This document shows positions 1-50,703 of a DNA stretch of 50,703 bases, piece after piece. Both the position numbers and the translations under genes were made by a program. Position 1 is the stretch's first letter; each line of letters opens with the position of its first letter. The stretch is from Deltaproteobacteria bacterium RIFCSPHIGHO2_02_FULL_40_28 (GTDB lineage Bacteria > UBA10199 > 2-12-FULL-40-28): the NCBI GenBank assembly GCA_001798135.1, contig MGRJ01000005.1, positions 1 through 50,703 on the forward strand, in the 5' to 3' direction. The notes under the pieces are model-generated. The model was not told the origin of the DNA, searched no databases, and worked only from the letters and a program-made list of their open reading frames with translations.

Positions 1-123
1 CCATGTTGCCATTACGATTCTACCAAAATCATTTAAAACCATTTCTGCTGCAATTATTTCCCCAAACAAACATTCTCTATTTTGAACACATATTGTTACA
101 AAATACGCCCCATATTGTGAATA
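1..123 (-). pseudogene. 5' fragment of a REP-associated tyrosine transposase (Y1_Tnp)
   Basis: Read on the minus strand, this stretch encodes a typical RAYT N-terminus (YSQYGAYFVTICVQNRECLF and onward to GRIVMATW). Bases 3 to about 97 are essentially identical to the 5' part of the copy at 15368-15919. The reading frame runs off the left window edge, so the catalytic HIH and Tyr motifs are not visible. The usual N-terminal leader is missing: homology stops at base 123 and a MITE-like element begins at 125. The gene therefore looks split by that element. Whether the part outside the window is intact is unknown. Confidence 0.7.
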
Positions 124-124
124 A

Positions 125-303
125 GGGTCTGTTGAAAAATATAGTTTCCAACCAATTCTGTCATTTCCACGTCATTTGTCATCCCGGCGGAGGCCGGGAT
201 CCAGTCTTAAAATTCAAAGATGGATCCCTGCTTTTCCGCCAAAGGCGGACCAGCCTCTGGCTGGCGCAGGGATGACAGAGGGGAGACATTTTTCAACAAT
301 CCC
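125..303. mobile_element. MITE-like element, copy 1 (179 bp)
   Basis: The ends are inverted repeats: GGGTCTGTTGAAAAAT on the left, and the complement of CATTTTTCAACAATCCC on the right. The interior carries facing hairpins of the TCATCCC-GGCGGAGGCC-GGGAT type and no coding capacity. Bases 125-165 are almost identical to the copy at 44128-44258. It directly abuts the truncated transposase at 1-123. Confidence 0.7.
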
Positions 304-409
304 CTGTATCCCTTTTGTCATCCCTGTATCCCTTTTGTCATTCCCAGTGCTCAGTTTGTCATCCCGCACTTGATGCGGGATCCAGGATTTATTCATTAAG
401 ATGGATCCC

Positions 410-545
410 CTAAATTCACAAACGAAGTGCAACACTTTTTGTATAAAGTGATGCAATGGGATCCAAATACAATCAAATATCAATGGAAGAACGATGTTAT
501 ATTTCCCAATTACGTAAAGAAGGTAAAACGATCCGGAAAATTGCT
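410..545 (+). pseudogene. Remnant of an IS30-family transposase N-terminus
   Basis: Bases 483-545 on the plus strand translate as MEERCYISQLRKEGKTIRKI and then A. This matches the N-terminal helix-turn-helix of IS30-family transposases (pattern 'L..EER..I..L..EGKSIR.IA'). The frame stops two codons later. The DNA just upstream (about 410-445, including ACGAAGTGCAACAC) could be the left end of the same element, but I cannot confirm this. The remnant ends exactly where the minus-strand gene at 544-3117 has its stop codon, so the insertion may have set that gene's 3' end. Confidence 0.55.
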
Positions 546-3117
546 ACGCGGCCTTGAGCAATGTGCGTAAGGCTGCTGGGGAAGTGGCCCAAGTGCTTGC
601 TGCACCATAAAGAGCTGCGTTTCTACCACAATTTCTGGGTGCTTCAAAATTAGTTTCAACAACATTGTCTTCATCGCCCCATTCCACATCACCTGTGTCT
701 TCAACATCCCCGGCATCAACTACATCACCATCTTCACGAACCTTTTCAACACCTCCACCAGGACCATCAGGAGGTGGATTTTTCCATGCATCAATTTGTT
801 GTACTAAGGTATCGTAGCCTTCAATCGCATGAGCAAGTTGAAGCACAAGAGGTCTATCCCATCCACCATTGTGAGCCATGAGACTTAAAAATTGTCTTAA
901 ACTCCATTCTCTGCCATGACTTTTACTGACGTAAATAACTGCATCAATATCAACTTCAAAATCTCTTAATGTTTCCTCGATAAGAGCTACATCTTGAGGA
1001 AGAGTGGCAATTGCAATCATCTCATTTGTTTCTTGTATAGCAGTTTCCAATAAGGTGAGATGGGAAGGAAGATAAGAACGATACATTCCATGCAACTCGG
1101 CTACTTCAGCATCGATTACAACCACTTCAACCAGAATATTTTCTGGAATCGTTCCATTTCCATGAGTGGGCCTTATGCTAGCACTGGTTCCATCTCCTGT
1201 TTCAACTTCTTGCCAAGAAGAACCAGCTTCTCTTTCCTCTAACCATTGGCCAAGAGCAGATCTGGGGTTTGCTACACGTAAACTCACTTGATGACCTTTT
1301 CGCTCTAAATAAATATTTCCTGTATCACTTGTTAAAAGCAAGGCAGCTCCGTCTCTTGCTACTGCATACGAAAGGGGCGCGGCATCCTCTCCCCACCAAA
1401 TAGTAGCCCTTGTTTCTGCTACAGGGTTGGTCATTAAATTTCGGAAGGTTTCTCCAGCACGCCTTGCTATGGGTGCATTCCATTGCAAACGAATGGGAAG
1501 GGGTTCTCTGGCAATTTGCATTCCTCCTTCGGCTCGCAAAGAAGCTGCAGGTGTTGATGCTGTGATCTCTGAAGCGGGAATGATTTGCTTTGCCGCGCCG
1601 GAGCTTGCAGCGGAAGCGGGGCTGTTTGGTCTGGGAGCAACTGTGGCAACTGCTGGTACTAAAGCATCTGCCCTAGCTGCACCGGACCTTTCAACAAAGG
1701 CGGGCTGTGCCCCGCCGGAGCCATAGGCTCCGGCGGGGCTTGTTACTCTTGGTGGCCTTGCAAGTTTTTCTGGCCGTGCAGCAACTACACTTGGTCTAGG
1801 TCTAAAGGGTAAAGTAAAACTTTTTTGTTCAGCGGGTAACTTGATAGCACGTCCATGTGCTTGTAAACCATACTCTCTCGGAGTATAAAAAAGAACTCGT
1901 GCTGCTATTGGCTTATCTGGCACACTCATGGGAACAGGTGTGAGATGATAAATAGTTTTTGGTCTCATTGGGTGAACTGTTGCTTGAACTTCATCAACAG
2001 ATCTGGCCCAATACTTATCTACAATTTCGTGCACTTGGCCTGGATTGGCTATTACCATGCGATGATAGCCTCTTAAATCATCCAGAGTTGTTACTCTGTC
2101 GCTTATTGTACGCAAACCAATTGTTGGCGCAGGTACTTCTCTAGTACTAGAAAAGTGAACAACCACCACCTGTCTCTCTAAGTTTTTGGTAAGAACAAGA
2201 TAATCTCCCTGTACTGGATCTCCGTCTGGAATAATTACAAATTTTTGCAAACCTTCGTAATACACACCAGGATCTCCCCATTTAAGACTATCAAATACTC
2301 TGGCTTTGAGAGGATTTCCTGTTTCTCCTTCTCCCTTGGAAAGAGGCTTACTTAAAGTACCATACAAGAGCTCTCGTTGTGGTTGACCTTCAACAGCATG
2401 CATAAGCTGAAAACGATTTTCATCCCTGACCATGGACAAGTATTCACAAGCTAAATTACGATTACCTGCTTTTTCAGCTAACCTTCCTGAAGCTGAAACA
2501 AGGGGTATTTCTTTTTCATGCCTTAAATCATCCAAACTCTCTCCAGAAAAAAGATGGGTTAAAATTTCAGAAAGTTCGGGTTCTTGAGTTGTATAAAAAT
2601 CATCCCATACCACTTCCCCAGTTGAACCTTCTGTCATGATCATGTAGGTTGGCATACCTGCACTACCGCTTTGATCAGTTAAGAGAACATATTTTTTTCT
2701 GCTGCCATCTGGATTTTTTGCAAAGAAAACGGAAGGGTGATTGGGAGGCAGGCTCCAAAACCAATCATCACTAAAAAAACCAGGCTCGGTAATTTCGGCG
2801 GGATTAAAACTTGTGGAACCTACGGCATAATAAAGTGCAGGACGTTCCATGAACAAACGAACTGCAACAGGTGTAAAGCTCCCTGTACTTCGGCTTAAAT
2901 CTCCAAATTCATGAAGGGTAGTGTTTGTAAAACTAGAATCTAAAACTCCAGCTTGTTCAGCTTGGGTAAGGCGGGCAAAAAATTCAGTGGAAGTGAGTAG
3001 GGGCACGGCGCGCCGTGCCCCTACTTCTAAATAATGGCCAGCATCTTGTAAATCGGCATAAAGATTTTGACCAATATAACCACGACGATAGGCTTCTTCA
3101 GCAGATAATGGACCCAT
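544..3117 (-). CDS. Large unknown protein (857 aa) with in-frame palindromic repeats
   Basis: I do not recognise this protein. The ATG at 3117 is chosen because GGAGGA lies six bases upstream; a TTG twelve bases earlier is less likely. There is no signal peptide. Residues 1-400 look globular (many W, Y and F). Residues about 420-520 are a Pro/Ala/Arg-rich linker. Residues about 550-780 look globular again. The tail is very acidic (DGDVVDAGDVEDTGDVEWGD) followed by a short Ala-rich end. Two perfect palindromes lie in frame: 2997-3024 encodes EVGARRAVPLLT, and 1710-1738 encodes TSPAGAYGSGGAQ. The segment PLSKGEGETGNP (about 2305-2345) may derive from the second repeat family. The stop overlaps an IS30 remnant, so the C-terminus may be truncated. 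In size and lack of leader it resembles the unknown proteins at 32297 and 45988. Confidence 0.75.
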   Translation of the reverse strand: MGPLSAEEAYRRGYIGQNLYADLQDAGHYLEVGARRAVPLLTSTEFFARLTQAEQAGVLDSSFTNTTLHEFGDLSRSTGSFTPVAVRLFMERPALYYAVGSTSFNPAEITEPGFFSDDWFWSLPPNHPSVFFAKNPDGSRKKYVLLTDQSGSAGMPTYMIMTEGSTGEVVWDDFYTTQEPELSEILTHLFSGESLDDLRHEKEIPLVSASGRLAEKAGNRNLACEYLSMVRDENRFQLMHAVEGQPQRELLYGTLSKPLSKGEGETGNPLKARVFDSLKWGDPGVYYEGLQKFVIIPDGDPVQGDYLVLTKNLERQVVVVHFSSTREVPAPTIGLRTISDRVTTLDDLRGYHRMVIANPGQVHEIVDKYWARSVDEVQATVHPMRPKTIYHLTPVPMSVPDKPIAARVLFYTPREYGLQAHGRAIKLPAEQKSFTLPFRPRPSVVAARPEKLARPPRVTSPAGAYGSGGAQPAFVERSGAARADALVPAVATVAPRPNSPASAASSGAAKQIIPASEITASTPAASLRAEGGMQIAREPLPIRLQWNAPIARRAGETFRNLMTNPVAETRATIWWGEDAAPLSYAVARDGAALLLTSDTGNIYLERKGHQVSLRVANPRSALGQWLEEREAGSSWQEVETGDGTSASIRPTHGNGTIPENILVEVVVIDAEVAELHGMYRSYLPSHLTLLETAIQETNEMIAIATLPQDVALIEETLRDFEVDIDAVIYVSKSHGREWSLRQFLSLMAHNGGWDRPLVLQLAHAIEGYDTLVQQIDAWKNPPPDGPGGGVEKVREDGDVVDAGDVEDTGDVEWGDEDNVVETNFEAPRNCGRNAALYGAASTWATSPAALRTLLKAA
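1710..1738. repeat. Perfect palindrome inside a coding region (13-bp arms)
   Basis: CCCCGCCGGAGCC, a 3-base loop, then the exact complement. It lies in frame within the Pro/Ala linker of the minus-strand gene and is far more GC-rich than its surroundings. Confidence 0.85.
2997..3024. repeat. Perfect 28-bp GTAGGGGC-type palindrome inside a coding region
   Basis: The arm GTAGGGGCACGGCG is followed directly by its exact complement. The ends match the intergenic GTAGGGGC...GCCCCTAC repeats, so this is a member of that family. It is read through in frame near the N-terminus of the minus-strand gene. Confidence 0.85.
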
Positions 3118-3177
3118 GTTTTCCTCCAAAAATATTTTTTATATCGACATCTGATTTGGAATGTTGCGTCATATTAA

Positions 3178-3276
3178 GATAAAAATGGGTCCTGTCACTG
3201 GGGAGACCCTTTCTGATGCTCGCCCACGTGACGGCTGCGCGTCATAAAGGGTCTCCCCGCGCCACCCATTTTTATC
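3178..3276. repeat. Long nested hairpin A (99 bp)
   Basis: The outer arms are GATAAAAATGGGT (3178-3190) and its exact complement (3264-3276). The inner arms are GGGGAGACCCTTT (3200-3212) and its exact complement (3246-3258). The loop is GC-rich and partly self-complementary (GATGCTCGCCC...). It lies in the divergent gap upstream of the gene ending at 544. No open frame crosses it. Confidence 0.8.
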
Positions 3277-3375
3277 AGATTTACATTTCTCTATTGTCGT
3301 ATAATTTATATTCTCATTTAATGTAGTGTATTTTAGTTCGTATAACATTCTTCATTTTGTTTTCTTTTAGATCGA

Positions 3376-3522
3376 AGAGAAGGTGGTGGAACCTTGAGAC
3401 AAAAGCGTCTCGTAGCCAATTTGTCCATTCGAAAAAATAAAACAAATTGGCGAGGGCGAGCGGCTTTAAGGCTCGATGCCTTAAAGACCGCGTCTTTTGC
3501 GAAAGCTTCCACCACCTTCTCT
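3376..3522. repeat. Long branched hairpin B (147 bp), cloverleaf-like
   Basis: A 16-bp perfect outer stem (AGAGAAGGTGGTGGAA at 3376-3391, complement at 3507-3522) encloses three further hairpins: GAGAC/GTCTC (3396-3411), CCAATTTGT/ACAAATTGG (3416-3450) and CTTTAAGGC/GCCTTAAAG (3464-3486). The fold is tRNA-like in layout, but there is no recognisable tRNA. It could be a structured RNA or a DNA element. The rest of 3118-3849 is AT-rich and contains no gene that I can see. Confidence 0.7.
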
Positions 3523-3708
3523 AGCAAGTTATTATGCGAAGTGATGACTTTTCACCACCCCAACCCTTAAAAACCCTTAAGCATCACTCTGTACATATAA
3601 ATTTTTAAATAAAATCATATAGATAACTAAATTATGTACATAATTAAGTACGCGATTTAAAAGGACTTGACATGAGATGAACTTCCCATTACACTCTAAA
3701 ACGTACAT

Positions 3709-3838
3709 GAAACTGTTGAAAAATGCCCTTTTCTGTCATCCCTGCGAAAGCAGGGATCCAGAACTTATTGAAAAAACTGGATTCCCGCCTCCGCGGGAAT
3801 GACAAAATTGATGGAAAGCTACATTTTTGAACAGTTTC
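3709..3838. mobile_element. MITE-like element, copy 2 (130 bp)
   Basis: The left end GAAACTGTTGAAAAATG and the right end CATTTTTGAACAGTTTC are inverted repeats with one mismatch in 17. Inside are two facing hairpins of the GTCATCCCTGCGAAAGCAGG and CCTCCGCGGGAATGAC type. The right end is 12 bases from the start codon at 3850, so this copy must carry or replace the promoter region of the downstream operon. Confidence 0.75.
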
Positions 3839-3849
3839 AAGAAATATAA

Positions 3850-4554
3850 ATGTTAGAATTAGAAGATGCAAAATTAGGTAAAGTTAAGGTTGTTAATGTT
3901 ACTGAGGCTAGGCAAAACATTGCAGCCATTATGAGTGATCGCGAATCAAATTACGTCATCACCAAAAATAATAAACCCATCCGAGTTATCGTTAATTATG
4001 AGTCCTATCGAAAAGGGCAAGAAGCTCTCCAGAAAAAAGGTAGATCAAGCGATTCTTCTAGAGAAGTTTTAGGATTTTTAGAAACAAGGGAAGCTGAACT
4101 CAAAAGCCAGTTAGAAAGTTCACGTGAAGATTCAGCTAAACTCTCGGAGGCTTCCGAAACCGAAGATTTTTCATCTTATTATGCAAACCCCCAAGAAGAA
4201 AAATATTTTAATCGTTACCAAAAACTCTATTCTCAAAAATCAACCAAGGAAGATGATGAAAAAACCCCACCAGCTACAACAGTAGCCGAGCTTGAAGCAG
4301 AAGCCAGCCAAACCCAAGAAGAAACCCACTTTTTACCTGAACCCAATCCCTACTCCAATTTGGAACCAGAGTCAGAACCTCTTCCACCTCTTGAACAAGC
4401 CCCCACTCCTCCACCTGCCCCACGAACTCCACCTCCCCCGCAACCCAGGGCTGCTTTGAAAAAAACTCCAGCTCCAAAACCAGTTGAAAAAGAACCTCCT
4501 TCCATTGAAGATTTATTGAGGGAATTAGAAAACGAAAAACTCACGGGAGAATAA
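3850..4554 (+). CDS. Phd/YefM antitoxin-fold protein fused to a long acidic, Pro-rich tail
   Basis: Residues 1 to about 60 match the Phd/YefM antitoxin fold (VVNVTEARQNIAAIM..., VITKNNKPIRVIVNYESY). A helical Glu/Ser/Lys-rich region (about 70-150) and then a Pro/Glu-rich tail ending in a short helix (IEDLLRELENEKL) follow. At 234 residues it is much longer than the usual 80-90, and no toxin gene is adjacent. It is the first gene of a tight group: its TAA is followed immediately by the ATG at 4555. The start is weakly supported, because the upstream DNA is a MITE copy and there is no clear Shine-Dalgarno sequence. It may be an exapted DNA-binding or scaffold protein rather than an antitoxin. 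Confidence 0.8.
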   Translation: MLELEDAKLGKVKVVNVTEARQNIAAIMSDRESNYVITKNNKPIRVIVNYESYRKGQEALQKKGRSSDSSREVLGFLETREAELKSQLESSREDSAKLSEASETEDFSSYYANPQEEKYFNRYQKLYSQKSTKEDDEKTPPATTVAELEAEASQTQEETHFLPEPNPYSNLEPESEPLPPLEQAPTPPPAPRTPPPPQPRAALKKTPAPKPVEKEPPSIEDLLRELENEKLTGE

Positions 4555-5268
4555 ATGACTGCTGTTGTTAGTAATCTTAAACGCTTTTTTTTAAAACCCG
4601 AGGAACGGGAGTTTGCCTCATTTCGTCAAAAACACTTTTTAAATGCCTTGCCCCGAAAAGATGTTTTAGATCTTTTGCATTTTGTAGAACTTAAAAACTT
4701 TTCAACCTTTCTTCCAGATTTAGCCAATAAAAAAATCCTTCTCCTTTCTCATGCTCCCTCTCGTGGACTTTTAGACAAACTGATCGAAGCTCATCCTGAT
4801 CTCATTGTGAATTATCAAGTTGATCCCCATCTTTCTCGCAAACATCCCCAGGTGTTTACTGTGATGGGGCAAGCCTGCCCTCTTTCTCTTAAAAAAGAAT
4901 GTGCCGATGTGCTTTACTCTCCTTTTTTGTTACTCAATCCAAAAAATATCCGGGCCAGCCTTAAAGAATATGCTCGAGTGATTAAACAAGGAGGACGACT
5001 TCAATTTTCTGTGATGCATCCCACCCTCGATTTTATTTTAAATCGTAAATCTCTTGATAATCAGGACACAGGTCTCTACGCTCCCACGCTACAATCGTAT
5101 CTCGAAATTTTAAGAGAAAATCATTTTTACTTGGAAGACCTCACCGAAAATACGGCAGACCAAACCACACGTCCTTTTTTTCTTGGCCCCGATGATATGA
5201 ACTATTATGATGAGTATGAGGGTTTACCCTTATTGCTAACAATGAAGGCTGTGAAATTTGTAAAGTAA
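4555..5268 (+). CDS. Class I methyltransferase-like protein, degenerate
   Basis: This 237-residue protein has the tail end of a class I methyltransferase fold: LLNPKNIRASLKEYARVIKQ followed by GGRLQFSVMHP resembles the post-II region of Methyltransf_11 proteins. The SAM-binding glycine motif expected around residues 58-66 is replaced by KILLLSHAPSRG, so SAM binding is doubtful. No substrate can be named. The start codon abuts the stop of the upstream Phd-like gene, and the next gene begins two bases after its own stop, which implies co-transcription and probably translational coupling. Confidence 0.65.
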   Translation: MTAVVSNLKRFFLKPEEREFASFRQKHFLNALPRKDVLDLLHFVELKNFSTFLPDLANKKILLLSHAPSRGLLDKLIEAHPDLIVNYQVDPHLSRKHPQVFTVMGQACPLSLKKECADVLYSPFLLLNPKNIRASLKEYARVIKQGGRLQFSVMHPTLDFILNRKSLDNQDTGLYAPTLQSYLEILRENHFYLEDLTENTADQTTRPFFLGPDDMNYYDEYEGLPLLLTMKAVKFVK

Positions 5269-5269
5269 T

Positions 5270-5731
5270 ATGGATTTCGAACAAACTATTAAAACACTCA
5301 AAATTTCCATCCCCACACTCAGCCCACCCCAAGGCTCTTATGTTCCTGCAGTTAAATCCGGAAAAATAATTTATACCTCGGGGCAGCTTCCTCTTTCTGA
5401 TGGTCGCCCTGTTTTTAAAGGTCGAGTGGGAAAAGAAGTTACTACAGAAAACGCGCAACGAGCTGCACGTGCTTGTGTTGTAAATGCCTTGGCTGCTATT
5501 CGTTGGCTTACTAGTGATTTAAACTGCATTAAAAAAATTATTCGCCTTAATGGTTATGTGTGTTCTGCCATCGCTTATAACGATCAAGCAAAAGTGATGA
5601 ATGCAGCCTCTGAACTGCTCATTCAAATTTTTGGGGAAAGTGTTGGAACTCACTCTCGTGTAACCGTTGGGGTACTTGAGTTACCCCTTGGTGCCTGCCT
5701 AGAAGCAGATTTAATCGTTGAAATTAAATGA
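5270..5731 (+). CDS. RidA/YjgF family protein
   Basis: This 153-residue protein fits the longer RidA subfamily: VKSGKIIYTSGQLPL near residue 30, a central NALAAIRWL helix, and a C-terminal segment SRVTVGVLELPLGACLEADL that carries the conserved Arg, Pro and Glu. Canonical RidA proteins hydrolyse reactive enamine/imine intermediates made by PLP enzymes, but this subfamily is less well characterised. It is the third gene of a tight operon, and its stop overlaps the next start (ATGA). It is cytoplasmic, with no leader. Confidence 0.88.
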   Translation: MDFEQTIKTLKISIPTLSPPQGSYVPAVKSGKIIYTSGQLPLSDGRPVFKGRVGKEVTTENAQRAARACVVNALAAIRWLTSDLNCIKKIIRLNGYVCSAIAYNDQAKVMNAASELLIQIFGESVGTHSRVTVGVLELPLGACLEADLIVEIK

Positions 5732-6513
5732 AAAAAATCCGCGCGGATCAACTGTTGGTGGAACAAAATCTTGCTGTAACATGCACCAAAGCTTGCGCTC
5801 TTATCATGAGTGGATGTGTTTATGTTGGCACCGAGCAGATTAAAAAACCCTCCGAACTTTTTCCAAGTGAAACAAAATTTAATATTAAAGGAAAAAATCA
5901 TCCCTACGTGGGGCGCGGGGGAGTAAAACTCAAAGCAGCTCTCGATGCTTTTTCCATTTCTCCTCAAAATAAAACCTGTCTTGATGTTGGAGTTTCTACT
6001 GGAGGATTTACAGATTGTCTTCTGCAAGAAGGTGCAAAAAAAGTTTATGCTGTTGATGTGGGTTATGGACAACTTGATTGGAAACTACGTCAAAATTCTC
6101 GTGTGATTCTTTTTGAAAAAACTAATTTTAGATATTTTGATGTCAATTTGATTTCTGAAAAAATTGACCTCGTTGTTGTGGATGTATCTTTTATTTCGTT
6201 GGAGAAAATAATTCCAAAAATTATCGAAATGATTTTAAAGAAATCTAACCCCGGCCCATCGCTCATTCCATTCGCTTTGGCCGGGGACAATTTTCCCCCC
6301 ACCCTTATTTTTCTAATCAAACCCCAATTTGAAGTAGAAGCAAAATTTGTAGAAAAAGGTGGAATAGTTCGTAACGAATTAAAAAGAATGGAGTGTGTTC
6401 AAAAAATTACTCATTTTATTTTAGAAAATAAAATGAAAATTATTGGAAGTATTGCTTCGCCCTTGCTGGGAAGTGATGGTAATCAAGAATATTTACTGGC
6501 AGTACGCTGTTGA
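5728..6513 (+). CDS. tlyA: TlyA-family rRNA 2'-O-methyltransferase with S4 domain
   Basis: Residues 1-60 form an S4 RNA-binding domain (IRADQLLVEQNLA...). A FtsJ-type methyltransferase domain follows: VGRGGVKLKAAL, the SAM motif LDVGVSTGGFTDCLL (about 88-102), VYAVDVGYGQLDWKLR, VVDVSFISL and LIKPQFE. These are hallmarks of the TlyA/hemolysin-A family, which methylates ribosomal RNA. A 15-20 residue stretch NPGPSLIPFALAGDNFPP (encoded at 6249-6300) lies between the FISL helix and LIKPQFE. That spot is normally a short loop, and the DNA there is a GC-rich inverted repeat, so this is an in-frame insertion. The start overlaps the RidA stop by four bases. Confidence 0.88.
   Translation: MKKIRADQLLVEQNLAVTCTKACALIMSGCVYVGTEQIKKPSELFPSETKFNIKGKNHPYVGRGGVKLKAALDAFSISPQNKTCLDVGVSTGGFTDCLLQEGAKKVYAVDVGYGQLDWKLRQNSRVILFEKTNFRYFDVNLISEKIDLVVVDVSFISLEKIIPKIIEMILKKSNPGPSLIPFALAGDNFPPTLIFLIKPQFEVEAKFVEKGGIVRNELKRMECVQKITHFILENKMKIIGSIASPLLGSDGNQEYLLAVRC
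6249..6286. repeat. Inverted repeat inserted in frame in tlyA
   Basis: CCCCGGCC (6249-6256) and GGCCGGGG (6279-6286) flank 22 bases. It is a GC-rich island in AT-rich coding DNA and falls at a loop of the protein. Confidence 0.6.
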
Positions 6514-6529
6514 AAAATACCCTTTGGAA

Positions 6530-6937
6530 TTACTTGACGTTTAAATCAACAACGTTTTTAGCTTTGGTGCGTCCCATGGTGCAATTGCCTTCGAATACGG
6601 CTCCTTCTTTAATAATTAAAGATGGCGCTGCAATATCACCCTGCACAACAGCGGGTGAATTAATTTCAATTCTTTGTTTCGCTAAAATATTACCACGAAC
6701 TTCACCTTGAATTTCGATGGTGCCAATTTCGATAACCCCTTCTACATAACCACTTTCGCCAATGATTAATTGTCCATCGGAAAAAATTTCACCTTTAAAT
6801 TTTCCATTAATAAAAACTATGCCTTCAAAAGTCATCTTCCCTTCAAAGGAACATTCTTTATCTAAAACCGTACTCACTTGCCCACTGGCAGCAGCCACAT
6901 AATCAATTTTTTCTGCCTCATTTTTATCACCAAACAT
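6530..6937 (-). CDS. Bactofilin (polymer-forming cytoskeletal protein)
   Basis: The 135-residue protein is almost entirely the bactofilin beta-helix, with short repeating strands such as FEGIVFINGKFKGEI, LIIGESGYVEGVI and IEIQGEVRGNILAKQRIEI. A short N-terminal tail precedes it. Bactofilins polymerise at the inner membrane without nucleotide and help organise cell shape or wall synthesis. The ATG at 6937 has GGGGAGGG six bases upstream. A good promoter lies at 6964-6991. It converges on tlyA with a gap of only 16 bases. Confidence 0.92.
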   Translation of the reverse strand: MFGDKNEAEKIDYVAAASGQVSTVLDKECSFEGKMTFEGIVFINGKFKGEIFSDGQLIIGESGYVEGVIEIGTIEIQGEVRGNILAKQRIEINSPAVVQGDIAAPSLIIKEGAVFEGNCTMGRTKAKNVVDLNVK

Positions 6938-6963
6938 AAACCCTCCCCGATTAAAGTGGCTCT

Positions 6964-6991
6964 ATTTTATTTTTTTTTGACTCGATGTCAA
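6964..6991 (-). promoter_or_regulatory. Sigma-70-type promoter for the bactofilin gene
   Basis: On the minus strand, TTGACA (6986-6991) and TAAAAT (6964-6969) are 16 bases apart. The predicted start is about 20 bases upstream of the ATG at 6937. Confidence 0.6.
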
Positions 6992-7040
6992 TGCCTACTA
7001 GCATTTGACGAAATTTTAATAATTCTTTATGGGTTAGAAC

Positions 7041-8948
7041 ATGCTTTTGCAAAGTTATCAGATTGTCGTGATTGGAGCTGGCCATGCAGGCTGTGAAGCA
7101 GCTCATGCCTCTGCCAAGATGGGTTTTCAAACTCTCATGCTTACTGGCAATATTGATCGCATTGGACACATGAGCTGTAATCCAGCCATTGGAGGTTTGG
7201 GGAAAGGACATTTGGTGCGTGAAATTGACGCGCTTGGTGGCCTTATGGGAAAAATGGCAGATGCCACGGGTATTCAATACAGACGTTTAAACACACGTAA
7301 AGGAGCTGCGGTTCAAGGTACGCGTTGTCAAAGCGATATGTTTGTGTACGCTCGTACTATGAAAGAAACTCTTTTCTCTCTTCCAAACCTTTTTATAAAG
7401 CAAGGCATTGTAACGCGCCTTCTCACACAGCAAGGTCGTATAATTGGAGTTGAAACTGATAGTGGTGAAACTTATTTTTGCCAAGCGTTGATTGTAACTA
7501 CGGGGACTTTTTTAAGAGGTCTTTGTCATATTGGAATGAAACAAATCCCGGGTGGACGCATTCCTGATTTTACTTCTACTCATTTTTCTCAATCATTACA
7601 GGATAGTGGTTTTGAACTTGGCCGGCTTAAAACAGGTACTGTGCCTCGACTTGATTCAAACACAATTGATTATACGAAGCTATCACCTCAGTATGGTGAT
7701 ACTCCAAGACCACGTTTTTCTTTCTCTCAAGTTGAAAATTCTCTCATGCAAGTGCCCTGTTACCTCACGTATACCAATGAAGGCACACATGATATTATAC
7801 GAAATAATCTTGATCGCTCTCCTTTGTACACCGGAATTATTAAAGGTGTTGGTCCACGCTACTGTCCTTCCATCGAAGATAAAATTCGTCGCTTTGCAGA
7901 TAAAGATCATCATCAAATTTTTCTGGAACCAACCAGTCTTTCGTCTCACGAAATTTATCCCAATGGTTTATCCACTTCACTTCCCTATGATGTGCAGCTT
8001 CGATTTTTACGTACCATCCCTGGCTTAGAACACGTTGAAATAGTTCGTCCTGGTTATGCCGTAGAATATGACTATGCGCCACCAACTCAGCTTTCTCATA
8101 GTTTGCAAACTAAAATAATCAGCGGTCTTTTTTTTGCGGGACAAATTAATGGCACAACAGGTTATGAAGAAGCTGCTGCCCAAGGTTTAATGGCAGGAAT
8201 TAATGCGGCTCTCTTTTTACGAGGGGAAAACCCTCTTCTGCTTTCTCGTTTTGAATCCTATATAGGAGTTCTCATTGACGACTTAGTGACAAAAGGAGTT
8301 GGTGGTGAACCTTATCGAATGTTTACTTCTCGAGCAGAATTGAGACTTTTTTTACGCGAAGACAATGCAGATTTTCGTCTCACTTCCTATGGACACAAAA
8401 TTGGACTTGTTGATCAAGCTCAGTATGAAAACTTTTTAAATCGTAAAAATTCTCACACGTCCCTTCTGGATGCTCTCAAAAATTTTAAGCTCACCCCTAC
8501 TCCCATGCTTAACGAATATCTTTTCAATTCTGGATTTGCGCCGATCAAAACAGCTTCTTCTCTTTATGATTTTATCAAAAGACCAGACATTAATTGGGAT
8601 GAATTATTTGCACTTCCTTTTCCTGAAGTAGATTTACTCAAAAATTATTTGGTTGATGATTTAAAAATAACAGCTCTCTATGACATTAAATATGAAGGCT
8701 ATTTAAAACGCGACCAAGAATCTTTGAAAGATCAATTCCAATTAAATAAAATTTCTATTCCTCATAATTTTAATTTTTCTGAGGTGGCTGGTCTTTCTAG
8801 AGAAGTGATCGAACGCCTCTACAAAATTTTCCCTCAAAATCTTTACCAAGCTTCTCAAATTCCTGGCATCACTCCAGCTGCTATTTCAATTCTTACTATT
8901 TACCTTTCAAAGCACCATTGGGCGCGAAGACCGCGCCCCTACACATAA
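7041..8948 (+). CDS. mnmG: tRNA uridine-5-carboxymethylaminomethyl modification enzyme, FAD subunit MnmG (GidA)
   Basis: The 635-residue length and motifs are typical: the FAD-binding [12 protein letters not shown] (about 9-20), [45 protein letters not shown] and [17 protein letters not shown]. With MnmE, also in this window at 44305, it installs the cmnm5 group on U34 of certain tRNAs. The extreme C-terminus is unusual: after IYLSKHH the last residues WARRPRPYT are encoded by an intergenic-type palindrome (8920-8942), so the native end has been replaced. The gene is divergent from bactofilin. A weak TTGACG-17-TATGGG promoter at 7005-7033 would leave a very short leader. Confidence 0.95.
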
Positions 8949-9129
8949 ATCCACATCATAATTAAATCCGTATGGGCGGCCCCTGTGCCTGCCCGTGATT
9001 TGGGCAACCACGGGGGATTACCCCTACGCCGCTGAATCGGACAAATGTAGAACAACCCAGCCAGAATTAAAACAAAAACCAAAGGGCGCGAAAACCGCGC
9101 CCCTACGTAGGGGCGTTCCAAACCCGCCC
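8920..9129. repeat. Cluster of GTAGGGGC-family palindromes running off the mnmG 3' end
   Basis: At least four copies are present: 8920-8942 (GGGCGCG...CGCGCCCCTAC, coding for the MnmG tail), 8974-9027 (the composite CCTGTGCCTGCCC / GGGCAACCACGG form), 9084-9106 (a near-copy of the first) and 9107-9129. No other gene is visible between 8949 and 10083. Confidence 0.85.
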
Positions 9130-9173
9130 ACATTAAAAAATCCATCCAAACAAATATTCAACATAAACAAAAC

Positions 9174-9409
9174 GGGCTTGTTGAAAAATGTAGTTTTCCA
9201 CTAATTCTGTCATTCCCGCGGAGGCGGGAATCCATCTTGGTTCCCCTCCTTTGTAAGGAGGGGTTAGGGGAGGTAGAGAGTTTAGTAAGACTCTACCCCC
9301 TCCAACTCCCCCTTACAAAGGGGGAGAGTACAGATGGATCCCTGCAGGAGTTTACCCCTGCGAAGGCAGGGGCAGGGATGACAGAGGAATGACATTCTTC
9401 AACAGACCC
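9174..9409. mobile_element. MITE-like element, copy 3 (236 bp), with internal repeat insertion
   Basis: The ends GGGCTTGTTGAAAAATG and CATTCTTCAACAGACCC are inverted repeats with few mismatches. Interior hairpins GTCATTCCCGCGGAGGCGGG and the complement-type GCAGGGATGACAGAGG match the other copies. A second repeat pair (CCCCTCCTTTGTAAGGAGGGG and CCCCCTTACAAAGGGGG, 9242-9330) has been inserted, making this copy about 100 bp longer than copies 2 and 4. Confidence 0.75.
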
Positions 9410-9619
9410 AAAATAGCCCCGAAGAGGCCCCTTTGGTGGGCAGGTTTGGAACCTGCCCCTACAACATAAAAACAAATCCATTGCAAACAAAAGTCTGTAC
9501 ATCAAAACGTACATACATATAAAACTTGCTTGTATTTACCATTCTTATCTCGCTTCCTCTCTTTTTAATTCCATTTTCAACAAGAGCATCTTTAAATAAT
9601 CTGTACATGTTTTAAGGGG

Positions 9620-9635
9620 GTTTCCACGTGAAACT
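9620..9635. promoter_or_regulatory. parS-like ParB-binding site
   Basis: GTTTCCACGTGAAACT matches the widely conserved parS TGTTCCACGTGAAACA at 13 of 16 positions, including the CACGTG core. It lies about 1.2 kb upstream of parA, where chromosomal parS sites are common. Confidence 0.7.
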
Positions 9636-9970
9636 AGTGACATATAATATTTTATGTACATTTTAACGAAATCATTGAGTTTTTTTGCCATTTTTTGCAT
9701 TATATGACATAAGAGGGTGGTTGAGACATTTCGGTAGGGGCGAACCTTGTGGTTGCCCTTATACGTTCATGTGTAGGGGCTGGGTTATCCAGCCCGAATT
9801 AAAACGGAAACCAAATTGGGCAGGATAACCCAGCCCCTACAATTAAAAGGGTCCGTGTAGGGCAGTTTTTAGTTGAAATTAGTGATTTTTAAAAACAAGA
9901 TAGATTCAAGAGGGCGAACCCCCCGAGGAGGGGGGCAGGCACATGGGTTCGCCCCTACACAAACATTTTT

Positions 9971-9986
9971 TGTTTCACAAGAAACT
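9971..9986. promoter_or_regulatory. Degenerate parS-like site
   Basis: TGTTTCACAAGAAACT matches TGTTTCACGTGAAACA at 13 of 16 positions, but two mismatches fall in the core. It may be a weak or decayed site. Confidence 0.35.
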
Positions 9987-10083
9987 AGAATTCTATGCCT
10001 TGATCTTTTAGTTTGCTAGTTTTTATAAAATAGAGTATCAATGAATTGTAGGGGCGGGGTGACCCCACCCCTACGTAGAAAAT

Positions 10084-10752
10084 ATGGATCTAACATCGTA
10101 TAAAAACAGACTTGAATCTTTGCTTTTAGAAAATAAACTTAAAATAAGTGGAAAAAATAGAATAAAAACATATATTTTTGGAAAATCAATTTTTGAATGG
10201 AATAAAACAATTAATTTAACAGGCCACAAAAATTGGGAGGATTATCTTGAAAAAGACGTCCTTGATCACCTTTATTTAAGTATGTACATAATAACGTACA
10301 TAAAAAATAGTGCGACATTAATCGATATTGGGTGTGGAGCAGGTTTTTTGGGTATTATGCTTGGACTACTCTATCCAAAACTTTTGGTTACTTTTTTAGA
10401 CTCAGACCGGAAAAAAATCAACTTTGTAAAAGAAGCTTGTAGGCAATTAGAATTAACAGGACACAAGTTTGAAAACAAGAGGGTAGAGGAATTAAAAGTA
10501 ACCAAGGGTTGGGATTTGGTTATTTCGAGGGCTACTTGGGATCAGGAAGAATATATTTCAAAAGCCTATCCACTAATAAAAGAAGGAGGTTACTTGGTGT
10601 CTATGCAAGGTAAAAAAAAATCAACCGTTAATATTCAAAAATATCAAGATCTTACTTTGATAGATGAACAATCATACATGATTTTACCTCAAAAATTTAA
10701 AAGAAATCTTACAATTTATCAAAAAAACCGGTTCCACGTGAAAACGTTGTAA
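10084..10752 (+). CDS. rsmG: 16S rRNA (guanine-527-N7)-methyltransferase RsmG (GidB)
   Basis: This 222-residue protein has the RsmG layout: an N-terminal helical part with FEWNKTINLTG, the SAM motif LIDIGCGAGFLGI near residue 80, FLDSDRKKINFVKEA, and LVISRATW at about residue 145. RsmG methylates G527 of 16S rRNA and sits beside mnmG and parAB in many genomes, as here. The start codon follows a GTAGGGGC palindrome by nine bases and has no clear Shine-Dalgarno sequence. The 3' end contains a parS-like site. Confidence 0.92.
   Translation: MDLTSYKNRLESLLLENKLKISGKNRIKTYIFGKSIFEWNKTINLTGHKNWEDYLEKDVLDHLYLSMYIITYIKNSATLIDIGCGAGFLGIMLGLLYPKLLVTFLDSDRKKINFVKEACRQLELTGHKFENKRVEELKVTKGWDLVISRATWDQEEYISKAYPLIKEGGYLVSMQGKKKSTVNIQKYQDLTLIDEQSYMILPQKFKRNLTIYQKNRFHVKTL
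10730..10745. promoter_or_regulatory. parS-like ParB-binding site at the 3' end of rsmG
   Basis: GGTTCCACGTGAAAAC matches TGTTCCACGTGAAACA at 13 of 16 positions with an intact GTTCCACGTGAAA core. It overlaps the last codons of rsmG, about 140 bases before parA. Confidence 0.75.
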
Positions 10753-10832
10753 GTCTATGAAAAATAAGTGAAATAAAAAAGTTACGCACAGGGAAAAAAG
10801 AGAAAAATTGAAAAAAATAAACAAAAAATGAA

Positions 10833-10860
10833 TTGAAAAAACTAGGAAGCGTTTTATGAT
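10833..10860 (+). promoter_or_regulatory. Sigma-70-type promoter for parAB
   Basis: TTGAAA (10833-10838), a 16-base spacer and TATGAT (10855-10860) lie in a very AT-rich gap. The predicted start, near 10867, would leave about 15 bases before the ATG at 10882, and those bases include the G-rich Shine-Dalgarno run. Confidence 0.55.
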
Positions 10861-10881
10861 GCCTAACAAATGGGGGGAAAT

Positions 10882-11679
10882 ATGAAAATAATTTCATTTT
10901 GTAATCAAAAGGGTGGGGTTGGCAAAACAACTTCAACGGTCAATATATCTGCAGCTCTTGCCAATATGGGAAAAAGAGTGCTTCTGATCGATCTAGATCC
11001 ACAGGGTAATGCGGGGAGCGGGCTAGGGCTTAATAAATACCACATCGAAAAAAGTGTTTACCACGCCTTGGTTGGAAATATGCCTTTAAGTGAAATTATC
11101 CATAAATCTAATCTTCCAAATCTTTTTATGATCCCTGCTAATAGAGATCTCATTGGAGCTGAAATTGAGCTGGTATCAAGTTTTTCAAGAGAAACAAAAC
11201 TTAAAAATGCCTTGGCAGAAATTAGTGCTGAGTTTGATTACATCTTAATAGATTGCCCACCATCACTCAACTTATTAACAGTAAATGCTCTTACAGCATC
11301 GGATGCAGTAATTATTCCAGTGCAATGTGAATATTATGCTTTGGAAGGAATTTCAGAATTGGTGCATACTATTGATTTAATTAGACAAAACTTGAATCCG
11401 TCTCTTATTATTGGAGGAATTATTGCAACCATGTTTGATGCTAGAAATAATCTTTCACATCAGGTGGTAGAGGAAATTAAAAACTACTTTAAGGAAAAAG
11501 TGTTTAACACCATCATTCCTAGGTCTGTTAAGTTGTCAGAATCTCCATCACATGGTTTACCTATTCAACTTTATGACCCTAAATCTCGTGGAGCTACAAC
11601 CTACGAACTTTTATCTCAAGAGTTGGTTGTTCGTTCGGAGCAAATTCAAAAGGGTGGACTTACATTAGTTAATTTATAA
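10882..11679 (+). CDS. parA: Chromosome partitioning ATPase ParA
   Basis: This is a deviant Walker ATPase: FCNQKGGVGKTTSTVN near the N-terminus, LLIDLDPQGNAGSGLG, YILIDCPPSLNLLT and the C-terminal RSVKLSESPSHGLPI, all typical of chromosomal ParA/Soj. It moves ParB-parS complexes along the nucleoid. I prefer the ATG at 10882 because GGGGGGAAA sits just upstream; an in-frame ATG at 10870 would add four residues (MGGN) and cover that ribosome site. parB follows after 10 bases. Confidence 0.95.
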   Translation: MKIISFCNQKGGVGKTTSTVNISAALANMGKRVLLIDLDPQGNAGSGLGLNKYHIEKSVYHALVGNMPLSEIIHKSNLPNLFMIPANRDLIGAEIELVSSFSRETKLKNALAEISAEFDYILIDCPPSLNLLTVNALTASDAVIIPVQCEYYALEGISELVHTIDLIRQNLNPSLIIGGIIATMFDARNNLSHQVVEEIKNYFKEKVFNTIIPRSVKLSESPSHGLPIQLYDPKSRGATTYELLSQELVVRSEQIQKGGLTLVNL

Positions 11680-11689
11680 AGGAGATTTT

Positions 11690-12580
11690 ATGTCGGAAAG
11701 ACGTGTATTAGGCAAGGGGCTCAGCTCTCTTATTTCGGGAAGTCGTTCATCGGATGCGGCAAGTAAGGTTTACTTCGAAGCCAATATCGATGATGTGGTT
11801 CCCAACCAAAATCAACCTCGAAAACTTTTTGATAAAGCCTCCATTGATGAACTAGCGGCTTCCATCGAAGAAAAAGGTATTCTCCAACCCTTGATTGTTC
11901 GAGAAATGGGAGGAGGAAAGTACGAACTTGTAGCAGGCGAAAGACGTTATCGAGCTGCTAAACTTCTCCATTTAAAAACAGTACCCGTCATCGTTAAAGA
12001 TATTGATCCTCAAGAAATTTTGGAATTAGCACTCATCGAAAATATCCAAAGACAAGATTTAAATCCTATTGAAGAAGCTTTGGCGTATAAAGAATTATTG
12101 GGGCGTTATCAATATACTCAAGATGAGCTTGCTAAAAGATTAGGAAAAGACCGTTCAAGTATTGCCAATACTCTTCGTTTATTAAAACTCCCAGAGGTTA
12201 TTCGTTCTTATATTATTGCGGGCCAATTAAGTATGGGACATGCCCGTACAATTTTAGGCATCGATAATAAGGAGCTACAAGAAAAACTTGCTGATGAAAT
12301 CATTAAAAATGGAATGTCTGTGAGGGAAGTAGAAGAATGGATTCGAAAATTAAAGGATGAAGGTATTAATGAAAAACCAGCAGGTGATCACAATGTAACT
12401 TTAGAGGTTGTTCGTCCTAAAAAAGAAAACAAATTTCTCTCCGTAGAAGAAAGCCTTAAAAAGTTTTTCCGCACCAAGGTACAAATTAAATCTGTCGGAC
12501 AAAAAGGAAAAATTATTATTTACTTCCATAATCCCGATGAATTAAATGGCCTCCTGCAACAAATGGGATATAGTGGATAA
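11690..12580 (+). CDS. parB: Chromosome partitioning protein ParB
   Basis: The 296-residue protein starts with the typical RVLGKGLSSLISG. It has the N-terminal ParB/Sulfiredoxin domain with the CTPase motif GERRYRAAKLL, then ALIENIQRQDLNPIEEALAY, and a helix-turn-helix (TQDELAKRLGKDRSSIANTL). A C-terminal dimerisation region follows. It binds parS and spreads as a CTP clamp; candidate parS sites are at 9620 and 10730. GGAGA sits about five bases before the ATG. It is co-transcribed with parA. Confidence 0.95.
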   Translation: MSERRVLGKGLSSLISGSRSSDAASKVYFEANIDDVVPNQNQPRKLFDKASIDELAASIEEKGILQPLIVREMGGGKYELVAGERRYRAAKLLHLKTVPVIVKDIDPQEILELALIENIQRQDLNPIEEALAYKELLGRYQYTQDELAKRLGKDRSSIANTLRLLKLPEVIRSYIIAGQLSMGHARTILGIDNKELQEKLADEIIKNGMSVREVEEWIRKLKDEGINEKPAGDHNVTLEVVRPKKENKFLSVEESLKKFFRTKVQIKSVGQKGKIIIYFHNPDELNGLLQQMGYSG

Positions 12581-12595
12581 AAGCTAAAATATTCC

Positions 12596-14221
12596 ATGCG
12601 ATTTTTTCAAATACTTTCTTTTTTGTTTATTTGTTTTTTCCTTCCTATCCAATCTTTTGCTCTCGGAGAATTAGATATCGATTTTGCAGGTGATGGAACC
12701 ATCATCAATGATTTTTCTGGAGTATCTGGTTTTGATGAAGCCAATGCTGTGGCTGTTGATAGCCAGGGCAGGGTAGTGATTGCTGGGCACTTATACACTG
12801 GCACCCAGTACAATAGCTACGTAGCCCGTTACGATAGTGCTGGTAATTTAGATTCTAGTTTTGCCAGTGGCGGCATTTTTTTGGATATCGCAAATCCCTA
12901 CACCAGTGGCAAAGATGATGTGGCCTATACTTTAGTTCTTGATGCCAATGATGATATTTTTGTTGGGGGTTATTATTCTGCAAGCAGCTCCAATGATGTT
13001 ATTTACCTAGCCAAAATTGATGAAAACACAGGAACCCTTGATTCTACTTTTGCTAGCGGAGTAGGGGTTGCAACTCTAGACCTTGTGAGTGGTGAAGATC
13101 ACTTAAACGATATTGTCATTGATAACACGGGCCGTATTGTGGGTGTAGGTTCTTCAGACGATGGCAATAAAGATATACTCATTATAGTTTGGGATTCTGC
13201 GGGTAACTTGGATACTGGTTTTTCTGGGGATGGAATTATTGATGATGCCATTTTAGGAACCTCGGATCACGATACTTGGTCTGTGGATGTTGATACGAGT
13301 GATAATATTTTAATTGCTGGTTACTACAATTTAAGCGGAGATAATTATGGCTATATCATGGCCATTCTTGCAAATGGATCGGCTGTTGTGCCAGGTTTTG
13401 GAGCCACTCTTCCAGGATTAACTGCCATTGCGACTGTAGGAGTTGATCATAGTATTTACAGCACCCATATCGATTCTCAAAATAGAATTTATTTTGCAGG
13501 CACCCACTATGATGGAACTTCTCATCTCTTGCTTGGTCGTTTGGATGAATTTGGTGCTTTTGATACCTCTTTTTCTACCGATGGTCTTGTTACCCTAGAC
13601 TTAGGAAATGCGGGAACCATAGCCACTTCTTTATTGGTGGATGATCAAGATAGAGTCCTGGTGAGTGGCTACTACGAAACAAGTGACACAACTGGTATAG
13701 ATGTTTTTTTAGCCCGTTTTGATGAAGCTGGTGATTTAGATCCTGATTTCGGGAGTGGAGATGGCTTTGCAACGGGTGATATTGCAAACGGAGATGAACT
13801 TACTTTTTATGCTCGCTCCTTGGGTTTTGATTCTACTCGTGAACGTTACTATGTAGGCGGGCTTCAATCAGTTGGTTTTTTAAATGCCGACGCCATCCTA
13901 TATGCCTTTGATGCCACCGAGTGTGGAAATGGCATACTAGAAGCAGGCGAAACCTGTGATGATAGCAACACAACTGATGGGGATGGTTGTTCGGCTTTAT
14001 GTGCTCCTGAAGCTGCTTCTCCATCAACAGGGACAGACGCTACAGATTCTGGAGATACTGAGAGTGAAGATGAAGCAAGTGGGGATGATGGGGCAGGTGG
14101 GGCTGGAGGTGGAGGTTGCACACTCAGCGCAACATCAACGCCTGTTTCTTTTGCTGGGATTTTTGTTGTATTTGCAGGTTTGTTGGTGTTGAGAGCTTTT
14201 AAAAATCTGAGAAAAAATTAA
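12596..14221 (+). CDS. Secreted delta-60 repeat protein with Cys-rich motif and C-terminal membrane tail
   Basis: Residues 1-22 form a signal peptide (FLFICFFLPIQSFA). Residues 24 to about 435 are at least six delta-60-type repeats of about 60 residues, with the pattern 'G.LD..F...G....D' and 'D..GRI...G' (for example YDSAGNLDSSFASGG). This predicts a beta-propeller. The Myxococcus-type Cys-rich motif CGNGILEAGETCDD and DGCSALC follows. A Ser/Thr/Asp/Gly linker leads to GGAGGGGCTLSA, one transmembrane helix and a basic end (FKNLRKN). That tail has the layout of Cys-containing CTERM sorting signals (MYXO/JDVT-CTERM type), so surface anchoring is likely. It begins 15 bases after parB but is probably unrelated in function. 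Confidence 0.85.
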   Translation: MRFFQILSFLFICFFLPIQSFALGELDIDFAGDGTIINDFSGVSGFDEANAVAVDSQGRVVIAGHLYTGTQYNSYVARYDSAGNLDSSFASGGIFLDIANPYTSGKDDVAYTLVLDANDDIFVGGYYSASSSNDVIYLAKIDENTGTLDSTFASGVGVATLDLVSGEDHLNDIVIDNTGRIVGVGSSDDGNKDILIIVWDSAGNLDTGFSGDGIIDDAILGTSDHDTWSVDVDTSDNILIAGYYNLSGDNYGYIMAILANGSAVVPGFGATLPGLTAIATVGVDHSIYSTHIDSQNRIYFAGTHYDGTSHLLLGRLDEFGAFDTSFSTDGLVTLDLGNAGTIATSLLVDDQDRVLVSGYYETSDTTGIDVFLARFDEAGDLDPDFGSGDGFATGDIANGDELTFYARSLGFDSTRERYYVGGLQSVGFLNADAILYAFDATECGNGILEAGETCDDSNTTDGDGCSALCAPEAASPSTGTDATDSGDTESEDEASGDDGAGGAGGGGCTLSATSTPVSFAGIFVVFAGLLVLRAFKNLRKN

Positions 14222-14239
14222 TTCTGTAGAGACACGGCT

Positions 14240-14872
14240 TCACGGATAATATTCATCCAATTCCCATTTTAATGGGTTGTCATTAATGTATTTTCTAATC
14301 TGATTAAGATCAATTTCATTTCGAATAATATGTTCGTAATAATTGCGTTGCCAGAGACGTTTTGTGAAAGATGGCCATTGGTTGTATTTTACATTATGTG
14401 AATAACGGTTTGTTGTGAATGATTTAAATTGATGGACAATGTCGAATAATGAAAACGTAGGGGCAGGCCCCTGTGCCTGCCCGTTATTTGGGCAACCACG
14501 GGGGGTTGCCCCTACCAAACCAATAATTCCATGTATGTGGTTTGGCATAATGATAAATTCATCCAAATTTATTCCATAATATTTTGGGATTTCTTCCCAA
14601 ATTTTTTTCACCATCCTTCCTGCATCATTAAACCTCATCTCTCCATTCTTAATTTCCCCAAACAAACATTCTCTATTTTGAACACATATGGTTATTATTC
14701 CCCCCTCCCTTGAGGGGAGGGGGTTGGGGGAGGGTGAAAATTCCAAATTACCCCTCACCCTGCACCCTCTCCCCCAAGGGGAGAGGGGAATTATAGAAGG
14801 GGAAAAAACTAGGAAGAGGAAGTTGTGGGGAAAAATAAAAAAAGTGAAAAAAATTTTAACGATATACTTCAC
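14240..14872 (-). CDS. REP-associated tyrosine transposase (RAYT), copy A, with a REP inside its own gene
   Basis: The conserved core is a Y1/HUH transposase: ITICVQNRECLFGEI, EFIIMPNHIHGIIGLV (HUH metal site), WQRNYYEHIIRNE (candidate catalytic Tyr) and YINDNPLKWELDEY. Such enzymes nick and move REP palindromes. Two oddities are visible. Residues ATPRGCPNNGQAQGPAP, right after HIHGIIGLVG, are encoded by a GTAGGGGC-family palindrome (14457-14515). The normal N-terminus is replaced by sequence translated from the CCCTCTCCC repeat (14698-14795), leaving only a GTG at 14872 as a possible start, inside the neighbouring toxin gene. Activity is therefore doubtful. The 3' half is almost identical to the copy at 15368. 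Confidence 0.75.
   Translation of the reverse strand: MKYIVKIFFTFFIFPHNFLFLVFSPSIIPLSPWGRGCRVRGNLEFSPSPNPLPSREGGIITICVQNRECLFGEIKNGEMRFNDAGRMVKKIWEEIPKYYGINLDEFIIMPNHIHGIIGLVGATPRGCPNNGQAQGPAPTFSLFDIVHQFKSFTTNRYSHNVKYNQWPSFTKRLWQRNYYEHIIRNEIDLNQIRKYINDNPLKWELDEYYP
14457..14515. repeat. 59-bp GTAGGGGC...GCCCCTAC composite palindrome inside RAYT copy A
   Basis: The same 59 bases recur at 15612-15670 and 15981-16039. They have two hairpins: GGGGCAGGCCCCTGTGCCTG and TGGGCAACCACGGGGGGTTG. Confidence 0.9.
14698..14795. repeat. CCCTCTCCC/GGGAGAGGG paired repeat
   Basis: There are two hairpins, CCCCTCCCTTGAGGGGAGGG and CTCTCCCCCAAGGGGAGAG, joined by GTGAAAATTCCAAATTACCC. The same two-hairpin unit occurs at 15860-15950 and, inverted, at 25163-25256. 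Confidence 0.85.
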
Positions 14873-15110
14873 GACGGTGTTTAACCCGGTAAATGTAAAT
14901 TCTTTTTTCTGAATCAGAAATACGATAAAGAATTCGATAATCTCCCATTCTTATTCGATAGGAATCTTCTCCTATCATTTTTTTACATCCAACGGGTCTT
15001 GGGTTTTTTTCCAGTTTAAAAAAAGCCTGACGGCATCGCCTGTAAATTTCAGACGATAAACGTTGGCAGTCTTTTTCGGCAGAGGGAAGAATATAAAGAG
15101 TGAAAGTCAT
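14856..15110 (-). CDS. RelE/ParE-family toxin
   Basis: This 84-residue protein has the RelE layout: TLYILPSAEKDCQRL, then KMIGEDSYRIRMGDYRILYRI and the C-terminal YIYRVKHRREVYR with the basic residues used for mRNA cleavage on the ribosome. Its start overlaps the antitoxin stop by four bases. The pair is boxed in by two nearly identical transposase genes, so the unit may have been carried by or inserted between them. It could equally be ParE-like; the YRI..GDYR signature favours RelE. Confidence 0.87.
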   Translation of the reverse strand: MTFTLYILPSAEKDCQRLSSEIYRRCRQAFFKLEKNPRPVGCKKMIGEDSYRIRMGDYRILYRISDSEKRIYIYRVKHRREVYR

Positions 15111-15331
15111 TTACGAGTGTTGTCGTAATCACGAAACGGGCGAGCTAAAAATTCCTGATTTTGAAGGCTAATAAAATCAAAAACATCTTCTTTAAGTTCT
15201 TCACGATCCATTTGTTCGCGAAGAGCTTTCTCAACAAAGGATCCTTGTTTGTATCCCTTTTCTTCACAAAAATCTTTGAGATCGCGAAGCAGAGTTCTAT
15301 CTAATTTAACGGCATAATTTCCTTTTGACAT
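15107..15331 (-). CDS. Antitoxin of the RelE-type pair
   Basis: This small (74 aa) protein begins MSKGNYAVKLDRTLLRDLKDFCEEKG, a ribbon-helix-helix-like DNA-binding start (KLDRTLLRDL... GSFVEKALREQM). The charged tail DYDNTRK probably contacts the toxin. It precedes the toxin and overlaps it by ATGA, the normal order for relBE-type operons. Autoregulation is expected, but I could not define the operator. A possible TTTACT-17-TAGATT promoter sits at 15338-15366. Confidence 0.82.
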   Translation of the reverse strand: MSKGNYAVKLDRTLLRDLKDFCEEKGYKQGSFVEKALREQMDREELKEDVFDFISLQNQEFLARPFRDYDNTRK

Positions 15332-15367
15332 ACACTTAATCTAATACAAAATAAGACAAAAGTAAAC

Positions 15368-15919
15368 TTAAATGTTATTAAAGTAAGTTTTTGTATTTTC
15401 ATAATATTCATCTAATTCCCATTTTAATGGGTTGTCATTAATGTATTCTCTGATCTGATTAAAATCATTTTCATTTCGAATAATATGTTCGTAATAATTG
15501 CGTTGCCAGAGACGTTTTGTGAAAGATGGCCATTGGTTGTATTTTACATTATGTGAATAACGGTTTGTTGTGAATGATTTAAATTGATGGACAATGTCGA
15601 ATAATGAAAACGTAGGGGCAGGCCCCTGTGCCTGCCCGTTATTTGGGCAACCACGGGGGGTTGCCCCTACCAAACCAATAATTCCATGTATGTGGTTTGG
15701 CATAATGACAAATTCGTCCAATTGAATTCTATCAATATGGTTTGGTAAATCATTCCATGTTGCCATTACGATTCTACCAAAATCATTTAAAACCATTTCT
15801 GCTGCAATTATTTCCCCAAACAAACATTCTCTATTTTGAACACATATTGTTACTATATTCCCCCCTCCCTTGAGGGGGAGGGGGTTGGGGGAGGGTGAAA
15901 ATTCCAAATTACCCCTCAC
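15368..15919 (-). CDS. REP-associated tyrosine transposase (RAYT), copy B, with a REP inside its own gene
   Basis: It is a close relative of the copy at 14240, with the same motifs: VTICVQNRECLFGEI, EFVIMPNHIHGIIGLV, RLWQRNYYEHIIRNE and YINDNPLKWELDEY. The first third has diverged from copy A (IIAAEMVLNDFGRIVMATW) and instead matches the fragment at 1-123. The REP-derived block ATPRGCPNNGQAQGPAP follows the HUH motif in frame. The N-terminus (RGNLEFSPSPNPLPL) is translated repeat DNA with only a GTG start. The shared insertion implies that the REP entered before the gene duplicated. Confidence 0.75.
   Translation of the reverse strand: MRGNLEFSPSPNPLPLKGGGNIVTICVQNRECLFGEIIAAEMVLNDFGRIVMATWNDLPNHIDRIQLDEFVIMPNHIHGIIGLVGATPRGCPNNGQAQGPAPTFSLFDIVHQFKSFTTNRYSHNVKYNQWPSFTKRLWQRNYYEHIIRNENDFNQIREYINDNPLKWELDEYYENTKTYFNNI
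15612..15670. repeat. 59-bp GTAGGGGC composite palindrome inside RAYT copy B
   Basis: It is identical to 14457-14515 and lies in frame after the HIHGIIGLV motif. Confidence 0.9.
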
Positions 15920-15950
15920 CCTGCACCCTCTCCCCCAAGGGGAGAGGGGA
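15860..15950. repeat. CCCTCTCCC/GGGAGAGGG paired repeat upstream of RAYT copy B
   Basis: It is nearly identical to 14698-14795 and supplies the apparent GTG start and first residues of the transposase frame. Confidence 0.85.
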
Positions 15951-15980
15951 ATTATATAGTAAAAAAATAAATTTTTAATG

Positions 15981-16039
15981 GTAGGGGCAGGCCCCTGTGC
16001 CTGCCCGTTATTTGGGCAACCACGGGGGGTTGCCCCTAC
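15981..16039. repeat. 59-bp GTAGGGGC composite palindrome, free-standing
   Basis: It has the same 59 bases as the copies inside the two RAYT genes, here in non-coding DNA between a RAYT gene and the gene ending at 16110. Confidence 0.9.
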
Positions 16040-16109
16040 GGATTAATGATGGTGTTGATGTTTTGGAATGTGTAGAAATGGGAATAGAATTATTGTTTAT
16101 CGAAAAAAA

Positions 16110-16940
16110 TTAAGTGCGAGCTACAGCAGCATCTATGGCTTCATTATGACTTGCAACTGCAACACCAAATTTGTCACATCTTGCTTCTATTTCTTCTACA
16201 AAACTAGTTGAGAATCCAGGGCCATAGCTTCCTACCTGGGTAGTATAATAATTACTACCTGAGGTATCAGTTCCAGGAGGAAAGAGTGTTTCATAAAAAG
16301 CAATGGCTTTTAGGGTAGCAGGGCCAACACTTCCATCAGCAGCTAATTTGTAATCGGTATAACTTTCCCCTGTAGGAAGATTGGGATTTGTTCCTAAGGC
16401 AAAGGCATAGTACAAAGCTTTATTCAACGTATTTTGATAACCAGCTCGTGTGAGAGCGCCTCCTGTTAACCCAGATTTAACAGGCTCGGGCACAAAAGTT
16501 TCAATTTTTGTACCTACTGGAGCAGTGGGTGGTGGATCTGCAGGTCTAGTAGTAGCAACCCGCGATCCTGTATGCCTCTCCCGAGTAGCCTGGTAAGCCT
16601 CTCTGGCAGACCCAAATTGTTTTTTTGCATCCCCAATGGCATTTCGGGTTCCGGAACCATCTCGATAAGCCCTCCTCGCTTGAGACAACTCTGCTTTTTC
16701 TTGATGGAAGGCACTTTCTGCGGTTCGTCCAGCAGCTGTTGCTTCTCTTGCTAAACGTAAATGTTTGGCTTGGCCAACTGTAATGTTTTTGGCTTGAGCT
16801 TCAGCTACATCTTCCTCATAATGCTCTGCAGATTTATGAAGCTTGTCACTTGCACTGCTTAAGCCCTCACCCATCTTTCCAAATAAATCTCCCAAAACTT
16901 TTCCAGGATGAGGGGGTAGTTTAATTTTTGGTGATGACAT
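16110..16940 (-). CDS. Unknown protein with a possible peptidoglycan-binding-like C-terminal segment
   Basis: I do not recognise the family. The ATG at 16940 has AAGGAG upstream. There is no signal peptide. Residues about 20-125 are helical and rich in Ala, Glu and Arg (probable coiled coil: EDVAEAQAKNITVGQAKHLR, AESAFHQEKAELSQARRAYR). Residues 130-155 form a Pro/Thr linker. Residues 160-276 hold TRAGYQNTLNKALYYAFALG and YKLAADGSVGPATLKAIAFY; the 'DG.VGPAT..A' pattern recalls peptidoglycan-binding domain 1, but the match is weak. The style resembles the leaderless unknown proteins at 544, 32297 and 45988. Confidence 0.65.
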   Translation of the reverse strand: MSSPKIKLPPHPGKVLGDLFGKMGEGLSSASDKLHKSAEHYEEDVAEAQAKNITVGQAKHLRLAREATAAGRTAESAFHQEKAELSQARRAYRDGSGTRNAIGDAKKQFGSAREAYQATRERHTGSRVATTRPADPPPTAPVGTKIETFVPEPVKSGLTGGALTRAGYQNTLNKALYYAFALGTNPNLPTGESYTDYKLAADGSVGPATLKAIAFYETLFPPGTDTSGSNYYTTQVGSYGPGFSTSFVEEIEARCDKFGVAVASHNEAIDAAVART

Positions 16941-17030
16941 AATAACTCCTTATATTTTGCTCAAAAAAGAAACTGATCCTCTATTCTTTGGACATAAACA
17001 GCAAAAAACATGCCATAGAATTTTATATTT

Positions 17031-17070
17031 CCCTCCCCCTTGAGGGGGGAGGGGCGGGGGAGAGGGTGAA
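17031..17070. repeat. Single CCCTCCCC/GGGGAGGG hairpin
   Basis: CCCTCCCCCTTGAGGGGGGAGG is followed by GCGGGGGAGAGGG. It is one half of the paired repeat seen at 15860-15950, in the gap between divergent genes. Confidence 0.7.
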
Positions 17071-17160
17071 ATGACCGTTGGATTTCCAACACCTAGGCAA
17101 AAAATGCCTATTTATTTGTTATCTTGATTAAACCCATCCAAATGATTAACATAACCTTAA

Positions 17161-17343
17161 ATGACTCAGAAAAAAACCTTCAAAGAAATTCGTAAAACAG
17201 TTGGACAGACGACAGAATCCCATCTTCAGCGATTTTATACCTTGTATTCTTTTATCAAATCCTTCAAAAATAAAATACCTCATGAACCCAACATTAAACC
17301 CATTCGAAAAATTATTGGTCGAATTAATTTGCGCCAAAGTTGA
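17161..17343 (+). CDS. Possible small basic protein (60 aa) ahead of a nucleotidyltransferase
   Basis: This short frame starts MTQKKTFKEIRKTVGQTTES and is rich in Lys/Arg. It overlaps the next gene by 62 bases in another frame. The coding-like composition and the ATG near the end of the upstream spacer make it plausible as a partner protein, but no family is recognised and it could be chance. There is no strong ribosome site. Confidence 0.35.
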   Translation: MTQKKTFKEIRKTVGQTTESHLQRFYTLYSFIKSFKNKIPHEPNIKPIRKIIGRINLRQS

Positions 17344-17740
17344 ATTTATCACCGTAGGTGGAATGGCATGCGTTATGAATGGCTATATCCGTGCAACAGA
17401 AGATGTAGATATTCTCATTAAAAAAAATATAGAAAATATCAAAAAACTAGTGAACTTTTTATCTTCCTATGGTGAAGGATATGGCTCCCAATTACAAGAT
17501 TCTGATTTTGAATATGAGGAAGGTGCTGTGAGATTGATCGAACAATTTCCAATTGATATTTTTGTGATTATGGGTGGAAATCGTTATGAAGATTTAACTA
17601 AATTTGTACAAACTATCGATGTGGCTGGTTATCCAATCCCATTCTTAAATGCAGAAGGTCTCATTCAACTCAAAAAAAATTCAGTTCGTGAAAAAGATAA
17701 AATTGATGTTTTGAATCTTAAAAAATTACACGATTTATAA
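17282..17740 (+). CDS. Nucleotidyltransferase-fold protein (AbiEii/MNT-like)
   Basis: From the ATG at 17282 the 152-residue product reads NPFEKLLVELICAKVEFITV, then GGMACVMNGYIRATEDVDIL. The 'VGG.A....G..R.T.D.D' pattern is the catalytic signature of minimal nucleotidyltransferases, with metal-binding Asp residues in TEDVDIL. A second acidic strand (PIDIFVIMGG) and a C-terminal KKNSVREKDKIDVLNLKKL helix follow. Relatives act as antitoxins or toxins, or modify tRNA or proteins by AMP transfer. No HEPN partner is adjacent; the only neighbour is the small overlapping frame. It converges with the PIN/RHH pair. Confidence 0.78.
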   Translation: MNPTLNPFEKLLVELICAKVEFITVGGMACVMNGYIRATEDVDILIKKNIENIKKLVNFLSSYGEGYGSQLQDSDFEYEEGAVRLIEQFPIDIFVIMGGNRYEDLTKFVQTIDVAGYPIPFLNAEGLIQLKKNSVREKDKIDVLNLKKLHDL

Positions 17741-18148
17741 TTATCTCAAATAGTTTTTCTCATAAGACCAAAATTGGGCGGGTTGAAGAATGTCTATTCC
17801 TTGATAGTTTTTAATGATTAATAAATCCTTGTCACCCGTGATCAGACATTGGCAATGGCCTTCAGCGGCAGTGGCCAAGATAAAATCATCATCAGGATCT
17901 CGACTCACTTTAGAAAAAAGCCGTGGTGTTTTAACCACAAACCATCTGCTCATCAACAAATCGATGATTTGCTGAATATCAGTAGGGCGATAACGAAATT
18001 TTTTTCTTAAATTTTCATGGAGCTCATCCAGAATAAATTGAGAACCCACAAGGATATGGTGAATAGCACAATGTTCAAATAACTCGGCACAAACCCCTCT
18101 TGCAATAAAGGCTGCAATCAAAACATTTGTATCAAAAACAATCCTCAT
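17741..18148 (-). CDS. PIN-domain toxin (VapC-like, PIN_3 type)
   Basis: This 135-residue protein opens RIVFDTNVLIAAFIARG, with the first catalytic Asp at residue 6. A Glu-containing helix (QFILDELHENLRKKF) follows, then RDPDDDFILATAAEG and CLITGDKDLL with the further metal-binding Asp residues. PIN nucleases of this kind cleave RNA. The start overlaps the antitoxin stop by four bases (ATGA). The gene converges on the nucleotidyltransferase with no gap. Confidence 0.9.
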   Translation of the reverse strand: MRIVFDTNVLIAAFIARGVCAELFEHCAIHHILVGSQFILDELHENLRKKFRYRPTDIQQIIDLLMSRWFVVKTPRLFSKVSRDPDDDFILATAAEGHCQCLITGDKDLLIIKNYQGIDILQPAQFWSYEKNYLR

Positions 18149-18357
18149 GAAACTTTATTGAAAACATCTTCATCCGTATAAACTTCTTTGGCCTTTGATA
18201 ACATTTGCTTTCGCAATTTTCTGAATTGACGCAAAAAAAGATAATCTCGTAATGACTCACGAATTAAATAGCTCTTGGCTATCCCTTCTTCACGACAGAT
18301 TTTATCGAGATCTTTTTTGATTTTTAACGGCAAACTGATTGTAAGAGTTTGTCTCAT
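18145..18357 (-). CDS. Ribbon-helix-helix antitoxin of the PIN pair
   Basis: From the ATG at 18357 it reads RQTLTISLPLKIKKDLDKIC, then REEGIAKSYLIRESLRDYLF: a CopG/Arc-type ribbon-helix-helix of about 45 residues. A basic and then acidic tail (YTDEDVFNKV) probably holds the toxin. An upstream GTG (18396) would add 13 residues that run over the operator-like site, so the ATG is preferred. The pair lies directly downstream of uvrA on the same strand. Confidence 0.85.
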   Translation of the reverse strand: MRQTLTISLPLKIKKDLDKICREEGIAKSYLIRESLRDYLFLRQFRKLRKQMLSKAKEVYTDEDVFNKVS

Positions 18358-18364
18358 GACTGTA

Positions 18365-18375
18365 TTACATTGTAA
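18365..18375. promoter_or_regulatory. Possible operator for the PIN/RHH pair
   Basis: TTACA-T-TGTAA is a perfect inverted repeat eight bases upstream of the antitoxin ATG, where an RHH autorepressor would bind. Confidence 0.4.
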
Positions 18376-18392
18376 CACAAATAGCGAAAAAG

Positions 18393-21212
18393 TCAAGATA
18401 AGTGCTTTTTAAGATAGGCACCTGTATAAGAAGCTTTGTTTTTGGCCACAATTTCTGGGGTACCACAAGCAACCACCTCGCCCCCGCAATCACCACCCTC
18501 GGGCCCTAAATCGATAATGTAATCGGCACACTTAATCACATCTAAATTATGTTCAATCACAACAACAGTATTTCCAGCGTCCACCAATTGATTGAGCACG
18601 TTCAAAAGTTTGGAGATATCATCAAAGTGCAAACCAGTTGTGGGTTCATCCAAAACAAAAATTGTTTTTCCTGTAGAACGTTTAGAAAGTTCTTTTGCTA
18701 ATTTAATTCTTTGAGCCTCACCACCCGAAAGGGTAGTTGCCTGCTGACCCAAGTGAATATAATCAAGCCCCACCTCTTGCAAAGTTTCTAACTTGGGTTT
18801 GATGGCTGGAATATTTTTAAAAAAATCTGCAGCCTCACCCACTGTCATAAATAAAACATCCGAAATACTTTTTCCCTTATAAGTAATTTCTAAAGTTTCA
18901 CGATTGTAGCGCCTGCCATGGCAGGTTTCACACTCCACATACACATCAGGTAAAAAATGCATTTCAATGCGAATAATGCCATCACCCTCACAGGCCTCAC
19001 ACCGCCCACCCTTGACATTAAAGGAATAGCGGCCGGGTGTATATCCCCTGGCTTTAGAGTCTGGAAGATTGGCAAATAAATCCCGGATGGGAGAAAATAA
19101 TCCTGTATACGTAGCCGGATTAGACCGCGGTGTTCTTCCAATAGGAGATTGATCAATGTTAATGGCCTTATCAACAAAATCCAGGCCCTCAATGCGATCA
19201 TGTTTTCCCGCTAAAATTTTAGAACCATACAAACGCTGAGCAAGAGCCGGATACAAGGTATCGTTTACAAGAGATGATTTTCCAGATCCTGAAACACCAG
19301 TAACGCAAATAAATTGCCCAAGCGGAATTTCAACATCCAAATTTTGAAGATTATGACAACTCACTCCATGAATCACAATTTTACGTAGCCCCTGGGGTCT
19401 CCTTTGTTTGGGAACGGGGATCATTTTTTCACCAGATAAATATTTTCCTGTAACCGATTTTTTATTTTTAATAATTTCTGCAAAGGTTCCTTCGGCTACA
19501 ATTTCTCCACCATGTAACCCCGCTCCTGGGCCCATATCAATGATGTAATCAGCAGCTCGCATGGTATCTTCATCGTGCTCAACCACCAAAACTGTATTTC
19601 CCAAATCACGTAATTTTTTCAGAGTTGCCAACAAGCGGTCGTTATCTTTTTGATGTAATCCAATACTGGGTTCATCTAAAATATAAAGCACACCCACAAG
19701 AGCTGAGCCAATTTGAGTAGCTAAACGAATTCTTTGGCCCTCACCACCCGAAAGAGTAGAAGAAGTACGATCAAGGGTGATGTAATCTAAACCCACATCA
19801 ACTAAAAATTGGAGACGCTCTTCTAATTCTTTTAAAATGCGCCGGGCAATGGCTTGATCTTTTTTACTTAACTTAAGTTCTGAAATAAAAACTTTTGCGG
19901 CTTTTGTTGTTTGTTCACAAAATTGATGAATGGATTTTCCTCCAATTAAAATACTCAAAGATTTAGGAGCTAATCTTGCCCCCTTACAAGCAGAGCAGGG
20001 TTGAATGTTCATGAATTTTTCCAACTCTTCACGAAGCCAATCGGAATCACTCTCCCGATAACGACGGGAAAGGCTTGGCATCACTCCCTCGAAGGGGGCC
20101 GAATAATAATGGCGCCCCTCACCCCGATCCATCATAAATTGAATTTCCTCACTGCCCGATCCTCCTAAAATAATATCATGAATTTGTTTGGAAAGATTTT
20201 TATAGGGAGTGTTAATATCGAAACGATAATGTTTGGCTAAAGAGTTAATGAGATTTAAATAATAAAGCGATGATCTGGCAGCCAGCGGCACAATGGCTCC
20301 CTCCCGTAAACTTAAGTTGGGATTGGGCACTACTAATTCGGGATCAAAAAACATTTTTGTACCCAAGCCATCACATTCTGTGCACGCTCCCTGTGGGCTA
20401 TTAAACGAAAACATTTGGGGCTCAATGGATGGATAACTAATGCCACAATCCACACAGGCATTGCGCGAAGAAAAAAGGACTTCGTCCTTTGTACTTAAAT
20501 CTTCAATTTTCACCAATCCATCAGAGTAGCGTAGTGCCGTCTCCAACGAATCAGACAATCTTATTTCAATTCCTTTTTTAATTACTAAACGATCAACGAT
20601 AATGTCGATGGTGTGTTTTTTTTGTTTATTGAGCTTGGGAATATTTTCAAGATCCACTACCTCCCCATCAATTTTCACACGTACAAATCCGTCTTTTTTA
20701 ATTTGAGCGAGTTCTTTTTGATATTCTCCCTTTCGATCACGCACCAAGGGAGAGTTAAGATGAATTCTGGTTCCTTCAGGAAGTTCTAAAATATGATCCA
20801 CCATCTGGCTTACTGTTTGTAAGGTAATGGGCTTATTACATTGGTAACAATGAACCTGACCAATACGTGCATACAGCAAACGCAAGTAATCATAAATTTC
20901 AGTTACTGTGCCAACGGTGGAACGGGGGTTATGACTGGAGGCTTTTTGTTCAATAGAAATAGCAGGAGAAAGCCCTTCAATAAAATCAACATCGGGTTTG
21001 CCCATTTGCTCCAAAAACTGGCGGGCATAGGCCGAAAGCGATTCTACATAACGACGTTGCCCTTCGGCATAAATGGTATCAAAGGCCAGAGATGATTTGC
21101 CAGAACCCGAAAGCCCAGTAATCACAATAAGTTGATTCCTTGGGATTTTAACATCGATGTTCTTTAAATTATGCTGGCGCGCCCCTTTAACAAAAATGTG
21201 CTGTGGTTCCAT
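18393..21212 (-). CDS. uvrA: Excinuclease ABC subunit A (UvrA)
   Basis: This is a full-length UvrA (939 aa) with two ABC ATPase modules. Walker A motifs are GLSGSGKSS near residue 33 and GVSGSGKSS near 640. ABC signatures are [18 protein letters not shown] and [17 protein letters not shown]. Zinc-finger Cys pairs are visible (CVDC...CTEC, CSAC, CEAC...CETC). It finds bulky DNA damage with UvrB. It is transcribed divergently from the TetR gene at 21311, and the RHH/PIN pair lies just downstream. Confidence 0.97.
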
Positions 21213-21266
21213 GGTAACTGGTTAGTATCGTCTGATTAACTTTAAAATTCAAGGCCCGAGATAAAT

Positions 21267-21302
21267 AAGCATTTGACACCGTTTGATGCTTCTGACTAGA
21301 AA
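21267..21302. promoter_or_regulatory. TetR promoter with a palindromic operator
   Basis: AAGCAT (21267-21272) and ATGCTT (21286-21291) are exact inverted arms of a 25-base imperfect palindrome that covers TTGACA (21273-21278). A weak -10, TAGAAA, is 18 bases downstream. The placement is typical for TetR autoregulation. Confidence 0.5.
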
Positions 21303-21310
21303 ACTAAAGT

Positions 21311-21970
21311 ATGAATCGCAAAAAGAGGGAGCAACTTATTCTTGATGCCGGCATTCGTATTTTTTCCCGCCATGGTTTTTCTGAATCAAGCGTTTCTGAT
21401 GTGATTAGAGAAGCAGGAGTAGCCAGAGGTACTTTTTATCTTTACTTTAAAAGCAAGGACGAATTGTTTGAAGCCCTGCTCTCGCGCTTGTTAGAACAAT
21501 TAAACTTAGCACTCTCTCATATTCAACTCCCTCCAGAAACTCCTATTGCCATGAGAAGTACAGAGTATCGTAAACTTGCATCTGAGTTTATTCAAACCCT
21601 GATTAAAAATAAAATCTTGGTCAAAATGCTGTTGATCGAGTCTCAAAATTGGGAAGCTCATTTTCAAGAAAAACTGCATCTGTTTTACGATCAAACCACT
21701 CAACATATTTGCCAAAAAATTGAACATGGTGTGAAAACAGGTTTCTTTCGCGCCTGTCATAGTCCAACAGTTGCTCGTATTTTGGTAGGAAGTATTAAAG
21801 AAACTATCATGGCCTGGTTTATTTCAGATCAATTTGAAATTGAACCCGTCATTCATGAACTAATTAATTTTGTGCTCTTTGGTTCCACCCAACACACTCC
21901 TCTCGAAGTTTCTGATAGCCTAGCAGAATCTAAAGCAACCACTCGCATTCCGCTTGGAAATTTTCATTAA
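21311..21970 (+). CDS. TetR/AcrR-family transcriptional regulator
   Basis: Residues 1-55 are a TetR helix-turn-helix: LILDAGIRIFSRHGFSESSV, then SDVIREAGVARGTFYLYFKS. The rest is a helical ligand-binding domain with no family-specific match. It is a 219-residue repressor, the normal size. The downstream radical SAM gene starts one base after its stop, so the two are co-transcribed and probably share regulation through the palindrome at 21267-21291. The ligand is unknown. Confidence 0.92.
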   Translation: MNRKKREQLILDAGIRIFSRHGFSESSVSDVIREAGVARGTFYLYFKSKDELFEALLSRLLEQLNLALSHIQLPPETPIAMRSTEYRKLASEFIQTLIKNKILVKMLLIESQNWEAHFQEKLHLFYDQTTQHICQKIEHGVKTGFFRACHSPTVARILVGSIKETIMAWFISDQFEIEPVIHELINFVLFGSTQHTPLEVSDSLAESKATTRIPLGNFH

Positions 21971-21971
21971 C

Positions 21972-22895
21972 ATGTTTTTATCTCAGAAAAAGTTTTTGCC
22001 TACAAAATATCAATTGCTTAAAAGTTATTTTTTTATCCGTGGGATTCCACAAAATGGTTTTGTTTCCATTGATGTCACCAATAAATGTAACTTGCGATGT
22101 AAACACTGTTATTTTTTTGAACAAGATGTAGAAGAACACGAACTAAAATCCGAGGAATGGTACGAAAAACTCATCGAGATGCAAAAAAATAAAACCATTC
22201 CATTTTTTGCCTGTACCTGGGTGGGGGGAGAACCCCTCCTTCGAAAAAATTTAATTGATAAAGGACGAAAGCTTTTCAAATATAACACCGTTGTCACTAA
22301 TGGATCATTTCCCATTCCCGATTGGAAAGATGTTAATTTTTATGTTTCCATCGATGGCGACGAAGCTCGTCACGATTTAGTACGTAATAAACCAGGCCTT
22401 TATCAAAAAATTAAAAAAACCATCACAGAATCACCAGTGCCTGTTACCGTTGCCTTTTGTATTAATAATCTCAACAAAGAATCTATTGAAACATGTTTTC
22501 ATGAATGGAGAAACCATCCCAATGTTAAAAATTTTTGTTTTGATTTTTATACACCCATCGATACCCTCGAAGATAATCTCACCCTGTCTTGGGAAACACG
22601 TGATGCCCTGGTTGATCAACTTCTTGCTTTGAAAAAACAATACCCTCAATTTTTAGCCATCGAACCTGAGGTTTTAGATTTAATGCGTTCAGAAAAATCA
22701 AAAAAAGTAACTGACACTTGTAGTTTTAGATACAGTGCTTCAGCCTTTGATCCTTCTGGAAACCGAAAAGCCAAGTGTATGTTAGGCGATGGGGCCGATT
22801 GTGACAGGTGTGGATGTGTTGTTCCCTTTTATCTCCATAGTCTGTCACATAAACCCACGGTTATTAAAAACGTTTTTAACAAAGTTTTTTCTTAA
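21972..22895 (+). CDS. Radical SAM enzyme with SPASM-like C-terminal Cys cluster
   Basis: The radical SAM motif CNLRCKHCYF (near residue 38) binds the 4Fe-4S cluster. VGGEPLLRKNL and VNFYVSIDGD are further conserved parts of the TIM barrel. At the C-terminus, Cys residues in DTCSFRYSASAFDPSGN and CMLGDGADCDRCGCVV look like a SPASM/twitch auxiliary cluster. The ATG at 21972 is preferred over a TTG at 21954 inside the TetR gene. The substrate is unknown. Such enzymes often modify peptides, and the next gene encodes a secreted tandem-repeat protein, but no direct link is shown. Other possible roles include lipid or cofactor maturation. Confidence 0.85.
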   Translation: MFLSQKKFLPTKYQLLKSYFFIRGIPQNGFVSIDVTNKCNLRCKHCYFFEQDVEEHELKSEEWYEKLIEMQKNKTIPFFACTWVGGEPLLRKNLIDKGRKLFKYNTVVTNGSFPIPDWKDVNFYVSIDGDEARHDLVRNKPGLYQKIKKTITESPVPVTVAFCINNLNKESIETCFHEWRNHPNVKNFCFDFYTPIDTLEDNLTLSWETRDALVDQLLALKKQYPQFLAIEPEVLDLMRSEKSKKVTDTCSFRYSASAFDPSGNRKAKCMLGDGADCDRCGCVVPFYLHSLSHKPTVIKNVFNKVFS

Positions 22896-22953
22896 AACTG
22901 TTTTTTGTCTTTGGGCGTTTCATTCTTTGAACAACTAACTAAAGGAGTTTTTT

Positions 22954-23811
22954 ATGAATTTAACCCTCTTTAAAAAAGCAACCCCCCTCTGGCTTCTTAT
23001 TGCTATGAGTATGCCCTTGGTGGCGGTAGCACAAGATCAAGATAATAATCCTCCAGGCGCTAAAGGTGGACCAGGTACCAATTGGGAAAATCCAAAAGGG
23101 CCAGAAGGTGGACCAGGCGCTTCCCCCAATCAACGTTATGACAAGGCCGATCGTAACCACGATGGCACTGTTGATGATACCGAAAAAGCCCGAGCCCAGG
23201 AAATTTTAGAAAATCGTCGGGATAACCGGGACCCTGACAACAACCCTCCAGGACCTAGAGGCGGAGAAGGTACAAATTGGGAAAACCCTCCGGGAGCTGA
23301 AGGTGGAGCAGGGGCATCCCCCAATGCAAAACCACCACTGGGTGAAAAAGCTGATTTAAATAACGATGGCACTGTTGATGATTTTGAAAAACGAAAAGCT
23401 ATTCAACACAGACAACACAATGGACATAGAGATCAAGATAACAATCCCCCAGGAGCTAAAGGCGGACCTGGAACAAACTGGGAAAATCCTAAAGGCCCAG
23501 CAGGTGGACCAGGAGCATCACCTGATCGTAGACATGATCGCGACAACAACCCTCCAGGAGCTAAAGGCGGACCTGGAACAAACTGGGAAAATCCCAAAGG
23601 CCCAGCAGGTGGACCAGGCGCATCACCTGATCGTAGACATGATCGCGACAACAATCCCCCAGGAGCTAAAGGCGGACCTGGAACAAACTGGGAAAATCCT
23701 AAAGGCCCAGCAGGTGGACCAGGCGCATCACCTAATCGTCATCCAAATGGTGGCGGCGGTGGCAACCCTCCAGGACCTCGTGGTGGCCCAGGTGGTGGTG
23801 GAAGACGGTAA
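22954..23811 (+). CDS. Secreted Gly/Pro-rich tandem-repeat protein with EF-hand-like loops
   Basis: A signal peptide (LWLLIAMSMPLVAVAQ, cleavage near residue 27) is followed by five copies of a roughly 35-residue unit, DNNPPGAKGGPGTNWENPKG then PAGGPGASP plus a short basic spacer. The first two units are diverged and separated by EF-hand/dockerin-like loops, DKADRNHDGTVDDTEK and EKADLNNDGTVDDFEK. The last three are near identical. The C-terminus is Gly/Arg-rich. AAAGGAG lies upstream of the ATG. It is probably exported and may bind calcium; the conserved TNWENP is the likely functional part. The family is not known to me. It lies 58 bases after the radical SAM gene in the same direction. Confidence 0.85.
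   Translation: MNLTLFKKATPLWLLIAMSMPLVAVAQDQDNNPPGAKGGPGTNWENPKGPEGGPGASPNQRYDKADRNHDGTVDDTEKARAQEILENRRDNRDPDNNPPGPRGGEGTNWENPPGAEGGAGASPNAKPPLGEKADLNNDGTVDDFEKRKAIQHRQHNGHRDQDNNPPGAKGGPGTNWENPKGPAGGPGASPDRRHDRDNNPPGAKGGPGTNWENPKGPAGGPGASPDRRHDRDNNPPGAKGGPGTNWENPKGPAGGPGASPNRHPNGGGGGNPPGPRGGPGGGGRR
23437..23751 (+). repeat. Three tandem 105-bp coding repeats
   Basis: Units begin at 23437, 23542 and 23647, exactly 105 bases (35 codons) apart, with only a few substitutions. Because the unit is a multiple of three, other frames also stay open here; those are shadows. Confidence 0.9.
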
Positions 23812-23818
23812 AAAAAAT

Positions 23819-23877
23819 GTAGGGGCAACCCCCCGTGGTTGCCCTTCTCATGGGCGGCTACAGGGGGCCGCCCCTAC
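23819..23877. repeat. GTAGGGGC composite palindrome
   Basis: This is a 59-bp unit with hairpins GGGGCAACCCCCCGTGGTTG and GGGCGGCTACAGGGGGCCGC. It lies between convergent genes and may also act as a terminator. Confidence 0.85.
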
Positions 23878-23894
23878 GGTTTGTAAGATTTATT

Positions 23895-25094
23895 TTATTC
23901 GTTCCGAAACGAAATGATTCTCTCGAGGGTTTGACCCATCACTTGATTGGGTGTTGAAGCTCCCGCTGTAATTCCAATAGAAAGACTTTCACTTTTCATC
24001 CAATTTTTGGTTATCATTTCTTCCTTCTTCCCAAAGGGTTTGTGACGAATTTCATTCTGAGATAAAATACATTCGGCTCGATCAATGTGATAAGTTGGAG
24101 CAATTTGAGAAGCAATTTCACAGAGGTGATTTGTGTTGGAACTATTGTATCCTCCAATCACAACAATGAGATCGGGCTTTTTTGTTTTAAATTCTATAAT
24201 GGCATCCTGACGTTCTTGAGTGGCATTGCAAATAGTATCAAAGGACCGAAAGCGATCTTTTAAACTTTCTTCACCATATTTTTTTGTTATCACTTCTCTA
24301 AACATGTGGGCAATGTGCAAAGATTCCGAAGACAACATGGTTGTTTGATTAGCCAAACCAATTTTTTGTAAATCGGTGTCTGGATTAAAATTATGAGAGA
24401 TCCCATTAGAAAATTTTTTGTAAAACTCCTCTTTTGATCCTCCCTGCATCATATAATCACAAACAAACTGGGCTTCTTCTTCATTAAAAACCACAAGGTA
24501 TTTTCCATTAGGGAAAACTGAAACACGTGAAGTGGTTGCTTGGGTTTCTTCATGAAAATATTTTCCATGCACAACAACTGTAAAATTTTCGTGGGCATAT
24601 TTTTCCACTCTTTTCCAAACAACAATCACAGAGGCACAAATGGTATCAACCAGTTCACACTTTTTAGCGACCAGTTGTTCTAAAAGAGAAATGGTTGTAC
24701 CAAAGGCAGGAACAATCACTACATCTTTTGGAGTTACATCTTCTAAACTCGCATTTTGATAAGGCCCCGAAAGAAAATAAACCCCCATTTTTTGCAGATT
24801 AAAATTAACGAGGGGATTATGAATAATTTCGGTTGTTAAAAAAATTCTTTTATCCGGAAATCTTTTTTTGGTTTCATAAGCTAATTCCACTGCACGATCT
24901 ACCCCATAACAAAAACCAAATTCACGAGCTAAATGAATGGTTAAATTTCCAAAAGTTTTTGTATAACCATCAAGCTTAATTTCTTCTATAATGGGGCTAT
25001 GGTAATGAAATTTAAGCTCGTCTTTAATTTGATCCTTCAGACCAAACCCTTTGCGGTTCATTTTAATGTTTAAACTATCGAGGTTGTTTGTCAT
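23895..25094 (-). CDS. ispH: 4-hydroxy-3-methylbut-2-enyl diphosphate reductase, long form (IspH/LytB)
   Basis: Three Cys of the 4Fe-4S site are visible: EFGFCYGVDRAVELA, ELVDTICASV and FDTICNATQERQDA. The last is typical of the longer, cyanobacterial/plastid-like IspH subfamily, as is the N-terminal NRKGFG start. The enzyme makes IPP and DMAPP in the last step of the MEP isoprenoid pathway. I chose the ATG at 25094 (MTNNLDSLNI); an in-frame ATG at 25136 would give 413 residues instead of 399, and the sequence does not settle it. It is a single gene, convergent with the repeat-protein gene. Confidence 0.9.
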   Translation of the reverse strand: MTNNLDSLNIKMNRKGFGLKDQIKDELKFHYHSPIIEEIKLDGYTKTFGNLTIHLAREFGFCYGVDRAVELAYETKKRFPDKRIFLTTEIIHNPLVNFNLQKMGVYFLSGPYQNASLEDVTPKDVVIVPAFGTTISLLEQLVAKKCELVDTICASVIVVWKRVEKYAHENFTVVVHGKYFHEETQATTSRVSVFPNGKYLVVFNEEEAQFVCDYMMQGGSKEEFYKKFSNGISHNFNPDTDLQKIGLANQTTMLSSESLHIAHMFREVITKKYGEESLKDRFRSFDTICNATQERQDAIIEFKTKKPDLIVVIGGYNSSNTNHLCEIASQIAPTYHIDRAECILSQNEIRHKPFGKKEEMITKNWMKSESLSIGITAGASTPNQVMGQTLERIISFRNE

Positions 25095-25162
25095 AAGACT
25101 CGCTTTTATCATTTCCACATCAATTATCATCACCATACAACTTTGTCATCCTGACAATTAAA

Positions 25163-25300
25163 ATTCCCCTCTCCCCTTGGGGGAGAGGGTGCAGGGTGAG
25201 GGGTAATTCGAAATTTTCACCCTCTCCCTAACCCTCCCCCCTCAAGGGGGAGGGGATAAGATGGATTCCCTGCCTTCGCAGGGATGACAAAGGGGCACGG
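25163..25300. repeat. Paired CCCTCTCCC repeat plus a GCAGGGATGAC hairpin fragment
   Basis: 25163-25256 is the inverted form of the unit at 14698-14795. It is followed by TGGATTCCCTGCCTTCGCAG then GGATGACA, as in the interior of the MITE-like elements. The gap continues to 25663 and holds the sites listed next; no gene is visible. Confidence 0.8.
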
Positions 25301-25378
25301 GAATGACAGCTGAAAAGTCTCTTTTTTTATCCCTCCACTCCCCAAAAAGCAAGGGCCTTTCCCGGCAATAAAAATGGT

Positions 25379-25433
25379 TTCTCAAAATGAGAACATGGCT
25401 TTTTTTACCCAGTTTTTCTTATCAAAATGAAAA
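25379..25433. promoter_or_regulatory. Possible enhancer sites upstream of the sigma-54 promoter
   Basis: TTCTCAAAATGAGAA (25379-25393) is an inverted repeat with 6-base arms. A related TATCAAAATGAAAAC lies about 40 bases downstream. They sit about 110-170 bases upstream of the -24/-12 element, the usual place for activator binding. Confidence 0.4.
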
Positions 25434-25537
25434 CTTTTTTGACGGTTCTTTGACTTTTTTTTCTGACTCCAAGCGTTAGATAAAAAAATTAACAAAAAAT
25501 ATCAATAGGTTACAAAACAACCCCTTTGAGAAACTCT

Positions 25538-25553
25538 TGGCATAGGGATTGCA
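25538..25553 (+). promoter_or_regulatory. Sigma-54 (-24/-12) promoter
   Basis: TGGCATAGGGATTGCA fits TGGCACG-N4-TTGCA, with the GG and GC dinucleotides exactly ten bases apart. It lies about 110 bases before the first ATG (25664) of the lipoprotein operon. Confidence 0.65.
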
Positions 25554-25663
25554 CAATAGGTCCTTGAGTTTTGGGGTGGACCCACCAAGGCCCACCAGAA
25601 TTTAAGATGTAAACAAAATATCAAGGGGTGAAAAGGGTTCTACCTCTTGATGAAGAGGAATTT

Positions 25664-26257
25664 ATGAAAACCCATATTGTAAAACATATTTTAATTCAAT
25701 TAGCACTTTTAGTGCTGTGGTGTCCTGATCTCGCTTTTGCCAATAATTCTCCCCAGGCCATTGCAGGCAATGATCAAAGCGTTAACATGGGCGATACAAT
25801 AAGTCTCGATGGCTCTGAAAGTTATGACGAAGATACGGATGATGTTCTTACTTATGCTTGGCAAATTGCTTCTCATCCAAATGACTCACAAATTTTAGAA
25901 ATCACTAACGATGATCAGGTAAAAGCTAGTTTTACCCCTGATGTAGCCGGCACTTATATTTTAAAACTTTATGTACGGGATGGAAACGGCGGGATTGATA
26001 GCGACGATGTAACCATAACCGCCAATACAGTTGCAGATACATCGGCTGCACCTGCAACAACTACGAGCGAAGCAACTGTTTTAGCGCTTGAAGGAGGGGG
26101 CAATCGTCAAGATGGAAATTGTTCCTTGATGCCTCGCTCAGATAAAATTCCAAATTCAGTTTCCTGGATGCTTTTTTTCTTTCTTATGTGGCTTGGACTA
26201 GCAGGCGGATTGCGCTTTAACAATCATGTCTCAAATAAAAAAAGAGGTGATTTATGA
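25664..26257 (+). CDS. Exported PKD-domain protein with C-terminal Cys/transmembrane sorting tail
   Basis: The ATG at 25664 has AGAGGAA upstream and starts a clear signal peptide (IQLALLVLWCPDLAFA). An earlier GTG at 25628 would put charged residues in front of it. Residues about 27-125 form one PKD/Ig-like domain: PQAIAGNDQSVNMGDTISLD, GSESYDEDTDDVLTYAW and GTYILKLYVRDGNGGIDSDD. A Thr/Ala linker leads to GGGNRQDGNCSLMPR, one transmembrane helix (WMLFFFLMWLGLAGGLRF) and a basic tail, which looks like a Cys-type CTERM signal. The stop overlaps the next start by four bases. As first gene of the operon it may be the surface anchor for the lipoproteins. Confidence 0.82.
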   Translation: MKTHIVKHILIQLALLVLWCPDLAFANNSPQAIAGNDQSVNMGDTISLDGSESYDEDTDDVLTYAWQIASHPNDSQILEITNDDQVKASFTPDVAGTYILKLYVRDGNGGIDSDDVTITANTVADTSAAPATTTSEATVLALEGGGNRQDGNCSLMPRSDKIPNSVSWMLFFFLMWLGLAGGLRFNNHVSNKKRGDL

Positions 26258-28275
26258 AACCATCATCATTTTTAAACACAATTTTAGCAACTGTCTTCAT
26301 TGCCATTTTGGCATTGATGTCAGCTTGCTCGGGCGACAAGGGGAAATCTTCAGATACTGTCGATGAAAGTGCGGCCCCAGTTAGTGATTCCGCCGAACCT
26401 GTTGAAACCGATGATGATGGAGATGGGCAAACGGAGAGCCAAGGTGATTGCGATGATACCAATAGCACCATGTTTACCGGCAATCCCGAAGTGTGTGACG
26501 ATGGGTTTGATAACGATTGCAATGGTGTGGTGGATGGAAGCGATGCCGGTGCCCAAGCAATAGAGTGGTATGCCGATACAGATGGGGATCATTTAGGTGA
26601 TGCCAATGCTCCTAAAACTGCTTGCGAAAAACCAGAAGGCTATGTGCGCAACAAGGCCGATTGTAATGATACCGATGCCACTATTAAAAGAGCTAAAAGA
26701 TGGTACTATGATGGAGACGGGGATGGTTTTGGTAATCCTCATCAACGGGAACGCGCTTGCGAAGCCCCAGGACCAAAATATATCCTCAAGGCCCATGATT
26801 GTAATGATCTAGTGGCTGCAATCAATCCCGATGCGAGTGAGGGCTATTTTTACAATAATGGTGGTGACCATGGTGATGGCAAAGATAACAATTGTAATGG
26901 CGATATAGATGAAACCAGGTGTACCTGCGAATCCATTGGCATGGTAACTCCTACAACTACTTCAAGTTTAGACTGGGATTTTATTTCTAGCGCCCAAGCC
27001 GCAGCCCCAGTACAAATAATACCCCATATTCCTTTACTCATAGGCACTTCCTGCATGGCTAATAAAGCCTCACTGCAAGCCCTGCCAGGCAATGATTGTC
27101 AAGAAGCTGTGGCAGAAGCAACTCCCGATGATAGTTACGATACTCCTGATGACAACACAACAACTGGAGAAACCTCTTGCAGCGATGGCAGTGATAACGA
27201 TGGAGATACCTTAATTGATTGTGCCGATACCGATTGTTCTTCTGCGTCAAATTCTTGCTGGAAAGGTACTCCCATCTGGCGTGGTGCTAACTGGTGGTAT
27301 GATGATGGGAGTTGTGCGGGCGGTACAGAAAATATGGAGTACAATGAATTAGGATCCTACTTTACTGATGTATCTTCGAGTTCTGCGTCTGATGGTGTTA
27401 CTGTTAATTTTGATATTCACCATTATTTAGATCATGGAGAGATCGATTATATTTTTGATAGTAGGGCCTACTATGATGTTTTTGCCTATAATACAGCTTT
27501 TATTCAAACCCGTAGAGGATCCCATGAAATGGATTGTGTTAATCCCGAATGGGGTAAATGCAACGAAACAGACAAAGTTCAACTTGATAGTTATTTCGAT
27601 ACTGCTTGGCTTGCAGGAAAAAAAGTTGCTGTTTTCCTTAACGGCTTCCATACAGATTTTGAAGGCCCTGGTGAACAAAGTGTTGAGTTTGGAGATGGCT
27701 ATGCAACTGCGTGGATAGATAATGCCGATATTCCTAGTAATTATGAGCTCCACGTCCACATGGAAACCAAGTTTAATGGTGAACTAAACCATATCGATTA
27801 TGTCACCGATGTTAGTTACACCGTTTTCGTCTATGACCCCGCTAAAGTCTCTCAGGTTGCTGTTGAAAACGGTGATTGGGAAAAAGATGGCACTTACTAC
27901 GAAGCTTCTCGCCAAGGAACTTTAAGCTCCTCTGTTACTTCCACAGCTGGTTCGGACAATGTGTTAGTTGGTCTCAAATCTTGGGGTTTTAACGAAGACA
28001 TTGCTGTGCAAATGCATCGTGTGGGAGCCTGGGTTTGGTTGAACTCTTGGCAAAATTCCATTGCTACAGTCGGCATGAAGGGTGCCATGTTCAAAAATGG
28101 TGATTGTGCTTTGGTTGAAGAACATCTTTGGAAACCAAGAAAACTTACCGCACGAGTTTTGGCTTGTTCTGATGATTCAGTTTGTAAAAGAGAATCGGGT
28201 GACGAATCACTTCGCAGCTCATCCAGTGATAAAAGACAAGAAACTGATGGTATGAGTATTAAAGTAGAAAGATAA
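26254..28275 (+). CDS. MopE-type metal-binding lipoprotein 1
   Basis: The signal peptide ends in a lipobox (ALMSAC, Cys near residue 25). Residues 50-230 hold at least three units of the putative metal-binding motif of MopE-like proteins: DDDGDGQTESQGDCDDTNST, CDDGFDNDCNGVVDG, WYADTDGDHLGD and WYYDGDGDGFGNP. CSDGSDNDGDTLIDCADTDC (near 308-327) is a further Asp/Cys motif. The last 340 residues form a beta-rich domain ending in LACSDDSVCKRE, shared with the next two genes. These Asp-rich loops probably bind calcium or another metal. The product is expected on the outer membrane, possibly surface exposed. It is the second gene of the sigma-54-type operon. Confidence 0.85.
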   Translation: MKPSSFLNTILATVFIAILALMSACSGDKGKSSDTVDESAAPVSDSAEPVETDDDGDGQTESQGDCDDTNSTMFTGNPEVCDDGFDNDCNGVVDGSDAGAQAIEWYADTDGDHLGDANAPKTACEKPEGYVRNKADCNDTDATIKRAKRWYYDGDGDGFGNPHQRERACEAPGPKYILKAHDCNDLVAAINPDASEGYFYNNGGDHGDGKDNNCNGDIDETRCTCESIGMVTPTTTSSLDWDFISSAQAAAPVQIIPHIPLLIGTSCMANKASLQALPGNDCQEAVAEATPDDSYDTPDDNTTTGETSCSDGSDNDGDTLIDCADTDCSSASNSCWKGTPIWRGANWWYDDGSCAGGTENMEYNELGSYFTDVSSSSASDGVTVNFDIHHYLDHGEIDYIFDSRAYYDVFAYNTAFIQTRRGSHEMDCVNPEWGKCNETDKVQLDSYFDTAWLAGKKVAVFLNGFHTDFEGPGEQSVEFGDGYATAWIDNADIPSNYELHVHMETKFNGELNHIDYVTDVSYTVFVYDPAKVSQVAVENGDWEKDGTYYEASRQGTLSSSVTSTAGSDNVLVGLKSWGFNEDIAVQMHRVGAWVWLNSWQNSIATVGMKGAMFKNGDCALVEEHLWKPRKLTARVLACSDDSVCKRESGDESLRSSSSDKRQETDGMSIKVER

Positions 28276-28287
28276 AAGGGAGCAATT

Positions 28288-30603
28288 ATGAAAACAAATC
28301 ACATCCTCACCATTTTATTTGGGGCACTTTTAAGCCTTACGCTTGCCCAATGTAAGGGAGCAAGTCGGCCTCAAGAGGCTGCAACTGAAGAAGCAGCTCC
28401 TGCAGAATCGGCACCCGTAGATGCTGATGGTGATGGGGTAACAGCCGATGCTGGGGATTGTGATGATGCCGATGCCGATGTGCATCCCGGAGCAACTGAA
28501 GTGTGTGGTAATGGCAAAGACGACGATTGCAACGGAAAAACCGATGCCGAAGATGAAGCAGCCCAAGCTAAAACCTACTATGCCGATACCGATAAAGATG
28601 GCGTTGGAGATCCTGCCGTTTCACAAGTAGCCTGTAGCGCTCCCGAAGGCTATGTTGATAACGGAAACGATTGCGATGATAAAAATCCAAAAATGCGTGT
28701 TGCTGTTCAGTGGTATATCGATAAAGATAACGATGGTTATGGAGATCCTGGGGATTACTTAGAACAATGCAAAGCTCCCGATAAAGGCGTAGGCAATAAT
28801 CTGGATTGTAATGATACCGATCCTTACGTTAACCCCATGATGCCCGAAGGCCAGCCCTTTGCCAATGGCGGTCAATTTAAAGACAACATCGATAATAACT
28901 GCGACAAAAAAATTGATGAAGTGGTTTGTACTTGCAAAAAAGTAGACCTGGTTTGGGATGAAACTTATCCCAAAGATTCAGTAACTCCAGCTCCTATTTC
29001 ACTTGATGTGTTAACCACACTCAAGGGAGTTAAAGTTGTTGAAGTAGGAACTAAAAGTGGAAACTTAAGAAAACCAGGGAAAAAAGGATTAAGCGGAGGT
29101 GGGGGCATACTCAGCAGGTTAGGAGCAAGAAGGGGTGGTGGACCAGAAGTAGAAGCACCTGAAGAAGCTGAAGTTGAAGCTGTTGAAACAGAAACAGAAG
29201 AAAGTGAAGAAGTAACATTAGCGGAAGATGCCTATGATACTGGCCCCTATGCTAAAAACTTTCCCGGGAAAAAAGGCACCAAAATTTTGGCCATTAATCC
29301 CAAAGAATTTTGTGCAGCGGACAATGTAGAAGCTATGAATGCCGCCAGCCTTCCAGGATGGCATTGCGTAGAAGCTACTACAACCACTGCAGAAATATGC
29401 ACCGATAGCACTGATAATGATGGGGATACCTTAGTAGATTGTGATGATTCCGACTGTGCGGGTGAATCAGAGTGCAAAAAATGGACAGGTATTGCTGTGT
29501 GGCGTGGACTATCAAAACTCCAATTAAGCATCAGTAGTCAAAGTATTGAGATCAACAAAGTGGCCAATTATCTTGAATCTTCGGCCACCACAGCAGATAC
29601 AGCAGATGCCGTAGGCTTTGATCTCTCAACTCAAGTGGAATTTGGCTACAATAGTCGCGGAGTTCCCTTTGATTACGAGGTAAGAGGAGCTTTGGTTGCC
29701 TATAATACCGATTACGCTAAAATGGTGGATTTAGGAGTGATTGAAAAAAATTGCCCCCAATCAACAGATGGTATTTGCAAGGGAAAGGCCGAAGACAATG
29801 CCTGTATGCCCCTTCTTGAATCAGACTATCCCGAACTCTACAATGCCTCAAGTAGTTTTAATAGCATGGCTCTTGTGATGAAGGGTGTAGATATGCGCTG
29901 GGATGATGGAACCAATGCAGATATTGAAAATCTTTATACCAAAATGTGGATTACTAAAGATAGCCAATACAATTTGTGCTGGGAAACTAGAATGACCGGA
30001 AATTATATTTTTGATTACTATAACATCACCGCTGGCATCAGTGTACCAAGTAATGTCCAGACAAAAGCTTACACCGCTAAGTTACGTCCCATTGTGGTTC
30101 TTTACAATAATCAATACATGTCCATCAAAGAACGCGCCTATGATACCAATCAAGATTATGCCAGCATGGATCAAAGAAAGTATTATTTTGGAAAAAAGTC
30201 AGATGGAAGTTACACACCCTTTGATACAGGCACAGGATGGACTTTAACCCGTGATACTGCTTTTAATAGCTTCAAACATTGGGGCTATGAATTCACTCAG
30301 TCCATCGAAATCAATGGCTTAACCCTCACCACCTATAAACCAGAAGATTATAATAATGGGGTTAATGGTGATGATGTGTATGCTGTGATTTCAGGTGCGG
30401 GTAATTACGCGTATTTTACCATGCCCATACCACTCCTAGGATTAGTACCTAGCGCCTCAGTAGATATGGTTTGGGCCTGCAAAGACACAACTGTATGTAA
30501 AAAACTCAACGATGCTTTAGGCTTGAGTGGTGAGCCTCTTTTTGCTGGCACTTGTAATAATTCCAGTAACTCGTGCACAGGAAGTAAAAGCATTAATAAA
30601 TAA
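28288..30603 (+). CDS. MopE-type metal-binding lipoprotein 2
   Basis: It is a paralog of the upstream gene, 771 residues. The leader ends LTLAQC, a lipobox with an unusual Gln before the Cys. MopE-like units run from about 45 to 215 (DADGDGVTADAGDCDDADAD, CGNGKDDDCNGKTD, WYIDKDNDGYGDPGD). A Gly/Arg patch and a Glu-rich linker (about 265-315) follow, then CTDSTDNDGDTLVDCDDSDC. The C-terminal domain aligns with its neighbours through ALVMKGVDMRWDD, WITKDSQYNLCWETRMTG and WACKDTTVCKKL. It starts 12 bases after the previous stop, with GGGAGC upstream. Confidence 0.85.
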   Translation: MKTNHILTILFGALLSLTLAQCKGASRPQEAATEEAAPAESAPVDADGDGVTADAGDCDDADADVHPGATEVCGNGKDDDCNGKTDAEDEAAQAKTYYADTDKDGVGDPAVSQVACSAPEGYVDNGNDCDDKNPKMRVAVQWYIDKDNDGYGDPGDYLEQCKAPDKGVGNNLDCNDTDPYVNPMMPEGQPFANGGQFKDNIDNNCDKKIDEVVCTCKKVDLVWDETYPKDSVTPAPISLDVLTTLKGVKVVEVGTKSGNLRKPGKKGLSGGGGILSRLGARRGGGPEVEAPEEAEVEAVETETEESEEVTLAEDAYDTGPYAKNFPGKKGTKILAINPKEFCAADNVEAMNAASLPGWHCVEATTTTAEICTDSTDNDGDTLVDCDDSDCAGESECKKWTGIAVWRGLSKLQLSISSQSIEINKVANYLESSATTADTADAVGFDLSTQVEFGYNSRGVPFDYEVRGALVAYNTDYAKMVDLGVIEKNCPQSTDGICKGKAEDNACMPLLESDYPELYNASSSFNSMALVMKGVDMRWDDGTNADIENLYTKMWITKDSQYNLCWETRMTGNYIFDYYNITAGISVPSNVQTKAYTAKLRPIVVLYNNQYMSIKERAYDTNQDYASMDQRKYYFGKKSDGSYTPFDTGTGWTLTRDTAFNSFKHWGYEFTQSIEINGLTLTTYKPEDYNNGVNGDDVYAVISGAGNYAYFTMPIPLLGLVPSASVDMVWACKDTTVCKKLNDALGLSGEPLFAGTCNNSSNSCTGSKSINK

Positions 30604-30627
30604 ATGGTGTCATCCTGACAAAATCAT

Positions 30628-32292
30628 ATGAACTCAAAACTTTTTTTAAAACTAACTCTTGTGATTGCTTTGGGCTTACTTACCGCTTGTAGCGGAGCTA
30701 ATCGCCCAACAGGTGAAGAAGCAGCAAGTGATGTGGTTGTTGGCGGAGCTACGGCCAATGTTTTATGCACTCCCTATTATCCCGACACCGATGGAGATAC
30801 TTATGGCGATGTTGCGGGCGCCCCTCAAACACCTACAGATGAAGCTTGCAGCGCTCCAGCAGGGCATGTTGCCAACAATACCGATTGTGATGATACCAAC
30901 AAAGATATTTACCCCGACGCCAATGGAGTATGCACGCCTTCTGCTACGGCTACTTCAAGCAAAAAATCAGCTATCATTTTTTTAGGTACTTCAGAAAGAT
31001 TTACAGATAAAACAGCCAGAGATTTAGAAACCTTTTTGTCCTACATAGATCCAGCAACAAGTACCCTGGCTGAAGCTGATAATGCAATCACAGGCACCAT
31101 GAGCATGAGCACCAACTTTAATGGACATGATGAAACCGAAGACATGAGTGTAACTCATGAGGGCACCAGAACCATTGCTTATGCCGTTATTCGTTACGAT
31201 TCAAACTCCATGGAGATGGCCGATATTGTCCAAACAGTTGATTGTTCAACTACCAATCAAGTAACTAACACAAGCAGTGCTCCCATTGGAAGATGCACCG
31301 GTAATTTAGAAGGAGGAACTCCTTTTATTTTAGATCAAGCTACCTATCCCCAGCTTTATCAATCTGGTTTTGATAAGGTGGTTGCTCTATTAAATGGTGT
31401 GAATCTTTCTTTTCAAAATAACGATCGCAACCAAAGCAAAATTCATCATTTAGGAACAAAAGTACATATTTGTGAGACAGATGGCGCACCTGTTAAAGAT
31501 GCCAATGGTAACTATCAACTCTGCTGGTCTACAGGTTTTAGAGGACAAGATAGAATTATTAATTTTGCTGCTGAAGTCAGAGCCAAGGTTATTGCCTACA
31601 AAAGTTCGGATGTTTCTGTTTCTCATTTAGCATGGCAACATGGTGATGCTACAACCACATGCACTTCGGGCTACGATTGTGCCATCGATACCAACATCGA
31701 TACCGATACCGATCCCAACCATTGGTGGCTGGGGCTTGATGCCAGTGGTAATCCTAATCTGGCTACCGCAACCGGGCAATCTCAGGAATTAATGAGTGGG
31801 CAGGTTTTTTCTGGTATCAATCATTTTGGATTTCATAGAAGTGATGCCGAACCCGCTTTGCAACTTTATCGAGTCACCAATGCCACAGATGTGATTGGCA
31901 TTGATAAAAGTGATCAAACAGCTGTTAACTTGGCTTTAATTGGTGTGATGGGTTATGATGCAGATGCAAGTACCCATGCCGCTCCTCCCATGCTTTTAGA
32001 TGCCACATTGTTTACTTGTGCCACAACGGATGTGTGTGAAGTGGTTAAAAGAGATAAGCAGGACTTTACAGCTGAGGGTTTTAGTACGGAAGCTGTTAAC
32101 TTCGAAGGACCCATTCCATCTTTAGCAGAACAACCAGCAGAAGCAGCAACCACACCACCTGCAACAAACGGCCCTACAGCCATAGTAAGTTCACATGGGC
32201 CGATGACCATGCCAACACGTGAAATCAATGATGCTTTGGTTGCCAACACATCTCATATTACGATGTCTCCTATTCTTCAATTAGCAGAGTAA
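30628..32292 (+). CDS. MopE-type lipoprotein 3 (short Asp-rich part)
   Basis: At 554 residues it is the shortest of the three paralogs. The leader ends GLLTAC (lipobox). Only about one MopE-type unit remains (YYPDTDGDTYGDV, CSAPAGHVANNTDCDDTNKD, residues 50-110). The C-terminal domain is complete and aligns with the other two: VVALLNGVNLSFQN, YQLCWSTGFRGQDR, HFGFHRSDAEPALQLYRV and FTCATTDVCEVVKR. A Pro/Ala/Thr tail follows. The conserved C-terminal Cys pair suggests a disulfide. The next gene starts four bases after its stop. Confidence 0.82.
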   Translation: MNSKLFLKLTLVIALGLLTACSGANRPTGEEAASDVVVGGATANVLCTPYYPDTDGDTYGDVAGAPQTPTDEACSAPAGHVANNTDCDDTNKDIYPDANGVCTPSATATSSKKSAIIFLGTSERFTDKTARDLETFLSYIDPATSTLAEADNAITGTMSMSTNFNGHDETEDMSVTHEGTRTIAYAVIRYDSNSMEMADIVQTVDCSTTNQVTNTSSAPIGRCTGNLEGGTPFILDQATYPQLYQSGFDKVVALLNGVNLSFQNNDRNQSKIHHLGTKVHICETDGAPVKDANGNYQLCWSTGFRGQDRIINFAAEVRAKVIAYKSSDVSVSHLAWQHGDATTTCTSGYDCAIDTNIDTDTDPNHWWLGLDASGNPNLATATGQSQELMSGQVFSGINHFGFHRSDAEPALQLYRVTNATDVIGIDKSDQTAVNLALIGVMGYDADASTHAAPPMLLDATLFTCATTDVCEVVKRDKQDFTAEGFSTEAVNFEGPIPSLAEQPAEAATTPPATNGPTAIVSSHGPMTMPTREINDALVANTSHITMSPILQLAE

Positions 32293-32296
32293 TGGA

Positions 32297-34975
32297 ATGG
32301 ATTCCAAACCTGTTGTTCTTCCACGAGTACCCCATCAATACCGCACCGTTATTGATAAAGCCCTGGTTGATGCTACCAACGTTCCTTGTGATTGGTACGA
32401 TGAGGGGACCTCATCCATTCCCGTTGCGCTGCCAAGATCTAGCACAAACCCCGCACAAATTTACCAACAATGCCTTTCTCTTATCGAAGAAATTAAACAC
32501 ATCATCAAGGAAGATCTCATAGAAAACCATGGTGTGAGTTACAGGGAGGAGAAGCAGGTTGATTTTTTAGATCGGTTGGGCGAATGCCACATGTTAGCTT
32601 GCACCCTACCATCTCCATTTCGGTCTCAAATGTATCAGGAGGAAGCCAATGTGCTGATGGCAGCAATCGGGGTAATGGATCGTCAACTAACCAGAAGCAT
32701 CAAAGGAAAAGAACCAGACCCAAAAACCTACCTTTTGCTTAACAATACAAGGGATGATGCCATTTCTTTTTATCATGATCATTTAGAAAACCTTTCCTCT
32801 CAACAACCAAAATTTACCGAACGTGATCAAAAAGCTGATTTTAAAACCATGCTTTCTCATGTTGCCAGGTATCCAGAAGCTTGGCAGTATGGTTGGGATG
32901 ATCTCAATTTTTTAGCCGGGCAAAGTTTTGAAATCCCAGCTGATCAAGCACAAGCCATGATCGTTGCCGCACGGGGCCCAGAACTTCAAAAACTTTACGA
33001 CCATTACAAAGACAAACAAGATTGGCACGCGCAAGATTTAGCCCAAGAAGCCGAAGAATTGGGAATTGTCCTGGAAGGAAATGTTCCCGTACAGAAATTG
33101 AGCACTGAAATAAAAAACCCTGTCCTTGATGGTGGTATTCTTTCTGTATGGGAACAAATGTGGAATGAGTATGCACCAACACAAGATAACACGTTTTTTC
33201 CATCAGAATTTGTTGATACCATTGCTCAAGTTTCCACCGAAGGTGTTGGTACAGATTTGCTTACTCGATATGAAAACTTGGTTACACAAGTTGTGCTCTA
33301 CATCGCTGATGAATACAAAAACCATCCTTCTCCAACTTTAGAAATATGGCATGTGAAGTATGCGCTTTATAGCATGGCCCCACTGGCTCCCTATGTAAAA
33401 GATCCCCAGAGTTTTGAGGCCTCCATTCGTTCTGCTTGCACAAATTTTTTTGATCAAGATATCAAATCGCGGACCGAGAACGATGGAGTTTTAGATATTT
33501 CTGATTTGCAAAGCTTTGGGTTCAATTATGTTGAAGCCCAGGAAGCTTTAAGAAAAATAAGCCCCAATGCTTTTGTTTTAGATGCTGCAACACAGGCCAG
33601 TTTAATAGCAACCATCACCACTTTAGGAGAAGCCGCACTTCCAGATGACACCCAATTTAGTTTTTGGCTTGAAATGGCACAAGCAGCCACCCCCATTACT
33701 CCTGGCATAGGGGATGTTATTACAACTCTCATGGCCCAAAAAATTTCAGGAACAGCATCCCTTTCAACAGTGACCACCGCCAAACAAGATTTACCAGAAG
33801 ACTGGAATCAAATTGTAACTCTAGCCCAAGAATACACCACAACCCTGTGGAGCTACCCCAGTGCTGCTAACACAGGATTCAACCTGCTTTATGGCCCCCT
33901 GTGTGATGTGGCCCGCAAGGATGGGCAAGGGTACATGGAAAAGGGTGGGCGTGTTTTTTCACACGATCCGGAAGTAACAGCAACACTGGCCTTGCTTACT
34001 GTAAAAGCAACTCGTCAAAACAATGAAGGCGTTGGGTTTGTGCTTAAACATGCTCCGGGTATTGGTTACGTTACTGAAAATCCTGAATGGAAAGAAATGC
34101 AAATTGATTATCGAAACAAGGATGCTATTTTGACCGAATTTTCGGCCTTCCAAAGAGCTTTCCAAGAACAAGAACAAATGGCTGTTATGGTTTCTGGGGT
34201 GGCCTATCCCGCACTTGAAACTGATGCTGGAACAATTAAGCCAGGAACTCTTTCTCCCGCCGTGTGTGGCATGGTTCGCTCTTCCCTGGGGCCGGATACT
34301 GTTTTGTTTTCGGATGATTTAGGAACACCTGCTTTTACCGACTATTTCAAACGCCAAGGAACACCCACTGATGCCCTTGGACACTATGCCATTCCTGCCA
34401 TTGTGCAGGCAACCAAGGCCGGCATTGATGTGTGCTTACTTTACGCACGCGACCCATCTTTTTTGGATAAAATGTTGGGTGAATTAACAAAAGCTACGGA
34501 AGCGGGTGTGGTACCCAGGGAAGAGCTTGAAGCTTCCGTCCTCCGCATTTTAAAATACAAGAAACGCCTTTTCCCAAATGCAGCCATCTTGGCTGATCCA
34601 GAAGGTCTTGTAAAAAAAATGAGTACACGTGAACTATGGGCGCAAAAAATTGTATTTCCTTGTCATGCATTAAATGATGCCAACACATTTCTACATATGG
34701 GGGTTGGTGGACTTACCTTCGAAGGTATTCAACGTCCTTCCTACTACATCAACCTGGTCGCTCGTGAAACAGCAGCAAACCCTGGAATGATTCCCCCTTT
34801 TTTAGCCAACAATTCCCCCCAAGAAACAGGGGATAAAACCAGCGCTGCCAGTACAGCCCGTACTCGGGAACGAGATATTTTGCGGGAATTAGCATCACGG
34901 CTTGAAAAAGATTACCCAGAGGGTGTTCCCCCAGAAATTGCAGATCGGCTTGTAGAAGAAGCTCTGGCGCGATAA
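32297..34975 (+). CDS. Large protein with a degenerate GH3 (NagZ-like) domain
   Basis: 892 residues with no signal peptide. Residues 1 to about 510 are mostly helical and not recognised. From about 515 a GH3 fold resembling beta-N-acetylglucosaminidase NagZ is visible: TGFNLLYGPLCDVARKDG, FVLKHAPGIG (near 584; NagZ has KHFPGHG), MAVMVSGVAYPALETD, LSPAVCGMVRSSLG, VLFSDDLGTPAF (near 672, nucleophile Asp motif) and AGIDVCLLYARD. The Asp-Ser-His loop that gives NagZ its general acid/base is replaced by YVTENPEWKEM, so hydrolysis may be lost or altered. It is the last gene of the lipoprotein operon and stops four bases from the convergent gyrB stop. It could be a sugar-binding sensor or a modified glycosidase. 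Confidence 0.72.
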   Translation: MDSKPVVLPRVPHQYRTVIDKALVDATNVPCDWYDEGTSSIPVALPRSSTNPAQIYQQCLSLIEEIKHIIKEDLIENHGVSYREEKQVDFLDRLGECHMLACTLPSPFRSQMYQEEANVLMAAIGVMDRQLTRSIKGKEPDPKTYLLLNNTRDDAISFYHDHLENLSSQQPKFTERDQKADFKTMLSHVARYPEAWQYGWDDLNFLAGQSFEIPADQAQAMIVAARGPELQKLYDHYKDKQDWHAQDLAQEAEELGIVLEGNVPVQKLSTEIKNPVLDGGILSVWEQMWNEYAPTQDNTFFPSEFVDTIAQVSTEGVGTDLLTRYENLVTQVVLYIADEYKNHPSPTLEIWHVKYALYSMAPLAPYVKDPQSFEASIRSACTNFFDQDIKSRTENDGVLDISDLQSFGFNYVEAQEALRKISPNAFVLDAATQASLIATITTLGEAALPDDTQFSFWLEMAQAATPITPGIGDVITTLMAQKISGTASLSTVTTAKQDLPEDWNQIVTLAQEYTTTLWSYPSAANTGFNLLYGPLCDVARKDGQGYMEKGGRVFSHDPEVTATLALLTVKATRQNNEGVGFVLKHAPGIGYVTENPEWKEMQIDYRNKDAILTEFSAFQRAFQEQEQMAVMVSGVAYPALETDAGTIKPGTLSPAVCGMVRSSLGPDTVLFSDDLGTPAFTDYFKRQGTPTDALGHYAIPAIVQATKAGIDVCLLYARDPSFLDKMLGELTKATEAGVVPREELEASVLRILKYKKRLFPNAAILADPEGLVKKMSTRELWAQKIVFPCHALNDANTFLHMGVGGLTFEGIQRPSYYINLVARETAANPGMIPPFLANNSPQETGDKTSAASTARTRERDILRELASRLEKDYPEGVPPEIADRLVEEALAR

Positions 34976-34979
34976 TTTC

Positions 34980-38530
<3,551 letters not shown>

Positions 38531-38590
38531 ACAAGTAGCCCTCCGTGCTCCAAAGGGATTCCTTCAGCATAAGGAGGTTAGGGGAGACCA

Positions 38591-39691
38591 TTAAATTCGC
38601 ATCGGCATAATCACATACAAAAACCCAGGGTCTTTTGTATGAGCCCTTAAAATGCAAGGCGCTAAATCACCTTGAAAAGAAAGGGTGACGGTATCGTCTT
38701 TAATCACATCAAGACCATCTAAAAAATATTTGGCATTAAACCCGATTTTGACATTTTCGCCGCGATAATCCATGTCAAATTCTTCTCTGGCTTCACCCAA
38801 ATCGGGGTTATTAATTGAAATTTCAACCATCCCCGAGGAAAGAGAAACAACAATGCCACGAGAACGTTCGTTAGCAAGAAGAGAAACCCTTCTCAAGGCT
38901 CCAATAAATTTGGTACGGGGAAGTGTGGCTATTTTTTCACTTTTTTTAGGAATCACTCGATTATAGTCAGGAAAATCTCCTTCAATTAAACGAATATAAA
39001 GACTTTCATTTCCTTTTCGGGCGCATAAATTTTTATCTCCAAGGGCTAATTCAAAACTTCCTTCTTTGGAAACCAGTTTACGAAGTTCTCCAACTCCTTT
39101 TTTAGGAATAATCACGCGCACTGATTTTAACTTTTCTACTGAAACATCCTGATCGATTAAAGCAAGTCGATGTCCATCGGTTGCTACCATACGAAAAGTA
39201 TCGCCATCTCCTTTTTCAAGTAAAATACCAGCCAAATGATGACGAGTTTCATCAACAGACATGGCAAAAGCTGTTTTTTCAATCATATTGGCAATTACAG
39301 AGCAGGAAAGTTCAACTGATTCTCCCTCGACTTGAGGAAGAGATGGAAATTCAGTGGCAGGAAGACTTGGAATATTAAATTGAGACGTGCCACCTTTAAT
39401 TTCAACCCGATTATTTTCTTTAAGACTTAAATGAATGTCAGTTAAATTCATTTCTCTCACGATATCGTGAAGGTTTCTACAGGGCAGGGTAGCTTGCCCT
39501 GTTTGAATGACGTGAGCAGGAATTTTGGAAACGTAGGCAACCTCTAAATCGGTGGCAGTGAGTTTGATATTGGATTTATCGGCTTCAATTAAAATGTTAG
39601 ATAAAACAGGCATGGTATTTTTTCTTTCCACCACACCTTGAGCTTTCGCTAAACCTTCTAAAAATTGATCTCTACCAATTTTAAATTCCAT
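38591..39691 (-). CDS. dnaN: DNA polymerase III sliding clamp (beta subunit)
   Basis: At 366 residues it has the normal clamp length, with three clamp repeats: EFKIGRDQFLEGLAKAQGVV at the N-terminus, VATDGHRLALID in the middle, and the C-terminal FLYVIMPMRI strand typical of DnaN. GGAGG lies six bases before the ATG. The gene is separated from dnaA by 318 bases that carry DnaA-box-like sites. Confidence 0.97.
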   Translation of the reverse strand: MEFKIGRDQFLEGLAKAQGVVERKNTMPVLSNILIEADKSNIKLTATDLEVAYVSKIPAHVIQTGQATLPCRNLHDIVREMNLTDIHLSLKENNRVEIKGGTSQFNIPSLPATEFPSLPQVEGESVELSCSVIANMIEKTAFAMSVDETRHHLAGILLEKGDGDTFRMVATDGHRLALIDQDVSVEKLKSVRVIIPKKGVGELRKLVSKEGSFELALGDKNLCARKGNESLYIRLIEGDFPDYNRVIPKKSEKIATLPRTKFIGALRRVSLLANERSRGIVVSLSSGMVEISINNPDLGEAREEFDMDYRGENVKIGFNAKYFLDGLDVIKDDTVTLSFQGDLAPCILRAHTKDPGFLYVIMPMRI

Positions 39692-39970
39692 GAGATCCCT
39701 CCCCGTAGAATTTTCTAAAACATCCCTTTAAAAAAGGCTATTACTTTCTAAATGACTTTTAACTCCTTTCTTCTTCTTTAATTCTTTATTTAATATCTTA
39801 TCGTCATCGTCATAGAGACTGTGAATTTGGGTATAAGTAGTTTAAGTTGTCTTTTTGTTAGAGATTTTTATGGAAAATGATTGGGGGTTAAATGAAGAAA
39901 AAAACAATTTATCCCGTAGGGTATTTTATTTGATGTGTATGTTGTATCAATTTGAGGATAAGTTGAAGAG

Positions 39971-40001
39971 CTATCCACAGACATTTACAGAGTTACTCAC
40001 A
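39971..40001. promoter_or_regulatory. DnaA-box-like pair between dnaA and dnaN
   Basis: CTATCCACA (39971-39979) and TTACTCACA (39993-40001) each differ at one position from TTWTNCACA. They lie in the AT-rich 39692-40009 gap, which otherwise shows no gene. Confidence 0.45.
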
Positions 40002-40009
40002 GGAAATTA

Positions 40010-41395
40010 CTAAATACTTCGATCGAGGATTTGTTCGATTTTGGCGATGTGTTCGCGGATATCGCAATTGTCGCCCAGTTGTTTTTCGATTTTTTGGAAA
40101 GCGTGAATCACCGTGGTATGATCTTTTCCTCCAAACCTTTGACCAATTTCAGGATAAGACGCTTTAACGTGTTTTTTGCAAAGATACATGGCAATTTGTC
40201 TGGGAGTGGCCCAATGTTTATGACGACGAGGAGATTTGAGGTCTGAAATTTTTAAATTAAAGAAATGAGCCACGGATTCTTGAATTTTATCGATGGTCAT
40301 GTGAGAAGAAAATCCAGTCAGCATGTTTTTTAAGACTTCAGCTGTTAAATCAACCGAAAGAGATACGTCAGCTAAGGAAGAAAAAGCTGCAAGTCTGATT
40401 AAAGCACCTTCTAAATCACGCACATTGCTCTTAATATGGGTAGCTAAGTACTGGCAAACCTCATCAGGGAGTTTAATTTTTTCGTCTTCAGCCTTTTTTC
40501 TTAAAATGGCACAACGCGTTTCAAAATCAGGAGCTTGAATATCTGCCAAAAGTCCCCAGCTAAAACGTGATCTTAATCTTTCTTCTAAATTGGGAATATC
40601 TTTGGGCAGGGTATCAGAAGTCATGACAATTTGTTTTCTGCCTTCATAAAGAGCATTGAAGGTATGAAAAAATTCTTCCATCGTGCGTTCTTTGCCTGCA
40701 AGAAACTGAACATCATCAATTAAAAGTAAATCGCAGTTACTGCGATATTTTTTTCGCAGTTCATAAGTTTTATCGTAACGAATACTATTAATCACCTCAT
40801 TAGTAAAATGCTCGCCTGTGACAAAAACAATCTTAGTCTGCGGATTTTTGTGAAGAATGTTAATAGTAATGGAATTTAAAAGATGAGTTTTGCCTAAACC
40901 AACCCCTCCGTAAATAAAAAGTGGATTGTAATTTTTTCCTGGATGGTTGGCCACAGCCTTGCATGCTGCGTTGACAAATTGATTAGAATTACCTACCACA
41001 AAATTTTCAAAGGTATAACGAGAGTTGATGCCTTCTGGGAGGTGTTTTTTTGGAGCCTTTTCTTCAGTTTGAGGAAGGGGTATAGCTGATGGCAAATGAT
41101 GATTTGCCACTCCTACTTTGGGTTGTTCTGTTTTTTGAAGAGTGTGATCTACCTGAAAAATAATCTGAAATTCTTTTCCAGTAATGCGAAACAGCTCATA
41201 CTTAACAACTTCCAAATAATTTTCTACAATCCAATCACGAATAAATTTATTGGGAACACGCACATGGGCTACATCATCTTTAACCGACCACGAACATTGG
41301 CCTAGCCAGTTGTTATAGTTAAATTCGTTAACCTTGGTTTTTAAGGCATCGTGCAGTTTCGCCAAAATCTCATCCGCGATTAAAACTGAAGACAA
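40010..41395 (-). CDS. dnaA: Chromosomal replication initiator DnaA, TTG start
   Basis: The 461-residue protein has the N-terminal domain (NNWLGQCSW), Walker A (YGGVGLGKTHLLNSI), Walker B (CDLLLIDDVQFLAGKE), the arginine-finger region (LEERLRSRFSWGL), and the C-terminal DNA-binding signature GGKDHTTVIHAFQKIE. The reading frame has no ATG or GTG near its start; TTG at 41395 preceded by AGGGGGG (five bases) is the best start. The origin DnaA boxes lie just upstream. Confidence 0.96.
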   Translation of the reverse strand: MSSVLIADEILAKLHDALKTKVNEFNYNNWLGQCSWSVKDDVAHVRVPNKFIRDWIVENYLEVVKYELFRITGKEFQIIFQVDHTLQKTEQPKVGVANHHLPSAIPLPQTEEKAPKKHLPEGINSRYTFENFVVGNSNQFVNAACKAVANHPGKNYNPLFIYGGVGLGKTHLLNSITINILHKNPQTKIVFVTGEHFTNEVINSIRYDKTYELRKKYRSNCDLLLIDDVQFLAGKERTMEEFFHTFNALYEGRKQIVMTSDTLPKDIPNLEERLRSRFSWGLLADIQAPDFETRCAILRKKAEDEKIKLPDEVCQYLATHIKSNVRDLEGALIRLAAFSSLADVSLSVDLTAEVLKNMLTGFSSHMTIDKIQESVAHFFNLKISDLKSPRRHKHWATPRQIAMYLCKKHVKASYPEIGQRFGGKDHTTVIHAFQKIEKQLGDNCDIREHIAKIEQILDRSI

Positions 41396-41777
41396 AATAC
41401 CCCCCTATACACAGCTTATCCACAGGCTGTGGAAAACTGAAATTACCTTGTAATTATCAGAACTTAAAACATAAAGGCTGGAGAGCCATAATTTTAAATT
41501 CCAAAAGGCTGGACACCGTTCCTCCAAAACTGTATGAGACCAAGCCTAAAGTTTTTGAGAAACCGGTAAAAAAAATCCAGTATCAAAGTGGATGAATTTT
41601 TATTCAGGATGGGATTCTTTGGCAAGAAATTTTTTTTCAGAAATGTGAATTTTTTTTAAGTAGTGGGCACTGTTCGTTTTTTTTGTAGTTGTTTTTGCGT
41701 TGACAAAAAAAATGTTTCGTGAAGAATCACAAAAACTTTTATCTTCATGAAAATTAAAATTTTTTTAGGAGTCTAAA
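41396..41777. other. Predicted replication origin (oriC) between dnaA and rpmH
   Basis: It lies between the divergent dnaA and rpmH genes. It contains DnaA boxes at 41405-41437 and a long AT-rich part (41560-41770) with T-runs and A-runs suitable for unwinding. No gene is visible. A TTGACA at 41700-41705 could belong to the rpmH promoter but lacks a good -10. Confidence 0.75.
41405..41437. promoter_or_regulatory. Cluster of three DnaA boxes
   Basis: TTATCCACA (41416-41424) and, on the other strand, TTTTCCACA (41429-41437) both fit TTWTNCACA exactly. CTATACACA (41405-41413) has one mismatch. They are packed within 33 bases, next to the dnaA start. Confidence 0.8.
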
Positions 41778-41927
41778 ATGAAGAGAACCTACCAACCTAG
41801 TAAAATCAAGCGAAAGCGCCGGCATGGTTTTCGTAAGCGGATGAAAACCCCTGGTGGGCGCAAAGTTCTCTCCGCTAAAAGACGAAAAGGAAGAAAGACA
41901 CTCACACCAAAAGTTTATAAAAAATAA
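41778..41927 (+). CDS. rpmH: 50S ribosomal protein L34
   Basis: Translation gives [20 protein letters not shown], then [19 protein letters not shown] and a short tail, 49 residues: the standard L34 sequence. AGGAG lies upstream of the ATG. It is the first gene of the rpmH-rnpA-yidD-yidC-mnmE group next to the origin; rnpA starts three bases after its stop. Confidence 0.97.
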
Positions 41928-41929
41928 AC

Positions 41930-42271
41930 ATGAGTTCCCTTTCTCAATCTTTTTCGGGTTTATATCGATTAAGAAGCACCAATCAAGTTGATAAAGTTAG
42001 ACGTTTGGGGAAAAAATTGGTTTGTGGTTCCTTGGTTGTTTATTTTTTGAGGAATCATTTGCACCATCCCCGTTTGGCTGTGGCTGTTTCTAAAAGAGCC
42101 GGATGCGCTGTAAATCGTAATTGGATGAAAAGAAAAACACGGGAATTTTTTAGGAAAAACAAGGAGTTATTTAAATCTTTTGATTATTTTTTTTATTGGT
42201 CAAAGGGCTGGCTTGGCTCTCAAGATATCGATTTGTTTTTTAAGCAAGTGGTGGGTCAAATGCATGGATAA
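41930..42271 (+). CDS. rnpA: Ribonuclease P protein component
   Basis: 113 residues. RLRSTNQVDKVRRLGKKLV is followed by LAVAVSKRAGCAVNRNWMKRKTREFFRK, which contains the RNR-type signature of RnpA (here NRNWMKRKTRE). It is the protein partner of the RNase P ribozyme in tRNA 5' maturation. It overlaps yidD by eight bases. Confidence 0.92.
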   Translation: MSSLSQSFSGLYRLRSTNQVDKVRRLGKKLVCGSLVVYFLRNHLHHPRLAVAVSKRAGCAVNRNWMKRKTREFFRKNKELFKSFDYFFYWSKGWLGSQDIDLFFKQVVGQMHG

Positions 42272-42455
42272 ATTATTTCAATTTTATCAAAAATGGATTT
42301 CTCCTTTTTTTGGAAATTCTTGCCGTTTTCATCCTACTTGTTCCGAATATACCAGATTGTGTTTGCATCGTTATTCTTGGAAGGGGTGGCCTAAAATTTT
42401 TTGGCGTTTACTCCGTTGTCATCCCTATTGTGCAGGAGGCTTTGATCCCCTATGA
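42264..42455 (+). CDS. yidD: Membrane protein insertion efficiency factor YidD
   Basis: The ATG at 42264 begins a 63-residue product with the classic YidD core: YQKWISPFFGNSCRFHPTCS, then EYTRLCLHRYSWKGW and RLLRCHPYCAGGFDPL. Cys residues are conserved. An upstream in-frame start would lie inside rnpA and is rejected. Its stop overlaps the yidC start (ATGA). Confidence 0.94.
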   Translation: MDKLFQFYQKWISPFFGNSCRFHPTCSEYTRLCLHRYSWKGWPKIFWRLLRCHPYCAGGFDPL

Positions 42456-44092
42456 ATCAATCACGAACTCTCTTAGCTGTTGCTTTAAGTATGGTGGTTT
42501 TTTATGTTTACTATACATGGATTAATCCACCTCCAAAAAATCCTCAGACTGTTCAAAAAGCTTCAGTGCAAACGGAACCTCCAGTGCCTACAACCTCTCT
42601 TGTTTCTGCTGCTGTTTTATCTCCACAGAAAATTTTGAAGAAATCACCTGTGATGAAGAAAACTTTAGAAAATGATTTTATTTTAGCTCTTTTAAGCAGT
42701 GAAGATGGAGTTTTTAAAGAATGGCAACTTAAAAAGTTTTCTCAAACAGCAGGAACTACCGAACCTTTCATTGATTTAATTAATCCAAACCTTGGAGACA
42801 GTTCAATTCTTAAAACTACTTTAGGCAATTCTGCTTTTGATGAAACAGCCCATTTTCAAATATTAGAAAATCCAAACCAAGAAAAAAGTCTTGTCTTACA
42901 ATGGGAATCGAAAGATTTCAGAGTGGTTAAAACTATCACTCTTTCCAAGGATCAATCTTATGTGGTGGATGTTGCCTTAGAAGTAACCAATGTGAGCTCA
43001 CAAAATCAAATTTTAAAACCCACTCTTTGGATTGAAAGGCCTCAAAAGAAAGAAATAAAAACAGGCGGGTTTTTTTCTTTTATCAAACAACCCAATCCCT
43101 TTTATCCTTTATTTTTTAAGGAAGGGAAACTCATTTCACATAATAACTGGAGTAAATTAACAACCACAGAAGAAAAAGGGCGCATTGCTTGGGCTGGAAT
43201 TACCGATCGTTATTTTCTTTTAGCCATGATTTCAAGACAAGAAGCCCCACAAGCTTTAGTTTCTTCTGGTAAAAAAGGAGATTTGGTTTTTACTTCTTTT
43301 TCCTATGGTGAAACAAATTTAGCTCCTGGCCAAGGAGTAAAACAACAATTTAGTGCTTATTTAGGCCCAAAAGAAAGAAATCTTTTAGAAAAAATAGGAG
43401 TGAGTCTCGAGAAAAGTGTTGATTATGGTTATTTAGGCTTTTTTTGTATTCCTATTCTTTGGCTTTTGATTTTTTTCCAAAAAATTCTGAGTAATTGGGG
43501 TTTAGCTATTATTGCTCTTACTTTTTTTATCAAAATGATTCTTCATCCCGTCAATAAAAAATCGATGGAATCGATGAAGGCCATGCAAAAACTTCAACCC
43601 AAATTAAAAGAAATTCGTGAAAAATATAAAGATAATCGGGAAAAACAAAATCAGGAAATGATGCTTTTATTTAAAAGTTATAAGGTAAACCCTATGAGCG
43701 GATGTTTACCGCTTGTTTTGCAAATGCCTATTTATTTTGCCCTTTATAAGGTGCTTTGGAGTGCTATTGAACTTTATCATGCTCCCTTTTTCTGGTTTTA
43801 TAAGGATTTAGCTGCTCCCGATCCTTACTTTATTTCCCCAGTTCTTCTCAGTGTGGTGATGGTGTTGCAACAAAAATACAATCCACAAGCCTCTACCATG
43901 GATCCAGCTCAACAAAAAATGATGATGTTTATGCCGATTATGTTTTCGGTTTTTCTCATCTTTTTACCTTTTGGGCTCGTGCTCTACATCTTTTTCAATA
44001 TGTTGGTGTCGTTTATTCAACAATACATGATTCATGAAGAAGTAACCTTTTTGGATTTGTTGAAGCGATTAAAGGTGAAGAAAACAACGTAA
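42452..44092 (+). CDS. yidC: Membrane protein insertase YidC
   Basis: 546 residues in the long Gram-negative form: an N-terminal transmembrane helix (LLAVALSMVVFYVYYTW), a large periplasmic beta domain (to about residue 325), then the conserved insertase helices with ALTFFIKMILHPVNKKSMES, MQKLQPKLKEIREKYK, NPMSGCLPLVLQMPIYFALY and KMMMFMPIMFSVF. The long periplasmic domain supports a Gram-negative envelope. It follows yidD by overlap. Confidence 0.96.
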   Translation: MNQSRTLLAVALSMVVFYVYYTWINPPPKNPQTVQKASVQTEPPVPTTSLVSAAVLSPQKILKKSPVMKKTLENDFILALLSSEDGVFKEWQLKKFSQTAGTTEPFIDLINPNLGDSSILKTTLGNSAFDETAHFQILENPNQEKSLVLQWESKDFRVVKTITLSKDQSYVVDVALEVTNVSSQNQILKPTLWIERPQKKEIKTGGFFSFIKQPNPFYPLFFKEGKLISHNNWSKLTTTEEKGRIAWAGITDRYFLLAMISRQEAPQALVSSGKKGDLVFTSFSYGETNLAPGQGVKQQFSAYLGPKERNLLEKIGVSLEKSVDYGYLGFFCIPILWLLIFFQKILSNWGLAIIALTFFIKMILHPVNKKSMESMKAMQKLQPKLKEIREKYKDNREKQNQEMMLLFKSYKVNPMSGCLPLVLQMPIYFALYKVLWSAIELYHAPFFWFYKDLAAPDPYFISPVLLSVVMVLQQKYNPQASTMDPAQQKMMMFMPIMFSVFLIFLPFGLVLYIFFNMLVSFIQQYMIHEEVTFLDLLKRLKVKKTT

Positions 44093-44127
44093 CCAATAAA
44101 AAATCATGACCCTGAAAAGAAAATTTT

Positions 44128-44258
44128 GGGTCTGTTGAAAAATATAGTTTCCAACCAATTTTGTCATTCCCGCGAAGGCGGGAATCCAGTCTTTTCAAGA
44201 GTTTCTGGATCCCTGCCTTCGCAGGGATGACAGAGGGGCGACATTTTTCAACAATCCC
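44128..44258. mobile_element. MITE-like element, copy 4 (131 bp)
   Basis: The ends are GGGTCTGTTGAAAAAT and the complement-type CATTTTTCAACAATCCC. The interior holds GTCATTCCCGCGAAGGCGGG and CCCTGCCTTCGCAGGGATGA. The left 40 bases are nearly identical to the copy at 125. It lies between yidC and mnmE; an open frame through it could extend mnmE upstream, but that extension is repeat DNA. Confidence 0.8.
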
Positions 44259-44304
44259 ATTTTCGCAAAAGACGCGCCCCTACGTATTGCTCGACGATAA
44301 ATGT

Positions 44305-45843
44305 ATGTCCAATTCTTCTACCATTGTAGCGCAAGCAACAGCCCCGGGGGAAGCCTCGATAGCCATGGTTCGTTTGTCGGGGCCACAGGCCTTATCTTTT
44401 TTACAAAAAATTTTTAGGAAGAAAAAATTAAAGAATCACCCTCTCCCATCAAGGGGGAGGGGAGAAGACTTACTTTTTGTTCATGAAGGGGGGAGTTGGG
44501 AGGATTTTGAAACACATAAAATGTATTTTGGGGAAATCATGATCCCTCACCCCCACCCCTCTCCCTTCGGTACAGGGGTGAAGGATGGAACAAACAATAT
44601 TCCCCTCTCCCCCTTGGGGGAGAGGGTGCAGGGTGAGGGGGTTGTTTTGGATCAAGCGATGGTGGTTTTTATGAAAGCCCCTCATAGTTTTACCGGAGAA
44701 GATGTAGCCGAAATTCATATGCACGGAAGTCCCGTTGTGGTGGAGCAAGTTTTAAAAATTTTGGTGGGTTTGGGAGCTACCAGTGCCAAGCCAGGAGAGT
44801 TTTCCAAAAGAGCTTTTTTAAATGGCAAGATGGATTTAAGCCAGGCCGAAGCCATTGCAGATTTAATTGCCAGTAAAAGTGAGTTGGCTGCTAAAAACGC
44901 TCTGAGTCAGTTAGGAGGAAATTTATCACGCTTGGTGGAATCGCTTCGGCAAGATTTAATTCAGGTGATGAGTCGTTTGGAGTTGGGTTTTGATTTTATC
45001 GAAGAAGATGTAGCACTTTTTAATCCTAAAGAATGCCTTTTAGTTTTAGAAAAAATTAAAACCACAAGCAAACGCCTGCTTGCTTCTTTTCAAACGGGGC
45101 AACTCTACAAACATGGATTGAAGATAGCCCTGGTTGGAAAACCCAATGTTGGTAAATCGAGTTTGCTCAATGCTTTTTTAGAAGAAGATAAAGCCATCAC
45201 TCATAGCGAACCCGGAACTACCCGTGATGTAGTGATGGGGGAAATTAAACTCTCTGGCATACCCATTCAAATTTATGACACAGCTGGATTAAGAGAGGCA
45301 GCTCATCCCGTAGAACAAGAAGGAATCAAACGATCTGAAAATTTAATTGAAAAAGCAGACCTCGTACTGGTGATTTTAGATTCAAGTAATCCTTTAACTT
45401 TAGAAGATCATCAAATTTTAGAGAAAATAAAGTTAAAGAAACACTTGAAGGTAGCAAATAAAATCGATTTAAAACCTGGATGGGATTTAAAAACGGTGGG
45501 AGATCAAATTTTTTCTGTTTCAGCTGTCACGAGTCAGGGTTTAAATGAAATTCTTGAAGAAATTCAAAAGCTTTTTTTAAAAGGAAGTTTGGAAATAGAT
45601 TCTGGTTTTGTACTGAATAATGTACGTCATCAAAAAATTTTACAGGAAGTTTTGGTACAGGTTGAAAATGTAGGGGCGGGGTTATCCCGCCCTGTAGGGG
45701 TAAATAATTATTCGCCCATACCAGAAGAATTGTTAGCAGAAGAATTGCGTCTCATCGCTCGTTTATTGGGAAACATTACAGGTGAAGTAAAGGATGAACA
45801 TATTTTGGACGAAATTTTTTCAAAATTTTGTATTGGGAAGTAA
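44305..45843 (+). CDS. mnmE: tRNA modification GTPase MnmE with three in-frame repeat insertions
   Basis: The ATG at 44305 (MSNSSTIVAQATAPGEASIA) matches the family start. Conserved parts follow: SFTGEDVAEIHMHG, KPGEFSKRAFLNGKMDLSQA, the G1 motif GKPNVGKSSLLNAF (about 277), TTRDV, DTAGLRE (about 325), NKID, and the C-terminal LLAEELRL...FCIGK. It acts with MnmG on U34 of tRNA. At 512 residues it is about 55 longer than usual. The excess is encoded by repeats: NHPLPSRGRGED (44438-44465), HPHPSPFGTGVKDGTNNIPL then SPLGERVQGEG (44544-44640), and VGAGLSRPVGVNN (45670-45699). All three fall in surface loops and leave the motifs intact. Confidence 0.95.
   Translation: MSNSSTIVAQATAPGEASIAMVRLSGPQALSFLQKIFRKKKLKNHPLPSRGRGEDLLFVHEGGSWEDFETHKMYFGEIMIPHPHPSPFGTGVKDGTNNIPLSPLGERVQGEGVVLDQAMVVFMKAPHSFTGEDVAEIHMHGSPVVVEQVLKILVGLGATSAKPGEFSKRAFLNGKMDLSQAEAIADLIASKSELAAKNALSQLGGNLSRLVESLRQDLIQVMSRLELGFDFIEEDVALFNPKECLLVLEKIKTTSKRLLASFQTGQLYKHGLKIALVGKPNVGKSSLLNAFLEEDKAITHSEPGTTRDVVMGEIKLSGIPIQIYDTAGLREAAHPVEQEGIKRSENLIEKADLVLVILDSSNPLTLEDHQILEKIKLKKHLKVANKIDLKPGWDLKTVGDQIFSVSAVTSQGLNEILEEIQKLFLKGSLEIDSGFVLNNVRHQKILQEVLVQVENVGAGLSRPVGVNNYSPIPEELLAEELRLIARLLGNITGEVKDEHILDEIFSKFCIGK
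44438..44465. repeat. CCCTCTCCC-type hairpin inside mnmE (1)
   Basis: CACCCTCTCCCATCAAGG continues to GGGAGGGGAG. It belongs to the same family as the intergenic unit at 25163 and is read in frame near residue 45. Confidence 0.8.
44544..44640. repeat. CCCTCTCCC-type paired repeat inside mnmE (2)
   Basis: A complete two-hairpin unit (CCCCTCTCCCTTCGGTACAGGGG and CCCTCTCCCCCTTGGGGGAG) adds about 32 codons between FGEIM and LDQAMVVFM. Confidence 0.85.
45670..45699. repeat. GTAGGGGC-type hairpin inside mnmE (3)
   Basis: GTAGGGGCGGGGTTATCCCG then CCCTGTAGGG. It is inserted before PEELLAEELRL, the start of the C-terminal conserved helix. Confidence 0.85.
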
Positions 45844-45869
45844 ATGCGGTTTTTCACCCAAATGTTGTG

Positions 45870-45966
45870 AGACCAGGAGAGGTGTTTTTTGAGGAGCCGA
45901 GGACTGTCTGACGAGCCTTCAGGGCGAGGAGTTCCGCAGGCCCGAAAAAAATACCTCTCCTGGTCT
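45870..45966. repeat. Long hairpin C (97 bp)
   Basis: The outer arms AGACCAGGAGAGGT (45870-45883) and ACCTCTCCTGGTCT (45953-45966) are perfect complements, extended by a T-run and an A-run. The GC-rich loop contains GACTGTCTGACGAGCC and AGGGCGAGGAGTTCCGCAGG. It fills the gap between convergent mnmE and the gene ending at 45988, so it may act as a two-way terminator, though the U-run position is not classical. Confidence 0.8.
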
Positions 45967-45987
45967 ATAAATTGCTTTATGTTGTAA

Positions 45988-47934
45988 TTACGCAACGTGA
46001 CTCACTGATCGGAGAAAAACTCCCGTTTCAGTTCGGCGAATGCTCAGTGCTGGTCTGGCACTTTCTCTCGATTCAGCACCATTTAAATCTTCATCCAACG
46101 CATCAAAAAGTTGTCCCATGGATTCCAAGGATAAATTATTGACTGCTACTACCAAAGTTGAAATCCATCCAGTTTGAAGCAAAATTTCAAAAATATCTTC
46201 AGAGACTAATTCTTGGGCTCTTTGATTCCATCCTTTTTCTCCCATAGTTATAACAAAATTTTCATAAGTGGCTGGGTAAACATCGAGGGTTTCTGGCACA
46301 TGGCTTGGATCTAAAAGCCAGACTTCATCCCAACCTAAATCCAAAGAGTTTGCAATTTGTAAAATTACAGGAATGATGTTTGCAGGTATTCCAGGATGTG
46401 TTGGTTCATTAGCAGGGTTTATTCTCACTGCAGGGATAGCATCATGAGCAGGTACAGACGAAGCTTGTCTTTGGGCCAGGGTTTCTGCAACAGACCATGA
46501 CAAAAGAGTTGCAGCGGTGCGATCATACATCAATCCAAAATGATCTACCCCATGACGCACCCTGTGAACGGGAGATGGGGCTCCATGATCTGCCAAACCA
46601 TCAGAATCGATGCGTGCTCCATCTGGTTTGGGAGGATGCTTACTAGCTAAGTGCACAAAAAGCGGTCTTAAGGCTGCAACAATAATTTTAGCAGCTCTTG
46701 TTTCATCCTCTAATCCCACCAATCGATAATCTCCACGACCACCCGAAAAAATACTTCCCACCACTTGGGCATCTAACAAACTCATGGGATCTGTAAGGCC
46801 CATATCAGAAAAAACTTTACTAACCTGGTCCCGATTAAACGAAGGCCCCACTCCCGCATCCATAGATCCTGTAAAAGCCCTGGCAACACGACTGGAAAGC
46901 ATTTTGGGATCAGCTCCGCTGGGTGGCACACCTAAACCCACAGCGACTGATTCGTGTGTGTTCAAGTGAGTAATCACACTATTAACCACTGGAAGCATAG
47001 TTTCCAGGCCTGGATAGGCAGCAACATCTTGCGCTGTGATTATTCCATTTTGCCGATACACTTCACGCAAACGTTGAATGTGGAGTAATTGCAAGCCCCC
47101 CTTAGAGTAACCATAAATATCAACAGAAGCAGTGGGGTCTTGCGCAATAAATGCTGCTACTCGCAAGAAAATTTGGGGAAGTTCTAAAATCCAGTCGGGA
47201 GTATAAGCTGCTGCACTTACTCCCGAGGTTTTATAAAGACCATAGGGACTAAACCCAAGCGAACTTTTTTGATCAATTCCCAAAACAGCAAAATGATAAG
47301 GGAGTTTATTTCTGTTAGCAGGAGTAACCCCATAGGCCGTGGCCACAATATTTCCAAATTCCATCGAAGTATTGGGATTGCCAAGCCCGGTTAAGTAAAT
47401 GGCCCTGCGACCTTCAAGCAGTTTTAAGCGTGCTAACTCAGCCTCATCCAAAGTTGTGTTTAAAACATGCAAGGCAGAAGCTTGCATGTGAGAAGCCGTG
47501 GGATTACGTTCTAGATAGTGGTCATCTAGACGACCAAGAAGGGCTCGATGAGATAAAGTTAAAAGCCGATCTTCATGAGCTGGTGAAATTCCACCAAAAT
47601 AGCCCAGTAAGGTTTCTAGACCCGATACAACAGCAGCTTCGGCTTCTCCAATTTCAGCAACCAAATCCTCAAAAACATCGGGCACTCCATTGCCATCAGT
47701 ATCCGGGTCGGGAGGATCAAAGGGCCTAGCTCCTAGAGCTGGCTCTGTAAAAAGGCGAATAGCGGAATTGGTTGCTATTCGTTGCCGAAAAATATCGGCT
47801 GCGACATCAACTCGGGCGCGGCCTCTTTCGTAAAAAGTAGGGGGACGATTATTTCCAGAATTGGGGCTAGTAAAACTAGTTTCTGAATAGGCAAAGGGGC
47901 CTAGCCTAGCTAAGACGCGATCAACTAAAGACAT
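45988..47934 (-). CDS. Large alpha/beta-hydrolase-like protein of unknown function
   Basis: 648 residues with no signal peptide; GGGAG precedes the ATG. Residues 70-90 hold a calcium-type loop (DPDTDGNGVPDVFED). A central alpha/beta-hydrolase signature is visible: YLTGLGNPNTSMEF (oxyanion strand), then VDIYGYSKGGLQLLHIQRL (nucleophile elbow G-Y-S-K-G), and VRHGVDHFGLMYDR with a candidate catalytic His. The C-terminal 150 residues are not recognised. It may be an esterase or lipase-like enzyme; the substrate is unknown. It shares its style (large, leaderless, Ala/Pro-rich) with the genes at 544, 16110 and 32297. Confidence 0.7.
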   Translation of the reverse strand: MSLVDRVLARLGPFAYSETSFTSPNSGNNRPPTFYERGRARVDVAADIFRQRIATNSAIRLFTEPALGARPFDPPDPDTDGNGVPDVFEDLVAEIGEAEAAVVSGLETLLGYFGGISPAHEDRLLTLSHRALLGRLDDHYLERNPTASHMQASALHVLNTTLDEAELARLKLLEGRRAIYLTGLGNPNTSMEFGNIVATAYGVTPANRNKLPYHFAVLGIDQKSSLGFSPYGLYKTSGVSAAAYTPDWILELPQIFLRVAAFIAQDPTASVDIYGYSKGGLQLLHIQRLREVYRQNGIITAQDVAAYPGLETMLPVVNSVITHLNTHESVAVGLGVPPSGADPKMLSSRVARAFTGSMDAGVGPSFNRDQVSKVFSDMGLTDPMSLLDAQVVGSIFSGGRGDYRLVGLEDETRAAKIIVAALRPLFVHLASKHPPKPDGARIDSDGLADHGAPSPVHRVRHGVDHFGLMYDRTAATLLSWSVAETLAQRQASSVPAHDAIPAVRINPANEPTHPGIPANIIPVILQIANSLDLGWDEVWLLDPSHVPETLDVYPATYENFVITMGEKGWNQRAQELVSEDIFEILLQTGWISTLVVAVNNLSLESMGQLFDALDEDLNGAESRESARPALSIRRTETGVFLRSVSHVA

Positions 47935-47981
47935 ACTCTCCCTCTCTGAAATGACCCCTTGAAACTAAACTGCTACAATTT

Positions 47982-50558
47982 TTAAAATGGTTTCGTCAAG
48001 AGGGGATTAGAGAAACCACTCACTACGGCTGCGGCTAAGGCAGCTATGTAGGGGATGGATTGAACACAAAGGGCTACAGCCCACAAAATGGCCTCGTTAT
48101 TTTCTAAACCAAAAGTTGTCAAAATGGCTAAAGCAAAAGAAAGAAGCACAAAAAGTAAAAAAAGTTCTTCCCACACACTTTGTAAATTTTGAATGAGTGG
48201 AAGTTTATGAGCCAATTTTGGAGTGCGATAAAACGGTTTTTCAAAACCCAACAGGCCTTGAAAAACTCCCTTGGCTACCTTGTGAGTTAAAGATCCACCG
48301 GCAATCATGGCCATGAGTGTGCGCTCGGTTCCAATTTTAACCCTGGCTGAGTAAGTCCACAGGGTACCCGCAATGCGCACAAATACACAAATAAGGGCTG
48401 GGTAAATAAAAATAGCTTCTGGAAAATCAGTATGAAGGGGATCAATAACAAGAACTGTAGACCATACAATGGCTAGGTAAGTAAAAAGCATGTGCAAGGC
48501 ATCACCAATCCAGGGAAGCCAACCTTTTAAAAATTGATACCTTTGATTCCAACTTAATTTCCCTTTTTTAGTAAAAATTTCTCGCCAGTACTGTCTAAAA
48601 ATACGCATGCCCCCAAAGGCCCAACGAAAACGTTGCTTTGCATAGGCCTCATAAGTATCGGGCACAAGGCCTCGCCCAAAGGCATGATTGACATAAATGG
48701 CTTTTTTCCCCTTGTTTAAAATGCGAAAACCAAGCTCGGTATCTTCACAAATACACCATTCGGCCCATCCCTTCATGTTTACCAAGGGTTCTTTTCTAAC
48801 GAGTGTCATGGTGCCATGTTGAATAATGGCATTGTATTCGTTTCGTTGAACCATCCCAATACGGAAAAAACCAGAATATTCATCGTTTTCCATTTTTTGA
48901 AACAAAGTTTCTTCCCACCCACGATGCTCTTGAGGGGCTTGAACCACACCCACTTCCGGATCTGAAAAATAAGGAACAGTGGAAGAAAGCCACTCGGGTT
49001 CTACAATGTAGTCGGCATCCACTACGGCCACAATTTCAGCTTTTAAATCTGTCATGCGCAGAGCAAAATTAAGAGCCCCTGCTTTAAAACCAGGCCAAGT
49101 TCCTAAACTAAAAAAACGAAATTGAGAGCCCAATTTTTTGCAATGTTCTTCTACTGGTTTCCAGAGAGAAGAATCTTTCGTATTATTATCCACCACAATC
49201 ACTTCAAAATTTTTGTAATTCAGTTTGGCCAAACTTTCGATGGTGGCAATAACCATGGTAGGAGGTTCGCGACAACAGGCCAGGTGAATAGAAACAAAGG
49301 GGCTTTTGGCTAAATCTTTATTTTTGATGGGAGGATAAGTTTTTTTAAGAGGTTTTTGTCCTACCACATCGGCAATTTCTAAAGTGTCGGTAACAAGAAT
49401 AATGGCTAAAAGAACTTGAACCGAAATCATAAAAGCCCAAAATAAAATATCTCCTGGAGACATGTATTCATCGGCGGCATCACGAGCTAATTGGGTAATT
49501 AAACTGGCTAGTACCTGAAAAATAATAATAGAAATTACTTGTCCCCTGAGATTTAAAGTTTTTTTACGAAATAAAAAAAGACTGGCAGCTAACAAACCAA
49601 GTAAAGTGGAAGAAAAAGCCCAGTATTTCCAGTTAGGATCTTCTAACACAGGACCTTGGAGGGGAAATTTATCGTTTCGATATGCATCCATGATACCCCA
49701 ATGTTCACCCGCTTTTCCTTCTGTTTCCGATTTCCAGGGTTGATCAAAAGCTTCCACCATATTGTAAGGGATTTTATTTTTGGCAGCTAAATTAATAAAC
49801 TCACGAATAAAACGAGCTTGATTAGCAAGTGTTGCTTGAGCTGCTCCTCTTTGTGGGCCATCGCTTGGCCAGCCTGTTTCTGCAATGTAAACCATTTTGT
49901 GAGGGAAAAGATTTTTAACTGCTAAATATTTTTCGGCCACATAGCTAGCGGCATTTTCGATGGGAATTTCTTGCCAGTAAGGCAAGATATGAATGGCAAT
50001 AAAATCTACATGTTCAGAAAAATCAGGATTTTTAACCCAAAAATCCCAGGGCTCTGCTGTAGAAACAGGGGTATTTAATTTTTGTCGGGCTTGCTCTAAG
50101 TAATTAATAAGCAGGTCTCTCGGAAAAATTTGATTAAGCTGAGTTTCGTTTCCAATAATGATTCTTTTTACACTTCGAAAACTCCCAGCAATGCGAATGG
50201 CTTCACTTACTTCAAAATCATTTTTTTCTGAAGAAGCCTTGTTTTCTAGCCAAGCAGAAACCACCACATTAATTCCATATTTTTTAGCGATGGGAGGAAT
50301 TTGTTGCAAGCCCCCCGTTGCACTGTAAAGACGTACACTTTTTGTTTTACCTTCTAGTTTTTTAAAATCTTCTTCCAAAGCCTCTGGTGTAAAATCCTGG
50401 TGACGAAAGGGGCTTTGATTGTGTTGATAGGGATTAAGGGAGAGGCCATCTATAGGATATTCCGATTCACTGGGAGTGTGAGGTTTGTTAATGAAACCCC
50501 AAATTAAAGTATTGATGGCTAAGATGATAAGCAAAAATGGGAGACGTGAAAGTTTCAT
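47982..50558 (-). CDS. Membrane GH17-GT2 fusion, beta-glucan synthase/transglycosylase (NdvB-like)
   Basis: 858 residues. An N-terminal helix (LLIILAINTLIWGF) leads to a GH17 domain (about 35-300) with the acid/base Glu in GNETQ (E138) and the nucleophile in IAETGWPSDG (E227). Helices follow (about 315-395), then a processive GT2 domain with FVSIHLACCREPPTMVIATI, DAD (514-516), ED (605-606) and QRFRW (642-646). Five or more further transmembrane helices end the protein. The same fusion in Pseudomonas NdvB makes cyclic beta-1,3-glucans; the GH17 part would cut and join the chain outside the membrane. The linkage here is inferred. It is a single gene with no other glucan gene nearby. Confidence 0.88.
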   Translation of the reverse strand: MKLSRLPFLLIILAINTLIWGFINKPHTPSESEYPIDGLSLNPYQHNQSPFRHQDFTPEALEEDFKKLEGKTKSVRLYSATGGLQQIPPIAKKYGINVVVSAWLENKASSEKNDFEVSEAIRIAGSFRSVKRIIIGNETQLNQIFPRDLLINYLEQARQKLNTPVSTAEPWDFWVKNPDFSEHVDFIAIHILPYWQEIPIENAASYVAEKYLAVKNLFPHKMVYIAETGWPSDGPQRGAAQATLANQARFIREFINLAAKNKIPYNMVEAFDQPWKSETEGKAGEHWGIMDAYRNDKFPLQGPVLEDPNWKYWAFSSTLLGLLAASLFLFRKKTLNLRGQVISIIIFQVLASLITQLARDAADEYMSPGDILFWAFMISVQVLLAIILVTDTLEIADVVGQKPLKKTYPPIKNKDLAKSPFVSIHLACCREPPTMVIATIESLAKLNYKNFEVIVVDNNTKDSSLWKPVEEHCKKLGSQFRFFSLGTWPGFKAGALNFALRMTDLKAEIVAVVDADYIVEPEWLSSTVPYFSDPEVGVVQAPQEHRGWEETLFQKMENDEYSGFFRIGMVQRNEYNAIIQHGTMTLVRKEPLVNMKGWAEWCICEDTELGFRILNKGKKAIYVNHAFGRGLVPDTYEAYAKQRFRWAFGGMRIFRQYWREIFTKKGKLSWNQRYQFLKGWLPWIGDALHMLFTYLAIVWSTVLVIDPLHTDFPEAIFIYPALICVFVRIAGTLWTYSARVKIGTERTLMAMIAGGSLTHKVAKGVFQGLLGFEKPFYRTPKLAHKLPLIQNLQSVWEELFLLFVLLSFALAILTTFGLENNEAILWAVALCVQSIPYIAALAAAVVSGFSNPLLTKPF

Positions 50559-50703
50559 AAAATTTACACAATTGCGGATATTAAATTCCTCTTACTCATA
50601 CAATTAAAATGTCATACATGGACCCGCCCGTTTGCAAGAGGAAAGTTTTTGAATAGGAATGGTTTGGTTTGCTGTCATACATCCGGCTTGTTTGTGGACT
50701 TTG
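50559..50703. other. Non-coding right edge
   Basis: This is the 145-base region upstream of the GH17-GT2 gene, running to the window end. It contains two similar stretches (GTCATACATGGACCCGCC and GTCATACATCCGGCTTG). No gene or clear promoter is visible. Confidence 0.4.

Follow-up and report, generated by a model that had tools for sequence, protein, structure and literature searches.

In-frame palindromic repeat insertions in the mnmE gene of an uncultured deltaproteobacterium

How can one single-copy gene take up several repeats and keep an open reading frame? This question is raised by mnmE of Deltaproteobacteria bacterium RIFCSPHIGHO2_02_FULL_40_28, in which an initial annotation recognised three palindromic, repeat-derived segments that together explained the excess length of the gene. 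The genome comprises 2.16 Mb in 31 contigs and is essentially complete. The stretch of 50,703 nt that we analysed, referred to here as the window, is one entire contig (G000:C5).

44305–45843, plus strand: mnmE, tRNA modification GTPase (Pfam; sole copy in the genome; fold match to MnmE crystal structures)

The gene is one unbroken ORF in which the Pfam domains TrmE_N, MMR_HSR1 and MnmE_helical are all present, and a sequence search with its product returned the MnmE crystal structures 1xzp, 3geh, 9hip and 3gee. Counted from the conserved start, the protein has 508 residues versus a class median of 456.5, and the 117 positions of the TrmE_N model are stretched across 170 of its residues. Several insertions within one gene could be read as damage to a decaying mnmE. 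The probability of this is close to nil: the genome holds no second MnmE, the frame is intact, all GTPase motifs are retained, as is the C-terminal FCIGK, and the predicted fold is confident.

MnmE was aligned with its counterparts from 40 further genomes that belong to this order and class. The closest genomes compared are related at order level, with about 50% protein identity, and the insert boundaries are therefore approximate. All three segments are missing from 40 of the 40 other MnmE sequences, and the idea that they represent conserved MnmE sequence was rejected on this basis. The extra stretches amount to 21 residues for insert 1 (LKNHPLPSRGRGEDLLFVHEG), 28 residues for insert 2 (HPHPSPFGTGVKDGTNNIPLSPLGERVQ) and about 8 residues around GAGLSRPVGVNNYSPI for insert 3, with insert lengths of 66, 97–99 and 52 nt, respectively. 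Because the inserts are absent from the relatives and the protein exceeds the class median, the earlier statement on excess length is borne out, with the 50-odd extra residues falling in the three inserts. Predicted MnmE peptides that span inserts include DGTNNIPLSPLGER and VQGEGVVLDQAMVVFMK.

Inserts 1 and 2 belong to the same repeat family, termed family A.

About 44431–44496, plus strand: insert 1, about 21 residues (43–63), a family-A hairpin (44438–44465) plus about 10 other residues
44544–about 44642, plus strand: insert 2, a family-A dimer of about 28–32 residues (80–112)
25154–25261, no strand given: full family-A dimer, intergenic source-type copy, closed in all six frames

Family A consists of a pair of oppositely oriented G/C-rich hairpins with an A/T-rich spacer between them, a REPIN-like layout. 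Over 31 nt, insert 1 shares 90% identity with positions 25231–25261, the right half of the intergenic dimer. Its last 10 or so residues (EDLLFVHEGG) have no recognisable repeat likeness; the hairpin had been annotated correctly, but the insertion at the protein level is larger. For insert 2, 17 further matches were found in the genome (best E-value 5e-15); they are mostly partial, and most cover its right half at 92–98% identity. Family-A sequences begin with CCCTC or CCCCTC and carry neither a GTAG nor a CGTC tag, which sets inserts 1 and 2 apart from the GTAG-tagged REPs.

Insert 3 is of a different kind. GTAG-REPs have been defined (Di Nocera et al., 2013; PMC3733652) as stem-loops of 20–40 nt, one end of which is an unpaired GTAG.

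45670–45692, plus strand: insert 3, unit 1, a GTAG-tagged REP (GTAGGGGCGGGGTTATCCCGCCC; 16 genome sites, none for the reversed control)
45694–45721, plus strand: insert 3, unit 2, a palindromic GTAG unit (GTAGGGGTAAATAATTATTCGCCCATAC; GTAGGGG..CCCATAC) with an intergenic relative at L115:5458
10048–10074, no strand given: intergenic GTAG-REP palindrome nearby, related to insert 3 by repeat comparison

Allowing up to three mismatches, the GTAGGGGCGGGGTTATCCCGCCC pattern occurs at 16 genome sites including mnmE, a low copy number for a REP; two of the other sites are exact over 23 nt, and the reversed pattern is found nowhere. Single-strand folding gives strong hairpins in the inserts, and in unit 1 the 5′ GTAG is unpaired and precedes a 7-bp stem. 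The segment initially assigned to 45670–45699 is thus repeat-derived as proposed, but was drawn too short: because a second palindrome adjoins it and GTAG is unpaired before the hairpin, insert 3 is a GTAG-REP dimer that ends near 45721. The stem-loop with its unpaired GTAG, the genomic repetition and the dimeric arrangement all agree with GTAG-REP membership. So does the presence of RAYT genes, with three PF01797 loci in the genome, two of them within the window.

14240–14872, minus strand: RAYT-type (Y1_Tnp) ORF, PF01797, with an in-frame GTAG-REP (VGATPRGCPNNGQAQGPAP) at 14457–14515, behind the HIH motif
15368–15919, minus strand: duplicated second RAYT-type ORF, PF01797, with the same in-frame REP at 15612–15670, behind the HIH motif

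The two ORFs share 300 nt at 98% identity, and both appear N-terminally altered. Each has the GTAG-REP in its middle and a family-A dimer in its N-terminal part (14696–14795 in the first). Such a transposase ORF holds its presumed substrate within its own gene.

Further cases of in-frame repeats were sought in a sample of 837 kb of the genome, taken as stretches. The SRP54-type GTPase gene ftsY (L107:1221–2213) has a composite insert (KMDPRLRGDDNDGGMTKIKSPLPGGEGVKGEGENLNTPHPAPSPPRGEGN) at L107:1848–2000, where the N domain meets the G domain. This insert is made up of two repeat families, is in frame and is missing in 11 relatives; the FtsY of one relative (L151) has a different repeat-like insert of its own, NPPLKKGGEGG, at the same N/G site. 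A PPTase-like ORF (L108:12000–12899) contains three repeat pieces, and a search for a solved structural relative of its product found none. The ftsY, RAYT and PPTase-like cases reject the notion that mnmE is the sole target.

The initial annotation had stated that the repeats keep frame and avoid stops. This holds for the inserts, but not for family A as such. In the sampled genome, six long family-A dimers from intergenic DNA lack an open frame in any of the six frames (the window dimer was scored at 25154–25296, which takes in an adjoining repeat), whereas the four genic copies, in mnmE, ftsY and the two RAYT ORFs, are each open in two to three frames. Short family-A hairpins are frequently open. 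The contrast is partly a matter of ascertainment, because a copy located within an ORF must have at least one open frame. It nevertheless shows that most family-A copies would terminate translation, and that the genic copies are a filtered set.

To locate the inserts in the protein, we ran AlphaFold2 on the class alignment of MnmE. The model had a mean pLDDT of 83.6, with a confident core and an intact MnmE fold, and its top Foldseek matches were MnmE crystal structures. Insert 1 follows helix 1 of the N-terminal domain and insert 2 occupies a β-hairpin turn of the same domain; pLDDT falls below 50 at residues 44–63 and 89–103, respectively. Insert 3 sits between two C-terminal helices (440–461 and 474–492). 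Other low-confidence regions are a G-domain loop (296–305) and the C-terminal tail. The segments had been described as falling between conserved motifs; in the model, the first two inserts are loops of low confidence and the third is flanked by helices.

These observations are very probably explained by neutral, selection-filtered insertion of mobile palindromes of the REP/REPIN type, translated as loop extensions. REP/REPIN-type palindromes would have landed in mnmE on at least three occasions, two of them involving family A and one a GTAG-REP dimer. Selection would have removed any copy that disrupted the reading frame or the protein fold, leaving in-frame, stop-free survivors in surface loops of variable length. 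The inserts are most likely translated and would extend the loops of a functional MnmE by nearly neutral, disordered stretches. For the GTAG unit, a RAYT (TnpA-REP) enzyme is the most likely agent of movement; family A has neither a linked RAYT nor a known transposase.

Alternatively, the inserts might be skipped or removed by ribosomal bypassing, RNA excision or protein splicing, yielding a mature MnmE that lacks them. The byp elements of yeast mitochondria are an example of ribosomal bypassing, and the strong hairpins of the mnmE inserts would be in keeping with such a process. Yet the inserts are in frame and free of stops, when most full-length family-A copies have stops in every frame, and they lie in permissive loops and not at random places. 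If the inserts were skipped or excised, keeping the frame and avoiding stops would be unnecessary. Intein and intron features were also looked for: Pfam reported only MnmE and GTPase domains within mnmE, with no intein or splicing domain, and Rfam gave nothing above the gathering score, with weak sub-threshold matches only and no intron fold. Intein or intron membership was rejected on these grounds, and we regard skipping or removal in general as highly unlikely.

Insertion of repeats into MnmE recurs across the class. In at least four other species (genomes G029, G002, G015 and G033), long MnmE inserts are multi-copy repeats of the respective genome, with 68, 41, 10 and 12 own-genome matches; the copy in MnmE is part of each of these numbers, and some places in G029, whose element is palindromic, were counted on both strands. 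The G029 family also has 18 matches in the genome of the window, including one at 9241–9329. Its insert lies near insert 2, while those of G002 and G033 share a common loop after DTAG in the G domain and that of G015 lies between G4 and G5. Judging from the sequences of about 40 genomes, at least five unrelated families have entered MnmE independently, always in variable loops.

Such recurrence could mean that the inserts are adaptive, with peptides selected to alter MnmE, for example in its pairing with MnmG or in GTPase control. At least five different families recurrently enter MnmE within the class and several inserts occupy common loops, as this explanation would have it. However, the inserts have no peptide in common, are predicted to be disordered and vary from species to species, and FtsY and the Der linker are hit too. 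The guanylate kinase of R. conorii, which carries a Rickettsia palindromic element (RPE), is active with a changed substrate affinity and, as quoted in PMC2229807, was judged neutral or slightly harmful. An adaptive origin is thus very unlikely, and neutral insertion filtered by selection is preferred.

Der (EngA) was taken as a control gene in 36 genomes. Inserts of at least 20 residues were present in 4 of the 36, in every case within the natural linker that joins the G domains: in L195, L197, L215 and L219, which belong to the same order, this linker is 21–66 residues longer. The L197 insert looks repeat-derived, as judged by its peptide alone (STSPNPS). The Der of the window genome itself has no insert. 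Because the control has linker inserts, MnmE is heavily hit but not shown to be special. We distrust a Poisson estimate for three or more hits in one gene (0.005–0.07 expected genes per genome), since its event counts were guessed and inserts cluster. It is conceivable, if unlikely, that in this class the loops of conserved GTPases of translation and secretion (MnmE, FtsY and possibly the Der linker) form a recurrent landing niche for unrelated palindromic families, which at least five independent families entered in MnmE at above the uniform rate, through hairpin preference or usefulness. If this were true, hairpins would favour entering these genes, or the inserts would be useful.

The triple hit within one gene had been singled out as striking. 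This is partly weakened by the composite insert of ftsY, by the MnmE inserts of other species and by published cases: in-frame REPs in conserved genes have been described, with dimers making up more than half of them and with uvrA and uvrB each hit twice (PMC3733652), as have RPEs and intragenic MITEs (PMC10969869; PMC2229807). The insertions in mnmE are a known kind of event that is unusually dense here. As in the GTAG- and CGTC-tagged REPs of Di Nocera et al. (PMC3733652), short GTAG-ended palindromes form dimers, lie in frame in conserved genes, hit some genes twice and occur in a genome with RAYT genes. Unlike in that study, three sites and two unrelated families are found in one gene, family A is untagged, and the same gene is recurrently hit by different families across the class. 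What is new is that two families occupy three sites of one gene and that other families recur in it across the class. A search of open-access literature, a collection lacking most subscription journals, found no report on such inserts in MnmE.

The suggested resemblance to RPEs is one of behaviour and not of identity. RPEs, known from Rickettsia, measure about 105–150 bp and have in-frame copies in conserved metabolic genes, whose proteins are believed to be functional (Ogata 2000, 2002, as cited in PMC10969869 and PMC2229807); the experimental precedent that comes nearest is the RPE-carrying guanylate kinase, which PMC2229807 quotes as active but changed in its affinity for substrate. The elements described here share with RPEs that they are multi-copy palindromes with intergenic and in-frame genic copies, the latter in conserved genes and located in loops. 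Compared by published description and by length, however, they are 28–99 nt long and outside the RPE range, come from other families and are read in different frames. Insert 3 is a GTAG-REP and the other two inserts come from a G/C-rich hairpin-pair family, so that the mnmE inserts behave like an RPE but are not one. Family A also resembles REPINs or BIMEs, which are inverted REP pairs, in having two opposed hairpins and a spacer, but it has no linked RAYT. Intragenic MITEs such as ERIC and Correia/NEMIS (PMC2229807) are likewise small non-autonomous repeats fused in frame, including in transposase genes; unlike these, the mnmE inserts showed no recognisable terminal inverted repeats from any known insertion sequence. 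With these findings, an uncultured class joins Rickettsia and a small number of REP-rich bacteria in which selfish palindromes are inserted in frame into proteins. The findings also offer a natural experiment on how mobile DNA lengthens proteins, on loop tolerance and on the gene preference of REP-type transposition.

With order-level relatives as the comparison, MITE-type ends were seen only on an element outside the gene.

44128–44258, no strand given: 131-nt MITE-like element in the yidC–mnmE gap, with near-complementary ends GGGTCTGTTGAAAAAT and ATTTTTCAACAATCCC

The DNA fold of this element has a z-score of −7.5. The palindrome precedes the likely ATG, yet the mnmE frame runs through it without a stop, so that a TTG at 44161 might serve mnmE as an alternative upstream start.

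Downstream of mnmE, a repeat at 45865–45972 (RNA-like strand, plus) occurs at about 40 genome sites and has a conserved core of about 40–50 nt (GAGGACTGTCTGACGAGCC..GGGCGAGGAGTTCCGCA). It was found in this genome only, with no copy in 42 relatives and no Rfam match. Its flanking arms vary between copies, but in 21 of 22 they base-pair with one another over 21–31 bp. Of the two strands, one gives the better fold in 13 of 13 cases, and a T-run ends several of the copies. The core looks as if it were placed in the loop of intrinsic terminators. Elsewhere in the sampled genome, a giant ORF of more than 2900 codons (L109:1–8736, minus strand) contains, in similar contexts, three copies of a repeat-like peptide (TSPLPQGGGAGGG or a closely related variant). 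Within the window, the ORF at 22954–23811 contains tandem 105-nt coding repeats (DNNPPGAKGGPGTNWENPKGPAGGPGASP) at 23035–23745.
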